Positions 1 to 64,000 of a DNA stretch of 64,000 nucleotides are shown one piece after another; within the stretch, counting starts at the first letter, position 1; the number at the start of each line of letters is the position of its first letter. The DNA lies in the NCBI RefSeq assembly GCF_009680455.1, contig NZ_WKRD01000002.1:186001-250000 (forward strand), in the 5' to 3' direction. The DNA is from Lachnospira eligens (GTDB lineage: Bacteria > Bacillota > Clostridia > Lachnospirales > Lachnospiraceae). The translations under genes were made by a program, and so were the position numbers. The notes beneath the pieces are model-generated. The model worked only from the letters and a program-made list of their open reading frames with translations. It was not told the DNA's origin and did not search any database.

Positions 1-109
1 CTTTTTTAGCAGTCTTCTTAACAGTTGTCTTCGCTTCTGCTGCCTTTACCTCTGCTGTCTTTACAGCACCACCAAATACATTGCCATCCTTTTTTTCATT
101 GTTTGCCAT
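1..109 (-). CDS. Lys/Ala-rich small protein, N-terminal part only
   Basis: Only the first 36 codons are inside the window; the gene runs off the left edge. The start ATG (109-107) follows a strong AAGGAGG site. The visible part begins MANNEKKDGNVFGGAV and then becomes an Ala/Lys/Thr-rich, very basic stretch, as in histone-H1-like tails or the lysine-rich N-termini of small Lachnospiraceae proteins such as DUF6465. The domain that would decide is outside the window. It lies 26 bp downstream of the HPr gene on the same strand and is probably co-transcribed with it. Function unknown. Confidence 0.6.
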   Translation of the reverse strand, partial: MANNEKKDGNVFGGAVKTAEVKAAEAKTTVKKTAKK

Positions 110-134
110 GTTTCCATCCTCCTTAATAAAAATA

Positions 135-386
135 CTACTCTCCAATAAGAAACTTCTTGATTGTTTCTACAGCTTTATCTGCATCATTGCCTTCTGCTGA
201 AATAGTAACAGACATTCCGTCTCTTAATCCAAATGCCATAATCCCCATTAAGCTTTTAGCATTAATATTCTTGCCTTCTGATGAAATATCAATATGACTC
301 TCAAACTGACAAGCAGTCTGAACAAGCTCAGCAATTGGATTCTTATGTACTTTATCAATGTTAGCAACGTTGATTGTCTCAGTCAT
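135..386 (-). CDS. HPr-family phosphocarrier protein, atypical active site
   Basis: 83 residues, the full length of HPr, the histidine phosphocarrier between Enzyme I and the sugar-specific Enzymes II of the phosphotransferase system. The alignment is clear: the active-site histidine is H14 (in VHKNP), and the regulatory serine region is NAKSLMGIM with S45 at the Ser46 position. The C-terminal half, TISAEGNDADKAVETI, is typical. The residue equivalent to Arg17, which normally follows the histidine and stabilises the phosphohistidine, is Asn16. It may therefore be a second, specialised HPr rather than the main PTS carrier. It has its own promoter (431-459) and a downstream partner gene. Family assignment is firm; the PTS role is uncertain. 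Confidence 0.85.
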   Translation of the reverse strand: MTETINVANIDKVHKNPIAELVQTACQFESHIDISSEGKNINAKSLMGIMAFGLRDGMSVTISAEGNDADKAVETIKKFLIGE

Positions 387-430
387 TACAAATTACACCT
401 TACTTTCGTTTAATTTCAGTTACTTTTGTA

Positions 431-459
431 AATATACCCTAATAGTAAATATAAGTCAA
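431..459 (-). promoter_or_regulatory. Sigma-A-type promoter of the HPr-like gene
   Basis: On the minus strand, TTGACT (459-454) and TATATT (436-431) are separated by 17 bp. The start codon of the HPr-like gene lies about 45 bp downstream, preceded by an AAGGTG ribosome site. This suggests the gene is transcribed apart from the trp operon upstream. Confidence 0.65.
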
Positions 460-493
460 CATCTGCTTTCGCAATTTAATTAATAAACAGCCC

Positions 494-820
494 TCATTTT
501 ATTGTAAGATTTATTGATTTATCTTCATAACCCTCATTATAAAGTTCTCTCATCTGCTCATCAAATATATCAGAAGGTTCATAATCACACAACAAAAGAA
601 TCAATTTTTTTATCTGTTCATTTTCTGAAGATAGTTTTTTATACTGTGGTTCTATTTTGTTTTTCAATTCCACAAGATTAGCAGCATTTTCCTCCTTAGG
701 AATTGCCAACGCCCCTGACACAACTCCAAGAGCATAGGCACATTCATAATTGCCAGTCATTCTTGCATTAGAAAATTCGCATTTGCGCGCAAGCGCCTGC
801 TTAGCTAATATAGGTACCAT
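494..820 (-). CDS. Uncharacterised 108-residue protein coupled to trpA
   Basis: 108 residues, not recognised. The start ATG overlaps the trpA stop as TAATG, so it should be translationally coupled to the trp operon and is its last gene. The N-terminal third is small-residue-rich (ALGVVSGALAIP) and may form a helical hairpin; the middle (residues 47-75) is Lys/Glu-rich and probably helical, and the C-terminus is acidic. There is no signal peptide, metal-binding pattern or nucleotide-binding motif. Its position suggests a role linked to tryptophan synthesis or simple read-through co-expression. It is not similar to TrpD, the missing pathway step. Confidence 0.7.
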   Translation of the reverse strand: MVPILAKQALARKCEFSNARMTGNYECAYALGVVSGALAIPKEENAANLVELKNKIEPQYKKLSSENEQIKKLILLLCDYEPSDIFDEQMRELYNEGYEDKSINLTIK

Positions 821-1614
821 TATGCATTAAGCTCCTTCTTAAATGTTGCAACATAATCTGTGGCAGCTTCCTCTGAATAATTATTAGCTTCAAGAAGCTT
901 GATAAAATGTGAGCCAACGATTGCACCATCAATGATATCTTCAAGCGGTGCAACATCTGCTGCTGTTCTTATTCCGAATCCCATCATAACAGGAATCTTA
1001 GATTCTTTCTTAACTTCTGTAAGATATTCTCTTATCTGTGAATGGAAGTTAGCCCCCTTTCCTGTAACACCCATCTGTGAAACGCAATATACGAAACCTC
1101 TTGCATTTTCTAAAAGCATTGGAATCCTGCCCTTAGATACTGGAGATACAAGCTGGATAAGAATTGGCGACTTCTCGTTCTTTGCAAGGACATCCTTAAT
1201 CTCGCCCTGCTCCTCGAATGGAAGGTCAGGAATGATAAGTCCATCAACACCATTTTCAATACATTTGTTTACGAAGTTCTCAACTCCATAATGATATACA
1301 GTATTATAGTAAAGCATGAATACAACAGGGCTGTTAAGACCAGCTTTTCTTACCTCGCCCATCATTGTAAATGTGCCTTCAAGTGAAGCTCCATTCTGTA
1401 TTGCTTTGAAAGATGCATCCTGAATTACAGGGCCATCTGCGATAGGATCTGAGAAAGGAACACCTATTTCCATAATATCGATTCCTGCCTTCTCCTGTGC
1501 AGACATAATCTTCTTAGTTGTATCGTAATCTGGAAGTCCTGCTGTTGTATATGTAATAAATGCTTTCTTTCCCTCTTCTTTAAGTGCTGCAAGTCTTTCT
1601 TCTATTCTATTCAT
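820..1614 (-). CDS. trpA: Tryptophan synthase alpha subunit
   Basis: 264 residues. Cleaves indole-3-glycerol phosphate to indole and glyceraldehyde-3-phosphate in the alpha2-beta2 synthase; indole is channelled to TrpB. The catalytic residues fall at their usual numbers: E49 in MEIGVPFSDP and D60 in PIADGPVIQ. The phosphate-binding loop VMMGFGIRT and the C-terminal GAIVGSHFIK are present. The ATG overlaps the trpB stop by one base (TAATG), and the stop overlaps the start of the next 108-residue gene in the same way. It belongs to the T-box-controlled trp operon. Confidence 0.97.
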   Translation of the reverse strand: MNRIEERLAALKEEGKKAFITYTTAGLPDYDTTKKIMSAQEKAGIDIMEIGVPFSDPIADGPVIQDASFKAIQNGASLEGTFTMMGEVRKAGLNSPVVFMLYYNTVYHYGVENFVNKCIENGVDGLIIPDLPFEEQGEIKDVLAKNEKSPILIQLVSPVSKGRIPMLLENARGFVYCVSQMGVTGKGANFHSQIREYLTEVKKESKIPVMMGFGIRTAADVAPLEDIIDGAIVGSHFIKLLEANNYSEEAATDYVATFKKELNA

Positions 1615-2801
1615 TACTTGTTAGTCTCCTCTCCGTTAAGATATTTCTGAACTGTATTAACATCCTTATCACCACGGCCTGAAAGACACATGATAATTGT
1701 CTTTCCTTTATATTCACCCTGTGCCATCTTGAACACATGTGCAAGTGCATGTGCACTTTCAATTGCCGGGATAATTCCTTCCATTCTGCAAAGTTCCATA
1801 AGTGCATCCATACATTCCTTATCTGTTACTGAAACATATTTTGCTCTTCCAGAATCTCTTAAGTAAGCATGTTCTGGTCCTACACCCGGATAATCAAGTC
1901 CTGCTGAGATTGAATGTGCAAGCTGGATATTACCAATTTCATCCTGTAAAAGATACGTCTTCATTCCGTGAAGGACACCAACCTGTCCAAGTGCCATTGC
2001 TGATGCATGCTTTCCAGTCTCAATGCCAAGTCCGCCTGCCTCAACACCAATAAGGTCTACATCTTTATCATTGATGAAATCTGCAAACATTCCGATTGAA
2101 TTAGAACCTCCACCGACACATGCTACAACTGCATCAGGAAGCTTTCCTGTCTTATCGAGAATCTGCTTTCTTGCCTCAGTGCTGATAATTCTCTGGAATT
2201 CCTTAACCATCTTAGGATATGGATGTGGTCCTACAGCAGAACCAATGATGTAAAATGTATCCTCTGCCCTTTCAGCCCATGTTCTGATTGCCTCGTTAGT
2301 TGCATCCTTTAGCGTTGCACTTCCTGTTGTTACAGGCTGAACCTTTGCTCCAAGCATTTCCATTCTGAACACATTAAGCTTCTGTCTCTCGATATCCTCA
2401 GCACCCATAAAAACTGTACACTCCATATCAAAAAGTGCTGCTCCTGTAGCTGTTGCAACGCCATGCTGTCCTGCACCAGTCTCAGCAATAACCTTAGTCT
2501 TGCCCATTCTCTTTGCAAGAAGAATCTGACCAATAACATTATTAATCTTATGTGCTCCTGTGTGGTTAAGATCCTCTCTCTTTAAGAATATATCTGCACC
2601 ATACTTTTCACTGATTCTTTCTGCATAATAAAGTGGTGTTGCTCTTCCTACATATTCCTGCAGATAATAAATATAATCCTTAGCAAATTCAGGGTCTCTT
2701 ATTGCCTCATCAAATGCTTTCTCAAGCTCTGCCAGAGTATTCATAAGTGACTCTGAAACATACTGTCCTCCAAACTGTCCATAATACTTGCTTCCTGCCA
2801 T
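1614..2801 (-). CDS. trpB: Tryptophan synthase beta subunit
   Basis: 395 residues, the normal length of TrpB1. PLP-dependent enzyme that condenses indole with serine to give tryptophan. The PLP lysine is K85 in HTGAHKINN, the phosphate-binding loop is [11 protein letters not shown] (near residue 230), and CLSGRGDKD is the typical C-terminal signature. The start follows an AGAGGT-like site 20 bp after trpF. Translationally coupled to trpA. No odd features; all family motifs are intact. Confidence 0.98.
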
Positions 2802-2821
2802 TTTCTCTTTACCTCTTTTTC

Positions 2822-3475
2822 TTAAAATTTTGCATTCTGTATAAATGCTTTAACTTTACTCTCATCTTTTCCTTTAACGGACACATCATCATATTCAACG
2901 CCCGAACTTATATCAACAACATCAGACCTTACTGCTTCTATCGCAGCTTTTACATTGTCTGGTGTAAGTCCTCCTGCAAGGAATAATTTTTTATTACCGC
3001 AGTCCGCTTTTTTAAGACTTTCCCAGTCGAATGTCTTACCGCTCCCCGGAACTCCCGCATCAAATAGCAGTCCATATATTTTATCCAGACTTCGCCATCG
3101 CTTAGTCTCCAGATATATATCTTCTTCTGACTGATGCTTAATGTTAACGGCTCTTATAATCCTGACACTGCATGCATTATACACATCATCACTTAATTCA
3201 CCGTGAATCTGTATATAATCAAATCCTGCATTCTGTATTGCTTCAAGCTGTGATACATCGGGGGACACAACAACAGCAACGCTCTTGATGTCCGATTTCT
3301 TCAATTGTGCAACAAGCACCGCTGCCAGATTAATGTCAATATTGCGTCTGCTTTTTGGATAATATAGTACCATACCTGCATAATCTGCACCATATTTTTC
3401 TATAATGTGTACATCATCCATACTTGTAAGTCCGCATATCTTAACCTGTACTAAAGAATCATTTTCTTTCAGCAT
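2822..3475 (-). CDS. trpF: Phosphoribosylanthranilate isomerase
   Basis: 217 residues; (beta/alpha)8 barrel that converts N-(5'-phosphoribosyl)anthranilate to CdRP. The catalytic cysteine is C14 in VKICGLTS, the catalytic aspartate lies in [16 protein letters not shown] (near residue 140), and the phosphate-binding loops [11 protein letters not shown] and DISSGVE are present. The first ATG lies 17 bp inside the end of trpC, so translation is coupled. Its substrate is made by TrpD, which is not in this operon; see the findings. Confidence 0.95.
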
Positions 3476-4265
3476 TATATACCTCTTTAAACTCTGATAT
3501 TAATTCTTCCGGCTTCGGTGCTTCCATAAGCACTGTTCCTATAAGAAGTGCATCTGCTCCACTCTTTGCCAGCGCCTTAATATCGTCTGTATCCGCAACA
3601 CCGCTTTCTGATACAAGCAGTTTTCCAGCTTTTCTCATCTCTGGTGTAACCATATCTGCAAGTTTTTTCGTAGTATCAAGGTCAACCTCAAATGTCTTAA
3701 GATTACGGTTGTTGATTCCTATAATCTTCACATCAAGATTCAGCATTCTCTGCATTTCCTCTTCGTTATGAACCTCGCATAAAACATCAAGTCCTAAACT
3801 GTAAGCAAGGTCATATAGTTCTTTAAATCTACTGTCATCAAGAATCGCAGCAATGAGAAGAACTGCATCCGCTCCTATTACCTTTGCTTCATATACCTGA
3901 TATGGATCAATTATGAAATCCTTTCTGATAATCGGAAGGTCTGTCATCTGTCTTATCTGCTTAAGATATTCTGTACTTCCCTTAAAATGGTCTTCCTCTG
4001 TAAGACATGAAATAGCATCTGCGCTTTCACCGTACTGTTTTATCCTTTCTTCCAGAGTAATCTTATTGTTCATATTACCATGACTTGGTGATGCTTTCTT
4101 GAACTCACTTATAATTGAAAGACCGTCCTTTGCAAGTGCATCATAGAAGCTGTGTGACACTCTCTGGCTCTCAATCGCAAGTCTTGTCATCTCTTCTTCG
4201 CTGATTCTTTTCTTGTGTTCTGGAAGTCTTTTTAACTTATCCTCTACAATAACATCTAATATCAT
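3459..4265 (-). CDS. trpC: Indole-3-glycerol phosphate synthase
   Basis: 268 residues, a single-domain TrpC (not fused to TrpF). Ring closure of CdRP to indole-3-glycerol phosphate. Motifs: SEFKKASPSHG (residues 53-63) with the substrate lysine, IRKDFIIDPYQVYEA, GINNRNLKTFEVD, and the C-terminal phosphate site SGADALLIGTVLM. The ATG overlaps the trpG stop as TAATG. In most Firmicute operons trpD sits between trpG and trpC; here there is no space for it. Confidence 0.97.
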   Translation of the reverse strand: MILDVIVEDKLKRLPEHKKRISEEEMTRLAIESQRVSHSFYDALAKDGLSIISEFKKASPSHGNMNNKITLEERIKQYGESADAISCLTEEDHFKGSTEYLKQIRQMTDLPIIRKDFIIDPYQVYEAKVIGADAVLLIAAILDDSRFKELYDLAYSLGLDVLCEVHNEEEMQRMLNLDVKIIGINNRNLKTFEVDLDTTKKLADMVTPEMRKAGKLLVSESGVADTDDIKALAKSGADALLIGTVLMEAPKPEELISEFKEVYNAERK

Positions 4266-4834
4266 TAAATCACCCCATTAACGAAATTTTCAATCATTCT
4301 CTTGCCATGCTCTGTATATATTGACTCCGGATGGAACTGCAATCCGACCACCGGATAATCCTTATGTTTTACAGCCATTATTTCTCCATCCTGTGTCTTG
4401 GCAATAATCTCCAGGCAGTCGGGCAAAGTCTTTTCAATTATAGCGAGTGAATGATATCTTGCAACCTTTACTGGTGAATCAAGTCCGGTAAATATTCCTG
4501 TTCCATCATGGTATATTTCAGACTGTTTACCATGCATGATACATTTTGCATAAGAAACAGTCGCGCCAAATGCTTCTCCTATGCACTGATGTCCCAAACA
4601 TATACCAAGTATCGGCTTCTTTCCTGTAAAATGCTTTATTACATCAACACATATTCCAGCATCTTTAGGGCTCTTAGGGCCAGGAGATACAACTATTGAT
4701 TCAGGGTCAAGCTCCTCTATCTCCTCAATTGTTATCTTATCGTTTCTTACAACCTTAATATCACTGTTAAATATTCCAATAAACTGATACAGGTTATATG
4801 TAAATGAGTCATAATTATCAATCAGCAGAATCAT
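4265..4834 (-). CDS. trpG: Anthranilate synthase glutamine amidotransferase subunit
   Basis: 189 residues; class I glutamine amidotransferase that supplies ammonia to TrpE. Nucleophile C79 in GICLGHQCIGEAFG; the His/Glu pair is in LQFHPESIYTEHG (about residues 167-172); PGP loop at 51-53. The length stops right after the amidotransferase domain, so there is no TrpG-TrpD fusion. The start overlaps the trpE stop by 4 bp. TrpG can be shared with folate synthesis (PabA); its place in the operon supports the tryptophan role. Confidence 0.95.
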   Translation of the reverse strand: MILLIDNYDSFTYNLYQFIGIFNSDIKVVRNDKITIEEIEELDPESIVVSPGPKSPKDAGICVDVIKHFTGKKPILGICLGHQCIGEAFGATVSYAKCIMHGKQSEIYHDGTGIFTGLDSPVKVARYHSLAIIEKTLPDCLEIIAKTQDGEIMAVKHKDYPVVGLQFHPESIYTEHGKRMIENFVNGVI

Positions 4835-6249
4835 AAATGTTCCTCCTTAACAAGTGTCTTTGCAAGTGCCATTACTTTATTGCAGCACTCCTGATATTCC
4901 ATCTCAGGCTTTGAATCAGCAACAATTCCTGCACCTGCCTGAAGATATACCTTATCGTCTTTCTTAATCATAGTCCTGATTGTAATGCAGAAGTTCATAT
5001 TACCGCCAAAATCAAGGTATCCTGTAGCCCCTCCATACAGGCCTCTTCTTACTGTCTCAAGCTCATCTATGATTTCCATTGCTCTTATCTTAGGTGCACC
5101 GCTTAATGTGCCTGCTGGAAGGAATGATGATACGAGGTCAAGTGGATGATATTCTCCATTCTTTCTTCCCTCAACAAGTGAAACAATATGCATAACATGT
5201 GAATATCTCTGGATATTCATGAACTGGTCAACCTTAACTGTTCCTATCTCACTTATCCTACCCATATCGTTACGTGCAAGGTCAACTAACATTACATGCT
5301 CTGCTCTCTCTTTCTCATCTGCAAGAAGTTCTTCCTCTAAAGCAATATCCTGTTCCTTTGTTGCTCCTCTTTTTCTTGTGCCCGCTATAGGACATGTATA
5401 TACTTTATTGTCTGACTGCTTTACAATCATTTCTGGTGAACTTCCGATTATCTCAAAATCTCCGAAATTAAAGTAATACATATATGGTGAAGGATTAAGT
5501 TCTCTTAATTTTTCATAGAGATTAAAACCGCTCTGTCCCGTCTTTATTGTCCATCTCTGTGAAAGAACAGTCTGGAATATATGACCTTCTTTTATGTAAT
5601 TCTTAATCTTATTAACCTTCTTGCTATATTGTTCAAGCGTGTCCGATTTTTTCAATATTACACCATCAAGTGACATATCAGGCTTATCATCCTTAAACTT
5701 ATCTACACCCTCTCTTGCAGTCTTTATAAGCTCCTCCGCTTCCTTTAAAGCCTTAATCCTGCCTTCCTCTGAATCCTCTCCAAGCACTACTGCTGTGAAT
5801 GTTTCTGCTGTATGATTGATAGCAATGAACTTGTCTGCAAGCATAAGCTGTATTGTCTCAATTCCTATCTCATCAGGATTATCATCAGGAAGGACTTCTG
5901 TGTATCTTATATAATCATATCCAAGGCTTCCAACAAGACCTCCGATGAAATCAAGTTCTCCCGGATCCTTTACTATCTCGAATTCATCAAAATACTCTTT
6001 AAGTCTTATAAGAGGATTGCCCTCTCTTACCTCTCTGCTTCCATCTTTTCTTGTAATAACAAGGCTGTCCTTATCTGATTGGATTATCTCATTCGGTTCA
6101 ACTCCCATAAAAGTATACTGTCCGCTTTCCTTGTCAGTTCCTTCAAGAAGAAATCCCTTCTTTTCAATTCCAAGTCCTTTGTATAGTTCAATAGCTTTCT
6201 CATTAACGATACTTACCGTCTTCTTATAAGCTCTTAATCTTCGTTTCAT
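4831..6249 (-). CDS. trpE: Anthranilate synthase component I
   Basis: 472 residues, the usual length. Converts chorismate to anthranilate with TrpG. The chorismate-binding C-terminal half carries SPYMYYFNFGDFEIIGSSPE, CPIAGTRKRG, LVDLARNDMGRI, FLPAGTLSGAPK and QAGAGIVADSKPE. The N-terminal half has the TrpE-type LLEG tract where feedback-inhibited enzymes have LLES. It is first in the operon, behind the T-box leader, with GGAGG before the ATG. PabB was considered, but the operon and the T-box with a Trp specifier argue for TrpE. Confidence 0.95.
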   Translation of the reverse strand: MKRRLRAYKKTVSIVNEKAIELYKGLGIEKKGFLLEGTDKESGQYTFMGVEPNEIIQSDKDSLVITRKDGSREVREGNPLIRLKEYFDEFEIVKDPGELDFIGGLVGSLGYDYIRYTEVLPDDNPDEIGIETIQLMLADKFIAINHTAETFTAVVLGEDSEEGRIKALKEAEELIKTAREGVDKFKDDKPDMSLDGVILKKSDTLEQYSKKVNKIKNYIKEGHIFQTVLSQRWTIKTGQSGFNLYEKLRELNPSPYMYYFNFGDFEIIGSSPEMIVKQSDNKVYTCPIAGTRKRGATKEQDIALEEELLADEKERAEHVMLVDLARNDMGRISEIGTVKVDQFMNIQRYSHVMHIVSLVEGRKNGEYHPLDLVSSFLPAGTLSGAPKIRAMEIIDELETVRRGLYGGATGYLDFGGNMNFCITIRTMIKKDDKVYLQAGAGIVADSKPEMEYQECCNKVMALAKTLVKEEHL

Positions 6250-6296
6250 AGTTCCTCCCTATCCTTCGTTGTTCATTACTGGCGTCTGCTGCTTAC

Positions 6297-6346
6297 AAAA
6301 AATGTCCCTGACAGTAACCTGTATATTGCAGATTCCTGTCAGGGAC
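6297..6346 (-). terminator. T-box-controlled terminator before trpE
   Basis: An 11-bp perfect stem, GTCCCTGACAG (6346-6336) with CTGTCAGGGAC (6314-6304), is followed on the minus strand by ATTTTTT. Its left arm is shared with the antiterminator side of the T-box, so the two structures exclude each other. Confidence 0.93.
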
Positions 6347-6635
6347 GAATTACCGTGGTGCCACCCTTATTTATGAACATACTTGTAATATTAATAAAAA
6401 AGGGGGCACTCCTTACCGGATATGCCACCTGTATGCTCAACTCATTATCAGATACAATTAATATATCCTTCCCCTGTAACGCGAGGCCGCGTCGTAAACT
6501 ACTGCTAATTCATCTACGCATCTCACAAACCCATTCCTTACGGCTCTCCATACTGACATTCCACCACCGCCAGCTCTCTGTGATGTACCTTCCGAAAGTA
6601 CTCTTTTGATCATCGACTTTAAATATTTAACTGCC
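6297..6635 (-). promoter_or_regulatory. T-box leader (tRNA-Trp sensing) of the trp operon
   Basis: On the minus strand the leader shows a Stem I with AGAGAGC and the GGTGG/GAATG arrangement typical of T-boxes. A specifier loop follows, reading GGAATGGG with UGG (Trp) at 6533-6531. The conserved T-box AAGGGTGGCACCACGG (about 6368-6353) comes next and overlaps a terminator stem. Uncharged tRNA-Trp would pair with UGG and with the T-box bulge, favour the antiterminator, and let transcription enter trpE. The downstream genes agree with the specifier. Strong call. Confidence 0.95.
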
Positions 6636-6639
6636 ACCT

Positions 6640-6668
6640 ATAATAGCACTATGTTTATCTGTCGTCAA
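6640..6668 (-). promoter_or_regulatory. Promoter of the trp operon
   Basis: TTGACG (6668-6663), 17-bp spacer, TATTAT (6645-6640) on the minus strand, directly upstream of the T-box leader. Transcription should start near 6633. Confidence 0.85.
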
Positions 6669-6678
6669 GCACAAAAGC

Positions 6679-7050
6679 TTAAAATTTCCTGATATTAACA
6701 ATTGTCTGAACCAGATATACTATGTATAAAACAGCTGCTACAAAAATAAGAACCGTTGTTGCATTTGTAAGTACCAGTATAATCACATTCACAGTAAGAA
6801 GAATAACTACTCCTAAAAGTGTTTTTCCAATTGTTCTTTTAAATACTTTAACGCTTACAATATATACCACAACAAGGATTATCAGAATAATCAAACTCAG
6901 AATCGAAAGTGTTCTCCAAAAAGCATCAAACTCTTCCTGTGTGGTCTGCTGAATCCTTGCAATTCCACTCTGAATAAAAAACATATATAGGTTTATCATC
7001 ATCAAAATTAATGTTACTATTTCTAACAGCATATTCTTTATAACTTTCAT
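6679..7050 (-). CDS. Small four-helix membrane protein, unknown
   Basis: 123 residues with about four hydrophobic segments (near 8-28, 45-67, 75-94 and 95-116), and no catalytic or transport motif I recognise. A good GGAGGAATT site precedes the ATG. It is the last gene of the first c-di-GMP riboswitch cassette (small ORF, DUF3592-like gene, this gene), 55 bp after its neighbour. A broken copy of its first 16 codons lies at 7983-8033 in the second cassette. Function unknown; expression is likely under c-di-GMP control by read-through. Confidence 0.7.
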   Translation of the reverse strand: MKVIKNMLLEIVTLILMMINLYMFFIQSGIARIQQTTQEEFDAFWRTLSILSLIILIILVVVYIVSVKVFKRTIGKTLLGVVILLTVNVIILVLTNATTVLIFVAAVLYIVYLVQTIVNIRKF

Positions 7051-7105
7051 TTCTTAATTCCTCCATATTATATACTCACAATTTAAGTTCACTCTCAATT
7101 GACAC

Positions 7106-7462
7106 TTACATAAGCCTTTCCAATGCCAATAACATTATGTAAAAGCCAACAAGTGCAAACCACACAATACTCAGAATCATATATATGGTCTGTTCATTTC
7201 CCATAACTCCATTATATGGATTATCTTTGTTAACACGTATGGTATAAACAGAACCCCTTTCATGATACATCGAAAATATATTCTTTTTTACACGGCAAAC
7301 ATAATTATGCCCTTTGTATCCATAAATAAACTCAGAAGCGTATTGATATTTATAGCCATTGCCATTTGCAACTCCTTTAGTTTTATAGAAATGCTTTTTT
7401 ATGTATAAAAATCGGGCAAAAAAAACGAGATCCATCATAATACCTATAACCAGTCCTTCCAC
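7106..7462 (-). CDS. DUF3592-like two-helix membrane protein under c-di-GMP riboswitch
   Basis: 118 residues, GTG start with GAGG 8 bp upstream. There is a hydrophobic N-terminal segment (residues 2-20), a soluble middle with the pattern SEFIYGYKGHNYVCRVKK followed by VYTIRVNKDNPYNG, and a C-terminal membrane helix (about 93-113). The order helix, beta-rich segment containing Y-x-V-x-V and N-P, helix is what DUF3592-type proteins show. The middle domain should lie on one face of the membrane. Function unknown. Lies 3 bp after the 41-codon ORF and downstream of the riboswitch at 7722-7805. Confidence 0.75.
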   Translation of the reverse strand: MEGLVIGIMMDLVFFARFLYIKKHFYKTKGVANGNGYKYQYASEFIYGYKGHNYVCRVKKNIFSMYHERGSVYTIRVNKDNPYNGVMGNEQTIYMILSIVWFALVGFYIMLLALERLM

Positions 7463-7465
7463 TTC

Positions 7466-7591
7466 CTACACCTCATATTTCATGTTATTCGACAGCGTTA
7501 GATGCAATGTGTTCGCTTGCTTTCTAATATATTTAATGCTAGCATTTGTATTTTCTCTAACTTCCTCAGAGTTATTAAATAAATTCTTCAA
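7466..7591 (-). CDS. 41-residue small protein, first ORF of riboswitch cassette 1
   Basis: Starts with TTG (7591-7589), preceded by a G-rich AGGGGG site about 11 bp upstream, and ends TAG just before the GTG of the DUF3592-like gene. It reads LKNLFNNSEEVRENTNASIKY, then a basic segment with RKQANTLHLTLSNN. It is polar and probably helical, with no signal or membrane segment. Support for coding: the frame is intact in both cassette copies, with three differing residues (AS to NS in the middle, KQ to KH) and no stops, although the neighbouring gene has decayed in copy 2. Start codon choice is uncertain. Confidence 0.5.
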   Translation of the reverse strand: MKNLFNNSEEVRENTNASIKYIRKQANTLHLTLSNNMKYEV

Positions 7592-7632
7592 TTTTTCTTT
7601 TTCCCCCTATGGTATTTTTGAAGCCTGAATTT

Positions 7633-7684
7633 AAAACAAAAAAGGCTGCACTAAGAAATTTTTAAAAGAATTCTTAATGCAACC
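7633..7684 (-). terminator. Terminator after c-di-GMP riboswitch, copy 1
   Basis: Minus-strand stem GGTTGCATTAAGAA with TTCTTAGTGCAGCC (14 bp including G-U pairs, 7684-7644), followed by TTTTTTGTTTT. It lies between the riboswitch aptamer and the first ORF, where an expression platform terminator is expected. Confidence 0.85.
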
Positions 7685-7721
7685 GAACTATCATAGTATT
7701 AGAGACTTATGCTTATGTGAA

Positions 7722-7805
7722 TCTCTCAACTGAAAATAGTGTTTTTCAGCTTTATACCTCTAGACTTCTAGTTTTGCGTCCTTATATTTCTATAAGTTTG
7801 CCATA
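7722..7805 (-). ncRNA. c-di-GMP-I (GEMM) riboswitch, copy 1
   Basis: Minus-strand landmarks of the GEMM-I aptamer appear in order. GGCAAA (7802-7797) is followed by a perfect helix CTTATA-GAAA-TATAAG with a GNRA tetraloop (7796-7781), then GACGCAAA (7780-7773), then a CTAGA/TCTAG segment with AGGTATAA (tetraloop-receptor arm). A second helix, CTGAAAA/TTTTCAG (7749-7730), and a TTGAGAG tail end it. A promoter lies just upstream and a terminator about 40 nt downstream. It should make transcription of the 41-codon ORF and the membrane protein genes depend on cyclic di-GMP; whether c-di-GMP turns them on or off cannot be read safely. Confidence 0.85.
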
Positions 7806-7816
7806 TTTACTTTTTT

Positions 7817-7845
7817 AATATATATTAATTTATATCACCTGTAAA
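7817..7845 (-). promoter_or_regulatory. Promoter of riboswitch cassette 1
   Basis: TTTACA (7845-7840), 17-bp spacer, TATATT (7822-7817) on the minus strand, with the riboswitch beginning about 15 bp downstream. Confidence 0.75.
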
Positions 7846-7982
7846 CTGCTATTATTGAGATTGATTTGTATCTCTACTGAATTTTATCTTATTTCTTGCT
7901 AAAAGCCTACTCACTCACTTGAATTTCTATCTTGCGTAGGTCTTTTCTCTACCCTCTACCTGTCCTCACACAGCTTTCCGGT

Positions 7983-8033
7983 TTAAAAAATTAATGTTAC
8001 TATTTCTAACAAAACATTCTTTATAACTTTCTT
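7983..8033 (-). pseudogene. 5' remnant of the 123-residue membrane protein gene
   Basis: The minus strand reads as the first 16 codons of the gene at 6679-7050, but the ATG is changed to AAG and a TAA follows after the sixteenth codon. The GGAGGAATT ribosome site is still there. It marks the left end of the second copy of the tandem duplication. Confidence 0.75.
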
Positions 8034-8054
8034 TTCTTAATTCCTCCATATTAT

Positions 8055-8401
8055 TTAATTAAGCCCGTCTAAAGCCAATATTGTTATGTATAAAACATCA
8101 AATACAAACCACATAATACCCAAAATCATATATATAGTCTGTTCATTTCCCATAACTCCATTATATGGATTATCTTTTTTTACACATATGGTATAAACAG
8201 ATTCCCTTTCATGATACATCGAAAATATATTCTTTTTTACACTGCAAACATAATTATGTCCTTTGTTTCCATAAATAAACTCAGAAGAGTATTGATTTGC
8301 ATTACCATTCGCAATGCCTTTGGTTTTGTAGAATTGAGTTTTTATATATATAAATCGAGCGAAAAAAACACATCTAACATAATACCTGCAATTAGTTCCA
8401 T
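8055..8401 (-). pseudogene. Frameshifted DUF3592-like gene (copy 2)
   Basis: Starts ATG at 8401 in the same place as the copy 1 gene, but reads into a TAA after 19 codons. Comparison with copy 1 shows a one-base loss in a T-run near codon 12 (seven Ts here, eight in copy 1). If one base is restored the rest reads open to 8055, keeping SEFIYGNKGHNYVC, DNPYNGVMGNEQTIYM and the C-terminal membrane helix. Apart from this one change the gene is intact. A recent pseudogene or a slippage-controlled gene are both possible. Confidence 0.8.
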
Positions 8402-8404
8402 TTC

Positions 8405-8530
8405 CTACACCTCATATTTCATGTTATTCGACAACGTTAGATGCAATGTGTTCGCATGCTTTCTAATATATTTAATGCTGTTATTTGTATTTTCTCTAAC
8501 TTCCTCAGAGTTGTTAAATAAATTCTTCAA
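8405..8530 (-). CDS. 41-residue small protein, riboswitch cassette 2
   Basis: Same length and frame as the ORF at 7466-7591: TTG start (8530-8528), TAG stop, and residues LKNLFNNSEEVRENTNNSIKY followed by a basic tail with RKHANTLHLTLSNN. It precedes the frameshifted DUF3592-like gene. The open frame despite base changes favours real coding, but the start codon and function are unknown. Confidence 0.5.
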   Translation of the reverse strand: MKNLFNNSEEVRENTNNSIKYIRKHANTLHLTLSNNMKYEV

Positions 8531-8572
8531 TTTTTCTTTTCCCCCCCTATGGTATTTTTGAAGCCTGAATTT

Positions 8573-8624
8573 AAAACAAAAAAGGCTGCACTAAGAAATT
8601 TTTAAAAGATTTCTTAATGCAACC
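8573..8624 (-). terminator. Terminator after c-di-GMP riboswitch, copy 2
   Basis: Same hairpin as copy 1 with one base change in the loop-proximal part: stem arms at 8624-8611 and 8597-8584, followed on the minus strand by TTTTTTGTTTT. Confidence 0.85.
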
Positions 8625-8661
8625 GAACTATCATAGTATTAGAGACTTATGCTTATGTGAA

Positions 8662-8745
8662 TCTCTCAACTGAAAATAGTGTTTTTCAGCTTTATACCTC
8701 TAGACTTCTAGTTTTGCGTCCTTATATTTCTATAAGTTTGCCATA
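8662..8745 (-). ncRNA. c-di-GMP-I (GEMM) riboswitch, copy 2
   Basis: Aptamer identical to copy 1 over its core: GGCAAA, helix with GAAA tetraloop, GACGCAAA, CTAGA/TCTAG with AGGTATAA, and the CTGAAAA/TTTTCAG helix. It is followed by the same terminator. It is placed upstream of the second 41-codon ORF and the frameshifted membrane protein gene. Confidence 0.85.
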
Positions 8746-8756
8746 TTTACTTTTTT

Positions 8757-8785
8757 AGTATATATTAATTTATATCACCTGTAAA
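8757..8785 (-). promoter_or_regulatory. Promoter of riboswitch cassette 2
   Basis: TTTACA (8785-8780), 17 bp, TATACT (8762-8757) on the minus strand. The -10 is closer to consensus than in copy 1 (TATATT). Confidence 0.75.
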
Positions 8786-8993
8786 CTGCTATTATTGAGA
8801 TTGATTTGTATCTCTTCTGATTTTTATCTTATTTCTTGCTAAAAGCCTACTCACTCACTTGAATTTCTATCTTGCGTAGGTCTTTTCCAAACTTCACATA
8901 TTCTGGCACAGTTCTCAGCCTATCCCAGCCCAGCTCTCTACCTGTCCTCATACAGCTTTAAGCCCCAAAGTACTCTCCAGCTTAAAACCCATC

Positions 8994-9635
8994 CTACAAT
9001 ATCTCTGCAAGCTCTGCAAAGCTCTCTATCTTAGCAACATAGCAGTCTTTGGATACGTCTCCAAATCCATACTCAGCATAGATAAAATCTATTCCCGCAT
9101 CTTTGGCAGACTTTGCATCACCTGATGTATCGCCAACATATACAGGATTCTTAAGACCGTTTCTTTCTATAAGTATCTTATTAGACTCGCTCTTTGGCAG
9201 AAATGTTCTTCCCCAGCATTCAGTATCTTTGAAGAAATCGGACATAAGGTGTGCTGTAAGAAAACTTTCAATATAACCATCCTGACAATTGCTCACAATA
9301 TACAATGGATATTTCTTGCTTAGTGTATAAAGAGTTTCTGCAAGCTGTGGATAAAGAATTCCACCTCTTTCTGCAAGATATCCATTCTCAAATGTACACA
9401 GCTCGTCCATAAGTGCATTTCTTACCTGCTCCTGTTCTTGTGGAAACAGTTTTGCAGCTATGTCATACATCGGAAGTCCCATACAGTCGTTAAGGTCTGT
9501 CTCGACAATTGGTGTTCTGTGAATCTCTTCATGACGAGAAAGTATTATATTCCACGCCTCACATATTGGCTTTCTTGTATCCCACATAGTACCGTCAAGG
9601 TCAAATATTATTCCATCATAAGATTTATTAAGCAT
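8994..9635 (-). CDS. HAD-family phosphatase (phosphoglycolate-phosphatase-like)
   Basis: 213 residues. HAD motif I is IIFDLDGTMWDT (D11 and D13), motif II is YIVSNCQDG, a conserved lysine lies in LPKSESNK, and motif III/IV is PVYVGDTSGDAKSAKDAG. The helical cap between motifs I and II fits the beta-phosphoglucomutase/Gph subgroup, so a small sugar phosphate or phosphoglycolate is the likely substrate; specificity cannot be read. The ATG overlaps the end of the TPR gene by 8 bp, so it is the last gene of a set with the transporter and the GH13-like protein. Confidence 0.85.
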   Translation of the reverse strand: MLNKSYDGIIFDLDGTMWDTRKPICEAWNIILSRHEEIHRTPIVETDLNDCMGLPMYDIAAKLFPQEQEQVRNALMDELCTFENGYLAERGGILYPQLAETLYTLSKKYPLYIVSNCQDGYIESFLTAHLMSDFFKDTECWGRTFLPKSESNKILIERNGLKNPVYVGDTSGDAKSAKDAGIDFIYAEYGFGDVSKDCYVAKIESFAELAEIL

Positions 9636-10515
9636 TGTCAGCCTCCAGATCTTTATCTAATTCATCAAGCAATGTCTTTAACTGTGCTTCCTGTGTTATA
9701 TCATAAACAATTGAAAAGCAGTCTCTAGCCAGCTTATAATCTTTATCATTCATCATAAGTTCACCGACTCTGTATATAATTCCTATCGTCTTAGAGTCAG
9801 GTCCTGGTTCCACCTCATTCTTATCAAGTATTTCCTGCATCTGTTTAACAGAATATTCCGGTGTCTTGTCATTTAATGCCTGCTCAAGATACTTAAGTTC
9901 ATTATCAGCATTATCTGTCTGATAATATATATTGCTATAGGTGTAGCACACTCTTGCCGCCTCAGTATTATACCTGGCAACATAATAAAATCCCATATTT
10001 CTGTAATATCTTGCCATCGTTGCGCGGCTGCAGCAGAATCTGTATGCCTGCTTTGTAACATCAAGATATCTCGACAGCATATTAAGATTCTTATAACATT
10101 CTGCAAGCCCAAGATATGAATCAAGGTCAACAGGATTCCAGCATATAGCCTTCTTAAATGCATCCTCAGCTCTGCGAAACTTCGATAACTTTAGACACAG
10201 ACTGCCATAAGTCCTGTAGTACTCTCCAACCGGCAGTTCTGTACACAGCACATCCGTTTCCGGTTCAAAATAACATGCGTACACATAATATTCCATAACA
10301 TGATTAAGGCTTATATATATTGGTCTGCCGTCCATGTCCGATTTTTTCACAAATGTATCATCCATAGTTCCGGCTTTACGCTCGTCCGTACACTCTTCTA
10401 TTCTTTCAAGTATTGCAGATAATATATCTGCCGCTTTGTCATAATCACCTGAATTAAATATCTTCTCGTAATCTGCAAATCTGTCTTTGACATCTGCTAG
10501 CTTCTTTATGTCCAT
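9628..10515 (-). CDS. TPR-repeat protein, unknown
   Basis: 295 residues, soluble, rich in paired helices. TPR-like patterns are visible around residues 100-150 (YGSLCLKLSKFRRAEDAFKKA, then LGLAECYKNLNML) and 160-210 (YYRNMGFYYVARYNTEAARV). Such repeats bind other proteins. There is no catalytic motif. The start overlaps the stop of the GH13-like gene and its stop overlaps the HAD gene, so all three are translationally coupled. It may be an adaptor for the GH13-like protein; this is inference. Confidence 0.75.
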   Translation of the reverse strand: MDIKKLADVKDRFADYEKIFNSGDYDKAADILSAILERIEECTDERKAGTMDDTFVKKSDMDGRPIYISLNHVMEYYVYACYFEPETDVLCTELPVGEYYRTYGSLCLKLSKFRRAEDAFKKAICWNPVDLDSYLGLAECYKNLNMLSRYLDVTKQAYRFCCSRATMARYYRNMGFYYVARYNTEAARVCYTYSNIYYQTDNADNELKYLEQALNDKTPEYSVKQMQEILDKNEVEPGPDSKTIGIIYRVGELMMNDKDYKLARDCFSIVYDITQEAQLKTLLDELDKDLEADNA

Positions 10516-12374
10516 TACTTCTCCTTTTTAGCAGGAATTTCATATGTTCCTGTGAGTATTGCAACGCTCCGTGGCTCAACACATACACTTCTGTTATTAT
10601 CTTCAATCACAGCACCTGATACATTAGAACTCATATCAACCTTCCATGTACCATTAATCTTAGGAAGTGCAAAGCTGTGATTCTCCCAGTGCATATTATA
10701 TGCAGCATATATCAGACTGTGGTCTTCTTCATCCCCATATACACATGAATACATAATTCCTAAATGTCTGTCATATGTATTCATCTGTGCATACCACGCA
10801 TTAGTTCCATGATATGATATATCAGGGTAGCCACATGATATCCTGTCACTTAAAGTAAGCGACTGCGGCATATGAAGTATCTTATTATTCTGTCTGAACT
10901 GTATAAGAGCCTTTGTCCATTCAAGAATTTCTTTTCCCTCTTTAGTTTCCTTCCAGTTAACCCATGAAAGTTCACTGTCAACACAATACGGATTATTGTT
11001 ACCATTCTGTGAATTGCCAAACTCGTCTCCGGCAAGTATAAGAGGAGTACCTGCCGATAAGAAAACAAATGCCAGTGCATTTTTAATCTGACGCATTCTT
11101 AGTTCTTTAATCTTTCTCTTTCTTGTCGAACCTTCCTCGCCACAGTTCCAGCTGAAATTAAAATCCTCACCATCCCTGTTATTCTCACCATTAAGCTCAT
11201 TATGCTTTCTGTCGAAGCTCACAAGGTCATTAAGAGTAAATCCATTGTTGTTGGCAATATAATTAATACTTGCACTGTTTGCTTCATTCTTTCTTGATAT
11301 AGCCGCAAATTCTCCAAGCATATTCTCGTCACCCTTTAACAGGCGACGCGCAATATTCTGGAAATCATTATTATAATTAGCCATATGCTTCTTCGTTCCG
11401 GTTTTACCATTCCAGTATACAGTTATAATCTTAGTATCCGCTAAAAGTGCATCCTGTGAAAGTGCTTTAAGTGCAGACTCATCACAATATACATGTACAC
11501 CATCAATATGATATTCTGTAACCCAGTGTCTTACACACTGCAAGATAAAGCCTGTACTTTCGTCAGTAAAAAACATTTCCATAACGACTTCAATGCCATT
11601 TCTGTGCAATTCTTTAACCATATTCTTAAATTCAACTGTATAATCCCTAAACACCCCCGGATGCTTTGAAGCAATTGAAGAATATGATGCCTTAGGTGCG
11701 AAATAAAATCCTCCGACATATCCCCAGTAATTAATTTTCCGCGTATTCTTATCCACGCTGTAATGTGTTCCGGCTCCGTATTTTGACATTATAGTATCAG
11801 TCAGCTGTGGAAAACGGCCTATTTCATCAAATTCATATGCGGGCTGTAACTCAATAGTTGTGATTCCAAGTTCCTTAAGATATGGAATCTTGTTAATTAT
11901 TCCTGAAAATGTTCCTTTATCTTTAACCTTAGATGTTATGCTTTTAGTAAAACCTCTTACATTCATCTTATAGAATATACAGTCGCTGTAATCATAATTA
12001 AGCGGTCTGTCATCTTCCCAGTCATAATCTGCCACATCAATCGCAGCCAGATACATATCTTCCTTGTCCGTCTGTCCAAATCTTCCGCAATCCGTTATCG
12101 CCTTTGCATATGGGTCAAGATACATTAAGCCATCTATCTCATAGCAGTAGAAACATGTATCCAGTCTCCTGCCAGACACATGAACTGAAAATATATTTCC
12201 ACATTTCATTGACGAATCCAGTTCTATCCGTTCTTTTGGCTTCATATGTGCATCAAAAATCAGCAGAGCTGCACTGTCACATTCTGCCTCATATGTAAAA
12301 TTATATCCGTCCTTATATCTGCTGCATCCCATAAGCATGGGATTTCCTTTACTAATAAGCATATTAATCTCCAC
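10515..12374 (-). CDS. GH13 isoamylase/debranching-like protein lacking the catalytic triad
   Basis: 619 residues. An N-terminal CBM48-like beta domain (about 1-110) is followed by a GH13 barrel close to GlgX/isoamylase: NGENNRDGEDFNFSWNCG at 395-412, and LSAGTPLILAGDEFGNSQ plus NNPYCVDSELSWVNW near 439-474. However, the three catalytic positions are changed: Y296 where the nucleophile Asp of DGFRFD belongs, V319 for the acid/base Glu, and N376-N377 for the HD pair. The region I motif DVVFNH is EMFFTD. It is therefore predicted to be inactive as a glycosidase and might bind or sense glycogen or starch. The gene is intact and coupled to a TPR gene. A sequencing fault is unlikely because all sites differ independently. 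Confidence 0.85.
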   Translation of the reverse strand: MEINMLISKGNPMLMGCSRYKDGYNFTYEAECDSAALLIFDAHMKPKERIELDSSMKCGNIFSVHVSGRRLDTCFYCYEIDGLMYLDPYAKAITDCGRFGQTDKEDMYLAAIDVADYDWEDDRPLNYDYSDCIFYKMNVRGFTKSITSKVKDKGTFSGIINKIPYLKELGITTIELQPAYEFDEIGRFPQLTDTIMSKYGAGTHYSVDKNTRKINYWGYVGGFYFAPKASYSSIASKHPGVFRDYTVEFKNMVKELHRNGIEVVMEMFFTDESTGFILQCVRHWVTEYHIDGVHVYCDESALKALSQDALLADTKIITVYWNGKTGTKKHMANYNNDFQNIARRLLKGDENMLGEFAAISRKNEANSASINYIANNNGFTLNDLVSFDRKHNELNGENNRDGEDFNFSWNCGEEGSTRKRKIKELRMRQIKNALAFVFLSAGTPLILAGDEFGNSQNGNNNPYCVDSELSWVNWKETKEGKEILEWTKALIQFRQNNKILHMPQSLTLSDRISCGYPDISYHGTNAWYAQMNTYDRHLGIMYSCVYGDEEDHSLIYAAYNMHWENHSFALPKINGTWKVDMSSNVSGAVIEDNNRSVCVEPRSVAILTGTYEIPAKKEK

Positions 12375-12375
12375 T

Positions 12376-13803
12376 CTATTTCTTATACAAGCCCTTCATG
12401 GTATTCTTATCCAGCTTATAGAATCTCATTATAAATATTGTCACAATCCAGCCTATTATCGGAATTATGCAATAGAAAAATATTGTCAGAAACTTAAGCT
12501 GTGGTGTCAGTTGGTCCTCCACCTGCGGAAAAACTTTAGAATACCCTGCTATCGCAAGTGCTATTCCTACAAATCCTGTTCCAAGTGCTGAAAATGATTT
12601 GTCAATAAATGAAAACAGTGCTCCCATTATTCCCGGCACAAAATGTCCGCTCAGTGTATATTCGTAATCAGTACAATCGGCAATCATAGGAACAACTATA
12701 TTATTAGATATTGATTTTACTCCGTTAAGCAGCGTAAACACTAACAAAAACGCTACCGTTATAAAGTTAATATGTCTTAATGATACATTTGTAAGGTCTG
12801 AAAATATCATCATAAACATAAGTATCGTCTGAAAAATAATTGCAAGATATGTTGACCTTACAAGTGTCTTCTTCTGTCCGCATCGCTTGGCATGCTCTAT
12901 CCCAATATATATTATTCCCAGATTAGGAATACCTACAATTATTCCAATTATACCAGCCAGCGGATAATTCTGCATCAGTATTCCATAAAGCATTACAAGA
13001 ACTGTTGAATTACCATATACCATCTGTGCGAATTTGTTAGATGCCGCCGCAATAACAAGCATTCTGATTGGCTTGTTGTGTTTAATTATAGCCGCATAAT
13101 CCCTGAAATGTATCTGCTGCTTCTTATCCTCATCAAGCTTGAAGTACTTTACATTATCCTTACTCCATATTCCCACAACAGCCAGTGCTGAGCATATTCC
13201 GGCTACAATAACCACTGTGATTACGAACTCTGAGAAAAGTGCCTGTGACTGGAATGTCTTGTATTTCTCAATCAGATACACTGACACATAGAAAGCAACC
13301 AGACCATGTGCGAACATTATAAATGTTGAGTCAAAAAATGTTATCATTGGCCTCTGCTTCATGTCATTAGTAATTACCGATTGTCCAGACTTTACAACTG
13401 CTGTCTGAAATGTGTATCCTATTATATATACTGAATATACAATTATAAAATACAATGGTCTTAAAATAACTGGAACAAGGCTTGTAGTAAAGAACAGTAC
13501 AAGACTGCTAATTGCCATTAGTAAGTATCCTATAACAATATAAGGCCTGAATTTACCATATTTTCCATTAGTCTTATCTATAAAATACCCTATTACCGGA
13601 TCTGTTACCCCATCAAATATTCTCATTCCCGTAAGAATAACTGAAATAAGCACAACTGAAAGACCTGCTATTCCATTAGCATAATATGAGACATATCCCA
13701 TCATCGCAAGAAACAGATTAGTTGATGTATTATTAAGAGAAAACAAGCCAATCTGCCATATTCTGGCTCTGTTCTGCTCTATATGCCCATGCTTATTCTC
13801 CAT
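12376..13803 (-). CDS. GPH-family sugar:cation symporter
   Basis: 475 residues with about 12 membrane helices. The N-terminal signature of the glycoside-pentoside-hexuronide (MelB-like) family is clear: IFDGVTDPVIGYFIDKTNG followed by KYGKFRPYIVIG (residues 63-93). It should import a sugar or glycoside with Na+ or H+. It is the first gene of the four-gene set (transporter, GH13-like, TPR, HAD), 1 bp before the GH13-like gene, which suggests an alpha-glucan-derived sugar; the substrate is not readable. The stop lies next to a typical positively charged C-terminus. Confidence 0.87.
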   Translation of the reverse strand: MENKHGHIEQNRARIWQIGLFSLNNTSTNLFLAMMGYVSYYANGIAGLSVVLISVILTGMRIFDGVTDPVIGYFIDKTNGKYGKFRPYIVIGYLLMAISSLVLFFTTSLVPVILRPLYFIIVYSVYIIGYTFQTAVVKSGQSVITNDMKQRPMITFFDSTFIMFAHGLVAFYVSVYLIEKYKTFQSQALFSEFVITVVIVAGICSALAVVGIWSKDNVKYFKLDEDKKQQIHFRDYAAIIKHNKPIRMLVIAAASNKFAQMVYGNSTVLVMLYGILMQNYPLAGIIGIIVGIPNLGIIYIGIEHAKRCGQKKTLVRSTYLAIIFQTILMFMMIFSDLTNVSLRHINFITVAFLLVFTLLNGVKSISNNIVVPMIADCTDYEYTLSGHFVPGIMGALFSFIDKSFSALGTGFVGIALAIAGYSKVFPQVEDQLTPQLKFLTIFFYCIIPIIGWIVTIFIMRFYKLDKNTMKGLYKK

Positions 13804-13853
13804 ATATTAATCCTGCCAATACATTTGTAATAATCTCTGTTACGATTATATAA

Positions 13854-14771
13854 TCATATGCCCTCATAGTCAAATTCAGGTATGAAGCTTTCCTCTGCAA
13901 CATCACCTTCCTGAATAAATCCATTATTAATCCCACAGTCTATTGCATAATCTACCACAGAATTATATTCTTTTCTTGTCACTTTACGCGACAGGAGTGG
14001 ATGTTTTTTTAGTCTGTCAAATGGCGTGTACTGGCTCATTATGCTTATGTATATATCATCTCCATATGTATCAATAAGATACTTTATAACCGCTTTGGAA
14101 TCCTTAGTTGTTCCCGGAAGTACAAGATGTCTTACAATTACGCCTTTTTTCATAATCCCTGCTTCAACTCTTCCTCTCTTCACGAGTTCATCATCTTCTA
14201 TAAAGAATTCCGGCTTTCGGGTCTGTCTGACCATCTCATGTATTGCAGCTTTAGCCACATCAGCATAATCTGGTGCTTTCGAGTACTCTGCCGAAAGCCT
14301 GCTGTCTATGTATTTCATGTCTGGAAGATACACATCCACAAGCCCGTCAAGCATACTAAGCGTGCTGACATTCTCGTATGCACTTGAATTGTACACAACT
14401 GGTATGACAAGCCCTTTATTCTTTGCCTTAATAAGTGCTTCTGCAACTTGTGGCACAAAATGTGTTGCAGTTACGAGATTGATATTGTTGGCACATTTGT
14501 CCTGAAGTTCCAGAAAAATGTCTGAAAGCCTCTCCACTGTTATCTTCTTTCCAACCTGTGCCGCAGCGATCTCAGAATTCTGACAGAATATGCACCTTAA
14601 TGTACACCCGGAAAAGAATACTGCCCCGCTGCCGTGTTCCCCCGATATGCATGGTTCTTCCCACATATGTAGAGCGGCTCTTGCCGCATATATATCATTA
14701 GTCATTCCACAAAAGCCTGTATTAACATTTCTGTCAACATTGCAGGCTCTTGGACACAGATTACATTTCAT
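13854..14771 (-). CDS. pflX: Radical SAM protein, PflX type
   Basis: 305 residues. The radical SAM cluster motif is CTLRCIFC (C56, C60, C63). The N-terminal CNLCPRACNV with C21 forms a second cysteine set typical of the PflX subgroup. The middle reads LVTATHFVPQVAEAL and the later part VIRHLVLPGTTKDS and YISIMSQYTP, as in putative pyruvate-formate-lyase-activating enzymes. The real substrate of PflX proteins is not established. It lies 9 bp downstream of the tepA-like gene and is probably co-transcribed. Confidence 0.88.
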   Translation of the reverse strand: MKCNLCPRACNVDRNVNTGFCGMTNDIYAARAALHMWEEPCISGEHGSGAVFFSGCTLRCIFCQNSEIAAAQVGKKITVERLSDIFLELQDKCANNINLVTATHFVPQVAEALIKAKNKGLVIPVVYNSSAYENVSTLSMLDGLVDVYLPDMKYIDSRLSAEYSKAPDYADVAKAAIHEMVRQTRKPEFFIEDDELVKRGRVEAGIMKKGVIVRHLVLPGTTKDSKAVIKYLIDTYGDDIYISIMSQYTPFDRLKKHPLLSRKVTRKEYNSVVDYAIDCGINNGFIQEGDVAEESFIPEFDYEGI

Positions 14772-14780
14772 ATCTTCACC

Positions 14781-15431
14781 CTAACATTCATTAATCATGG
14801 AATCCAGCTTATCAAGCGCATCACTGATTCCTCCTACTTCACATATTAAACCTTCTTCAACAGCCTGTCTACCCACCAGCACTGTTCCTAAGTCTTTAGA
14901 GAGTTGTGTGGTGTCAACCATCATTTCCTCTACTCTTTCTTTGCTTACACTGCTGTGAGCCGCAATAAATGATGTTATCCTGTCAGATATCCGTTCAAAA
15001 TAATCATATGTCTGCTGAACTCCGATAAGTGTTCCGTTCATCCTCACAGGATGTATTATCATGGTAGCTGTAGGCACAATAAATGAATAATCTGTACTCA
15101 CAGCAAGCGGCACACCTATACTATGTGAATCGCCTATGATTAGTGAAACTGTTGGCTTTTTCATTGAAGCAATCATCTCTGCCAGTGCCAGTCCTGCACT
15201 GACATCCCCACCAACTGTATTCATAATAAAAAGTACACCTTTAATATCTTTATCCATCTCAATCTCCGCAAGCTTAGGAAGCATATGTTCATACTTGGTT
15301 GCTTTGCTTGTTGCAGGAAGATTATCGTGTCCTTCTATCTCTCCAATAATTGTTATCACCTGAAGAGCATTTTTCGTGACAGCACCATCTTTATAATCAT
15401 TATCTGTTTTTTCTTCTTCAGATTTGCCCAT
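14781..15431 (-). CDS. tepA: ClpP-family serine protease, TepA type
   Basis: 216 residues. The ClpP/crotonase-like fold is shown by FIMNTVGGDVSAGLALAEMI (oxyanion Gly-Gly, residues 69-88), catalytic S104 in GDSHSIGVPLA and H127 in MIIHPVRMNG. It is shorter and more divergent than housekeeping ClpP and matches the translocation-enhancing protein TepA group found in Firmicutes. The N-terminus is charged, with no signal peptide, so it acts in the cytoplasm. The first gene of a two-gene unit with the PflX-like gene. Confidence 0.87.
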   Translation of the reverse strand: MGKSEEEKTDNDYKDGAVTKNALQVITIIGEIEGHDNLPATSKATKYEHMLPKLAEIEMDKDIKGVLFIMNTVGGDVSAGLALAEMIASMKKPTVSLIIGDSHSIGVPLAVSTDYSFIVPTATMIIHPVRMNGTLIGVQQTYDYFERISDRITSFIAAHSSVSKERVEEMMVDTTQLSKDLGTVLVGRQAVEEGLICEVGGISDALDKLDSMINEC

Positions 15432-15592
15432 GTCCGCCTCCTGATAATATTATTCTCTATTATGGTTGGCGACTGGACGAAATAATATTCACATATTTTT
15501 ATATTATTTTTATATTTAAAGTATTTATATTTCTTTTCACATATGTTATTCTTTTAATATAAAATAATCATAAAAGGAGATATTTTATACTT

Positions 15593-15760
15593 ATGAGGCA
15601 ACAGATAGGCAGTTTTTCATCTCATATAATCAACAATGAATATGTTAAAGTTGCTGTAAGAATATCTTCCAGTGGAATATTTTATGCAAGATCCTTGTAT
15701 GTACTAAATTCCAACAGAGTTAAAAACTTTATTAATAAGGGGACTCTTATAAAGGCTTGA
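15593..15760 (+). CDS. 55-residue hypothetical protein
   Basis: ATG at 15593 with AAGGAGA about 12 bp upstream; TGA at 15758-15760. The product is polar and basic with alternating hydrophobic residues (YVKVAVRISSSGIFYARSLY, then NSNRVKNFINKG), suggesting a small beta structure. No known family recognised. Its last codons overlap the -35 box of a promoter for the small RNA downstream. The spacing of the ribosome site is long, so the call is moderate. Confidence 0.5.
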   Translation: MRQQIGSFSSHIINNEYVKVAVRISSSGIFYARSLYVLNSNRVKNFINKGTLIKA

Positions 15761-15784
15761 CTTTTTCTTTTACTTATGTATACT
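15757..15784 (+). promoter_or_regulatory. Promoter of the orphan small RNA
   Basis: TTGACT (15757-15762), 16-bp spacer, TATACT (15779-15784). Expected start near 15791. No protein gene follows on this strand before 16251. Confidence 0.75.
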
Positions 15785-15790
15785 TAAAAA

Positions 15791-15926
15791 AGTAAAACAT
15801 AGACTATATTAAATGAAATCTGAGGACGGAACGGGCAGCCGTCACCCTTGTTGGAGATGTGGGAATGTCACCCCACCTATTTCATTTATTAGTAAGATGG
15901 TAACTCCGGTTACCATCTTTTTTTTT
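15791..15926 (+). ncRNA. Putative structured small RNA, unassigned
   Basis: Transcript bounded by its own promoter and a strong terminator, about 135 nt. A closing stem AAATGAAAT/ATTTCATTT (15811-15819 with 15879-15887) encloses two hairpins: GACGG/CCGTC (15825-15829 with 15839-15843) and GTGGG/CCCAC (15859-15863 with 15872-15876). The loop of the first hairpin contains GGG, which could pair with CCC at 15845-15847 to make a pseudoknot. It does not match SRP RNA, 6S RNA, tmRNA or a riboswitch class I know. No ORF follows on the strand, so it looks like a trans-acting or free-standing RNA. Found by eye; family unknown. Confidence 0.6.
15894..15926 (+). terminator. Terminator of the orphan small RNA
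   Basis: 11-bp perfect stem AAGATGGTAAC/GTTACCATCTT with a TCCG loop, then nine Ts. Confidence 0.92.
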
Positions 15927-15987
15927 GACTACCATTGACTACCAAAACTTTAGCATACTTTGGCAAACTTTTGATAATCTTTTAAAC

Positions 15988-16033
15988 TAAAAAAGTCCGC
16001 AAAGCCAGTATATATCTAGCTTCGCGAACTTTT
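15988..16033 (-). terminator. Terminator after tRNA-Thr
   Basis: Minus-strand stem AAGTTCGCGAAGC with GCTTTGCGGACTT, followed by TTTT. It lies 8 bp after the 3' end of the tRNA gene. The arms also allow use from the other strand. Confidence 0.8.
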
Positions 16034-16041
16034 TAATTCAA

Positions 16042-16113
16042 GCCACCTGCCGGAATCGAACCGGCGACCTTTTCATTACGAGTGAAACGCTCTACCGACT
16101 GAGCCAAGGTGGC
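16042..16113 (-). tRNA. tRNA-Thr (anticodon CGT)
   Basis: 72 nt cloverleaf without encoded CCA. Acceptor stem GCCACCT/AGGTGGC, D arm GGCTCAGTCGGTAGAGC, anticodon loop CTCGTAA with anticodon CGT reading ACG, and a T arm with GGTTCGATTCC. All stems pair. Confidence 0.97.
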
Positions 16114-16250
16114 ATTATAACCGTCATAATGCGGAAACTGTATTACATTATATATATTATTTGTTTTTTTGTAAAGCCGTTATTTCACTAACACCAAGGC
16201 AGACCCCCGAATATTCTATATTAGAACATTAAAAGAAAGGGGCTATGTGA

Positions 16251-17420
16251 ATGAAGAAAATCATCAGAATATATATTGCAATTATTGCATCTGTATGCCT
16301 GTTCATGTCATTACCGGCTGATATATATGCCGTTGTTATAGATGTGAGCAGCTATAATGGATTCATACAGTGGGATAATATGAAAAACTATATTGAGGGT
16401 ACAATTATCCGTATAGGATATGGCAATGATATCCAATCACAGGATGATGCTGCTGCCATAAGAAATATGGATGAATGTGAAAGGCTTGGAATTCCTTATG
16501 GCGTCTATCTATACAGTTATGCATTAGATTATTACGATGCAGCAAGCGAAACTGCCCATGCTCTAAGACTTCTTAAAGGAAGGTCTCCCGAACTTGGTGT
16601 GTGGTTTGATATGGAAGATGCTGATGGATATAAAGCAAGAAACGGTCTGGATGTATACTCCGAAGGCGAACTGCTGTCTGATTTCTGCGAAATGTTTGTT
16701 AATGCTATGCGTGTAAGCGGATATAAAACCGGCGTCTATGCCAATTACAACTATTTTACAAATGTGCTTAACCTTGACAGACTGAAATCAATCCCAGAGA
16801 TGAATATCTGGCTTGCGCACTGGGAAATTGATTCTCCAAGCCTTGACTGTACCATGTGGCAGTTTGGTGCAGTAGAAATCGAAGATGAAGAATATGATGG
16901 CAATATATATTACTCAGATTATTCTGTAAAAAATGATGGCAATACTGATGAAACTATCCGTACCGATGATAGTTCATCCAATAATATAAATGTTTACTAT
17001 CAGACAAAGCTTGCAACGGGCCGCTGGCTTCCTGTTGTTAAGAATAATGAAGATTATGCCGGAATACGTGGCCAGAATATCACCGGTCTTGCTATCACAA
17101 CAGATACCGGCTATATAAAATACAGAGTCCATGTGGACAGTGGCTGGCTGGATTTCATAGACAGCCACAACACTGATATTAACGATTATTATAACGGATA
17201 TGCCGGCAATGACACACCTGTTGATGCTGTTGAGATATATTATTACACACCTGATGACATCATTAAATCATCTGGATACCATTACGCATTCTACAGGGTA
17301 AGTCCTGTGAACGGTAACTACTATAGTTATCAGAAAGATAATAATAAAGATAACGGAATGGATGGCTATGCCGGCATTTGGGGACATTTCATAGACAGAT
17401 TACAGATTGATATAAGATAA
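16251..17420 (+). CDS. Secreted GH25 muramidase with repeat C-terminal region
   Basis: 389 residues. Signal peptide at 1-27 (basic MKKIIR, hydrophobic core, cleavage near IYA). GH25 lysozyme-type barrel with catalytic residues D31 (VIDVSSYNG), D120 and E122 (VWFDMED), and a late MWQFG motif. It should cut the MurNAc-GlcNAc bond of peptidoglycan. The C-terminal part (about 235-389) carries three related segments with the pattern G-x-W ... AG-x-x-G ... V/I-x-x-L/V-x-I, resembling divergent ChW cell-wall-binding repeats. AAAGGGG precedes the ATG. It ends at a terminator shared with the convergent gene. Confidence 0.88.
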   Translation: MKKIIRIYIAIIASVCLFMSLPADIYAVVIDVSSYNGFIQWDNMKNYIEGTIIRIGYGNDIQSQDDAAAIRNMDECERLGIPYGVYLYSYALDYYDAASETAHALRLLKGRSPELGVWFDMEDADGYKARNGLDVYSEGELLSDFCEMFVNAMRVSGYKTGVYANYNYFTNVLNLDRLKSIPEMNIWLAHWEIDSPSLDCTMWQFGAVEIEDEEYDGNIYYSDYSVKNDGNTDETIRTDDSSSNNINVYYQTKLATGRWLPVVKNNEDYAGIRGQNITGLAITTDTGYIKYRVHVDSGWLDFIDSHNTDINDYYNGYAGNDTPVDAVEIYYYTPDDIIKSSGYHYAFYRVSPVNGNYYSYQKDNNKDNGMDGYAGIWGHFIDRLQIDIR

Positions 17421-17435
17421 TATATTCAATAATAA

Positions 17436-17469
17436 AACTGCCGGAAAGAATCACCTTCATCCGGCAGTT
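17436..17469. terminator. Bidirectional terminator between convergent genes
   Basis: Stem AACTGCCGG/CCGGCAGTT with a 16-nt loop, flanked by A-rich sequence on the left and TTAATATAC on the right. It sits between the GH25 gene (plus) and the DHH phosphoesterase gene (minus). Confidence 0.75.
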
Positions 17470-17487
17470 AATATACTAAAATAAACA

Positions 17488-18474
17488 TTATTTAATTCCT
17501 GCTTCTTTTAAGAATCTTGCCTTAATCTCATGTTCAAGCCTTACAATATCAGCATCCCCAACTTTAGACCCGGTTTCTTTTCCATATGGTACATAACCCC
17601 CCGCCATATTATCATGGCCTCCTCCCGTACCTATTCCTCTAAGGGCATTGACTGCCAGAACTCCTGACAGATATTTTCCACCACTTCTTATTGACAGTTT
17701 AATTCCATCCTTCTTTGGTGAATATACAATTGACAGATTGATTCCATCAAGCGTGAGTGTAAAATCACATATAGCAGCTATAAGTGATTCTTTACATTCA
17801 TATCCGGCACATGCAAAGCATACATCTTCCCTTATATCAATAGTACTCAGTGCATCTTTATATGCCTTAATATCATCAAAATGCAGTACACTACTGTCAA
17901 GGTTTGTAAGTATATCCCTGTCTGCCATCATAAAAAGCTTATAAAACATATCAAGATCAAGCTGTGAAACACCTCTGCGCATATCAGCTGTGTCCATCTT
18001 GATTCCATATAACAGTGCTGTTGCCACATCAGCTGGCATATCAATATCATTGTCAAAATAATAAGATGCTATAATCGAAGCACATGCACCAACATCTGGT
18101 CTTATGTCGCAAAACCTATAATCAATATGCTCATATACGGGATGGTGGTCAATACATATTATTTCCTGTCCATTCATATCTATAATATTAGAATTACCCT
18201 TCTGGGCATCAACAAGAATAATCTCATCTTCTTTGTTAAATTCTTCAAAACTTATATATTCCTTAACATTAATATTAAGAAGCCTTACCATCTTGGCTGT
18301 CACAGTTCTGTCGATGCTTCCCTTATAGCATATTTCTGCATCTATCCCCTTTGCCTTCAAAAGCTCTGATAATCCATATGCACATGCAATTGCATCAGGA
18401 TCCGGAAAATTATGTGTCTGTATAAAAACTCTTTCTGTGCTTATACTGGCTATTACTTCCTCTAAACAGTTCAT
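17488..18474 (-). CDS. DHH/DHHA1 phosphoesterase, NrnA-like
   Basis: 328 residues from the ATG at 18474, chosen because GAGGGG lies 6 bp upstream; a longer TTG-started frame to 18534 has no ribosome site. DHH motif I is HNFPDPDAIA, motif II is in EIILVDAQKG, motif III is ICIDHHPVYEH, and the DHHA1 signature is GTGGGHDNMAGGYVP near the C-terminus. The family degrades nano-RNA and pAp or hydrolyses cyclic dinucleotides (NrnA, GdpP-type). There is no PAS/GGDEF membrane part, so NrnA-like is the best fit. Confidence 0.85.
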   Translation of the reverse strand: MNCLEEVIASISTERVFIQTHNFPDPDAIACAYGLSELLKAKGIDAEICYKGSIDRTVTAKMVRLLNINVKEYISFEEFNKEDEIILVDAQKGNSNIIDMNGQEIICIDHHPVYEHIDYRFCDIRPDVGACASIIASYYFDNDIDMPADVATALLYGIKMDTADMRRGVSQLDLDMFYKLFMMADRDILTNLDSSVLHFDDIKAYKDALSTIDIREDVCFACAGYECKESLIAAICDFTLTLDGINLSIVYSPKKDGIKLSIRSGGKYLSGVLAVNALRGIGTGGGHDNMAGGYVPYGKETGSKVGDADIVRLEHEIKARFLKEAGIK

Positions 18475-18599
18475 AAAGTACCCCTCATATGACTTTAATG
18501 TTTTTATTATATTCTTTATACGGGTTTTATTCAATCTTGATTATCACTTTTTCTGATATTTTTCATAAATTATATTAACCATAGTATGGGAGTAATCTA

Positions 18600-19325
18600 T
18601 TGGAATCAATTCTATCTCTGGATCACATATATTATTCTTATCATGATAAAAATGGAGAGACCCCGGTAATCAATGACCTTTCTTTCGAAATAAAGCCCGG
18701 TAGTTTCACATCAATTGTCGGTCCATCCGGTTGTGGCAAATCCACACTGCTCTCTCTTCTATGCGATCTTATAAAGCCTGAAGCAGGAACCATATATATA
18801 AGACCGCCAGAGAATAATACAGACTCCCGGATGGGATATATGCTGCAGAAAGATAATCTGTTTGAATGGCGCAGTATATATAAAAATGTTATGTTAGGTC
18901 TTGAAATAAATAACAAAAAAACTCCTGAAAACATTGCCTATGTTAATCATCTCTTAGAGCAATACGACCTTGCAGAATTCAAATCAGCGAGGCCATCCCA
19001 GTTATCCGGAGGTATGAGACAGCGTGCAGCACTTATACGCACACTTGCTCTGAAACCGGATATTTTACTTTTAGACGAACCATTTTCTGCCCTTGATTAT
19101 CAGACAAGACTCGAAGTAAGGGAAGATATATGTAATATATTAAGAAGTGAGAAAAAAACAGTAATATTAGTAACGCACGATATATCTGAAGCAATTGCAA
19201 TGACCGACCGTGTTCTTATCCTCACAAACAGACCTGCCAGTCTTTTAAAAACAGTTGATATCAAATCACGTGACACTCTTTCAACCCAGAAATATTTTGA
19301 TGAAATAAGGGAGGTGTTAAAATGA
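18600..19325 (+). CDS. ABC transporter ATP-binding protein, nitrate/sulfonate/taurine type
   Basis: 241 residues, TTG start with GGGAG 7 bp upstream. Walker A GPSGCGKSTL, Q-loop MLQKDNLFEW, signature LSGGMRQRAALIRTLALKP, Walker B ILLLDEPFSALD and H-loop ILVTHDISEAIAM are all intact. The type is that of SsuB/TauB/NitD, importers of small organic or inorganic anions, or of pyrimidine precursors of thiamine. It overlaps the permease start by 4 bp. No substrate-binding protein gene is nearby. Confidence 0.9.
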   Translation: MESILSLDHIYYSYHDKNGETPVINDLSFEIKPGSFTSIVGPSGCGKSTLLSLLCDLIKPEAGTIYIRPPENNTDSRMGYMLQKDNLFEWRSIYKNVMLGLEINNKKTPENIAYVNHLLEQYDLAEFKSARPSQLSGGMRQRAALIRTLALKPDILLLDEPFSALDYQTRLEVREDICNILRSEKKTVILVTHDISEAIAMTDRVLILTNRPASLLKTVDIKSRDTLSTQKYFDEIREVLK

Positions 19326-20113
19326 ATATGAGTCCTTTACAACGCAAATTCGTAATTAAGCAGCGCATATATTCCATATCAGTAACACTCTCCCGCCTGA
19401 TATTATTCTTAGGTTTTATCGGTATATGGGAATTTACTGCTGACAAAGGTATTATCAATGCATTTATATTCAGTTCACCGGTAAGACTGTACCAGACATT
19501 TATGGACCTCGCCAAAGACGGAATAATATTCATGCATATATGGGTAACTCTCTATGAAACCATAGTCGCATTTGCAATAATTACAGTTGTCGGCATTATA
19601 TTTGCAATACTGTTATGGTGCTTCAAAGGACTGTCGGACTGTCTTGAGCCTTTCATGGTAGTATTAAACAGCCTTCCTAAGTCAGCTCTGGCACCGATGC
19701 TTATAGTATGGCTTGGCACTAATACCAAGGCAATTATTATAACAGCTGTATCCGTAGCAATATTCGGCATGATAATTAATCTGTACACAGGTTTTCTTGG
19801 CATTGACAAAGAAAAAATCACTCTGATACGGACTCTTGGTGGTAACAAATGGCATATTCTGTGTAAACTTATCATCCCCGGCTCCAAGAAAATCATTATA
19901 AGTAACATGAAGGTAAATATAGGTCTGTGTCTTGTAGGTGTAATTATAGGCGAATTCTTAGCTGCTAAAAAAGGACTTGGATACCTCATAATATACGGAA
20001 GCCAGGTATTTAAGATGAGTTATGTAGTTCTCGGAATTGTTATTCTCTGTATTATATCAACAATTCTCTTTGCTCTTATAAATATAATTCAAAAGCTGTT
20101 TCTAAAAGACTGA
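19322..20113 (+). CDS. ABC transporter permease, SsuC/TauC type
   Basis: 263 residues with about six membrane helices. The EAA coupling loop reads TLGGNKWHILCKLIIPGS (near residues 177-195). The pattern LPKSALAPMLIVWLG before it is the family signature of nitrate/sulfonate/taurine permeases. Coupled to the ATPase gene. Substrate unknown; a binding protein must be encoded elsewhere or is missing. Confidence 0.9.
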   Translation: MNMSPLQRKFVIKQRIYSISVTLSRLILFLGFIGIWEFTADKGIINAFIFSSPVRLYQTFMDLAKDGIIFMHIWVTLYETIVAFAIITVVGIIFAILLWCFKGLSDCLEPFMVVLNSLPKSALAPMLIVWLGTNTKAIIITAVSVAIFGMIINLYTGFLGIDKEKITLIRTLGGNKWHILCKLIIPGSKKIIISNMKVNIGLCLVGVIIGEFLAAKKGLGYLIIYGSQVFKMSYVVLGIVILCIISTILFALINIIQKLFLKD

Positions 20114-20137
20114 TTTTATATTATAATTAATATACAT

Positions 20138-20210
20138 TTCGCAAAACAAGGAGGCTAAAATCCTCTGCTCCTGCATGGGCAGTCGCATTTTGCTTCGCAA
20201 AACAAGGAGG
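20138..20210 (+). repeat. Direct repeat containing a duplicated ribosome site
   Basis: The 17-mer TTCGCAAAACAAGGAGG occurs at 20138-20154 and again at 20194-20210, 56 bp apart; the second copy is the ribosome site of the gene at 20215. Just before it TTTTGC-TTC-GCAAAA can form a short hairpin. Between the copies there is an AGGAGG...CCTC inverted pair. It may be a local duplication or the footprint of a short palindromic element. Confidence 0.6.
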
Positions 20211-20214
20211 ATTT

Positions 20215-20709
20215 ATGCTCTCTCTTACAATTAAGGATTTAAAGCAATTTATGAATAAACTTCTGATAAGCGATACATTTGATGGTATGTGTCTTTCAGA
20301 AGCCTATATATGCACAGGCTGCAGTTATACAATAGATGGAAAGCTCAACACTGACTTTTATAATGAAGATGAGCTTAATTCCATGCCTTCTGCAAGATAT
20401 ACATCATGGAAGAACATTAAGCCTTTCGCATTCAGCATAATTAAGGGCAGGAAAGTTCCTGAACTTTTAAAGATAACATTTGTACTGCCTGAAGCAGTTG
20501 TTGCAAAGCTGATACTTGATACTGACCTTAACTTTGACCCCGACTGTGTCAACGGGTTATTTCTTAATGTACGCTATCAGGATGGTTCAGTAACCATGAC
20601 AACAGCATCTTCGCTTAGTACTTTCACTCTCGACCGTTCACTTGATGAAGCATTTGAACGATATATTATTAACTTCCTGTCAGATGCTGATATTTCCTAT
20701 GAGGAATAA
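20215..20709 (+). CDS. Uncharacterised protein, probably DUF5721
   Basis: 164 residues, cytoplasmic, no signal or membrane segment. It begins LSLTIKDLKQFMNKLL and contains SYTIDGKLNTDFYNEDEL, which reads like the DUF5721 proteins of Lachnospiraceae (recalled, not searched). The second half is beta-rich with a helical C-terminus. No enzymatic motif. The strong AAGGAGG site lies in a duplicated segment. Followed by a terminator, so monocistronic or the end of the ABC operon. Confidence 0.7.
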   Translation: MLSLTIKDLKQFMNKLLISDTFDGMCLSEAYICTGCSYTIDGKLNTDFYNEDELNSMPSARYTSWKNIKPFAFSIIKGRKVPELLKITFVLPEAVVAKLILDTDLNFDPDCVNGLFLNVRYQDGSVTMTTASSLSTFTLDRSLDEAFERYIINFLSDADISYEE

Positions 20710-20734
20710 TTTAGAATTATTTAATAAATGTTGC

Positions 20735-20768
20735 AAAACCGCCTGTTTACACGCACAGGCGGTTTTTT
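20735..20768 (+). terminator. Terminator before the htpG promoter
   Basis: Stem AACCGCCTG/CAGGCGGTT with A-rich left flank and six Ts at 20763-20768. It separates the DUF5721-like gene from htpG. Confidence 0.93.
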
Positions 20769-20769
20769 G

Positions 20770-20796
20770 TTAGCACTCTTGTTTAAGGAGTGCTAA
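20770..20796 (+). promoter_or_regulatory. CIRCE operator (HrcA binding site) of htpG
   Basis: Perfect CIRCE: TTAGCACTC, nine-base spacer, GAGTGCTAA. It lies just upstream of the -35 box of htpG. HrcA should repress htpG until heat or misfolded protein occupies GroEL. Confidence 0.96.
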
Positions 20797-20803
20797 TTTT
20801 TGC

Positions 20804-20832
20804 TTGACTTATGTTTTCTTGTGTATTAAATT
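20804..20832 (+). promoter_or_regulatory. Promoter of htpG
   Basis: TTGACT (20804-20809), 17-bp spacer, TAAATT (20827-20832). The CIRCE element ends 7 bp upstream. The htpG start codon is about 40 bp downstream with GGAGAG before it. Confidence 0.7.
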
Positions 20833-20874
20833 AACATTTAGTTTAATACTATACAGATTGGAGAGTGAAATATT

Positions 20875-22869
20875 ATGTCAAAAGAACATGGTAATTTATC
20901 TATTAACAGTCAGAATATTTTCCCTATCATCAAGAAATGGATGTATTCTGACCATGATATCTTCTATAGAGAGTTAGTTTCTAATGCATGTGATGCTATC
21001 ACTAAGCTCAAGAAGCTTTCAATGATTGGAGAGTATGAAGCTCCTGATGATATTGAATATAAGGTTGAAATTAAGCTTTCTGCAAAAGATAAGACAATCA
21101 AGATCATTGATAACGGTATCGGTATGACTAAGGAAGAGGTTGATGAGTATATCAACCAGATTGCTTTTTCAGGTGCTGAAGCATTCCTTGAGAAGTATAA
21201 GGATAAGGCTAACGATGACCAGATTATCGGACATTTTGGTTTAGGTTTCTACTCAGCATTTATGGTTGCTGACCAGGTTACTATTGATACTCTTTCATTT
21301 AAGGACGGAGCAGAATCAGTTCACTGGTCATGTGACGGAGGAACTGAATATGATATAAGTGAGGGAACCAAAACAACTCCTGGTACTGAGATTACTCTTT
21401 ACCTCAATGAGGACAGCTATGAATTTGCCAACGAATATAAAGCTAAAGAAGTTCTTGATAAGTACTGCTCTTTCATGCCGGTTCCAATCTTTGTAACTAA
21501 CGAAGATGCGGGTGAACAGACTGAGGAGATTCCTGAGGAAGAAGTTAAAGAAAAAGATACAGTTCTTGATACATTTATAAAGGACGCTGTTACAGAAGAA
21601 GTTGAGAAAGAAGATGGAACTAAGGAAACTGTTGAGAAAGTTCCAGCCAAAAAGATGGCTAAGATTGTAAAAAGACCAGTTGCAATCAACGATATCCATC
21701 CACTCTGGACAAAGCATCCTAATGAATGTTCAGATGAAGATTACAAGGAATTCTACCGCAAGGTATTCCACGATTATAAAGAACCATTATTCTGGATTCA
21801 CCTTAACATGGATTATCCATTCAATCTTAAGGGTATTCTCTACTTCCCTAAGATTAATACAGAGTATGAATCTATTGAAGGTACTATAAAGCTTTATAAC
21901 AATCAGGTATTCGTAGCAGATAACATCAAAGAAGTTATTCCAGAATTTTTACTTCTTCTTAAAGGTGTTATTGACTGCCCAGACCTTCCACTTAATGTAT
22001 CACGTTCAGCACTTCAGAACGATGGATTTGTTAAGAAGATATCTGATTACATCACTAAAAAGGTTGCCGACAAGCTTTCAGGAATGTGTAAAACAGATAA
22101 AGAAAACTATGAAAAATACTGGGATGACATCAACCCATTTATTAAATTCGGCTGCTTAAAGGATGAAAAATTTGCTGAGAAGATGAATGATTACATCATA
22201 TTCAAGAACCTTGACGGCAAATATTTAACACTTAAGGAATGTCTCGAAGAGAATAAAGAGAAACATGAAAACACTGTATTCTATGTAACAGATGAAATTG
22301 AACAGAGTCAGTATATTAACATGTTTAAGAACGAAGGAATTGATGCTGTAATTCTTACTCATAACATTGACCAGCCATTCATCACCAACATGGAATCTAA
22401 GAATGAGAATCTCAAGTTCAAGCGTATCGATGCAGATCTTTCAGACAGCTTTAAGGAGGAGACTTCTAAAGACGAGTTGAAGGACATGACTGAAAAGCTC
22501 TCTAAGACTTTCAAGGATGCTCTTGGCAATGAGAATTTAACTGTTAGTGTAGAGAAATTAAAGGATGCATCTATATCTTCAATGATTACTCTTTCAGAAG
22601 AAAGCAGACGTATGCAGGATATGATGAAGATGTATGGTATGGCAGGCATGGATCCTAATATGTTTGGTGCTGAGGGGCAGACTCTTGTACTTAATGCTAA
22701 CAATGACCTTGTTAAATATGTTGCAGAACATGCAGACGGTGAAAATACTAAGATTATATGCGAACAGCTCTATGACCTTGCTATGCTTAGTCATGCACCA
22801 CTCTCTCCTGAACAGATGACTGGATTTATTGCAAGAAGCAATAAAATCATGGAATTACTTGCAAAATAA
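20875..22869 (+). CDS. htpG: Hsp90-family molecular chaperone
   Basis: 664 residues. ATP-dependent chaperone. The GHKL ATPase motifs are ELVSNACDAITKL (N-box, near 34-46), IIDNGIGMTKEEVD and GHFGLGFYSAFMVAD (lid segment, near 120-134). The middle domain has PLNVSRSALQ with the catalytic arginine. A charged Glu/Lys-rich segment near residues 217-260 (EEIPEEEVKEKD and following) is longer than in the E. coli protein. Controlled by a CIRCE operator. Downstream is lepB. Confidence 0.97.
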   Translation: MSKEHGNLSINSQNIFPIIKKWMYSDHDIFYRELVSNACDAITKLKKLSMIGEYEAPDDIEYKVEIKLSAKDKTIKIIDNGIGMTKEEVDEYINQIAFSGAEAFLEKYKDKANDDQIIGHFGLGFYSAFMVADQVTIDTLSFKDGAESVHWSCDGGTEYDISEGTKTTPGTEITLYLNEDSYEFANEYKAKEVLDKYCSFMPVPIFVTNEDAGEQTEEIPEEEVKEKDTVLDTFIKDAVTEEVEKEDGTKETVEKVPAKKMAKIVKRPVAINDIHPLWTKHPNECSDEDYKEFYRKVFHDYKEPLFWIHLNMDYPFNLKGILYFPKINTEYESIEGTIKLYNNQVFVADNIKEVIPEFLLLLKGVIDCPDLPLNVSRSALQNDGFVKKISDYITKKVADKLSGMCKTDKENYEKYWDDINPFIKFGCLKDEKFAEKMNDYIIFKNLDGKYLTLKECLEENKEKHENTVFYVTDEIEQSQYINMFKNEGIDAVILTHNIDQPFITNMESKNENLKFKRIDADLSDSFKEETSKDELKDMTEKLSKTFKDALGNENLTVSVEKLKDASISSMITLSEESRRMQDMMKMYGMAGMDPNMFGAEGQTLVLNANNDLVKYVAEHADGENTKIICEQLYDLAMLSHAPLSPEQMTGFIARSNKIMELLAK

Positions 22870-22918
22870 CGCCATTTAAACTATCATTGTCTTATATAAC
22901 AATAAGGAAATATATAAC

Positions 22919-23632
22919 ATGACTAATTTTAACTATGACAATTATGACGATGATACTAAAGCAAAATACGATGATGGTATCGAATTTTTAGATGATGATT
23001 TTTCTTTTGATGAAGATGATGATGATGATAACATTTATGATATTCCTCGTTACAGCGATGAGCCTGTTGCTCCACGTCATCATAAAGAAAAGCAGGAAAC
23101 TATTGGACAGGAAATATTAAGTTATATCAAAATCCTTGCCGTTGCTGTTATTGTAGCATTTCTTTTTACCAGATTTATAATTGTAAACGCTCAGGTTCCG
23201 TCTGGTTCAATGGAAAACACCATTCTTACCGGAGACAGACTAATAGGTTTCAGACTTGCTTATCTGTTTCATGAACCAGAACGTGGTGATATTGTAATCT
23301 TCAAATATCCTGATGATGAATCACAGAATTTTGTAAAAAGAGTTATCGGTATTCCTGGTGATGTCATTCAGATTTCCAACGGACATGTATATGTCAATGG
23401 TGAACAGCTTGAAGAGAATTATCTTCGGGAGCCAATGAACAATGATGGTGAAGAGTTAACCTATGTTGTACCTGCTGATTCATATTTTATGCTTGGAGAT
23501 AACAGAAACAATTCTAAAGATTCCAGATACTGGACCAACACATTTGTATCAAAGGATAAGATTATTGCTAAGGTTTCTTTCAGATATTTCAATGTCAGAA
23601 CAAAACGTTTTACATTTTCTTTCATTAAATAG
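22919..23632 (+). CDS. lepB: Signal peptidase I with acidic N-terminal extension
   Basis: 237 residues. A strongly acidic cytoplasmic tail (1-60, Asp-rich with five Asp in a row near 34-38) precedes one membrane helix (about 68-90). The catalytic S97 lies in PSGSM right after the helix and K140 in VKRVIGIPGD; the late boxes GDNRNNSKDSRYW are present. It removes signal peptides from exported proteins. The gene starts 49 bp after htpG and ends at a terminator. The acidic tail is unusual but common in Clostridia. Confidence 0.95.
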   Translation: MTNFNYDNYDDDTKAKYDDGIEFLDDDFSFDEDDDDDNIYDIPRYSDEPVAPRHHKEKQETIGQEILSYIKILAVAVIVAFLFTRFIIVNAQVPSGSMENTILTGDRLIGFRLAYLFHEPERGDIVIFKYPDDESQNFVKRVIGIPGDVIQISNGHVYVNGEQLEENYLREPMNNDGEELTYVVPADSYFMLGDNRNNSKDSRYWTNTFVSKDKIIAKVSFRYFNVRTKRFTFSFIK

Positions 23633-23669
23633 CCCTCTGAATAAAGAATAATATTAAGGGTACAATAAT

Positions 23670-23711
23670 ATGGCCGCTATGTTTCAAAAACAATAGCGGT
23701 CATATTTGTTT
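23670..23711 (+). terminator. Terminator after lepB
   Basis: Stem ATGGCCGCTAT/ATAGCGGTCAT followed by ATTTGTTTTTT (ending near 23714). Confidence 0.85.
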
Positions 23712-23729
23712 TTTGAAAGGAGAAATATT

Positions 23730-24044
23730 ATGGGTAATCTTAACTGTAATGCTGCATCTTGCATGCATAACTGTGACAATCAGTGCTGTCTTAATTCAAT
23801 CTGTGTAGAAGGAAGCTCGGCATGCCAATGTGGTGAAACATGCTGCAGCGACTATGAACATCAGAAACCAGGTGCAACTAATATGTGCCATCTTCCTAAA
23901 GATTCTTTATCCATCTCATGTGAAGCAACCAACTGCATATATAACACTAATAAAAAATGTGATGCTGACCATGTAGACATATCAGGTATAAAAGCTGTAA
24001 CAGAGGACGATACAGTCTGTACAACATTCCAGGCAAGGGGATAA
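23730..24044 (+). CDS. Cysteine-rich DUF1540 protein
   Basis: 104 residues from the ATG at 23730, preceded by GAAAGGAG. Two DUF1540-type modules are visible: NCNAASCMHNCDNQCCLNSICV near 4-25 and SCEATNCIYNTNKKCDADHVDI near 64-85, each with the spacing C-x(4)-C-x(3-6)-C. These likely bind a metal. Function unknown; the family is common in Clostridia, including sporulating ones. It is monocistronic, between two terminators. Confidence 0.85.
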   Translation: MGNLNCNAASCMHNCDNQCCLNSICVEGSSACQCGETCCSDYEHQKPGATNMCHLPKDSLSISCEATNCIYNTNKKCDADHVDISGIKAVTEDDTVCTTFQARG

Positions 24045-24052
24045 TTCTAGAA

Positions 24053-24196
24053 CTATTCTCATCGCTACTCGCGCGAGTAGCGCATATGCCAGACTAAAGT
24101 CTGGCATTGTCGCGGTGCTCCTCGAATATCCGCCCAATTTATAATTCATGCAAGCATGATTATAAATTCTGCAGCTATTCTCATCGCTACTCGCGC
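24053..24196. repeat. Cluster of palindromes flanked by a 22-bp direct repeat
   Basis: The 22-mer CTATTCTCATCGCTACTCGCGC occurs at 24053-24074 and 24175-24196 in the same orientation. Between them are three palindromes: GCTACTCGCGCGAGTAGC (24064-24081), TGCCAGACTAAAGTCTGGCA (24087-24106) and a 33-bp AT-rich one around 24136-24168. No ORF. The block is more GC-rich in places than its neighbours and looks like a small palindromic intergenic element of the REP/RUP kind. Confidence 0.65.
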
Positions 24197-24197
24197 A

Positions 24198-24231
24198 AAA
24201 AGGGCTGTCATGCATATGCATGACAGCCCTT
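24198..24231 (-). terminator. Terminator after efp
   Basis: A perfect 32-bp palindrome (AAGGGCTGTCATGCAT and its complement, 24200-24231) followed on the minus strand by TTTTT. Confidence 0.88.
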
Positions 24232-24246
24232 AATAATACATAAAAA

Positions 24247-24804
24247 TTATGCTCTTGATGTATACTCACCTGTACGAGTATCAATCTTAATCTTATCGCC
24301 CTGATTAACGAATAATGGAACCATAATCTTAGCTCCTGTCTCTACGATAGCTGGCTTAGTAGCACCTGTTGCTGTGTTACCCTTGATACCAGGCTCTGTA
24401 TCTGTTACTTCAAGCTCAACTGAAATAGGTGGCTCAATAGCAAATACATTACCATCATGTGAACAAAGCTTAACCATCTCATTCTCTTTAACGAACTTAA
24501 GAGAATCACCAACCTGATCAGCACTTAATGCGATCTGGTCATATGTCTCTGTATTCATAAAGTTGTAAAGATCTCCATCAGCATATAAATACTGATATTC
24601 TGATCTGTCGATGTGTGCAAGATCAAACTTCTCAGTTGGTCTGAAAGAATTCTCTATAACACCACCAGAAATAATATTCTTTAACTTAGCTCTAACGAAA
24701 GGTGATCCCTTACCAGGCTTAACATGCTGGAATTCGATTACCTGCCAAATTCCGTTCTCATACTGAATTGTAATACCGTTCTTAAAACTACCTGCATCTA
24801 CCAT
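24247..24804 (-). CDS. efp: Elongation factor P
   Basis: 185 residues, the usual length. Three beta domains: KOW-like N-terminal with [13 protein letters not shown] (K32 at the loop that is modified in other bacteria), then the OB domain with [20 protein letters not shown], and the C-terminal signature [27 protein letters not shown]. Rescues ribosomes stalled on polyproline. GGAGG precedes the ATG, and the promoter is at 24844-24872. Confidence 0.98.
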
Positions 24805-24843
24805 TCTTTGGTATACCTCCTAAATAATCAAATGACTTCTAAT

Positions 24844-24872
24844 ATTGTATAATAAATATAAACATTTGGCAA
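24844..24872 (-). promoter_or_regulatory. Promoter of efp
   Basis: TTGCCA (24872-24867), 17 bp, TACAAT (24849-24844) on the minus strand. The -35 abuts the aroQ stop codon, so efp has its own start besides any read-through from aro genes. Confidence 0.75.
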
Positions 24873-25316
24873 CTACTTTTTCATAGCAAGGTCAACAACT
24901 GCTTCCATGGCATATAAATATCCCTTAAGTCCAAGTCCAACAACCTGTCCGTTGCACACAGGAACTGTCACTGATGTATGTCTGAACTCTTCTCTTGTAT
25001 GTACATTAGATATATGAACCTCAATCTTAGGAATTGCTGCCACAGATGCAAGAGCATCTCTTACTGCATAGCTGTAATGAGTAAACGCTCCCGGATTAAT
25101 AACTATTCCATCAACATCATTATAATATGCTTCCTGAATCTTATCAATTATAGCACCTTCATGATTGCTCTGGAACACCTCAACATCAACTCCAAGCTCC
25201 TCTGCCTTCTTCTCAATCATTGAAACAAGAACTTCATAATTCTGCTCTCCATATATACCTTTCTCTCTTATTCCAAGAAAATTAATGTTAGGTCCGTTCA
25301 TTACAAGTATCTTCAT
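24873..25316 (-). CDS. aroQ: 3-dehydroquinate dehydratase type II
   Basis: 147 residues. Signature MNGPNINFLGIREKGIYG with the catalytic tyrosine Y22, IVINPGAFTHYSYAVRDAL, and the catalytic histidine region EVHISNVHTREEFRH. Third step of the shikimate pathway. It lies 1 bp after aroK in an aroE-aroK-aroQ block that feeds chorismate to TrpE. Confidence 0.97.
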   Translation of the reverse strand: MKILVMNGPNINFLGIREKGIYGEQNYEVLVSMIEKKAEELGVDVEVFQSNHEGAIIDKIQEAYYNDVDGIVINPGAFTHYSYAVRDALASVAAIPKIEVHISNVHTREEFRHTSVTVPVCNGQVVGLGLKGYLYAMEAVVDLAMKK

Positions 25317-25317
25317 A

Positions 25318-25851
25318 TCAATCCTCCATTATGCCTATATTAACAGCTGAAACTATATCAGCATACATGTCTTCAAATCTTCTTCCATCAGTCTTAACTA
25401 TAACATCAGCAGCGTCCTTATAAAGCGCCTCCCTTGCGGTCATAAGACTTTCAATCTTTTCTCTTAAATTACCTCCTGCAAGAAGCGGTCTGCTTGTGTC
25501 CTTAGACAGACGCTTTACCAGTTCATCAACAGATGCTTCCAGATATACAACAATTCCAAGCTCCTTAAGAAGACTTCTGTTAACTTCTCTTACCGGCAGT
25601 CCTCCACCAACAGATATAACACAGTTATCACAGACCTGTGCAAGCTCTTTGATAGCCTGTGTCTCCATATCCCTGAATGTCTCTTCACCGGAATCCCTGA
25701 ATATATCCTTAATAAGCTTGTTATACTTATTCTCTATATACTCGTCAGTATCAAGAAATTCCATATTGTGAGTCCTGGTAATCCATCTTCCAAATGTTGT
25801 CTTACCGCTTCCCATAAAACCAATAAGGATAATATTATTCTTTCTATTCAT
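25318..25851 (-). CDS. aroK: Shikimate kinase
   Basis: 177 residues from ATG 25851, which overlaps the aroE stop (ATGAATAG); a longer frame to 25938 overlaps aroE heavily and is not needed. P-loop GFMGSGKTTFGRW (residues 10-22), LDTDEYIE, shikimate site SVGGGLPVRE, and lid RLSKDTSRPLL. Phosphorylates shikimate. It lies in the aroE-aroK-aroQ block. Confidence 0.95.
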   Translation of the reverse strand: MNRKNNIILIGFMGSGKTTFGRWITRTHNMEFLDTDEYIENKYNKLIKDIFRDSGEETFRDMETQAIKELAQVCDNCVISVGGGLPVREVNRSLLKELGIVVYLEASVDELVKRLSKDTSRPLLAGGNLREKIESLMTAREALYKDAADVIVKTDGRRFEDMYADIVSAVNIGIMED

Positions 25852-26716
25852 TAATCCCAAGCTCCTTCTGAAGACACTTATACACCTCATCAGCCTCTTC
25901 CTTAGTAATCTTACAGTCATTCCAGAGCTCGTAAGCACTTACTCCCTGATACAGAAGCATCTTAAGACCATTATAAGCGTTCTTTCCCTGTGCCTTGATA
26001 AGCTTCATAAACTTAGTCTTGGCCGGATTATATATAATATCAACACCAACTGCCGCCTTCTTATAAAATGCTTCATCATCAATAACAACAGCTTCGTCAT
26101 TCGGATGAAGTCCAACACTTGTTGTCTGGATAACAACATAATCTTCTCCCGGAATATCAGCATAATCAGCAATATTCATAGGAATAACCTTATCATTGTT
26201 AAAATGTGCATTAACAGCCTGTGCAATCGCCTCAGCCTTATCAACTGTTCTGTTCAGCAGATACACACACTGTGCATTCTTACTTGAACATAAGAATGTT
26301 ATAGCTCTTGCTGCGCCTCCTGCTCCCAGAATAATAACCTTAGAATCAGCCAGTTCAATTCCTTCATCTTCAAGTTCTCTAGCAAGTCCAAGAATATCAG
26401 TGTTATATCCTTTGAATCCTCCATCAACCCTTACAAGAGTATTAACAGCTCCTATAGCCTTGGCAAGCGGATCTATATCTACAAGAGAATCAATAACCTC
26501 TGACTTGTGTGGAACTGTGACATTAAGTCCCAGTATATTGAGACTGTAAGCACCTCTTACAGCAGATGCCACATCTCCTTTTTCCACTTTAAATGTTGTA
26601 TAAACCATGTCTTTTCCTGTCAGCCGTGCAAGATTATTATGAATTGCCGGTGACACAGAATGTCCTACCGGATTACCAATAAGTCCGCATACTCTTGTTG
26701 TTCCTTTGATGTCCAT
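25844..26716 (-). CDS. aroE: Shikimate dehydrogenase
   Basis: 290 residues from ATG 26716, chosen because AAAGGAGC lies 9 bp upstream; the frame opens at 26737. Substrate site GNPVGHSVSPAIHN, catalytic NVTVPHKSEV with Lys, NTD in GYNTDILG, and nucleotide loop ILGAGGAARAI. Makes shikimate from 3-dehydroshikimate. Followed by aroK with overlap. It is preceded by a YqeG-like gene, as in other Firmicutes. Confidence 0.95.
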   Translation of the reverse strand: MDIKGTTRVCGLIGNPVGHSVSPAIHNNLARLTGKDMVYTTFKVEKGDVASAVRGAYSLNILGLNVTVPHKSEVIDSLVDIDPLAKAIGAVNTLVRVDGGFKGYNTDILGLARELEDEGIELADSKVIILGAGGAARAITFLCSSKNAQCVYLLNRTVDKAEAIAQAVNAHFNNDKVIPMNIADYADIPGEDYVVIQTTSVGLHPNDEAVVIDDEAFYKKAAVGVDIIYNPAKTKFMKLIKAQGKNAYNGLKMLLYQGVSAYELWNDCKITKEEADEVYKCLQKELGINE

Positions 26717-26737
26717 AATCCAAGCTCCTTTAAGCAA

Positions 26738-27235
26738 TTAATGCTTTCTTCTTTTATAGAAAAATAATACAATCCATTCCAGTCTTCTCTTAAGAATTAT
26801 CTGAATTTCTTCATGCTTATCAATAGGCTTTACAAGCACAGACATAATACCTGCCCTATTAGCGCCCCACACATCTGTAAAAAGCTGGTCACCAACAAAG
26901 AATGTGTTATTCCTGTCTGTTCCCATAATATCCATTGCCTTAATATAATTGACCGGCGATGGTTTTGCTGCCTTACTTACATATCTTGAACCACATGCAT
27001 CAGCAAGCGGCTTTACACGCGGTTCTTTGTTATTCGATATAATACATGTATCAAACCCTATCGCTCTTAAACTGTCAAATAAATCACTGCACTTCTTCGT
27101 AACCGGTGCACCATGTTCCACAAGAGTATTGTCAATATCAAATATAATACCTCTGTAGCCCTTATTATACAGTCCTTCATAATCTATGTCGTAAGCTGAA
27201 TCAATATATATATCAGGATAAAACCTCTTAAACAT
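26738..27235 (-). CDS. yqeG: YqeG-family HAD phosphatase
   Basis: 165 residues. HAD subfamily IIIA: GIIFDIDNTLVEHG (motif I), CIISNNKEPRV (motif II) and NTFFVGDQLFTDVWGANRAG (motif III/IV). The yqeG-aroE order is common in Firmicutes. The substrate is unknown; a phosphatidylglycerophosphatase role has been proposed for relatives. It has a C-terminal basic tail. Confidence 0.9.
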   Translation of the reverse strand: MFKRFYPDIYIDSAYDIDYEGLYNKGYRGIIFDIDNTLVEHGAPVTKKCSDLFDSLRAIGFDTCIISNNKEPRVKPLADACGSRYVSKAAKPSPVNYIKAMDIMGTDRNNTFFVGDQLFTDVWGANRAGIMSVLVKPIDKHEEIQIILKRRLEWIVLFFYKRRKH

Positions 27236-27271
27236 AACAAAAATGCTGCCTTTCTTAATTACTGATATATA

Positions 27272-27718
27272 TTATTTAAGGATTTTCTTAATCTCTTCCA
27301 TAAATGAATCAACATCCTTAAATTCTCTGTAAACAGATGCAAATCTTACATAGGCAACCTCATCAACTGCCTTAAGCTTGCTCATTACAATCTCACCAAT
27401 AGTTTTAGTTGAGATTTCTTTCTCTCCAATATTAAATATCTGCGTCTCAATCTCATCAACCATATTATTAATCTGTGAGATAGATACAGGCCTTTTATGG
27501 CACGATCTGACAATACCCGCAGTTATCTTCTCTCTGTCATATGGTTCTCTGTTATTATCCTTCTTAATCACAATAAGAGGCATAGATTCAATCTTTTCAT
27601 ATGTGGTAAAACGCTTACCACACTCGTCACACTGACGACGTCTTCTTATTGAGCTGTCATCAGTCGGTCTTGAATCAATTACCTTAGTGTTATCTTTACC
27701 ACAAAATGGACACTTCAC
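27272..27718 (-). CDS. nrdR: NrdR transcriptional repressor
   Basis: 148 residues from the GTG at 27718, chosen because GGAGG lies 7 bp upstream and the protein then begins [10 protein letters not shown] like other NrdR; a TTG-started frame to 27733 overlaps the ribosome site. Zinc ribbon with C3, C6, C30 and C33 ([12 protein letters not shown]), then an ATP-cone domain with [15 protein letters not shown]. Represses ribonucleotide reductase genes when dATP is high. Confidence 0.96.
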
Positions 27719-27830
27719 GCTATCTACCTCCAAATTAAATATATAAATTAATTATGAATAAGCCCAGCCAAAATGTCAATCCTTTTAATGTTGATAAATT
27801 GAAAAACCAATTATTATTTAAGGAGGGATT

Positions 27831-28607
27831 ATGGCTGGATACAAAGTCGAAATATGCGGAGTCAATACAAGTGACCTTCCTCTTCTTAAACCCACCCAGG
27901 CAAAAGAACTGCTTGTAAAGATAAAATCAGGAGATACGCAGGCAAGAGAAACATTTATAAAAGGAAACTTAAGGCTTGTATTAAGCATTGTACAACGCTT
28001 CAGCCAGAGTGGTGAAAATCTTGATGACCTGTTTCAGATAGGCTGTATAGGAATGATTAAAGCGATTGATAATTTTGATATATCGTTAAATGTACAGTTT
28101 TCAACATATGCTGTTCCAATGATAATCGGAGAGATAAAGCGTTTTCTGCGTGATAACAGCACTATAAGAGTCAGCCGTTCCTTAAAAGATACAGCCTATA
28201 AAGCAATAACTACCCGTGAAACACTTATGAAGAAAAATCTTAAAGAACCATCAATTACAGAAATCGCAGAAGAAATAGGCATATCAAAAGCTGATATCGT
28301 AATTGCCCTTGAAGCAGTCACACCTTCAATATCATTATATGAACCAGTATTCAATGATGGTGGTGACACCCTGTATGTTATTGATCAGGTAAAGGACAAG
28401 AAAAACACTGAAGACCGCTGGGTAAGAAATATTGCGCTTCGAGAAGCTATTAATCGGCTTTCCCCAAGAGAACGCCAGATAATAATACTCCGTTTCTTTG
28501 ATTGTCTTACACAAACTGAAGTTGCCAAAAACCTTGGGATATCACAGGCCCAGGTAAGCCGCCTTGAAAAATGTGCCTTGCATGATATGAAAAGACACCT
28601 TTGCTGA
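27831..28607 (+). CDS. sigG: Sporulation sigma factor SigG
   Basis: 258 residues. Opens with KVEICGVNTSDLPLL, the SigG hallmark. Region 2 NLRLVLSIVQRF ... DDLFQIGCIGMIKAIDNFD ... FSTYAVPMIIGEIKRFLRDN; region 3 RVSRSLKDTAYKA; region 4 NRLSPRERQIIILRFFD and ISQAQVSRLEK. Directs late forespore transcription. AGGAGG precedes the ATG. It is not next to spoIIGA or sigE, its usual neighbours; a ymxH gene follows. Confidence 0.93.
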   Translation: MAGYKVEICGVNTSDLPLLKPTQAKELLVKIKSGDTQARETFIKGNLRLVLSIVQRFSQSGENLDDLFQIGCIGMIKAIDNFDISLNVQFSTYAVPMIIGEIKRFLRDNSTIRVSRSLKDTAYKAITTRETLMKKNLKEPSITEIAEEIGISKADIVIALEAVTPSISLYEPVFNDGGDTLYVIDQVKDKKNTEDRWVRNIALREAINRLSPRERQIIILRFFDCLTQTEVAKNLGISQAQVSRLEKCALHDMKRHLC

Positions 28608-28649
28608 TATGCGTAATATAATAATATAAGCACTTAACCAGGTATTATA

Positions 28650-28907
28650 ATGCGTCTATGTGAACTTAAAGGAAAAACCGTAATAAACGATACCGATTGC
28701 TGCATATTAGGTTTTGTGGTTGATATTGATTTCGACCCGTCATCAGGCTGCATACTGGCACTCATTGTCCCCGGTCCCGCCAGATTATGCGGACTGCTTG
28801 GAAGAGATTTTGAATATGTAATTCCTTTCAAATGCATCCGCACAATCGGACCTGATATTATACTTGTAAGTATTTGTCCTGAAAAGGTTAAGCAAAAATG
28901 TATCTGA
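28650..28907 (+). CDS. YlmC/YmxH-family PRC-barrel protein
   Basis: 85 residues with a PRC-barrel. Typical features are the start MRLCELKGKTVI, VVDIDFDPSSGCILALIVPGP, FEYVIPFKCIRTIGPDIILV. The YlmC/YmxH family is tied to sporulation in Clostridia and Bacilli; molecular function unknown. It lies 43 bp after sigG in the same direction, with a weak ribosome site. Confidence 0.85.
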   Translation: MRLCELKGKTVINDTDCCILGFVVDIDFDPSSGCILALIVPGPARLCGLLGRDFEYVIPFKCIRTIGPDIILVSICPEKVKQKCI

Positions 28908-28975
28908 CCAGTATTGAAAATCCTTTACTTATGCTATAAAATAGTAATATATATGTTTTACGGAGGCGGATAATC

Positions 28976-30025
28976 ATGGATAAGAAATATGTAGCTTATG
29001 CAGGCAGCTATACACACGAAAGCAGTAAGGGTATCCATATATATGACTGTGATGTAGCTAAAGGAAGAATAACAGAACGTGAAGAGGTGGCAATTGATAA
29101 CCCTTCTTTCATTGCATTTTCACATGATAAGAATTTCTTATACTCTATATGTGACCAGGGTGTTTCAGCTTATGCTGTATTAGAAGATGGAAGTCTTGAG
29201 CTTATGAATGTTGCGTCCATTAACGGAATGCGTGGCTGTCATATATGCGTAACAAGTGATAACAGATTCCTTGTTGTTTCCGGATATCATGACGGCAAGA
29301 TTACTGTTTTGCACATCAATGCTGATGGTTCAGCGGGATTTATAGCTGATGAAATATTTCATAAAGGAATCGGAAGTGTTGCCGAAAGAAACTTCCGTCC
29401 TCATATAAGCTGGAGCACATTCACACCTGACGAAGAACTTTTATGTGTATGTGACCCTGGAATTGACCAGATTAAGCTTTATGAATTCAATCATGTAACC
29501 GGTAAATTAAAGTTATACGATATAATCCGTTCACAGCAGGAATCTGCACCAAGACAGATTGAATTCAGTCAGGATGGTAAGTTTGCTTATGTTGTCTGCG
29601 AAATGAAGAATTATATTAATGTATATTCTTATGATAAGAATTCAGACAAAGACCGTTTTGATTTAGTACAGAATATATTCACTGTAAGAAGAGACCATAA
29701 ATCTAACAGTGCCGCTGCTAACATAACATTTGACAGCACAGGAAAGCATCTGCTCTGCTCTAACGCTGGCGATAATACAGTTACAATATACAAGGTTGAT
29801 TCCAAAACAGGAAAGCTCTCAAGCCTTAATTCTCTCCCTATCAGTGGTGATTATCCTAAGTACATAAGGCTCTTCCCTGACGACAAGCATTTAATGTCAA
29901 TGAATAATGAAGGGAATTCTATTACAATATTTACTGTAAAATACGACAAAGGACTTATAATAATGAATGGTCCGGAGCTTAAGATTTCAAGACCTAATAA
30001 TATGATAATTAAAGAACTTAAGTAA
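28976..30025 (+). CDS. Lactonase-family seven-bladed propeller (6-phosphogluconolactonase-like)
   Basis: 349 residues. Opening AYAGSYTHESSKGIHIYDCD, the family's HPHI-type stretch FRPHISWSTFTPDE (near 140-153), LLCVCDPGIDQIKLYEF, GKFAYVVCEMKNYINVYSYD, and the late GDYPKYIRLFPDDK are characteristic of YbhE-type lactonases. It may hydrolyse 6-phosphogluconolactone or another sugar lactone. Monocistronic, GGAGG before the ATG, ends at a shared terminator. Confidence 0.85.
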   Translation: MDKKYVAYAGSYTHESSKGIHIYDCDVAKGRITEREEVAIDNPSFIAFSHDKNFLYSICDQGVSAYAVLEDGSLELMNVASINGMRGCHICVTSDNRFLVVSGYHDGKITVLHINADGSAGFIADEIFHKGIGSVAERNFRPHISWSTFTPDEELLCVCDPGIDQIKLYEFNHVTGKLKLYDIIRSQQESAPRQIEFSQDGKFAYVVCEMKNYINVYSYDKNSDKDRFDLVQNIFTVRRDHKSNSAAANITFDSTGKHLLCSNAGDNTVTIYKVDSKTGKLSSLNSLPISGDYPKYIRLFPDDKHLMSMNNEGNSITIFTVKYDKGLIIMNGPELKISRPNNMIIKELK

Positions 30026-30049
30026 ATGTGTCTTTGACACATATATTAA

Positions 30050-30079
30050 AATGGCTGCCGTTTAGTAACGACAGCCATT
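30050..30079. terminator. Bidirectional terminator between the lactonase gene and pyrI
   Basis: Stem AATGGCTGCCG/CGACAGCCATT (one G-A mismatch) with TTTAGTAA loop; T-rich on the right, A-rich on the left, so it can serve both convergent genes. Confidence 0.75.
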
Positions 30080-30084
30080 AATTT

Positions 30085-30507
30085 TTATGAATATTTCTCT
30101 TCACAGTACTTACATCTATAAACCTGCTTTTCCTCATCAGCAAGTACGAACACCTGCTTTAAGCCCTGCTCGATAGATGTGATACATCTTGGATTCTTAC
30201 ATTTGATAATATTAGTAACCTGCTTTGGAAGAGATAGTCTCTTCTTGTCTACTATTTCACCATTCTTAATAATATTTACAGTAATGTTATGGTCAACGAA
30301 TCCTAAAACATCAAGATCAACAAGATCAAGACCACCTTCAATCTTAATAATGTCTTTCTTTCCCATCTTACCACTTCTTGCATTCTTAATAATAGCAACC
30401 TGACAGTCAAGCTTATCAAGACCTAAGTAATTGTATATCATCATGGCCTTTCCTGCTTCAATATGATCAAGAACAAAGCCTTCATTAAGTTCTCCTACAT
30501 TTAACAT
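30085..30507 (-). CDS. pyrI: Aspartate carbamoyltransferase regulatory subunit
   Basis: 140 residues. C-terminal zinc site C103, C108, C132, C135 (CKNPRC ... CKYC); N-terminal nucleotide-binding domain with GFVLDHIEAGKAMMIYNYLG. Gives allosteric control of PyrB by nucleotides. It starts 12 bp after the pyrB stop. Confidence 0.95.
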   Translation of the reverse strand: MLNVGELNEGFVLDHIEAGKAMMIYNYLGLDKLDCQVAIIKNARSGKMGKKDIIKIEGGLDLVDLDVLGFVDHNITVNIIKNGEIVDKKRLSLPKQVTNIIKCKNPRCITSIEQGLKQVFVLADEEKQVYRCKYCEEKYS

Positions 30508-30519
30508 AAATTTCCCTCC

Positions 30520-31482
30520 TTATGCATCCAGTGAATCAAGTACATGAGCTAATGATGGATTAACTGCTGTATCAAGTCCAAGTAAAGTAAGTATAAGTGC
30601 CATTCTTACATATACACCAAACTGAACCTGCTTGAAATAAGCAGCTCTGTCATCATTATCAACATCAACTGATATCTCATTAACTCTTGGAAGTGGATGA
30701 AGAACATACATATCAGGCTTTCCAAGTGCCATCTTATCTTCATCAAGTATATAGAAGTCTTTCATTCTTAAGTACTCATCTTCACTGAAGAATCTTTCTC
30801 TCTGTACTCTTGTCATATAGAGAATATCAAGCTCAGGCATAGCCTGCTCAAGGTTCTCAACTTCTACAAAATCACAGTTATTAGCCTTAAGTACATCATC
30901 CCTGATATAATCAGGAATTCTTAATTCCTTAGGTGATATAAGGACAAACTTTACATTATTGTATCTTACTAATGAACTTATAAGTGAATGGACTGTTCTT
31001 CCGAACTTAAGGTCTCCGCATAAACCGATAGTAAAGTTATCGAGTGAACCACGGAGTTCCCTTATTGTCATAAGATCTGTAAGTGTCTGTGTAGGATGCT
31101 GATGTCCACCATCACCTGCATTGATAATAGGAATGTGCGAATATTCAGAAGCTACCATTGGAGCACCTTCCTTTGGATGACGCATTGCACATATATCTGC
31201 ATAACAAGAGATAACTCTTATAGTATCTGCAACACTTTCACCCTTTGACGCTGAGCTTGAAGAAGCCTCAGAAAAGCCTAATACCTGACCGCCAAGGTTA
31301 ATCATGGCAGCCTCGAAGCTTAATCTTGTTCTAGTACTTGGCTCATAGAACAATGTGGCTATCTTCTTTCCATCACATACATGACCATACTTTGATGGAT
31401 CCTTTGAAATGTCTCTTGCAAGATCTAATAATCTTGCCAGTTCATCAACGCTTAAATCAAGCGGACTAAGTAAATGTCTCAT
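30520..31482 (-). CDS. pyrB: Aspartate carbamoyltransferase catalytic subunit
   Basis: 320 residues. Carbamoyl phosphate motif [43 protein letters not shown], and MTRVQRERF all intact. First committed step of pyrimidine synthesis. With pyrI it forms the classical holoenzyme (as in E. coli), a common arrangement in Clostridia. No PyrR-type attenuator is seen in the short gap to trpS. Confidence 0.97.
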
Positions 31483-31520
31483 AATAGAAAAGCCTCCGTG
31501 TGTATATTTAATTAAAATAA

Positions 31521-32612
31521 TTACTCTGTTCTGCTGTATTTTTCTGACTGAACCTTAATAAGTTCTGCATCATTAAAATAATCAATCTTCATAGCAGCCT
31601 TGACATCATCAAGAGTGTCCTGTGCAACAGCGTAAGCCGCTTCTGTACCTCTCTTAAGGATATTATATACTTCTGGAATATCCTTTTCATATTCATGTCT
31701 TCTTGCTCTGATTGGTTCAAGCTCCTTGTTGATAACATTAAGAAGGAACTTCTTAACCTTAACATCTCCAAGACCACCTCTTCTGTAATGATCCTTTAAT
31801 TCATCAAGATTCTTATAATCAGGAAGGAATTCAGCAAAATCCTCATCACTGCTGAAAGCATCAAGGTAAGTAAATACTGTGTTACCCTCAACCTGTCCAG
31901 GATCAGATACCTGAATATGGTTAGGGTCTGTGTACATACTCATAACCTTTTTCTTAACTTCCTCTGGAGTGTCAGATAAGTAGATGCAGTTTCCTAATGA
32001 CTTGCTCATCTTAGCCTTACCATCAGTACCAGGAAGTCTTAAACATGCCTTATTATCTGGAAGAAGAATTTCTGGTTCAACCAATGCTTCTCCATATACA
32101 GAATTAAACTTTCTTACAATCTCACGACACTGCTCAATCATAGGCTCCTGATCTTCTCCTACAGGAACAGTAGTAGCCTTAAATGCAGTAATATCTGCTG
32201 CCTGGCTTATAGGATAACAGAAAAATCCTACCGGAATACTCGCCTCAAAATTACGCATCTGAATCTCAGATTTAACTGTAGGGTTTCTCTGAAGTCTTGA
32301 AACTGTAACGAGGTTCATATAATAAAATGTAAGCTCTGTAAGCTGTGAAATCTGTGACTGGATAAATATATTAGACTTAGCTGGGTCAATACCAACTGAA
32401 AGATAATCGAGTGCAACCTCGATAATGTTCTGTCTTACTTTCTCTGGATTATCAGCATTATCTGTTAATGCCTGTGCATCCGCAATCATAATAAAAATCT
32501 TCTCATATTCACCTGAATTCTGTAATTCAACTCTTCGCTTTAAAGATCCAACATAATGACCTAAGTGAAGTCTTCCGGTTGGTCTGTCACCTGTTAATAT
32601 AATCTTAGACAT
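31521..32612 (-). CDS. trpS: Tryptophanyl-tRNA synthetase
   Basis: 363 residues from ATG 32612, with AAAGGTGG 5 bp upstream; an in-frame GTG at 32621 lies in the ribosome site. HIGH motif region [18 protein letters not shown], GxDQ motif [17 protein letters not shown] motif GKAMSKSLGN. The TGDRPTG start is the variant seen in the second type of bacterial TrpRS. No T-box precedes it, in contrast to the trp operon. Confidence 0.95.
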
Positions 32613-32647
32613 AAGCGCCACCTTTCCTCATCCCAAAATCGTAAAAA

Positions 32648-34009
32648 TTATATCATACTTTTACGCAAATGGCAAAATAGTTTAATATAAATTGGCAGAA
32701 TAACTGCAATTCCTGCAAGGAATGTAAATCCCTCATTCCAGCACACAGCATCAAAGCCAAAATGTGGTATCAGAAGCACAGCAACAGCCGCCCTTCCAGC
32801 CATCTCAGCAAGTCCTGAGAGAATAGAATATTTGCCATAGCCCATACCCTGAACTGAATACCTAGCAGTAAATAAAAGTGCCAGTTCTGCATTAAACACA
32901 CTTATGTATCTTATAAACTTCACAGTGTAACCGACAACAACTGTATCAGCTGCATCAACGAATATAAGTGCCATATATCTGCCGGTAAAGAAACATACTA
33001 TCATCGTGATTACAGAATAGATAAGACCAATCTCTAAAGTTCTCTTAAATCCTTCACTGATACGGTCAAATCTCTTAGCTCCGAAATTCTGTCCGACGAA
33101 TGATGAAAGAGCTGTTCCCAACGCATTTAACGGACACAGAATCAGATTCTTAATCTTATATCCGGATGTAAATCCTGCAATGGCGTCTTCTCCAAGTGCA
33201 TTTACATAAAATTGCAGAATAATTGCACCAATTGCAGTAATAGAATACTGCAGTCCCATTGGCATGCACATTTTAATAATGTTCTTCATGTAATACGGAT
33301 GGAACTTTCTTTCATCTGCATTAACTGGAAATAACAGTTTGTACTTCTTAAAGATGTATACAGCACTAAGAACGCCTGCAATTCCTTGTGAAAATATAGT
33401 AGCAACTGCAGCTCCGGCAACACCCCATTTCACAACTACAACCAGAAACAGATCAAGAAAAATATTAATAACTGTCGATACTGCCATAAACATTGTTGAC
33501 TTTTTGCTGTCTCCAAATGCCATCAGAATCCCAAAACAGAAGTTATACAGAACCGTCAACGGAAGTCCTAAGAATATAATAACAAGATACACATATGCAT
33601 CCTTAAATATATTTTCAGGTGTCTTTAACCACGTTAAAAAGAGTCCACTCATAGACGCTGTAACTGCTGTCATAATAACCGCAATTGCAAGCGCAAAGTA
33701 GACTCCATTAACAAAATATTTTCTTAAATCATCATTCTTTCCTGCTCCAAATGCCTGTGACACAGGAACACTTATTCCTATACATGAACCTATACAGAAA
33801 TAACATACAATATACGTAAGAGAAGAAGTTGCACCAACTGCTGCCAGTGCCTTAGAGCTTAAGAACTGTCCAACAATTGCTGCATCTGCAATATTATAAA
33901 GCTGTTGCAGAAGCTGACCCAAAAGCACTGGTCCTGCAAATGATAATAAAATCCTTGTTATCGGTCCATTAGTCATTTTTGTATTATCAAGTGTTTCTGT
34001 CCTGCTCAT
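32648..34009 (-). CDS. MATE-family efflux transporter
   Basis: 453 residues, 12 membrane helices. The family pattern appears twice: LLSFAGPVLLGQLLQQLYNIAD near 18-39 and the related GLQYSITAIGAIILQFYVNALG in the second half. Exports drugs or metabolites using Na+ or H+. Substrate not predictable. Monocistronic. Confidence 0.9.
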   Translation of the reverse strand: MSRTETLDNTKMTNGPITRILLSFAGPVLLGQLLQQLYNIADAAIVGQFLSSKALAAVGATSSLTYIVCYFCIGSCIGISVPVSQAFGAGKNDDLRKYFVNGVYFALAIAVIMTAVTASMSGLFLTWLKTPENIFKDAYVYLVIIFLGLPLTVLYNFCFGILMAFGDSKKSTMFMAVSTVINIFLDLFLVVVVKWGVAGAAVATIFSQGIAGVLSAVYIFKKYKLLFPVNADERKFHPYYMKNIIKMCMPMGLQYSITAIGAIILQFYVNALGEDAIAGFTSGYKIKNLILCPLNALGTALSSFVGQNFGAKRFDRISEGFKRTLEIGLIYSVITMIVCFFTGRYMALIFVDAADTVVVGYTVKFIRYISVFNAELALLFTARYSVQGMGYGKYSILSGLAEMAGRAAVAVLLIPHFGFDAVCWNEGFTFLAGIAVILPIYIKLFCHLRKSMI

Positions 34010-34082
34010 ATATATCTCCCATATTGAATTAAATATAAATCATTCAATATTATAGACTTACAGACAAAAAAAGCAAGAAATA

Positions 34083-34571
34083 TTATAAGTTAGTTTTCTT
34101 TTTTCTGCACATAACTATAATTCTTGATATTAACAGTATAATTAATGTACCAGCAACAGCTCCACACCCATCAATCAGCACATCTGTAATCCTTCCACTC
34201 CTTCCTGACACAAACAGCTGGTGAATTTCATCTGTTGCTGCATATATTACCGCCGTACATATTGCAGTTAATCCATTCTTCCACCTGATAAAACCTGGTG
34301 TCACTGCTCCCAGCACACATCCTGCAAGAATTGCATATTCTGTTGCATGAGCTGTTTTTCTTACTGGATAATCAATCTTTTTTGCCATATCAACCTGCTC
34401 ATATTCTTGCAGATTATCAAAACCGGGTACAAATATATTACACACTGTCATTCCAACTTTAATACTCTGGTTTTCTGATTCATCTCCTGGTTTTGCCGAA
34501 AAAGCAAATATTACTATCGCCCAGATAAGTGCAATTATCAAAAAAATCATTTTTCTAATATTATAATTCAT
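34083..34571 (-). CDS. VanZ-like family membrane protein
   Basis: 162 residues, four hydrophobic helices (about 8-25, 75-92, 100-115 and 135-155). The VanZ features FAFSAKPGDES, VRKTAHATEYAILAG and AATDEIHQLFVSGRSGRITDVLIDGCGA are all there. VanZ confers teicoplanin resistance in some enterococci; most relatives have unknown roles. It is downstream of rnpB. Confidence 0.88.
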   Translation of the reverse strand: MNYNIRKMIFLIIALIWAIVIFAFSAKPGDESENQSIKVGMTVCNIFVPGFDNLQEYEQVDMAKKIDYPVRKTAHATEYAILAGCVLGAVTPGFIRWKNGLTAICTAVIYAATDEIHQLFVSGRSGRITDVLIDGCGAVAGTLIILLISRIIVMCRKKKTNL

Positions 34572-34593
34572 AGTAACCCTTAATCCTTACCTA

Positions 34594-34617
34594 AAAAAAT
34601 CCGGCATAAGCCGGATT
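34594..34617 (-). terminator. Terminator after RNase P RNA
   Basis: Minus-strand stem AATCCGGC-TTAT-GCCGGATT (34617-34599) followed by TTTTTT. Confidence 0.9.
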
Positions 34618-34630
34618 GAATATAATAAAA

Positions 34631-34980
34631 TGAGCAGCACTATAAGCCGGGTTATGTCAGCATAAGCTGTGATGATCATCTATCTAGTCCTGCTGTTGCC
34701 AGCAGGCTCAAGCGACCTACCTAAAGCTTGGCGGGCAGCCTTTATATCGCTTTTATTTGGTCTTGCTTCGAATGGGGTTTACATGTGCCACTGCTGTTAC
34801 CAGCAATGCGGTAGTCTCTTACACTGCCTTTCCACCCTTACCATAGCTTTCGCCATGGCGGTATATTTCTGTTGCACTGGCCTTGGAGTTGCCTCCACCG
34901 GACGTTATCCGGCATCCTGCCCTGTGAAGCCCGGACTTTCCTCACCTGCACGAATGCAGCCGCGATCATCTGTGCTACTC
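34631..34980 (-). ncRNA. rnpB: RNase P RNA
   Basis: About 350 nt. Minus strand begins GAGTAGCACAGATGATCGCGGCTGC and carries the universal GAGGAAAGTCCGGGC (P4 side, CR-I) and the late AGATAGATGATCATCACAGC. The closing P1 is GAGTAGCAC with GTGCTGCTC. The catalytic RNA that matures tRNA 5' ends. It lies between the PilZ gene and the VanZ-like gene and ends at a terminator. Ends set by the P1 stem. Confidence 0.96.
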
Positions 34981-34987
34981 ATAATAT

Positions 34988-35347
34988 TTAGTTGTTTTTG
35001 CTTTCGTCTACTATCTGGTAAACTTCTATCTTAAACTGATCTTCTTTACTAATACCAACAAATCTACAGCCGTATGTTGTCTCTGCATCCCCTGAATTAC
35101 TCATTCGTATAATTTCTATTACAGTTGCCAATCGTTCTTTATTGGCAAGTATAACAACTGTATCGTAATAAGTATTAGGTTTAAACTTATAATCAGACTT
35201 AAATGCCATGCCATCTTTTGATATATTAATGACATTCACATCTACGGTATCACCAGCATACCCAGAAACATATTTATCATCAAGCTGTCTTAATGATATA
35301 TAAACATTGACATCAGTTCTTTTTGATTTTCTCTTTTCAATCCCCAT
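34988..35347 (-). CDS. PilZ-domain c-di-GMP effector
   Basis: 119 residues, a single PilZ domain. The c-di-GMP-binding RxxxR motif is R6-KSK-R10 and the second part NISKDG (N-x-S-x-x-G) is at about 41-46. No other domain, so it acts by binding a partner. With the two riboswitches at 7.7 and 8.7 kb this is the third c-di-GMP-responsive element here. It ends 7 bp before rnpB on the same strand. Confidence 0.88.
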   Translation of the reverse strand: MGIEKRKSKRTDVNVYISLRQLDDKYVSGYAGDTVDVNVINISKDGMAFKSDYKFKPNTYYDTVVILANKERLATVIEIIRMSNSGDAETTYGCRFVGISKEDQFKIEVYQIVDESKNN

Positions 35348-35453
35348 GATTCCCTCTGTACTGTACAGGATTATACCTGTTCTCTTTCATTTAATCCATA
35401 TAATGATATCATTAACTTATTGGAAGTTCAAATATATTTTTTGTATACTTTTA

Positions 35454-36485
35454 TTATTTAATAAACATAGCATCTCCAAAACTGAAGAATCTGTATTTCT
35501 CCTGCACCGCAACTTCATATGCATGAAGCACATGTTCTCTTCCTGCAAGTGCTGATACCAGCATAACAAGTGTTGATTCTGGAAGATGGAAATTAGTTAT
35601 AAGACAATCGATTGCCTTGAACTTATATCCCGGATATATGAATATCTCTGTCCATCCACTCTTGGCTGGAATTGTTCCATCTTCAAGTGCGACTGACTCA
35701 AGAGTTCTTGTGCTTGTTGTTCCAACAGCAATTACCCTGCCGCCATTTTTTCTTGTATTATTGATCATATCTGCAGCTTCCTGTGTAACAACATAAAACT
35801 CCGAATGCATATGATGGTCAAGAATATTCTCTACCTTGACAGGTCTGAATGTTCCAAGTCCCACATGAAGTGTTACTCTTGCAATATTAACTCCCATGGC
35901 CTTGATTTTTTCAAGTAGCTCTGTTGTAAAATGTAATCCGGCAGTAGGCGCTGCTGCAGAGCCTTCATGCTTTGCATATACTGTCTGATATCTGTTCTTA
36001 TCTTCAAGTTTATGTGTTATATATGGTGGAAGTGGCATCTGTCCAAGCTCATCAAGAATCTCTTCAAATATTCCATCATATGTGAACTGGATAAGTCTGT
36101 TTCCTTCTTCAACTATATCAATAATCTCTCCTATAAGCTTGCCTTCGCCAAAACTTATCTTAGCACCAACCTTAGCCTTCTTTCCCGGCTTAACAAGAAC
36201 TTCCCATGTATCCTGTCTGTCTTCAAGTCTTTTAAGAAGAAGCACTTCAATAGTAGCTCCTGTATCAGCCTTAGTACCTATAAGTCTCGCTGGTATTACC
36301 TTAGTGTCATTAACAACAAGACAATCACCCGGCCTAAGATAATCTACGATATCTCTGAATATCTTATGTTCAATCTCTCCTGTTTCTTTATCAAGCACCA
36401 TAAGTCTTGAACTTGATCTGTCAGACAAAGGATCCTGCGCAATAAGCTCCTCTGGCAGATCATAATAAAAATCATGTAAATCCAT
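35454..36485 (-). CDS. queA: S-adenosylmethionine:tRNA ribosyltransferase-isomerase
   Basis: 343 residues. Start [66 protein letters not shown] [11 protein letters not shown] and [15 protein letters not shown]. Makes epoxyqueuosine in tRNA. The start follows AAAGGAGTAG. Located downstream of pheST with a GC-rich hairpin between. Confidence 0.97.
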
Positions 36486-36504
36486 GTACTACTCCTTTCA
36501 AAGC

Positions 36505-36533
36505 AAAGGGGCGGCGCCACACGCCGCCCCTTT
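36505..36533. terminator. GC-rich hairpin between pheT and queA
   Basis: Perfect 12-bp stem AAAGGGGCGGCG/CGCCGCCCCTTT, far richer in GC than the surroundings. On the minus strand TTTGCTTT follows. Probably the pheT terminator, or a partial terminator or RNA stabiliser if queA is co-transcribed. Confidence 0.6.
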
Positions 36534-36561
36534 ACCGACCACTGCAACAGCTGGGTCTGTA

Positions 36562-38988
36562 TTACTTTCTAAGTTCGATTCCGTCAGCCTCAAGATCCTT
36601 GAATATCTTCTCCATTACTGGTGTGATATCCTTATCCTCAAGTGTCCTGTCCTTAGCTCTGAATGCGATTGAGTAAGCAACTGACTTGAAGCCTTCTTTA
36701 ATCTGGCTTCCTTCGTAGATATCGAAGAGGTTGTAGCTTTCTAATATCTTGCCGCCGCGCTTTTCAATAATCTTCTCAACTTCACCAACTGGAAGTTCCT
36801 TAGGCATTACCATACTGATATCTCTTGTTACAGCTGGGAACTTTGCAATTCCTGTGAACTTCTTATCGAAGCTTGCCATTTCTGTAACTGTTGGAATATC
36901 AATAACAACAATATATGTTCTCTCACCGATTGAGTAAGTATCGGCAACATCCGGATGAAGTTCTCCGATGTAACCAATCTTCTTATCAGCGTAATATACA
37001 TCAGCCTGACGGCCTGGATGTAAAAATGGAATACCAGCCTTAGCATCATATGTTGGCTTCTTCTTCATTCCAATCTTCTCAAGGAATTCTTCAATAACAC
37101 CCTTCATTGAGTAGAAGTCAACGCTGCCGAAAGCTCCGAGTGTGAATTCAACTCTTTCGTCCGGAAGCTCGTTAACATCATCTGCTGCAAGGTAAATCTT
37201 AGCCAATTCATATAACTTAACATTCTTGTTTCTTCTGTTATAGTTAGTAGATAAAGATGTAAGCATTCCGTGAATTGGAAGTGTTCTCATAACCGAGAAA
37301 TCCTCTCCTAATGGATTAGAGATTACAACTGTCTTTCTGTATACAGAATCAGCAGGAAGTTTTAACTTATCGAATACCTTAGGGCTCTCGAATGAGTATG
37401 TCATAGCCTGTGAGAATCCTGTAAACTGGGCAACCTCAGAAGCTGCATCTTCAATACTCTGCTCAAATGAAATCTTACCCATTGTTGTCTCTCCCTTAGG
37501 AAGAGTTGTAGGAATGTTGTCATATCCGAAGAATCTTGCAACTTCCTCTGCCATATCCGCGTCTCTGTTAAGATCCTGTCTAAATGTTGGGATAATAAGC
37601 TCATTAGCATCTTTATCATATTCAACTTCAAGTCTTTCAAAGTAAGAAAGCATATCTTCATCTGATACATTAGTACCAAGTAAAGCATTGTATTTAGCCG
37701 GCTCAAATGGAAGTCTCTTCTTAGTTACAGGGTCAGGATATACATCAACCACGCCTCCTACAACATCACCTGCATCAAGCTCTTCAATAAGCTGGCATGC
37801 TCTGTTGATAGCCTCCATTGCGTTCTCTGGATCAAGTCCCTTCTCAAATTTACCAGAAGCGTCTGTTCTTAAACCAATCTTCTTAGTTGTCTTTCTGATG
37901 TTAGTTCCGTCAAATGTAGCTGCTTCAAAAAGCATTGTCTGGACATCATCAGTAATCATTGAATTCTCGCCACCCATGATACCTGCGATACCAACTGGCT
38001 TCTCACCATCACAGATAAGAAGTGTCTGTGCGTCAAGAGTTCTCTCCTGTCCGTCAAGTGTTACGAACTTTTCGCCATCAGTTGCTGTTCTTACAACAAT
38101 CTTGTGACCTGCAATAGTATCATAGTCATATGCATGCATTGGCTGACCATATTCTTCCATAACATAGTTAGTGATATCAACAATGTTGTTGATTGGTCTG
38201 ATACCTGCTGTCATAAGTCTTTGCTGCATCCACTTTGGAGATGGAGCAAGTCTGATATTCTTAACAACTCTTGCAACATATCTTGAGCAAAGTTCTTTAG
38301 CTTCAATATCAACTGAAACCATTGTGTTAACATCCTCATCGTTACCTGTCTTAGTAACAACCGGTGGATTGAAAGGCTTTCTGAATGTAGCAGCAGCCTC
38401 TCTTGCGATACCGATAACGCTGTAGCAGTCTACACGGTTATTAGTTATCTCATATTCAAATACTGTATCATTAAGTCCTAAGTACTCTACCGCACTTGAA
38501 CCAACAACAGCATCATCTCCAAATATATATATTCCTTCCTCTGGTGCATCCGGGAAGAATTCTCTTGAAGAACCAAGTTCCTCGATAGAGCACATCATAC
38601 CGCATGACTCCACGCCTCTTAACTTGCCCTTCTTAATCTTAATTCCGTCTTCTGGAAGTGCGCCGCCGTCATGTCCTCCGGCAACTTTACCTCCGTCTAA
38701 TACTACAGGAACCTTCTGTCCACTTGAACCAACTTCAATATTAGGTGCACCTGTTACAATCTGGACATTCTCGCTGCCAACATTAACCTGACATATTACA
38801 AGCTTGTCTGCATCAGGATGTCTCTCAACTGAGAGAATCTGTCCAACTACGATTTTATCAAGGTTCTTGTCAAATGCATTAAAACACTCCACCTTAGTTC
38901 CTGAAAGTGTCATAGCATCTCTGAATTCCTGATCTGTACACTCAAGACCTGGAACCATTGCTTTTATCCAATTTAATGATGTATTCAT
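36562..38988 (-). CDS. pheT: Phenylalanyl-tRNA synthetase beta subunit
   Basis: 808 residues. tRNA-binding EMAP-like domain at 40-150, B3/B4 editing domain with ITNNRVDCYSVIGIAREAAA and NNIVDITNYVMEEYGQPMHAYD, B5 domain, and the C-terminal FDX-ACB domain with FPAVTRDISMVMP. Partners PheS in an alpha2-beta2 enzyme. Lies 63 bp after pheS. Confidence 0.98.
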   Translation of the reverse strand: MNTSLNWIKAMVPGLECTDQEFRDAMTLSGTKVECFNAFDKNLDKIVVGQILSVERHPDADKLVICQVNVGSENVQIVTGAPNIEVGSSGQKVPVVLDGGKVAGGHDGGALPEDGIKIKKGKLRGVESCGMMCSIEELGSSREFFPDAPEEGIYIFGDDAVVGSSAVEYLGLNDTVFEYEITNNRVDCYSVIGIAREAAATFRKPFNPPVVTKTGNDEDVNTMVSVDIEAKELCSRYVARVVKNIRLAPSPKWMQQRLMTAGIRPINNIVDITNYVMEEYGQPMHAYDYDTIAGHKIVVRTATDGEKFVTLDGQERTLDAQTLLICDGEKPVGIAGIMGGENSMITDDVQTMLFEAATFDGTNIRKTTKKIGLRTDASGKFEKGLDPENAMEAINRACQLIEELDAGDVVGGVVDVYPDPVTKKRLPFEPAKYNALLGTNVSDEDMLSYFERLEVEYDKDANELIIPTFRQDLNRDADMAEEVARFFGYDNIPTTLPKGETTMGKISFEQSIEDAASEVAQFTGFSQAMTYSFESPKVFDKLKLPADSVYRKTVVISNPLGEDFSVMRTLPIHGMLTSLSTNYNRRNKNVKLYELAKIYLAADDVNELPDERVEFTLGAFGSVDFYSMKGVIEEFLEKIGMKKKPTYDAKAGIPFLHPGRQADVYYADKKIGYIGELHPDVADTYSIGERTYIVVIDIPTVTEMASFDKKFTGIAKFPAVTRDISMVMPKELPVGEVEKIIEKRGGKILESYNLFDIYEGSQIKEGFKSVAYSIAFRAKDRTLEDKDITPVMEKIFKDLEADGIELRK

Positions 38989-39051
38989 ATCGTCATTCTC
39001 CTTAAATATACTTTATCTTATTCCAGTCGTTAGACCACTATATGAATCGAT

Positions 39052-40071
39052 TTAGAACTGCTTTATAAATCTGATATCGTTCTCATAAAGAAGTCTCATG
39101 TCATCGATTTCGTACTTAAGAAGAGCAACTCTCTCAAGTCCTACACCAAAGGCAAATCCTGTATATTCTTCCTTATCAATTCCACAAAGCTCGAATACAT
39201 GTGGGTGAACCATTCCACAGCCGAGGATTTCAATCCATCCCTCGCCCTTACAGAAACGGCATCCTTTACCACCACATTTGAAACAGCTTACATCCATCTC
39301 GGCACTAGGCTCAGTGAATGGGAAATGATGTGGTCTGAATTTAACTTTAGTATCAGGTCCGAAAAGCTCCTTAGCGAATTCTGCTAAAGTTCCCTTAAGG
39401 TCTGCAAATGTGATTCCCTTATCAATTACAAGACCTTCTACCTGATGGAAGCATGGTGAATGTGTAGCATCAACTTCATCTGCTCTGTATACACGTCCTG
39501 GAGAAATCATTCTGATAGGGAGCTTGCCCTTCTCCATAACTCTTGCCTGAACAGGGGAAGTCTGTGTACGGAGTACTATCTTATCATTAATGTAGAATGT
39601 ATCCTGTTCATCCTTAGCCGGGTGGTTAGCTGGTATGTTAAGTGCCTCAAAGTTGTAGTAATCATACTCAACTTCTGGTCCATCAACTACTTCATAACCC
39701 ATTCCGATGAATATCTTCTGGATTTCTTCTAATGCAAGTGTATTAGGATGCTTATGTCCTAACTCATCCCTCTTAGATGGAAGAGTAACATCTATTACTT
39801 CACTCTTTAACTGAAGTTCTCTCTTCTTGGCAGCTAATTCTGTCTTAGCCTTATCTAATACTTCTTCAATTGCCTGTCTTGTCTCATTAACAATCTGACC
39901 AACCTTAGGTCTGTCTTCTGGTGCAACTTCCTTCATACCTTTAAGTACTTCTGTAAGTTCACCCTTCTTTCCAAGGAAAGCGACTCTGATATCATTCAGT
40001 TTATCAAGCGAATCAGTTTCATTAATCTGTGCTAAAGCTCTTTCTCTAATTGCTTCAAGTCTTTCTTTCAT
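39052..40071 (-). CDS. pheS: Phenylalanyl-tRNA synthetase alpha subunit
   Basis: 339 residues from ATG 40071, chosen because GGAGG lies 8 bp upstream; the frame opens at 40107. Class II motif 2 HSPCFHQVEGLVID, FRPHHFPFTEPSAEMD, and motif 3 GFAFGVGLERVALLKY. An extra cysteine set (SCFKCGGKGCRFCKGEGW) is typical of some Firmicutes. No T-box precedes pheST. First gene of pheST. Confidence 0.97.
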   Translation of the reverse strand: MKERLEAIRERALAQINETDSLDKLNDIRVAFLGKKGELTEVLKGMKEVAPEDRPKVGQIVNETRQAIEEVLDKAKTELAAKKRELQLKSEVIDVTLPSKRDELGHKHPNTLALEEIQKIFIGMGYEVVDGPEVEYDYYNFEALNIPANHPAKDEQDTFYINDKIVLRTQTSPVQARVMEKGKLPIRMISPGRVYRADEVDATHSPCFHQVEGLVIDKGITFADLKGTLAEFAKELFGPDTKVKFRPHHFPFTEPSAEMDVSCFKCGGKGCRFCKGEGWIEILGCGMVHPHVFELCGIDKEEYTGFAFGVGLERVALLKYEIDDMRLLYENDIRFIKQF

Positions 40072-40132
40072 CCTTATAGCCTCCATACTTCTTTCGCTTT
40101 TTATCATTCATATGCGTAAAAAGCCACTGTTT

Positions 40133-40160
40133 ATTGTAACATATCAATTTTATTTTGCAA
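40133..40160 (-). promoter_or_regulatory. Promoter of pheST
   Basis: TTGCAA (40160-40155), 16 bp, TACAAT (40138-40133) on the minus strand. It overlaps the last codons of the coiled-coil gene upstream, so pheST is independent of the 40-50 kb cluster. Confidence 0.65.
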
Positions 40161-41673
40161 CCCGTGAATGTCGCTTCTCATACATTTCAATTACGCGCAT
40201 TGCACCATCGCTGTGTGCCGGATTTGAAAGCGTTATCTTTTTAATATTTTCCTTTGCTTCATCAATACGTTTTTCATTGTACTCTATCTGCTGCCTTAAT
40301 TTATAACGGCGAGTATTTATTTCATGCCGCACTTCAACCATTTCCTTAGGATTAATGATTGCCCTCACTCTTCCAAGCCATATATGTGGACTGTAAAGTC
40401 CTAAATTCTTAAGCATATTCTCAAGCTCATTTTCAGCAGAATTAAGTGATGATGTCATATCAAGCATTCTAATCTGCTCTTTTTTCATCTCCTCGTACAG
40501 TCTGTATTTCTTATCAAGTTCATATGAACTTTTAACTCCGAACTTTGTATATTCATAATCCAGCGTATTTGCTGCATTAATGAACTTAATCTTTACTTTG
40601 TTAAGCAGTGCTGTAGCTTTATTAAGTTTTATTTCGGTTATAATCACATTTCTTTCAGTAACCTTTAATAAAGCAAACATTCCAACTGCAAGAATTGCTG
40701 CAAATAAAGATATTCCTATAAAAAGTGCCGTATCACTGTCATTTTGAACAAGTGTCATCGATATAAGAAATACTGCAAACACTGCCGCAAGCGCAAAGAT
40801 TGCTGTTTTCGCAAGCCTTCTTATCTTAATCTGTCTTGTAACAAGAACGTCCGCATCAGTTCTAAGATTAAGCTGTTCTGCCTCAAGTATCCTTAAATCT
40901 CTCTTAACAGTATCATAATAATCTTCGGATGCTTTCAAAAGCTTTATTCCACCTGGCATTTCATTTTCCACAGCTTCCATGCGCCTGTATGCCGCATTTG
41001 ACAGCTTATGTTCTGTACTTTTAAGAATACGCCTGTCAACCATCATGTTGTCTATGGTCTCTGCACAGCTCAATATTTTATCACGTATCTGTGTGGGAGC
41101 TTCTTCCATAATCTGTATATCATTATATTCTTCAGTAACAGCCTCATACTCAGCTTTAGCATTTTCTACATGTGTCGCTGCTTCTTCCATGATATCACAC
41201 TGTTCTCTTACATAAACCTCAATATCATGTGTACTGAAATCCTTTATATTGACACTGTCTATATTCCTGCTCATCGCATATTCTGCAATTTTATCAAGGT
41301 CGGATTTTTCCTTTGGAAGCTCAATAGGTATAGCATCTATCTCTTTGCGGTCTTCCTCATCCTTTCCATATTTCTCAACTGCCTTGATAAGCGTCTGTGC
41401 CTGCATACTGTTTAACAGATGATCATATTTTTCTTCTTCTATCTTGGCCTGCTGCTGTTTTTCCTTTGTTTTCTCATCAAGTTCTCCGCTCTTGCGGTCT
41501 TCATGTTTTTTCTTATTCTTCTTATCAAACGTTTCATATATATTCAATATATTAAACATTTTATTGGCAGTTTTTTCCTTCTCTGCCTCTTCTAGCAGTT
41601 CCTCATCTCTGTACGATTCATCATCATAATCATCATATATCGTTTCTTTTTCAGCTTTTTTAAATATTCCCAT
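40150..41673 (-). CDS. Coiled-coil protein with two membrane helices, last gene of the Hsp70-like cluster
   Basis: 507 residues. A highly charged N-terminus (1-110), a long helical region with coiled-coil character (about 150-275), two membrane helices close together (about 285-307 and 313-335, LAKTAIFALAAVFAVFLISM and FIGISLFAAILAVGMFALL), then another long charged helical region to the end. The short loop between the helices faces outside and both coiled coils face the cytoplasm. No enzyme motif or known family recognised. 17 bp after the TPR gene. It may anchor the upstream soluble proteins to the membrane; this is inference. Confidence 0.75.
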   Translation of the reverse strand: MGIFKKAEKETIYDDYDDESYRDEELLEEAEKEKTANKMFNILNIYETFDKKNKKKHEDRKSGELDEKTKEKQQQAKIEEEKYDHLLNSMQAQTLIKAVEKYGKDEEDRKEIDAIPIELPKEKSDLDKIAEYAMSRNIDSVNIKDFSTHDIEVYVREQCDIMEEAATHVENAKAEYEAVTEEYNDIQIMEEAPTQIRDKILSCAETIDNMMVDRRILKSTEHKLSNAAYRRMEAVENEMPGGIKLLKASEDYYDTVKRDLRILEAEQLNLRTDADVLVTRQIKIRRLAKTAIFALAAVFAVFLISMTLVQNDSDTALFIGISLFAAILAVGMFALLKVTERNVIITEIKLNKATALLNKVKIKFINAANTLDYEYTKFGVKSSYELDKKYRLYEEMKKEQIRMLDMTSSLNSAENELENMLKNLGLYSPHIWLGRVRAIINPKEMVEVRHEINTRRYKLRQQIEYNEKRIDEAKENIKKITLSNPAHSDGAMRVIEMYEKRHSRVAK

Positions 41674-41690
41674 ATATCCACCACAATTCT

Positions 41691-42515
41691 TTAAAATGTT
41701 TTGCTATATTTAATGTATGCCGTTCTCCACCTGTCAAGTCTTTCATCTACCGCCCTGTTGTACTGTGCCAGATTGCCATCTGCTTTTAATCTGGCAATAT
41801 CTTCAAGTTCCCTATATTCATCACTATATCTGGCATTATCCATTAAAGTTTCCAATTCCTTCTGGACAACATATTCATCTTCATCCGCATCAACATTAAC
41901 AGGTTCTTTATCCTTCTTTGCCATAATTAAAGCTGCTATACTGCATTTTTTTGATTCCTCATGCTGACCCGTCCTATATGCCTCATCATAATATATCACC
42001 GCTTTATCATACATAAACATTCTTGCATAGGCAGTTCCCAGATTATGATAAACTTTTGCATAATCAGCTGCCAACAAATCTTTTCCCTTGTAATCTTTTA
42101 TAATTGACTCGTAACATCTGACCGAGGCAAAATAATATCCAGCATTGAGATATCCGTCTCCTCTTGCTTTAAGCCTTTCGCATACGCTCTGCTTTCCAAG
42201 AGTATTAAGAATCCCTTTTAACTGCTCAATCTCTGCAACAGAATAATAATCTATTGTCTTGAGTATTATTACAAATATCTGTGCTAATGAACCTCCTGTT
42301 TCTTTCAGCTTCCTTACTCTTTCTGCCAGCTCTTTTTCTCCGGTTTCATCAAGAAAACTGATAAGATTATCATCTATAAAATCCTGTCCAATCAGATATA
42401 TATTATTATAAATATAATAACAGAGTTCTTCTGCTGTATATAACTTCACACCTGTCTGTAAAACAGTCAGTGGTGTATCTGCCTTCTTTCCTCTGCACAG
42501 TATTATTTTCCCCAT
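41691..42515 (-). CDS. TPR-containing protein of the Hsp70-like cluster
   Basis: 274 residues from ATG 42515 (GGAGA 7 bp upstream); the frame can open at a GTG at 42545. N-terminal part LYTAEELCYYIYNNIYLIGQDFID is helical; the middle has TPR-like repeats: GDGYLNAGYYFASVRCYESIIKDY (about 140-163) and DYAKVYHNLGTAYARMFMYDKAVIYYDEAYRTG (about 172-204). The C-terminus is helical and charged. Probably a soluble adaptor in a complex with the Hsp70-like neighbour; TPR proteins often work with Hsp70. 35 bp after the Hsp70-like gene. Confidence 0.78.
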   Translation of the reverse strand: MGKIILCRGKKADTPLTVLQTGVKLYTAEELCYYIYNNIYLIGQDFIDDNLISFLDETGEKELAERVRKLKETGGSLAQIFVIILKTIDYYSVAEIEQLKGILNTLGKQSVCERLKARGDGYLNAGYYFASVRCYESIIKDYKGKDLLAADYAKVYHNLGTAYARMFMYDKAVIYYDEAYRTGQHEESKKCSIAALIMAKKDKEPVNVDADEDEYVVQKELETLMDNARYSDEYRELEDIARLKADGNLAQYNRAVDERLDRWRTAYIKYSKTF

Positions 42516-42549
42516 TGTATTTCTCCGTTTCCTGATGTTTTCCACATTC

Positions 42550-43656
42550 TCAGCTTCTTAATACAAGTTCTTTGCTTATAACTTTTCCTGAACTTTTGAC
42601 AAACTCGCCAAATCCAAGATCTTTTATTGTAATATTACACCTGTCAGAATCCGTAAAGCTTACGCTCACAGATACTCTTGTTGTTTTCCCTTCCCTGAAT
42701 GGAATTTCACTTATATCAACAACTTCATCATAATATTTATTCTCAGGTGTTATTATTTTAAATGTAATGCTTCTCATATCCTCAAGTATACATTCCACAG
42801 TCCGTCCGGCAGTATACCAGTTACTTCCCGGTCTTACCAGCCTGAATCTCATTGGCTTTTCATATGACGAAATATCTATTTCTATACCACATTTCACATG
42901 ATTATCAAGAAGCATTATGACATTCTTAAACACTTCCGGCTTCAATATCTCCATTGCCGCAAAGCATGCACCCTTTGCAAAAAGATTCTGTCCGACAAAT
43001 GCTTTTCTTCTCGTAACCATAAGCTTTGCAAATCTTTCAGGAAGCTTTTCAACATCAAAACCTTCACCTGTAAGATATGCCGCCGAAACATGTCTTTTAG
43101 AAAAATACTCTTCTGCAAATGTACACAACTCATTCTCAGCCAGTCCAAGTTCTTTGCTTATCACAGCTTTTTTTAATATATCAGATGTGTATCCTGTATG
43201 TTCCTGAAGCAGATAGTTACTATTGTCATTCTTCCTGACTGCAAGATAATCACACCTTATTCCTTCACTTGTGTAGTCAAACAGTGCCACACCAGCAGCA
43301 TGAAGCTCACTTTTCTGTCTGTACGCATAATATGCAAAGCTTTCAACTCTGCTTAATACCTGCCATCTGCCATCTGATACACCACATTTTTTAAGAGTAT
43401 CCCTGACAGCAGATATTTCATCAGAATGATAATCGGGAATGGTTACACATATGCTTTGAATCTGTGATGTACCTGTTGCTCGCATACATTCAGCGACAAC
43501 ATTTGCAAGACTGGTCTTTTCCTTTGAATCCTCTGTCAGTTTTACCGTCTGCACATTCCGTGAATTATATGAATATACACTTGCCTGAATTTTACTATAT
43601 CCTATATCTATTCCTGCTATAAGTCCTTTACACTGCTCCATATCTGCTATCCTCAT
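42550..43656 (-). CDS. Hsp70/actin-fold (ASKHA) ATPase-like protein, DUF5716-like
   Basis: 368 residues. Phosphate-1 motif GIDIGYSKI (D17), a connect-like ESFAYYAY near 105-112, phosphate-2 motif ALFDYTSEG (D127), adenosine motif AAYLTGEGF (192-200), and AKGACFAAMEIL (227-238) like the Hsp70 GAAxQAAIL. From about 250 on the sequence resembles the Hsp70 substrate-binding beta domain: RLVRPGSNWYTAGRTVECIL, then IPFREGKTTRVSVSVSFTD. The whole is smaller than DnaK (no lid). Family DUF5716 is recalled. Its ATG overlaps the big repeat protein's stop. Confidence 0.85.
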   Translation of the reverse strand: MRIADMEQCKGLIAGIDIGYSKIQASVYSYNSRNVQTVKLTEDSKEKTSLANVVAECMRATGTSQIQSICVTIPDYHSDEISAVRDTLKKCGVSDGRWQVLSRVESFAYYAYRQKSELHAAGVALFDYTSEGIRCDYLAVRKNDNSNYLLQEHTGYTSDILKKAVISKELGLAENELCTFAEEYFSKRHVSAAYLTGEGFDVEKLPERFAKLMVTRRKAFVGQNLFAKGACFAAMEILKPEVFKNVIMLLDNHVKCGIEIDISSYEKPMRFRLVRPGSNWYTAGRTVECILEDMRSITFKIITPENKYYDEVVDISEIPFREGKTTRVSVSVSFTDSDRCNITIKDLGFGEFVKSSGKVISKELVLRS

Positions 43657-46600
43657 TTGACAATTGTAAACATTTCTCTTGTAACGTATTCCTCAACACA
43701 GTAACTATACATGAGCTTTCTTAATGTTGTAAGGTCATGCTGCTGTCTGCTTGCAAGACAATCATTAAGCATGTCAATCCTTCCATCTGTGTTCTCTGAT
43801 GGAATATCCTTATATTCGCAGACTACCGGCTCTGTAGATGCCTGTTCATTGCTGTCATTAACTATAAATGTATATTCTAATGAATCCCCATAAAACAGAT
43901 TAAACCTGCATGTAAATATTCCCCATTCGTTAGACTTCATAACCTGCACCAGTCTGTCAGCCCCATTAATACTATATGTCAAAGATACTTTATCATCTGG
44001 ATCTGCTATGTATTCAACAATAGTAAGTCCCTGCATATTGTATGGTAAATCCAGTATTCCTTTGAATTTTTTGAAAAATCCATATATTCTGTCATGTTCA
44101 CATAATTCATTAAGAACTGATTGTGCAAGTTCTTTTTCAGATGTATCTTCTCTTAACGCAACAGGGTTTCTTGACAGATTCTTAAGCCATGCTACATAAC
44201 AACACTCTGGCAATCCATATCCATCCCCCATGCACTCCTCTATAACTCTGAATACTATATCATTAGCCTTCTTCTGCCTGAGAAGATAGAATTGTGAATT
44301 ATAAGATAAATATGCCTTTACTATAAGCATATCAGGAATCTTACTATAATAATCAGCAAACACCTCTGTAAATCTTCCAGTATGCACACCTGTATACATC
44401 ATCTGGGCAAGAATCCTTTCTGACATATGCAATACATTTACATTATAATTAACTGCTGACTTCCACACAGCATACATTTCATCATTAGTCCCATTATAGT
44501 ATTCGCACATATAAGAAAGAACAGGTTCATTATAAATGTTGTGTCTGAATATATATTGAGTAATCTCATCAATAATCTGACTATGTCCGTCTGATACATT
44601 TGTAAGAATATAGTCAGTCATTTTAAGAAGTTTTGCCGCTTTTGCCATACAGCAACCGTATATACCGGCTATCTCATATGCCTGTGAATACATTGATGAA
44701 TCTATAAGTATCTCTATCAGTTTTCCCGCATCCTTCTTCGTCAGATTATCTGTATCAACATAATTGTATTCATGCCAGAAATCATCTTCTTCATAATAAT
44801 GATAGTAATAATCAATCATCCAGGCATTAACTTGCTGTTTATACTGTTCACTGATACCCTGTTCCTTTTTTATTGTTTTGTACAGCTTAAGTGTTTCTTG
44901 TGTATACTGTGAATTCTTTCTCATTTCACAGATTCTGCTCATAATTATTCTGGAATTGTTCTTTCCATAATCACCTGCAGCCTCAAACACCTCTGCATAC
45001 TGCTGTATATCAAACACTTTTTCTATATCATAATCAATTGTATCTTTTCTAATCTGTCCGTCAATACATTCAAATGTAATCTCGCAGTCACTTCCATACA
45101 TACATATATATGCTGTTTCCCCTGAAAGCTCATATACTGTTTCTTCTGTAAACTGCGGATATCTGACATGTACATATCTTACCACATCACTAAAGCACTG
45201 CATTCTGTACATATATGGCATTTTACTTACAAATGTGCCTGTGTCATCACACACAAGCTGTGTCTTAAGAAGTGCCTTGTATAATACAACAAGATTGTCA
45301 CTGATATTGCCGGCTTTAAGCTGTTCATACACATATATCTCTATATTTCTTTCATAACCTTCATAGATATTCTTATAGTACGAATCTCTGCCCGTCACCA
45401 CATTTGCATATAAAAATGCTTTATCTGCATCTGTAAGAGTATTGTCATATGCAAAATACATCAACACTATCTTTGGCAGCTGCCTGTCTGTCTTTTTAGG
45501 CATACTGGCAATATAAAACTCATATAATCTTGTTATTTTCAGGCCTCTTAATACTCCTTTTTCATATATCTCAAAGCAGTTTTCTCCTGTCATGCCCATT
45601 CTTACCATCTGGGTTACAAGAACTGTCAGTATCTCGTCTTTCTCATATTTATCATATATCTTTTTTAGTATAATAAGAGTATTAATATTAATATTCTTCT
45701 CATTAGCCACAACATCTGCAATCTGCATTGCAAGCTTCTCGCTAATAATGTCGTTCCTGCATCCATAATTAATAACCTGCATTTCAAACTGATTAAGCAC
45801 CCGTAGTAAAACAGGCTGTGCATTAATAATGTTCATAGCCTCAATATACATAACAGGGCTTATGCATCCTGAATTAATTACATCCTTTATTCTTACAAGT
45901 CTTATACTCTTATTATCTGAATCTGTACTCAGGTAAAAAAGTATCCATAATATTCTATATGTATCATAGCCATTCTCAAAAAACTTCTTAACCTGTGATA
46001 AAACCTGAGCCGTATACTCCTCTTCACGCACAATAAGTGTCGAAACATACAGAAAATAGCAGTAAAGTTCTACATTTTCACCAATTCTTCCAACTATATC
46101 TTTCTTGATATTATTATATATCTGTGTTGCTGTTTTCTCTCTTCCGGACGCCATAAGCAGTTGTATCTGCACAATATCATAAAATACATCTGTCCCCTTA
46201 ATTCCCCTTATTCGGTCAACCGTCTGCATAGATTCAGCAATCCATTTTTCTTTTTTGATTTTCTTCATTCTGAAATCAAGATAAAGCTTTGTAAGCTTAT
46301 ATCGTGCAAGTTTTTCTTCTGTTCTAACTTCAAAATCTTCCGATTCATCAGCCTTCTTACATATAACGCTTACATTTATCTTTAAATGCTGTGTATAACT
46401 CACTATATGTATATATCCATAGTTGTTGCCTGCATGCATTTTCTGTGGATTAACTATATATTTAATTACAGCCCTGTCACCTGCAAAATCATCAGTTGAT
46501 AAGCTGTCTTTCTCTAATTCAATAAAATCTGCATCTGCATATATATCAATCTCTGTTTCTTCTGTCCCGCTCTTTATAAGCACACATTCAAACTGCTCTG

Positions 46601-47030
46601 CTTCATCTTTGTGTATAATTGTATTCTCTTCGTTATCAATGTGCAGAACAACTGCTTCAGTCTTAACATGATTTCTTATATCATCCTGATTCTCTTTCAT
46701 ACATCTGAATACAAATGGTATCTTTTTCTCGCCGGCATTACATACTACTGTAAATGTTCCCTCTATCTCATCATTTTCTTCAAGTCCGGAAGCGTCCACC
46801 TGATATTCAGTTATAATATGCGTACCACCAAATTGTTCTGAAAGAATCTTTACCCTCTCATTGTCAGCATAGACCATTCCATAAACCTTATCGGTGGCAT
46901 CACATATGAAGCTGCCTGTAGCAACTGTATTACACATAATATCCATGGTAATCTGTTCCTCACTGCATGACAGCTTTGGTACTTTGATAATTGAACTGCC
47001 TCTTGAAAGTCTGTTTATGTAATCCCTCAT
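43653..47030 (-). CDS. Giant repeat protein (1125 residues), DUF5717-like
   Basis: 1125 residues, no signal peptide. N-terminal part (about 1-110) is beta-rich, with Ig-like repeats such as VATGSFICDATDKVYGMVYA and GLEENDEIEGTFTVVC; a second beta segment covers about 120-225. A long helical solenoid (about 235-960) contains TPR-like helix pairs. A beta domain (about 985-1085, LTYSINGADRLVQVMKSNEW) closes it. No catalytic motif. Recalled as the DUF5717 family of Lachnospiraceae. Probably cytoplasmic scaffold or client of the Hsp70-like protein whose gene it overlaps by 4 bp. Function unknown. Confidence 0.8.
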   Translation of the reverse strand: MRDYINRLSRGSSIIKVPKLSCSEEQITMDIMCNTVATGSFICDATDKVYGMVYADNERVKILSEQFGGTHIITEYQVDASGLEENDEIEGTFTVVCNAGEKKIPFVFRCMKENQDDIRNHVKTEAVVLHIDNEENTIIHKDEAEQFECVLIKSGTEETEIDIYADADFIELEKDSLSTDDFAGDRAVIKYIVNPQKMHAGNNYGYIHIVSYTQHLKINVSVICKKADESEDFEVRTEEKLARYKLTKLYLDFRMKKIKKEKWIAESMQTVDRIRGIKGTDVFYDIVQIQLLMASGREKTATQIYNNIKKDIVGRIGENVELYCYFLYVSTLIVREEEYTAQVLSQVKKFFENGYDTYRILWILFYLSTDSDNKSIRLVRIKDVINSGCISPVMYIEAMNIINAQPVLLRVLNQFEMQVINYGCRNDIISEKLAMQIADVVANEKNININTLIILKKIYDKYEKDEILTVLVTQMVRMGMTGENCFEIYEKGVLRGLKITRLYEFYIASMPKKTDRQLPKIVLMYFAYDNTLTDADKAFLYANVVTGRDSYYKNIYEGYERNIEIYVYEQLKAGNISDNLVVLYKALLKTQLVCDDTGTFVSKMPYMYRMQCFSDVVRYVHVRYPQFTEETVYELSGETAYICMYGSDCEITFECIDGQIRKDTIDYDIEKVFDIQQYAEVFEAAGDYGKNNSRIIMSRICEMRKNSQYTQETLKLYKTIKKEQGISEQYKQQVNAWMIDYYYHYYEEDDFWHEYNYVDTDNLTKKDAGKLIEILIDSSMYSQAYEIAGIYGCCMAKAAKLLKMTDYILTNVSDGHSQIIDEITQYIFRHNIYNEPVLSYMCEYYNGTNDEMYAVWKSAVNYNVNVLHMSERILAQMMYTGVHTGRFTEVFADYYSKIPDMLIVKAYLSYNSQFYLLRQKKANDIVFRVIEECMGDGYGLPECCYVAWLKNLSRNPVALREDTSEKELAQSVLNELCEHDRIYGFFKKFKGILDLPYNMQGLTIVEYIADPDDKVSLTYSINGADRLVQVMKSNEWGIFTCRFNLFYGDSLEYTFIVNDSNEQASTEPVVCEYKDIPSENTDGRIDMLNDCLASRQQHDLTTLRKLMYSYCVEEYVTREMFTIVK

Positions 47031-47036
47031 TGGAAA

Positions 47037-48359
47037 CTATGCCTCCGACTTAATCTTATCCAAATGTTTCTTAATATCCCTCTCATATCCCATATCTCCC
47101 GGCTCATAGAATTTCTCATTCACATAAGCATCAGGAAGATACTGCTGTCTGACGTAATGATTAGGATAATCATGTGCATATAAGTATCCTACACCGTGTC
47201 CTAACTTGGCACTACCCTTATAATGGGCATCCTGCAAATGTACAGGAACCGGTGCAGTCTTTGAATTCTTAACTACATCAAGTGCCTTATCAATTGCCAT
47301 GTAACATGCATTACTCTTAGGTGCTGTCGCAACATAGAGTGCCGCCTGACTTAATATAATACGTGCTTCCGGCATTCCGATGCGCTCAACAGCCTGTGCC
47401 GCAGCCACTGCAACCTGCAGTGCATTAGGATCAGCATTGCCTACATCCTCACTGGCACATATCATTATTCGTCTTGCTATGAATTTAATATCTTCACCTG
47501 CATACAGCATCTTGGCAAGATAATAGCTTACTGCATCAGGGTCTGAGCCTCTCATGCTCTTAATAAATGCTGATATTGTATCATAGTGGTTGTCACCCTC
47601 TTTATCATATCTTACCGAGCGCTTCTGGATACATTCCTGTGCTGTTGCAAGATCTATATGTATAACTCCATCATCTGATCTGTCTGTTGTGAGTATTCCA
47701 AGTTCAATGGCATTAAGTGCATTTCTCGCATCTCCGTTGGATATATCTGCAAGGAATTCCAGTGCATCATCGTCTATTGCTGCATTGTAGCTTCCCATGC
47801 CCTTCTTCTCATCATACACAGCACGCTTTATTATTGTCTTGATATCTTCTTTCTCTAGTGGTTTTAATTCAAATATTATTGACCTTGATATTAAAGCTCC
47901 ATTTACTTCAAAGTACGGATTCTCTGTCGTTGCACCAATAAGAATTATTGTTCCATCCTCAACAAATGGAAGCAGATAATCCTGCTGTCCCTTATTAAAG
48001 CGGTGAATCTCGTCTACGAAAAGAATGGTCTTTCTTCCATACATTCCAAGATTGTCTTTCGCCTTGGCAACAACCTCTTCCATATCCTTCTTTCCGGCAA
48101 CTGTGGCATTAACCTGATTAAACTCTGCACTTGTTGTATTAGCAATTATTCTAGCTAAAGTTGTCTTTCCTGTTCCAGGTGGACCATAAAATATTACTGA
48201 GCTAAGCTTATCTGCCTTAATTGCCCTGTAAAGCAGTTTATCCTTTCCGATTATATGAGACTGTCCTACCATTTCATCGAGTGTTTCCGGTCTTAATCTC
48301 ATAGCCAATGGAGATTCTGTATTCTTATTGTTTTCACGCATATATTCAAATAAATCCAT
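47037..48359 (-). CDS. rarA: Replication-associated recombination protein A
   Basis: 440 residues, AAA+ ATPase. N-terminal MDLFEYMRENNKNTESPLAMRLRPETLDEMVGQSHIIG; Walker A YGPPGTGKTTLARII; Walker B FVDEIHRFNKGQQDYLL; sensor 1 ATTENPYFEVN; C-terminal MgsA/Rar domain with PLPVHLQDAHY-like VPVHLQDAHYKGS. Acts at stalled replication forks. It lies 7 bp before the giant repeat protein gene and 29 bp after the zinc-ribbon protein gene, so it may simply share the transcript. Confidence 0.96.
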   Translation of the reverse strand: MDLFEYMRENNKNTESPLAMRLRPETLDEMVGQSHIIGKDKLLYRAIKADKLSSVIFYGPPGTGKTTLARIIANTTSAEFNQVNATVAGKKDMEEVVAKAKDNLGMYGRKTILFVDEIHRFNKGQQDYLLPFVEDGTIILIGATTENPYFEVNGALISRSIIFELKPLEKEDIKTIIKRAVYDEKKGMGSYNAAIDDDALEFLADISNGDARNALNAIELGILTTDRSDDGVIHIDLATAQECIQKRSVRYDKEGDNHYDTISAFIKSMRGSDPDAVSYYLAKMLYAGEDIKFIARRIMICASEDVGNADPNALQVAVAAAQAVERIGMPEARIILSQAALYVATAPKSNACYMAIDKALDVVKNSKTAPVPVHLQDAHYKGSAKLGHGVGYLYAHDYPNHYVRQQYLPDAYVNEKFYEPGDMGYERDIKKHLDKIKSEA

Positions 48360-48388
48360 AACTTATACCTGTTTTAATACATTTGCAA

Positions 48389-50095
48389 TTATCTTAGTTC
48401 TGTTCCAAGCCACAATCTTTCAACGTAGCCTATATTGCTGATATCATTTCCCTTCAGTGTATTAGAATAAAGAATATTATCAGCATCATACGCATAGATT
48501 CGGTTCTTGTAAAAATATGTTCCCTCTGTATCTGTAACTGCATCTGATTCCAGAATTGCAACAGCTTTGCTCTTAATGTTATCCATATAGTACTGCCTGC
48601 CGCCTGAAACATATGTTAAAGCCTTGCCTTTATTATACACTTTAGATAATGAACCTGCATTAACATCTGACGCAATGTCTGTAATCTTGTTGTTATCAAC
48701 TACTCGAAGCTGTCCTTTCGCATTAACATACACTATCTGACCATCTGATGAATTATATATGTAATTCTTTTCCTTAGTCATAGAATCAACATCCACATAC
48801 TCACTCACTTTAGTTTCTCTGATAAGTGCTGATGTCATTGATGTACCTGAAATTCTGTATATAAGCGAATTGTCTCTATCAAATACATAATCTGCATCAT
48901 TGTCTGTCTTCTTGTCTATCTTATACGCAGATGCATCTTTGCATGAGTAATAATATACTCCATCACTCTTAGAATACAGCAATGTATCCACATCTTTTCT
49001 TGTGTTAAGGCTGTCTGCATTCGCTGTATACACACCTGGCATGTTCTCTGACACAGGCCATAACTGCATAACTGCATCTGCAACTGAAACCGGCTTTTCT
49101 TTTTTCTCATAATCATATGTATACAATGAGCCTGCATTAGTAAGACATACTATCAGGTGCTTTGACTCATACACATATGCCTTATTAAGATTACCCTCTA
49201 TAAGAGTTGTCTGTGCCTCAGGCTGTTTCTTAACTTCTTTGACTCTGCTCATGGCAAGGCTTGTTCCATTAGTAGAACCCTCGTCATTAATAATATTAAT
49301 ATTCGTGTATATAACAAGACCGTCATCAGAGATATACATAATCTCTTTCTGCAGATTATCTTCTGACACAAGAACACATTCGTCCTTACTCCATATGTAC
49401 ATTGAATATCTGCCAGACGAGTTGGACTCATCATATGTTACCGTAACGAAATACTTTCCATTGTCACTCGCAACGCTTAAGATATTCTTCTCTGAATCTA
49501 TCTGTTCCGGCCACTGTGCTGTATAGAAAGTCTTACTGTCTGCCGCAAATATTGCATTACTTTCATCACATACATAATTGCTGTCCAGCCCTGCTATATC
49601 ATATATCTTTCCGTTGTAGCTTACATATAGAGCATAATTCTTCTTAGTTGCAAGCTTGTATATTCCAAATGCTGCGACACCAATAAGCACTACTGCTATC
49701 AGTGCTGCCGCTATCATTTTCATTCTTTTGTTAATCTGACGTCGTGCAATTCTTATCTGTGGCTTTTCCTGATTATCATTTCTACTGCCACCTGCTTTAC
49801 TCTGGCTCTGCTTTCTGCTGTCCGCTTTGCTTCTGTTCTGGCTCTGCTTCTTACTTTCTGTCTTGTTTCTGCTCTTCTTCTTTATTGCCTGCACGCGTTT
49901 TGCTAATGCCTGTCCATAGTCACTCTGTGATTCCTCTTTTTTATCAGAAGAAGCAGACCTCTCTTTCAAAGCCTGCTTCTCCTCATATGCTTTTCTTCTG
50001 GCAAGATAATCACTGTTGTTAACTAATATAACAGGTCCATCACATCTCGGACACTGACTGCCCTCATATTCCTGACCACATTTAGTACACAGCAT
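48389..50095 (-). CDS. Zinc-ribbon/membrane protein with extracytoplasmic propeller-like domain
   Basis: 568 residues. Zinc ribbon CTKCGQEYEGSQCPRC at 3-18; a very basic, Ser/Lys/Gln-rich segment at 30-125; one membrane helix (about 130-150); then an extracytoplasmic domain of beta repeats (150-568) with short repeats of the type YVxxDG, SDDGLVIYTN and YYSCKDASAYKID, probably a beta propeller. No enzymatic motif. First gene of the cluster. Reads like a sensor or anchor that spans the membrane; function unknown. Confidence 0.75.
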   Translation of the reverse strand: MLCTKCGQEYEGSQCPRCDGPVILVNNSDYLARRKAYEEKQALKERSASSDKKEESQSDYGQALAKRVQAIKKKSRNKTESKKQSQNRSKADSRKQSQSKAGGSRNDNQEKPQIRIARRQINKRMKMIAAALIAVVLIGVAAFGIYKLATKKNYALYVSYNGKIYDIAGLDSNYVCDESNAIFAADSKTFYTAQWPEQIDSEKNILSVASDNGKYFVTVTYDESNSSGRYSMYIWSKDECVLVSEDNLQKEIMYISDDGLVIYTNINIINDEGSTNGTSLAMSRVKEVKKQPEAQTTLIEGNLNKAYVYESKHLIVCLTNAGSLYTYDYEKKEKPVSVADAVMQLWPVSENMPGVYTANADSLNTRKDVDTLLYSKSDGVYYYSCKDASAYKIDKKTDNDADYVFDRDNSLIYRISGTSMTSALIRETKVSEYVDVDSMTKEKNYIYNSSDGQIVYVNAKGQLRVVDNNKITDIASDVNAGSLSKVYNKGKALTYVSGGRQYYMDNIKSKAVAILESDAVTDTEGTYFYKNRIYAYDADNILYSNTLKGNDISNIGYVERLWLGTELR

Positions 50096-50141
50096 AATTC
50101 TTTCCTTTTAATTATCGATTTAAATTCCGTTCTTTTATTAA

Positions 50142-51530
50142 TTAAAATCTGAACTTATCTTCAAAATACGCCTTAAGATCTGCTATCTTTATTCTTTCCT
50201 GTTGCATTGTATCTCTGTCTCTTACAGTTACAGCACCATCTTCTTCTGAATCAAAATCATATGTGATACAGAATGGAGTACCAATCTCATCCTGTCTTCT
50301 GTATCTCTTTCCAATATTACCTCTGTCATCAAACTCACAATTGTAATACTTAGAAAGTTCTGCATACACCTTTTCTGCACCTTCATTTAACTTCTTAGAA
50401 AGTGGAAGAACACCTATCTTAACTGGTGCTAATGCTGGGTGGAAATGAAGAACCGTTCTTACATCTCCGCCTTCAAGCTCTTCCTCATCATAAGCTGAGC
50501 AAAGGAATGCTAATGTTACACGATCCGCACCAAGTGAAGGCTCAATAACATATGGTATATACTTCTCCTTAGCTTCATCATCAAAGTATGACATATCTTC
50601 ACCAGATACTGTCTGATGCTGAGTAAGGTCATAATCTGTTCTGTCTGCAATACCCCAGAGCTCGCCCCATCCGAATGGGAAGAGGAATTCGATATCTGTT
50701 GTTCCCTTAGAGTAGAAACAGAGTTCTTCTGGTGAATGATCTCTTGCTCTCATCTCATCTTCCTTCATTCCTAATGCCTTAAGCCAGTCGATGCAGTACT
50801 GTCTCCAGTATGTGAACCACTCAAGATCTGTTCCAGGCTTGCAGAAGAACTCTAATTCCATCTGCTCGAACTCTCTTGTTCTGAATGTGAAGTTACCTGG
50901 TGTAATCTCGTTACGGAATGACTTACCAATCTGTCCAATACCAAAAGGTACTTTCTTTCTTGATGTTCTCTGAACATTCTTGAAGTTAACAAAGATACCC
51001 TGAGCTGTCTCTGGTCTTAAATATACTGTGTTCTTGGCATCCTCAGTTACACCCTGGAATGTCTTAAACATAAGGTTAAACTGTCTTATATCTGTGAAAT
51101 TGTGCTTTCCACATGAAGGACAGCAGATATTCTTCTCATCGATGAAATTCTTCATCTGCTCCTGTGTCCATCCATCAACTGAACCGCCGAGATCATATGA
51201 ATTCTCGTCTGCCCAGTCTTCTATAAGTTTATCTGCTCTGAATCTCTCATGACATTCCTTGCAGTCCATTAATGGATCAGAAAATCCACCAAGATGACCT
51301 GATGCTACCCAAGTCTGAGGGTTCATAAGAATTGCACAGTCAACTCCTACATTGTATGGGCTTTCCTGTACGAACTTCTGCCACCATGCCTTCTTAACAT
51401 TGTTCTTTAACTCAACACCAAGGTTACCATAATCCCAGGTATTAGCTAATCCGCCATAGATTTCAGAACCTGGGTAAACAAATCCTCTTGCCTTAGCTAA
51501 AGAAACAATTTTCTCCATTGTCTTTTCCAT
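50142..51530 (-). CDS. glyS: Glycyl-tRNA synthetase, dimeric type
   Basis: 462 residues, single-subunit class II enzyme (GlyQS type). Motif 1 [18 protein letters not shown], motif 2 [25 protein letters not shown], motif 3 [13 protein letters not shown]; zinc-binding CKEC and CCPSCG segments near 85-145. GGAGGATTA precedes the ATG. No T-box is seen upstream. Confidence 0.97.
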
Positions 51531-51732
51531 AATAATATAATCCTCCTAAAGGCAACAGCCTGACTACATCGAACTGCATCGGCTGCTACATAATCTTAAT
51601 TATTTTATAACATTTAGTGCTGATTAGCAAGAGGAATGATGTCTTAATCCTCCCAAGCTCAATATACTTTCACACTTAAATAGCACATTGTATAATTTTT
51701 AATGCACTGCCAACATATATGTAATTCAAAAA

Positions 51733-51785
51733 ATATCAGAAAAGCCAGATATATAACAACTTCTGTTATTATACATCCGGCTTAT
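51733..51785 (-). terminator. Terminator after the pectin esterase gene
   Basis: Long stem AAGCCGGATGTATAATAAC with GTTGTTATATATCTGGCTT on the minus strand (51783-51741), followed by TTTCTGATATTTTTT. Confidence 0.8.
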
Positions 51786-51793
51786 ATTATGCA

Positions 51794-54700
51794 TTAATCA
51801 ATAGTGTTCTTTTTCTTCTTATCTTCATGTATAACAAATACAATTCCTGCTAATGCCATAAACAACATTATACTATAACCTGCTACATTATACACATCAG
51901 CTGTCTTTACACTATCTTCTGCCTGTTCCTTATCACCTGAAATGGTTTCATCGCTTTTCTTATTATCATCACCCGTATCCGGTGCTGGCGTTGGATCTGG
52001 CGTTGGTGTCGGATCCGGCGTTGGTGTTGGTCCTGGCGTTGGTGTTGGTCCTGGCGTTGGTGTTGGTCCTGGCGCCGGATTATCACTCTTATTAAGCTCT
52101 TCATTTTTTGCACTAATAGCACTTAAAAGACTCTGACCTTTTGTTGTCCAGTAAACTGCATCAACTGTAAAACTGCCATCTGAATCTGCTGCTTTTGCTG
52201 TAAGTGTTCCATTTTTATCAACAACAAATACCTGCTGTCCATCTGGATTAACGCCCGCTACCCTTGATGGTGCTTTGACAGCCTTTGAGAGTGATATATT
52301 CATATTCTGAATCTGTTGTGCAAAAAGTTCTGCTGTTATAAAACCGCCAAGCTTATTGCTATGTGTGCTATCTCCTGCTGACATAACCTGCATACCATTA
52401 ACAGATTTGCCATTAGCTGCCTTTTCATCTGCTTTGTATGCTTCCTCATACATATTTTTTGTTATCTCAAATCCATCAATAAGCAACACATTCTGTTCCT
52501 TTGCAAGCTGTTTAACTGCCTCAACATAGGCGTTATTTTCTGTTACCAGTGTTCCTGTTGTTGTATCTGTTGAATCATGATGTGGTTTGATAGTTCCATC
52601 ATTTGTATAATAAAGTCTTGATACTGGTGTTACAAGAACCGGTATAGCTCCTACTTCTCTCGCTGTCTCGATATACTGTGTAAGATACCACTTATAAGTA
52701 CCACCACAATCATACGAATAAAAGCTGTCACCATACTTTGAAGCAAGCGATGATGGTGTTGCCACTTTAGTTCCTGCTGTTACCGGATATATTCCGTTAG
52801 CATCTGGTTCTCCAAGTGGTACATATCTATCTTCAAGATATCCTTTTCCATTAGCGCAATCATTGTGACCAAACTGTATAAACAGATAATCGCCTTCTTT
52901 AATATTGGCTTTTATCTTATCTAATGATCCTTCATTAATAAAGTTACGGCTGCTTCTTCCTCCATTAGCATAGTTCTGTACCTTAACCTTTGAAGAGTCA
53001 AAGAATGTCTGTAAATATTCACCCCATGAACCTTCTGCCTGAGCCTTGCCACTCATATACATACCTGATGCTGAATAATCCTTAACTGTTGAATCACCTG
53101 CTAAAAATACATTTACTCCATCTCCAAGTTCTATATCTGTTGAACCCGTTGGATCTTCATATCCTTCCCTTACATATGCATCTGCCTTATAACTTACCGC
53201 TTCAGACTTTATTCCGCTTATGTTTTCAGGTACAACTTCAACTTCAATATACTTTCCAATTGCATCTTTTGTGATTTTATATGTATTGTCTACATTGGCG
53301 CTTGTTGCTTTTACAAGAGTCCTGTTTCCATCATTATCAACAATATACCAACGGATTACTGATGCATCAGATGCATCATTTGCATTGCCAAGTGAGTATA
53401 CTACAGTAAGAGTATGTCCTGGATATGGTGCATTGATATCTCCATTATCAACAAGATATGGTGTTTTTTCAAATATCACTGTACTCTCATCAGCAACATA
53501 ATCCGAAGGTGTCCAGCCAGAAAGATAATCATTCACAACATCTTTCTTTGCAACGCTGTCATCTGTCACAACTCCTGTAACTCTCTTAGACATATCAACT
53601 GCTGTTCCATCTGTGTAAACAGAATTATATTCTTTATAGTTTGCTTTTTCTGGTTTGTTACCAGACATATCAAACCATCCTTCATCTTTTATGTAACTGC
53701 CATTTATCTTAGTATTAAGGAATGTTACTCTCGCATCCTGTCCCCAAGGTCTTCCAAGATATCCCGCATTTACCTCAAGTTCATCGTTTCCTGTTATTGT
53801 ACAGTTTCTAAACACATACCCTGCCTTAGTTGCTGCTGTTGGCTTGTGTGCTGTAATATAACCGCCAACAGAGCCTGTACTATAACCAAAGAATCTAAGC
53901 TCACATCCGTCAAATACTGCATTGCCATCACCAAATATGTAATCTGTATTACCTTCTATGCGACAGTTCTTAAAATACATATTAGTTGCAGAATTACCTG
54001 TATATAATGTATCCTGGCTTCCAAGGAATGCACAATCTGTAAATTCTACCTTATCAGCTTCTATAGCCATGGCTGTTGCTCTTTCAGTTGCTGCTTTTGA
54101 TGTAACATCTGTTGAGTAATTTCTTTCTGGAAGCTTCGTATCAGTTGGACTTACGCCATCTTCTATTTCTTCATCTGTTATATATCGGTTAAAAGAAGCT
54201 TCAAATGTAATTCCATCAGCACTAAAACCAGTTGCTGTATTTTTAAGCAATACTGAACAACCCCACTTTGAAGCAGCAGCTTTATCATACTTATCATATG
54301 CATTTTCAGCATTATAATAACCGGTTGAATCTATGCTGTAATACTCATATCCAATTCCATAATACCATGTAAGAAGTACCTCTTTACCTGATGACTTTTC
54401 ATCATTAACAAGTCTTACATAAGGAGTTGATATAACAACCTGTTCTCTGTATGTACCAGGAGCAATATGTACAGTAACTCCGTTCTTTTCATCCGGAGCT
54501 GGTGTCATTGCCGATATTGCTGATATCGCCTCTTTTACTGTATTAAAATTAATATTTCCTTTTTCTTCATATCCAACATATATATCAGATACTCTTTCAA
54601 CCTGCTCTTTATCCTTGGTAGATACCATTAAAATATCTTTAGTCACATCAGCATCGCTTACTACTATATGTGTTGTTGTTCTATATCCATCAGCAACAGC

Positions 54701-56038
54701 TTCGATTGAATATGAACCATTTCTTAACATAACTTCATATCCATCTGTCGTTACTTTTCCTGTATATATATACTTATCATCTACATTCGTAAACTTAACA
54801 TCTGTAACAGCTGTATTACCATCAAGTCCTGCAAACTTTCCTGCTGCCTTATATAACCTTCTGGCAGAAACTTCAATATCTCTGGAATAGCTTACCTGAC
54901 TTATTATCTCGCCTCCGCTTAAAACTTCATAATCATTAACTCCGATAAGTTCAACTGTATACTTGACATCAGGTTCAAGTGTAGCTGTAAATGCCTTTTC
55001 AGAATCAAGCTTAAGAATCACATCATCTGCTAATGAAGATGAATCAGCCACAAGTTTGACTGATAAATTAGATGTATCATAGTCAGCAGCAAAGCCTGTA
55101 ACCTTTCCTGTGTATGTATACACTTTCTTCTCTTCTATGCTTAATGTAACTCCAGACTTTCCTGTAAGAGCTTCATCTACTGTTGTCGAAATATTCTTTG
55201 TAGCATTCGAAAATCCATATCCTGCTACTCCTGATAATACTGCAGTATAATTACAGCCTGCTGCAAGTGTAGCTGTAAATGTATTCCCCTTTATATCTGC
55301 ATCATATGTAATACCATTAGCCTCATCCTTAAACATAACCTTATAGCCGCTTAGCTGTGCGCCATCTATTGTTCCACTTACTGCAACTCCAGGTATCCTG
55401 ACAATTCTGTTATATATAGGTTTTCCTGCTGCTGCATCTGTATATACCTTATATGATCCACTATACTTAGCCACAAATTCATATTTAGTACCCTTGTTAG
55501 TAAAGCTGGCTTTTTCTACCTGTTCATTATCTTCACCAAGATATTTAAAAACAAGTGTTCCTGTAGCAGCATTGCTTGATGCCATGTATACAACTATCTT
55601 ATCTCCTGCTATTACATTGTTAATGGTAACATTTCTTCTTGTCTCTCCTCCTGTACCATTACAGTAATACATACCACCCGCTGTATATCCATCATCATAT
55701 GCTGTTGTTGCTAAAGCATTGGTTCCATAGTTTTTGCTTGATGTTGAGAACAATCTGTCATTAGCTATATGATTGATAGTAAGATCACCAAATGTTGTCT
55801 CTCCAGCAACAAATTTTCCAGCCTGGGATACATTGGCACAACTATCCCAGTCAGAAGCAGTGATATTATTATTATATTTACTAGTATCTGCTTCCTGTAC
55901 TGCACCCATATCCCATACGTCAATCTTTCTTTTTGACGCATCTGATCCTGCTGCAAATGCAGCCACATCTATGCTTGTAATAAGCATAAGAACTGCACAT
56001 AAAAGACTGCTAAGACGTCTTTTAGTTATTCTGCGCAT
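51794..56038 (-). CDS. Secreted pectin esterase: CE8 pectin methylesterase plus CE12-type acetylesterase
   Basis: 1414 residues from ATG 56038 (GGAGG 5 bp upstream; the frame opens at 56059). Signal peptide at 1-33 ending in AAFAAG. Carbohydrate-binding-like beta modules at about 35-480. CE8 pectin methylesterase at about 490-800 with GTYREQVV, GSQDTLYTG, the catalytic DYIFG and LGRPWG. SGNH acetylesterase (CE12-like) at about 980-1245 with GDSTVKDYS, YANGGRSSR, FGHND and DSTH. A Pro-Thr repeat linker (GPTPTP, about 1320-1357) leads to a C-terminal membrane helix and KKKK. Located outside the cell, wall- or membrane-anchored. Removes methyl and acetyl groups from pectin. Confidence 0.9.
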   Translation of the reverse strand: MRRITKRRLSSLLCAVLMLITSIDVAAFAAGSDASKRKIDVWDMGAVQEADTSKYNNNITASDWDSCANVSQAGKFVAGETTFGDLTINHIANDRLFSTSSKNYGTNALATTAYDDGYTAGGMYYCNGTGGETRRNVTINNVIAGDKIVVYMASSNAATGTLVFKYLGEDNEQVEKASFTNKGTKYEFVAKYSGSYKVYTDAAAGKPIYNRIVRIPGVAVSGTIDGAQLSGYKVMFKDEANGITYDADIKGNTFTATLAAGCNYTAVLSGVAGYGFSNATKNISTTVDEALTGKSGVTLSIEEKKVYTYTGKVTGFAADYDTSNLSVKLVADSSSLADDVILKLDSEKAFTATLEPDVKYTVELIGVNDYEVLSGGEIISQVSYSRDIEVSARRLYKAAGKFAGLDGNTAVTDVKFTNVDDKYIYTGKVTTDGYEVMLRNGSYSIEAVADGYRTTTHIVVSDADVTKDILMVSTKDKEQVERVSDIYVGYEEKGNINFNTVKEAISAISAMTPAPDEKNGVTVHIAPGTYREQVVISTPYVRLVNDEKSSGKEVLLTWYYGIGYEYYSIDSTGYYNAENAYDKYDKAAASKWGCSVLLKNTATGFSADGITFEASFNRYITDEEIEDGVSPTDTKLPERNYSTDVTSKAATERATAMAIEADKVEFTDCAFLGSQDTLYTGNSATNMYFKNCRIEGNTDYIFGDGNAVFDGCELRFFGYSTGSVGGYITAHKPTAATKAGYVFRNCTITGNDELEVNAGYLGRPWGQDARVTFLNTKINGSYIKDEGWFDMSGNKPEKANYKEYNSVYTDGTAVDMSKRVTGVVTDDSVAKKDVVNDYLSGWTPSDYVADESTVIFEKTPYLVDNGDINAPYPGHTLTVVYSLGNANDASDASVIRWYIVDNDGNRTLVKATSANVDNTYKITKDAIGKYIEVEVVPENISGIKSEAVSYKADAYVREGYEDPTGSTDIELGDGVNVFLAGDSTVKDYSASGMYMSGKAQAEGSWGEYLQTFFDSSKVKVQNYANGGRSSRNFINEGSLDKIKANIKEGDYLFIQFGHNDCANGKGYLEDRYVPLGEPDANGIYPVTAGTKVATPSSLASKYGDSFYSYDCGGTYKWYLTQYIETAREVGAIPVLVTPVSRLYYTNDGTIKPHHDSTDTTTGTLVTENNAYVEAVKQLAKEQNVLLIDGFEITKNMYEEAYKADEKAANGKSVNGMQVMSAGDSTHSNKLGGFITAELFAQQIQNMNISLSKAVKAPSRVAGVNPDGQQVFVVDKNGTLTAKAADSDGSFTVDAVYWTTKGQSLLSAISAKNEELNKSDNPAPGPTPTPGPTPTPGPTPTPDPTPTPDPTPAPDTGDDNKKSDETISGDKEQAEDSVKTADVYNVAGYSIMLFMALAGIVFVIHEDKKKKNTID

Positions 56039-56140
56039 ATTGACCTCCCTTTCTGCCATTAAAAGGCATCACTATATTATATATTTGCATGAATATCAAT
56101 AATTTTTGTTTCAAAAACTATTTAATATTCATAATGCAAT

Positions 56141-56169
56141 TGTATAGTATGAACCAATGTCAAGGTCAA
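56141..56169 (-). promoter_or_regulatory. Promoter of the pectin esterase gene
   Basis: TTGACC (56169-56164), 17 bp, TATACA (56146-56141) on the minus strand. A 5' leader of about 95 bp with a GAATAT/ATATTC hairpin precedes the gene. No CRE-like site is clear. Confidence 0.55.
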
Positions 56170-56237
56170 TATTTTTAATGTATTTAACAAAGAATTGTTT
56201 TTATATACGTACACGTCACATTATAAAACTGCTGCCA

Positions 56238-56840
56238 TTAATCCTCCCAGGGACGAATCCTGTAAGCAGCCCCTATCTCATCACATAGCTTCTGACACTC
56301 TGCCTCTTCCTCGTGAGATATGGTTGTGTCAACTGTTGTAAGAACAACATTAGGGATATACCTGGTACATTCCTTTGCGAAGCTTATCATTTCATCAAAT
56401 GATTTTTCGCCGAACTTACTTCTTACAAGTGCATTGTATTCATCTTTGTGTGGATTGTTAAGACTGATTGATATTGTGTCAATCAAGCCTTCCATCTCTG
56501 GCACAATGTCTCTGCCATTAACAAGATTTCCAACTCCGTTAGTATTGATTCTTGTCTTTTTGCCATATGTTTTCTTGACATACTCAGCAACCTTGATAAG
56601 AACATCGAATCTTTCTGTCGGTTCTCCGAATCCGCAGAATACGACTTCTTCATACTCATCCATATTGAACTTTTCAAATTCAGCAATAACCTCATCATAT
56701 GATGGTTCTCTCTCAAGCCAGAGTCTGCCTGACTCTCCGATTCTGTCCATTGTCTGTCTTAAACAGAAAGTACATGAATATGGACATTTGTTAGTTAAAT
56801 TAACATATAAATTATTATGAACCTTATATAATATCTCCAT
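56238..56840 (-). CDS. Radical SAM protein, TatD-associated type
   Basis: 200 residues. Cluster motif CPYSCTFC (C19, C23, C26), then EVVFCGFGEPTERFDVL, NTNGVGNLVNG and ISISLNNPHKDEYN. Matches the radical SAM proteins often found with tatD; no tatD is next to it here. Substrate unknown. Eighteen bp after the pyridoxamine kinase gene in the same direction, so they may share a transcript. Confidence 0.85.
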   Translation of the reverse strand: MEILYKVHNNLYVNLTNKCPYSCTFCLRQTMDRIGESGRLWLEREPSYDEVIAEFEKFNMDEYEEVVFCGFGEPTERFDVLIKVAEYVKKTYGKKTRINTNGVGNLVNGRDIVPEMEGLIDTISISLNNPHKDEYNALVRSKFGEKSFDEMISFAKECTRYIPNVVLTTVDTTISHEEEAECQKLCDEIGAAYRIRPWED

Positions 56841-56857
56841 TGTAATTCTTCTCCTTT

Positions 56858-57700
56858 TTACTTCAACGTAGTCAGCAGTTCCTCAAACGGCACACCGTCT
56901 GTCAGAGGAATATCCATCTCTATAGCCTTGAGTATGCATTTCTTTATGAATGTAGATGCCTTTCTTACTGACTCGTGGAAATTCACACCATTGACAGCGT
57001 CTGCCGCTATTATTGATGCGAATATATCTCCTGTTCCGGAACGCTGTGTTCCAACCTTCATAGTCTTAATAAGATAGTCTTCCCTGTTCTTTTCGTAACA
57101 GTAATTACCAATATAATGGCCCCGCTGGATTCCTGTAATAACAATCTTAGATGGTCCCATTGCAACAAGCTTCATCGCAATTTTTTTAAGCTCATCATTG
57201 GAATAATCCGGTCTGTATGGCTCGTCAGTTATAATACATGCTTCTGTGAGGTTTGGAGTAAGAATATCTGCATATTTTACAAGCTTCTTCATCTCCTGGC
57301 ATGTCTCATCAGTATATGTCGGATACAGATTTCCGTAATCACCCATAACCGGGTCGATAACAACAATATTATCTTCGGTCTTGAAATTCTTGAAAAATTC
57401 TTCAACAATTGCAATCTGATTATGTGAACCTAAGAACCCTGTTACAATTCCATCGAATTTAAGGTTTAACTTCTTCCACTCTGCCATATAAGGCGGCATA
57501 TTCTCTGTGAAATCTTTAAAATAAAAGCTGTCAAAACCTGTATGATTAGAAAATATCGATGTAGGCATTGGACAGCACTGAATCTTCATTGCTGATATAA
57601 CAGGTAGCTCAACTGCAATAGAACATCTTCCAAAACCAGAATAATCATTAATTGCTGCTATTTTCTTCTGGTTATTATGAGACACATTTTTATCCGGCAT
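56858..57700 (-). CDS. pdxK: Pyridoxamine/pyridoxal kinase
   Basis: 280 residues, ribokinase-like fold. AAINDYSGFGRCSIAVELPVIS, PTSIFSNHTG, VVIDPVMGDYGNLY, ADILTPNLTEA and GTGDIFASIIAADAVNG (anion hole and catalytic Asp) are all present. Phosphorylates B6 vitamers. The order of residues fits PdxY/PdxK-type rather than ThiD. Confidence 0.9.
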   Translation of the reverse strand: MPDKNVSHNNQKKIAAINDYSGFGRCSIAVELPVISAMKIQCCPMPTSIFSNHTGFDSFYFKDFTENMPPYMAEWKKLNLKFDGIVTGFLGSHNQIAIVEEFFKNFKTEDNIVVIDPVMGDYGNLYPTYTDETCQEMKKLVKYADILTPNLTEACIITDEPYRPDYSNDELKKIAMKLVAMGPSKIVITGIQRGHYIGNYCYEKNREDYLIKTMKVGTQRSGTGDIFASIIAADAVNGVNFHESVRKASTFIKKCILKAIEMDIPLTDGVPFEELLTTLK

Positions 57701-57794
57701 ATTGTCTCTCCTTTCGTCTGAATGTTACATAAAATCTTTACCCCTTAATATACAAAAAACTGGCATATGATAACATAGCCAGTTTATGTAATAT

Positions 57795-58538
57795 TTATAT
57801 GGTCAGATTAAGCATTTCCTTCGACTTAAATTCTTTATCGAATACAATGCTTTCCAGCCTGTTTACCACAAGCCTTAATTCTTCCTGGACTTCTTTGGTA
57901 ACGGTGAATGAATACAGCCTGTTAAGCTGTGCTGTGACAATATACTGGAGTGTATATACCGTTGAGCCCGAAAGTGTAATTCCATCATATACATTTGTGG
58001 CACAATTCTTACAGCATAGTCCGTTTCTTGAATATGAATATACATACAGATTATCTTCTCTTCCGCATTCGTGACATGTGAAGAAATCCGGACACTCACC
58101 GTTAACTGCAATCATTCTTATCTCGTATATGAATCTTATAAGTTCATGGCTTACAGCACCTCTGCCCAATGCCTTTAGAGTGATATAAAGCAGATTAATC
58201 ATTTCTGATGCATCAAGATTCTCCCTGCCATAATAATCTGCAATCTCAGCAAAATAGCAGGCGTAGCACACGGCATTAAGGTCATTTACCACATTTTCAA
58301 AGTACTCCTTAGCTGATGCCTTATACATCGTATATGAATCGCGTCCACGGTACACCTCAAATGTTCCGAATATAAAGCTTCTCGTAACACCAATCAATGC
58401 GCTGTTAGGCTTTCTCGCACCTTTCGCAAATACCGTTATCTTGCCATACTCCTTAGTCAGTATAACCAGTCTTCTGTCATATTCCCCGACAGGCATGGCG
58501 GAAAGTATCATGCCTGTAACAGTAGTAACCTCCGCCAT
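57795..58538 (-). CDS. recO: DNA repair protein RecO
   Basis: 247 residues. N-terminal OB fold with VTGMILSAMPVGEYDRRLVILTKEYGKITVFAKGARKPNS; zinc site CHECGREDNLY and CCKNC in the C-terminal half. Loads RecA with RecR. It starts 21 bp after era; the era-recO order is conserved in Firmicutes. Confidence 0.95.
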   Translation of the reverse strand: MAEVTTVTGMILSAMPVGEYDRRLVILTKEYGKITVFAKGARKPNSALIGVTRSFIFGTFEVYRGRDSYTMYKASAKEYFENVVNDLNAVCYACYFAEIADYYGRENLDASEMINLLYITLKALGRGAVSHELIRFIYEIRMIAVNGECPDFFTCHECGREDNLYVYSYSRNGLCCKNCATNVYDGITLSGSTVYTLQYIVTAQLNRLYSFTVTKEVQEELRLVVNRLESIVFDKEFKSKEMLNLTI

Positions 58539-58559
58539 CGCACCCTCCTGTCATGTATA

Positions 58560-59528
58560 TTATTTGTCCTTCTTCTTGTCATATCCGAAGTTCTTAAGAA
58601 GAATATCACTGTCGCGCCATTCCTTCTTAACTTTTACCCAGAGCTTAAGATTAACCTTCATGTCAAGCTGCTTCTCAATCTCGTATCTTGCATTAGTTCC
58701 GATTTTCTTAAGCATTTCACCACCCTTGCCGATAATAATTCCTTTATGGGAATCTCTTTCGCATATGATAGTAGCGTCGATATCTGTAATAGGACCTCTT
58801 GCATTTCTTCTTTCCTTAAAGCTGTCAATAACAACCGCAATTCCATGTGGAATCTCATCATTTAATGCATGAAGTGCCTTCTCTCTTATAAGCTCTGCAA
58901 CAATCTGCTTCATTGGCTGGTCTGTTACTGTATCTTCATCATAGTACATCGGACCATAATCAAGATGTGAGAATATAACATCAAGCAGGTCGTCAACATT
59001 ATTGCCGTTTCTTGCGCACACAGGAACAATATCAACAAAATCAAGTTCCTTTCTGTAGCAGTCAATAACCGGAAGAATCTCCTCTTTCTTGATTGTGTCA
59101 GTCTTATTGATAACAAGAACTATAGGAGTTTTACATTCTTTAAGCTTCTCAACGATATGCTCCTCGGCAGCTCCAAGATGTGTTGTAGGCTCAACAAGCC
59201 AGCATATAAGGTCAACCTCACTGATTGTCTTCTCTGCCGCACCAACCATGTATTCACCAAGCTTGTTCTTAGCCTTGTGGATACCCGGAGTATCAACGAA
59301 AACAATCTGTCCACGCTCATCAGTGTATACAGTCTGTATTCTGTTTCTTGTAGTCTGAGGCTTGTTAGAAGTAATCGCAATCTTCTGTCCGATTATCTGA
59401 TTCATAAGTGTTGACTTACCAACATTAGGTCTTCCTATAAATGTTACAAAGCCTGTCTTAGTTCTTGTGTTCTCTGCCTTAGCGCCCCCGGTAATTCCGC
59501 TGGCTGCAAGCATCTCATCTAAATTCAT
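58560..59528 (-). CDS. era: GTPase Era
   Basis: 322 residues from ATG 59528 (AAAGGAAG upstream); the longer frame to 59651 overlaps the peptidase gene and has no site. G1 GRPNVGKSTL, G3 DTPGIHKAKN, G4 NKTD, and a KH domain with KGIIIGKGGEMLKKIG. Essential for 16S rRNA processing and 30S assembly. Followed by recO. Confidence 0.97.
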   Translation of the reverse strand: MNLDEMLAASGITGGAKAENTRTKTGFVTFIGRPNVGKSTLMNQIIGQKIAITSNKPQTTRNRIQTVYTDERGQIVFVDTPGIHKAKNKLGEYMVGAAEKTISEVDLICWLVEPTTHLGAAEEHIVEKLKECKTPIVLVINKTDTIKKEEILPVIDCYRKELDFVDIVPVCARNGNNVDDLLDVIFSHLDYGPMYYDEDTVTDQPMKQIVAELIREKALHALNDEIPHGIAVVIDSFKERRNARGPITDIDATIICERDSHKGIIIGKGGEMLKKIGTNARYEIEKQLDMKVNLKLWVKVKKEWRDSDILLKNFGYDKKKDK

Positions 59529-59544
59529 ACATTCTTCCTTTCTG

Positions 59545-62505
59545 TTATCCCTGTACCTTGATAAGTGGCTGTATCTTATCAAAAAGCTCACTCTCTTTAT
59601 TGATTTCCTTGCTGCTTCCCACAACGCAGAAATAATTCTCATCCATTGCACATCTTACAAGTGGAGCAAGCTCTCTTATTCTTTCTACATTACAGTCAAG
59701 AACCTGAACTCTTTCTTTCTTGAGTGATTCATAATCTGTGTTACAGATGTATGCACCAAATGATCTTGTTCCCTTTGCTGCCGGATTCATAGGTGTATCC
59801 ATATCACCTATTGTTCCGATTATGAACTTGACCATGTCCCTGTCGCTTACATCAAAATGTTCAAGATAGTCTGCTGCATTTTCATATATATCGTTAGTCT
59901 TTCTTAAGTTAGGGTCTCTGTAAGAAACCATATACATGTCACCGTTTCTGTAAGAACCGCTCATGCAGCCGTATGCGCCGCCTTTTACTCTAACATTAAT
60001 CCAGAGATAATCATACGAGAATATAACCTTAAGCACTCTTAATGCTCCTGTGTATTCATATCCTCCATCTCTGAAGTTACCACATCTTGCAACATACTGG
60101 ACCTGTGAAGCTGAAGTATATCCTGTCTTGACATTTGCAGGTGTGTACTTTCTTTCGCATGCTGGCATGTCCGATTTTTTCAATTCTTCCGCATACTTTC
60201 CGAAAGCAGGTGCAAATGCATCATATCCCTTATCATCAGCAGTAAAGCTGACAATAATATTCTCTTTGTGGAATATATAATCGACAAGTTTGCTTAACTT
60301 ATCTGCGATATCTTCCTTAAGCTCATCAAACTGTGAGTCAAGCTTCTGTATAAGCTCATAGAACCCATATCCTCTCATCTCGTTAGAATAATATGCATTT
60401 CTTGAGAACTGTGCCATACCTGCAAGCATTGCTGTTGAATGTCCTGCACTTGTCATTGTGCTTTCCATTCTTGACTTAAGCTTCGCAATTATCTCTTTAA
60501 GTCTCTTATAATCTGAGAACTTTGTCTTATATATAATTTCATTCATCATATCAAGGACGAACTGGATATTGTCATAGAGAACCTTACCCTTAACCTCATA
60601 CATAATAGTACATTTGTCAAAATCCTTATTATCTGTGTATATGGCAGCATCAGTTGAGATTCCACCACAGTTAATATTGATTTCATTAGTCAGCTCTGTA
60701 TATGTGTACTTTTCAGTATCCATAAGTCCAAGAACCGAGCTTAAAAGTCCGATATATGGAAGCAGTTCATCAGGCACATTCTTACAGTCGTAGCACATCA
60801 TTATATATGCAATTCCATTAGTGAACATATTGTGGTGGATTACATCAACACCACCAATCTTCTTAGGGTCAATATATAACTTAGCCGGCTCTCTTGTGAT
60901 ATCCTTTAACTCAAGCTGTGGAATCTTCTCAAGATCCTTCTGGCTTGAAGGTGTATCCTGATATTCCTTTAATGCCTTTGTCTGCTTAACAAGCTCTTCC
61001 AGTTCTTCCTTGGAAAGTGTTGCCTTATACTTTGCAAGCTGCTCTGCTTCCTTTGCTTCCTTCTCCTCTGCAAGTCCATGCTTTGGAACAAGACTTAACA
61101 CTACCTCATGATTATTATTAATAATATTGTCTTCAATGAATTTCTCAAAGAAGCCGTTCTCTGAATTCTTCTTGATTATTTCAAATGTCTCTCCTGCCTC
61201 AACATGAACAAATGGCTTGTTCTCATCATAAAGCCAGCTGTCCATCATTGTGAGATAATACATAAGTCCCTTCGGATATGGCCCAAAATCAGCTTCTCTG
61301 TATTTGAATTCGTAATAGTTGATTCCTGCCTTAACCATTCTCTTGCTAAGACCGTTCTTAACAATATCAGAAAGCGTGTCTTCAACAACACTCACAAATC
61401 TGTCTCTGTCACTTTCATTCGCATTCTTAGTAATAATTGAATACACCGGCTGATACACAGAAGTCTCTAACACACTGTACACATCTGTTCCAATTCCGGC
61501 GTCAATAAGTGCCTGCTTAAGCGGAGCACCCGGTGCCATGATAAGTGCATAATCAAGAATCTGTAATGCAAGATAGCTTACTGGGTCTGTTGATGTTCCG
61601 ATAACAACATTGTAAGAAAGATAAGTGTTATCCTCCTCTGGCTCATCATCAGTAATTGCATACTCTCTTGTCTCATACTTAGGTGCGTCAAATGCTTTCT
61701 GGAAAGTTACCTCGGCATCTATATTGACATCATTCTTATCAAAAGCTGAGAGGTATTCGTTATTAAGATATTCAAGCCTCTCATCAACATCAATATCTCC
61801 GTACAGATAGATATAACTGTTCACAGGATGATAATATTCCTTGTGATACTTAATAAAATCTTCATACTTAAGCTGTGGTATAGCCTCAGGGTCACCACCG
61901 GATTCATTCTTGTATTCAGAATCAGGGAAGAGTGATACAAATGTATATCTTGAAAGCACATCATCTGCTGAAGAATACACACCCTTCATCTCATTAAATA
62001 CAACTCCGTTATAAGCAAGCTCTCCATCTACATCTTCAAGCTCATAATGCCAGCCTTCCTGCTTGAATATCTCCTCATGCTCATACATTGCAGGATAGAA
62101 TACCGCATCCATATAGACATCCATAATATTCTTAAAATCTGCCATATTGCAGCTTGCAACAGGATATACTGTCTTATCCGGATAAGTCATTGCATTAAGA
62201 AATGTGTTAAGAGAACCCTTGCATAGTTCTACAAATGGGTCTTTAACCGGATATTTTCTTGAACCACACAAGGTAGAATGTTCAATTATATGCTGCATTC
62301 CCGTGTCATTATCCGGTGGTGTCTTAAAACCTATAGAAAATACCTTGTTATCATCATCATTAGAAATAATTGCAACTCTCGCACCTGATTTCTTATGCTT
62401 TAATAAAAGTCCTACAGAATTAAGGTCATTAAGCTTTTCAATGTTCACAAGCTCATATGCACCGTAATCTTTATTAAGTTCGTTATATCTTGTCTCTAAA
62501 TTCAT
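59545..62505 (-). CDS. M16C-family zinc metallopeptidase (presequence-protease-like)
   Basis: 986 residues, cytoplasmic. Inverted zinc motif HIIEH (near 86-90) followed by STLCGSRKYPVKDPFVEL and NAMTYPDKTVYPVAS, as in eukaryotic PreP and bacterial M16C enzymes. Two halves of about 480 residues form the clam shell; the second half lacks the zinc site and carries RVKGGAYGCMSG. Degrades peptides. Located upstream of era. Confidence 0.93.
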   Translation of the reverse strand: MNLETRYNELNKDYGAYELVNIEKLNDLNSVGLLLKHKKSGARVAIISNDDDNKVFSIGFKTPPDNDTGMQHIIEHSTLCGSRKYPVKDPFVELCKGSLNTFLNAMTYPDKTVYPVASCNMADFKNIMDVYMDAVFYPAMYEHEEIFKQEGWHYELEDVDGELAYNGVVFNEMKGVYSSADDVLSRYTFVSLFPDSEYKNESGGDPEAIPQLKYEDFIKYHKEYYHPVNSYIYLYGDIDVDERLEYLNNEYLSAFDKNDVNIDAEVTFQKAFDAPKYETREYAITDDEPEEDNTYLSYNVVIGTSTDPVSYLALQILDYALIMAPGAPLKQALIDAGIGTDVYSVLETSVYQPVYSIITKNANESDRDRFVSVVEDTLSDIVKNGLSKRMVKAGINYYEFKYREADFGPYPKGLMYYLTMMDSWLYDENKPFVHVEAGETFEIIKKNSENGFFEKFIEDNIINNNHEVVLSLVPKHGLAEEKEAKEAEQLAKYKATLSKEELEELVKQTKALKEYQDTPSSQKDLEKIPQLELKDITREPAKLYIDPKKIGGVDVIHHNMFTNGIAYIMMCYDCKNVPDELLPYIGLLSSVLGLMDTEKYTYTELTNEININCGGISTDAAIYTDNKDFDKCTIMYEVKGKVLYDNIQFVLDMMNEIIYKTKFSDYKRLKEIIAKLKSRMESTMTSAGHSTAMLAGMAQFSRNAYYSNEMRGYGFYELIQKLDSQFDELKEDIADKLSKLVDYIFHKENIIVSFTADDKGYDAFAPAFGKYAEELKKSDMPACERKYTPANVKTGYTSASQVQYVARCGNFRDGGYEYTGALRVLKVIFSYDYLWINVRVKGGAYGCMSGSYRNGDMYMVSYRDPNLRKTNDIYENAADYLEHFDVSDRDMVKFIIGTIGDMDTPMNPAAKGTRSFGAYICNTDYESLKKERVQVLDCNVERIRELAPLVRCAMDENYFCVVGSSKEINKESELFDKIQPLIKVQG

Positions 62506-62560
62506 ATTACTGCTTTAATCTCCAATCTTTACAATAAGGAATTATACATATAAATATAAT

Positions 62561-62595
62561 ACCCCACAATGTAGGATTTTACCACATTGTGGGGT
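62561..62595. terminator. Strong hairpin between dnaJ and the M16C gene
   Basis: Perfect 12-bp stem ACCCCACAATGT/ACATTGTGGGGT with an 11-nt loop. AT-rich on the left (TATATTTATATG after the stem on the minus strand), so a terminator for dnaJ. Confidence 0.7.
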
Positions 62596-62632
62596 GAGTG
62601 TAAACTTACATTACATATGTAAGCTATAGTAT

Positions 62633-63760
62633 TTATTTGCCGAAAAGACCTTTCTTCTTACCGTGTCTTTCATTGCCTGTAAGCGCCTTTTCATATGCCA
62701 TAAGTGCGTCCTTCTGCTCCTGATTAAGCTTTGTAGGAATATCAACTATTAAAGTGATATAATGATCGCCTCTCTGTGCTGCATTTCTTACACTTGGCAT
62801 ACCTTTGCCTTTAAGTCTTACTCTTGTACCTGATGCTGTTCCCGGCTTAACTTCGTACAATACTTCTCCATCAACAGTCTTAACCTTGATTTCACCGCCA
62901 AGTACCGCTGTTGGATAGCTTATTACAACATTAGAGAATATATTGTATCCGTCTCTTTCAAATTCTGTGCTTGCTGAGATAATAACAGCAACTAAGAGGT
63001 CACCTCTTGGTCCGCCATTAACTCCCGGCTCACCTTTGCCCTGTATACGTACGCACTGACCATTATCGATACCTGCCGGGATATTGACTTCGATAGTCTT
63101 CTTGCTGCTTATATAGCCTGTTCCGTAACAATCCGGACACTTCTCCTTAATTATCTTACCAGTTCCATGACAGTCAGGACATGGCTGCTGGCTTCTTACC
63201 ATTCCAAGGAATGACTGCTGTGTGAAAGTCACCTGTCCACGACCACCACATTTGCTACAGGTCTCTGGTGATGTACCAGGCTTAGCTCCTGTACCGTGAC
63301 AGCTTGAGCACTCATCCTTTAATGTAACATCTATCTTCTTGGTTGTTCCCCTTACTGACTCGTCAAATGTAATTCTTACATTAACTCTTACATCAGCACC
63401 TCTTCTTGGTCCATTGCTGTTTCGTCTGCTTCCGCCGCCTCCGAACATACCGCCAAAGAGATCTCCGAAAATATCTCCCATGTCACCAAAATCGAAATCG
63501 AAGCCACCTGCTCCAGCTCCACCTGCTCCGCCTTCAAATGCGGCATGGCCAAACTGGTCATACTGTCTTCTCTTTTCAGCATCGCTTAACACCGCATAAG
63601 CTTCAGAAGCCTCTTTGAATTTTATTTCAGCTTCTTTATCTCCTGGATTCATATCAGGATGATATTTCTTTGCAAGTTGTCTGTATGCTTTCTTAATAGC
63701 AGCGTCATCGGCATCCTTAGGCACGCCAAGGACTTCATAATAATCTCTCTTATCTGCCAT
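62633..63760 (-). CDS. dnaJ: Chaperone protein DnaJ
   Basis: 375 residues. J domain with [10 protein letters not shown] (HPD at about 33-35), Gly/Phe-rich stretch [17 protein letters not shown], four zinc repeats [24 protein letters not shown] and CPDCYGTG (about 145-208), and the C-terminal substrate domains. Co-chaperone that stimulates DnaK. Lies 90 bp after dnaK. Confidence 0.97.
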
Positions 63761-63794
63761 GATTGCTTCCTCTTTCTTATTTAATCAACAGAAA

Positions 63795-63820
63795 CTGCAC
63801 GGAGTTTACACCCCATGCAG
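63795..63820 (-). promoter_or_regulatory. Hairpin between dnaK and dnaJ
   Basis: Ten-pair stem CTGCATGGGG/CTCCGTGCAG (two or three G-U pairs) on the minus strand, with a TTTCTG tail. Weak T-run, so probably a partial terminator or RNA processing site that lowers dnaJ relative to dnaK. Confidence 0.5.
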
Positions 63821-63849
63821 TCCTTATTCCAGTCAGTTATTGCTGACAA

Positions 63850-64000
63850 TTAAACCTCTTTGTAATCTCCGTCAACTACATCATCACCGTATGGAGCTGA
63901 ACCATTAGAAGCACCAGCACCCATATCAGGACCTGCACCTGCTCCCATGTCTGGGCCTGCACCACCAGCAGCCTGCTGTGACTCATATAACTTAGCGAAA
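63850..64000 (-). CDS. dnaK: DnaK, C-terminal 49 residues only
   Basis: The minus strand reads FAKLYESQQAAGGAGPDM and a repeated Gly/Ala/Pro/Asp/Met tail, ending YKEV and TAA (63852-63850). This is the end of the DnaK lid and disordered tail. The gene continues beyond the right edge, upstream of dnaJ. The position (dnaK-dnaJ) supports the call. Confidence 0.9.
   Translation of the reverse strand, partial: FAKLYESQQAAGGAGPDMGAGAGPDMGAGASNGSAPYGDDVVDGDYKEV

What the first reader, a model, noticed from the sequence alone, without database searches (positions are those of the whole stretch)
7003..8959. Tandem duplicated c-di-GMP-I riboswitch cassettes controlling small membrane proteins
Two units of about 970 bp in direct tandem each carry promoter, GEMM-I aptamer, terminator, a 41-codon ORF and a DUF3592-like gene. 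The aptamer landmarks (GGCAAA, GAAA-capped helix, GACGCAAA, second helix) are seen directly; that this motif senses c-di-GMP is established knowledge of the GEMM family. GEMM switches usually sit before motility, adhesion or pilus genes; DUF3592-like targets are not typical. Two copies in series may give a graded or dose-sensitive response.
Basis: partly seen in the sequence, partly recalled or inferred. Interest (0 to 1): 0.75.

Follow-up and report, generated by a model that had tools for sequence, protein, structure and literature searches.

The report
Duplicated riboswitch beside a lost adhesin
Two copies of a genetic switch of the type that senses the bacterial messenger c-di-GMP sit side by side in a gut bacterium; the large surface protein they appear to have controlled is cut down to a 41-codon scar, so this is mostly the decayed, duplicated remains of a familiar kind of system.

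Summary
The two c-di-GMP-I riboswitches are real: RF01051, 59.3 bits each, gathering score 35, in a tandem duplication of about 983 bp. The targets were misread. The 41-codon ORF is a deletion scar: its residues 3-41 equal the C-terminus of VWA/TSP3 surface proteins (39 of 39 with partial-length P0213 and P0215; 34 of 39 with the 1,278-aa P0212). In Eubacterium sp. AF22-9 the same leader (97% over the compared part, down to the start codon) opens that surface protein. The upstream unit's 118-aa membrane gene is frameshifted, and its copy of the next gene is a start fragment. DUF3592 is not supported. Of 11 homologous surface-protein loci in other genera, 3 have RF01051 upstream, 2 of them immediately. 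The terminator shares bases with the aptamer's 3' strand, implying an ON switch. Most interesting: the 118-aa gene is swapped and mosaic among strains behind a nearly constant leader.

The parts
8757..8785 (-). promoter-like site of upstream unit B (TTTACA-17-TATACT)
   Evidence: 10 of 12 consensus positions; not above chance as a class
8615..8752 (-). c-di-GMP-I riboswitch aptamer, unit B
   Evidence: RF01051 59.3 bits
8578..8624 (-). terminator-like stem and U run, unit B; its 5' arm overlaps the aptamer 3' strand
   Evidence: -20.6 kcal/mol, -3.7 without GGUUGCAU
8405..8530 (-). 41-codon ORF, unit B: start of the surface-protein gene joined to its last 39 codons (deletion scar)
   Evidence: one search aligned the unit A version; unit B differs from it at two residues
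8055..8401 (-). frameshifted 118-aa membrane-protein gene, unit B
7987..8050 (-). fragment of the start of the 123-aa gene, without its ATG, at the duplication junction
   Evidence: repeat D4, alignment
7817..7845 (-). promoter-like site of downstream unit A (TTTACA-17-TATATT)
7675..7812 (-). c-di-GMP-I riboswitch aptamer, unit A
   Evidence: RF01051 59.3 bits
7638..7684 (-). terminator-like stem and U run, unit A
   Evidence: -19.2 kcal/mol, -2.3 without GGUUGCAU
7466..7591 (-). 41-codon ORF, unit A: deletion scar of the VWA/TSP3 surface-protein gene
7106..7462 (-). intact 118-aa membrane protein gene (GTG start), unit A
6679..7050 (-). 123-aa membrane protein gene, downstream of unit A
6691..8997 (.). 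whole accessory insert; absent at this site in genome G012 and not found there in G014

Best explanation
This is a decayed and tandemly duplicated accessory operon of the Lachnospira eligens group. The ancestral operon was: promoter, c-di-GMP-I ON riboswitch with an overlapping terminator, a ~1,280-aa secreted VWA/TSP3 surface protein, a 118-aa membrane protein, and (at least in some genomes) a 123-aa membrane protein. An internal in-frame deletion removed all of the surface protein except its first two or so codons and its last 39, leaving the 41-codon ORF. The shortened unit was then duplicated, and the upstream copy lost its membrane genes. Shown here: aptamers, terminator stems, duplication, identity of the scar with the surface-protein C-terminus, the same leader before that protein in a relative, the frameshift. 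Inferred: c-di-GMP binding, the ON direction (bound aptamer holds GGUUGCAU, so the terminator cannot form and transcription runs into the membrane-protein genes), and the order of events.
For: Scar = C-terminus (unit A version, residues 3-41): 39 of 39 with P0213 and P0215, 36 of 39 with P0214 and with P0094, 34 of 39 with the 1,278-aa P0212, whose alignment score of 176 compares with a maximum of 57 in 200 shuffles (P0212 has VWA and TSP3). Same leader before the surface protein in AF22-9: L041 77-214, RF01051 58.7 bits; from GGACGCAAAAC to the TTGAAGAA start 193 of 198 and 194 of 199 aligned columns are identical to units A and B. P0010 reads from the surface-protein C-terminus into the 118-aa protein, which fixes the gene order. 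G012 keeps the promoter end and the C-terminal tail of the scar abutted, with the riboswitch gone. Of 11 homologous VWA/TSP3 places in other genera, RF01051 lies immediately upstream in 2 (L085, L091, both genome G242) and 771 nt before the VWA frame in a third (L086). c-di-GMP enzymes: 20, 13 and 20 GGDEF matches in G001, G012, G018. Without GGUUGCAU the terminator drops from -19.2/-20.6 to -2.3/-3.7 kcal/mol.
Against: No DNA of an intact surface-protein gene joined to both the leader and the 118-aa gene was seen on one contig: AF22-9's contig ends before the C-terminus, its frame is interrupted there (which may be an assembly error), and its 118-aa gene is on another contig. The scar stays open in all three copies examined (window A, B and G001; dN/dS 0.11-0.30 on 3-7 changes), so some use of the 41-residue peptide is possible. 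Eight of 11 homologous places show no RF01051 above the gathering score; at least three of these eight (L087, L089, L094) end at a contig end. C. difficile class I switches are OFF switches and direction must be tested case by case (PMC6366702, passages), so the ON direction is an inference.
Confidence: 0.88

Rival explanations
1. One reading: two dedicated riboswitch cassettes evolved to give graded or dose-sensitive control of small membrane proteins.
For: Both aptamers, terminator stems and 41-codon ORFs are intact. Unit A's 118-aa and 123-aa genes are intact; three pairwise comparisons of 118-aa alleles give dN/dS 0.40, 0.56 and 0.16. Tandem c-di-GMP-I doublets are common: 347 counted in PMC9481103 (passages).
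Against: The leader is that of the surface-protein gene in a relative and the ORF behind it is that gene's scar. Unit B encodes no intact membrane protein. The nearest genome G001 has one unit only. The aptamers are 802 nt apart, not in one leader. Near-identity of the block reaches beyond the riboswitch into upstream sequence, so it is no sign of selection on the switch. The 123-aa gene gives dN/dS 1.52 against G001, on only 6 changes.
Confidence: 0.07
2. The 41-codon ORF is a functional small protein or a leader peptide coupling translation to the 118-aa gene.
For: Open in the three copies examined (window A, B, G001), with a G-rich ribosome-binding site by eye; its stop lies 3 nt before the next start; dN/dS below 1.
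Against: Its sequence is just the end of the surface protein, which would explain the codon pattern; 3-7 changes are too few to infer selection; P0064 shows it can be fused away.
Confidence: 0.12
3. The surface protein is a contact-dependent toxin and the variable 118-aa protein its immunity protein, kept after loss of the toxin.
For: Large secreted protein followed by a small, variable, mosaic membrane protein; another riboswitch in G001 precedes a gene with a SUKH match and a sub-threshold Tox-GHH match.
Against: The surface protein's C-terminal end is conserved (34-39 of 39 residues in five proteins) while the 118-aa gene varies (dS 0.72 between the window and G001), the opposite of what a toxin-immunity pair would show; Pfam at E up to 0.001 finds only VWA and TSP3 in P0212.
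Confidence: 0.06

Closest known systems
Bc2 c-di-GMP-I riboswitch / cbpA (cap) collagen adhesin of the Bacillus cereus group (PMC7423583 and PMC6366702, passages seen)
   Same: Class I switch promoting read-through into a large surface adhesin gene; all strains with a cbpA gene or pseudogene kept a predicted riboswitch (PMC7423583 passage, which adds that some pseudogenes may be sequencing errors).
   Different: Here the surface protein is of VWA/TSP3 type, nearly all of it is deleted, small membrane proteins follow, and the remnant is duplicated. The ON direction is inferred here, not measured.
Tandem c-di-GMP-I riboswitches (PMC9481103, passages seen; triplet of B. thuringiensis)
   Same: Two aptamers of the same class on one strand, each with its own terminator.
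   Different: Such doublets, as I understand the review, act in series before one gene; here 802 nt, gene remnants and a second promoter-like site lie between, owing to duplication of the whole unit.
VWA/TSP3 surface proteins of other genera (genomes G242 and G155; L085, L091, L086)
   Same: c-di-GMP-I riboswitch immediately upstream of a secreted homologue (L085, L091); in L086 it lies 771 nt before the VWA frame, with another, interrupted or separate, secreted frame between.
   Different: Matched parts 34-38% identical to P0212; no deletion scar or duplicated unit was looked for there.

Membership tests
c-di-GMP-I riboswitch (RF01051) | covariance-model score above the gathering threshold | tested here: met
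   59.3 bits twice, threshold 35
c-di-GMP-I riboswitch (RF01051) | ligand-pocket residues G20, A47, C92 (numbering of Vc2, recalled, mapped by hand) | tested here: met
   G at model position 11, A in GACGCAAA and C in GGUUGCAU in both copies (alignment); G rather than A at position 20 argues against the cGAMP-type variant; the mapping comes from memory
c-di-GMP-I riboswitch (RF01051) | expression platform that competes with the aptamer | tested here: met
   terminator 5' arm overlaps the aptamer 3' strand; by computation only
c-di-GMP-I riboswitch (RF01051) | binds c-di-GMP | not testable with these tools
   needs in-line probing
tandem (pseudo-cooperative) riboswitch | two switches of one class in series in one leader (definition as I understand PMC9481103 from passages) | tested here: not met
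   802 nt, gene remnants and a promoter-like site lie between
   no match at E up to 1 for the window protein; no Pfam match at E up to 0.1 for P0012, P0070, P0074 and no NCBIfam match at E up to 1 for P0066, P0074; the model with helix-strands-helix order has pLDDT 48.4 and cannot decide
VWA/TSP3 surface protein (parent of the 41-codon ORF) | C-terminus identical and same leader | tested here: met
   39 of 39 residues with P0213 and P0215; leader 193 of 198 and 194 of 199 columns
VWA/TSP3 surface protein (parent of the 41-codon ORF) | VWA domain and TSP3 repeats present in the window copy | tested here: not met
   41 codons remain; no Pfam match in the unit A ORF

The most novel reading that the evidence does not exclude
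A c-di-GMP-gated expression site for swapping surface genes: the nearly constant riboswitch leader plus scar on one side and the 123-aa gene on the other serve as homology arms, so strains keep exchanging the membrane-protein (and perhaps surface-protein) gene between tandem copies and between two chromosomal sites (trpE and argG). The window would then be one state of a recombining, copy-number-variable locus rather than mere decay.
Probability: 0.12. Interest if true: 0.6.

Novelty: new member of a known kind. Interest (0 to 1): 0.33.

Why it matters
It shows how a 'riboswitch with an odd target' can be an ordinary riboswitch whose target was deleted, which matters when riboswitch targets are listed automatically. 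It also points to a c-di-GMP-controlled VWA/TSP3 surface protein in a gut Lachnospira group, and to a membrane-protein gene that is exchanged among strains behind a nearly constant riboswitch.

Tried and rejected
DUF3592: rejected. AlphaFold model of the 118-aa protein: pLDDT 48.4, pTM 0.27, too poor for a fold search, so none was run. Selection on the riboswitch as the reason for its identity between copies: not supported, since the near-identical block also covers upstream non-riboswitch sequence and the scar. A 9-bp direct repeat (AGCTTAAAA at 6676-6684 and 8979-8987, seen by eye) near the edges of the insert as a target-site duplication: not tested. Toxin-immunity reading: disfavoured, see rivals. 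Literature: among the titles listed I saw none on this locus; only passages of PMC9481103, PMC7423583 and PMC6366702 were seen.

Limits of the counts. In one search the weak matches of the 41-residue query in G001 (second place, E 0.34) and G014 (E 0.52) were treated as chance. In one search the weak matches in G020 (E 4.5e-9) and G007 (E 3.6e-6) were not followed. In one search, 70 of 91 proteins (105-122 aa) entered the recombination test and 21 were left out for length; in the type count 16 of 91 had no N-terminal type, and the B-b combination rests on one protein (P0062). The mosaics may partly be metagenome assembly artefacts. The structure alignment A2 used 44 of the 91 homologues. Queries with the 118-aa protein left out the stop codon, and the alignments began after the GTG start. 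One search scored at most 3 candidates per genome. One search accepts proteins up to about 1,290 aa only, so longer ones could be missed. In one search (21 loci) minus-strand loci were read in the wrong orientation; one search repeated 10 of these, and L020, L027 and L032 were not repeated. The leader comparison starts at GGACGCAAAAC, because the first part of the AF22-9 leader carries a short internal repeat at its contig end.
Full report
Observation. On the minus strand of 7003-8959 lie two units in direct tandem. Rfam finds c-di-GMP-I (RF01051) at 7675-7812 and 8615-8752, 59.3 bits each against a gathering score of 35, E 4.6e-9. The duplication is seen in blocks spaced 939-983 bp; its ends fall within the start of the 123-aa gene (7004-7074 repeated at 7987-8057) and upstream of the promoter (7954-7977 repeated at 8936-8959). 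Unit B (upstream in transcription) is 7987-8959, unit A 7004-7986. This is far beyond chance.

Expression platform. Each aptamer is followed by GGUUGCAUUAAGAA...UUCUUAGUGCAGCC and a U run: -19.2 (A) and -20.6 (B) kcal/mol; 300 shuffles of B gave mean -5.7, sd 2.3, minimum -13.7. The first bases of this stem, GGUUGCAU, also belong to the 3' end of the aptamer in the Rfam alignment. Without them the stem is worth only -2.3 and -3.7 kcal/mol. The inference is an ON switch: bound aptamer, no terminator, read-through. The minimum-energy fold of the whole leader without ligand contains the terminator stem, embedded in further pairs. The pocket residues recalled from the Vc2 structure (G20, A47, C92) are present, which argues for c-di-GMP rather than cGAMP.

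The 41-codon ORF is a scar. Searching a relative's surface protein led to P0094, then to P0212: a 1,278-aa protein with a signal-peptide-like N-terminus (by eye), TSP3 repeats and a VWA domain. Residues 3-41 of the unit A ORF match such C-termini: 39 of 39 in P0213 and P0215 (579 and 414 aa), 36 of 39 in P0214 and P0094, 34 of 39 in P0212. In AF22-9 (G018; L041) the same leader, 193 of 198 columns identical to unit A and 194 of 199 to unit B over the compared part, runs to the same TTGAAGAA start and opens that surface protein instead. P0010 runs from the surface-protein end into the 118-aa protein, so the gene order surface protein - 118 aa holds. The deletion therefore took about 1,240 codons and left an in-frame stub. 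G001 has the same stub with a single unit, so the deletion is older than the duplication, or was spread by recombination. That G018 is AF22-9 is inferred from a shared contig length of 50,304.

Unit B is further decayed. Its 118-aa gene is frameshifted (longest listed piece 54 aa at 8055-8219), and its copy of the 123-aa gene is a fragment without the ATG. Only unit A still leads to intact genes (118 aa at 7106-7462; 123 aa at 6679-7050). A transcript starting at B must pass both switches to reach them.

Where the operon occurs. RF01051 is in 34 of 61 relatives. In 22 genomes of the genus the 118-aa gene is in 3 (G001, G012, G018), the 123-aa gene in 2 (G001 once, G018 twice), the 41-codon product at E up to 0.01 in 2 (G001, G012), and the surface protein strongly in 1 (G018), with weak matches in two more. 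The window's site between a phosphatase-like gene (by eye) and the T-box/trpE leader is empty in G012, where the places matching window 6690 and 8998 are 9 bases apart; G014 also shows no match to the insert there but has about 1.07 kb of other sequence. A second site, between an AI-2E-type transporter gene and argG (names by eye), holds the remnant in G012 and is empty in G001: G012's stretch 6716-7401 of L043 is what G001 lacks. In G018 contigs with the leader beside the transporter gene and with the 118-aa and 123-aa genes beside argG end at that site, so it is probably occupied. At the trpE site G018's contig ends just upstream of its 123-aa gene. G001's chromosome length (recalled for Eubacterium eligens ATCC 27750) and the title of L034 suggest Lachnospira (Eubacterium) eligens and a close relative; the genus name is my inference, apart from a Lachnospira label on P0216.

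Typical target. Of 200 genomes drawn from the family, 8 hold a homologue of P0212 at E up to 1e-40, giving 11 places. Fetched with upstream DNA where the contig allowed, 3 of these 11 loci carry RF01051 upstream. In L085 and L091, both of genome G242, it lies immediately before a frame with a signal-peptide-like start (start chosen by eye; the mechanical frame begins inside the riboswitch). In L086 it lies 771 nt before the VWA frame, with another secreted frame that ends in between. Eight show none; L087, L089 and L094 among them end at contig ends. Among other RF01051 loci of the genus, L001 and L025 precede CAP-domain proteins (Pfam). Of the 10 re-read, 7 look CAP-like and 2 peptidase/ABC-transporter-like by eye, and 1 shows neither. 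L002 precedes a SUKH-type gene and L031 a LytTR response regulator. A secreted surface protein is thus an ordinary c-di-GMP-I target, comparable with Bc2/cbpA (PMC7423583, passages).

Variation. Summing the rows by hand, the block from upstream sequence to the end of the stub is 479 of 497 (A-B), 480 of 495 (A-G001) and 489 of 495 (B-G001) identical. The following 118-aa gene is 289 of 337, 250 of 341 and 245 of 337. Between the window and G001 the 118-aa gene has dS 0.72 while the next gene (123 aa) has dS 0.012: an allele was replaced between conserved flanks. Among 91 homologues all four combinations of two N-terminal and two C-terminal types occur (9, 3, 17 and 1 proteins), and on 70 of them neighbouring informative columns are incompatible in 0.133 of pairs against 0.461 after shuffling, 0 of 2000 shuffles as low. 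Recombination is well supported, although metagenome chimeras may contribute. The near-identical block includes sequence outside the riboswitch, so it does not by itself show selection on the switch.

Verdict. Real riboswitches and a real duplication, but the target was misread: a decayed, duplicated copy of a riboswitch-surface-protein operon of a known kind. What stays open is why strains keep swapping the small membrane gene behind a nearly constant switch.

Noticed in passing
window 6338-6622 (-): T-box leader (115.6 bits) directly before a trpE-like gene (4831-6249, named by eye), next to the riboswitch insert.
   Followed up: no
window 15815-15883 (+): 'skipping-rope' RNA (RF02924, 50.1 bits), about 160 bp from a tRNA gene at 16041-16113 on the other strand.
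   Followed up: no
L002 (G001:C1:545635-545750): A c-di-GMP-I riboswitch precedes a gene with a SUKH (SMI1/KNR4) match and a sub-threshold Tox-GHH match, then a second similar frame: c-di-GMP control of a polymorphic toxin-immunity remnant?
   Followed up: partly
window 6676-6684 and 8979-8987: A 9-bp direct repeat AGCTTAAAA lies near both edges of the accessory insert at the trpE site; could be a target-site duplication or chance in AT-rich DNA.
   Followed up: no
L040 1-480, L041 1-120, L042 1-60: AF22-9 contig ends carry short internal direct repeats, likely assembly artefacts at the repeated cassettes.
   Followed up: no
L031 (G006:C38:16336-16422): c-di-GMP-I riboswitch before a LytTR response regulator, a possible link from c-di-GMP to a LytTR-type regulatory system.
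   Followed up: no
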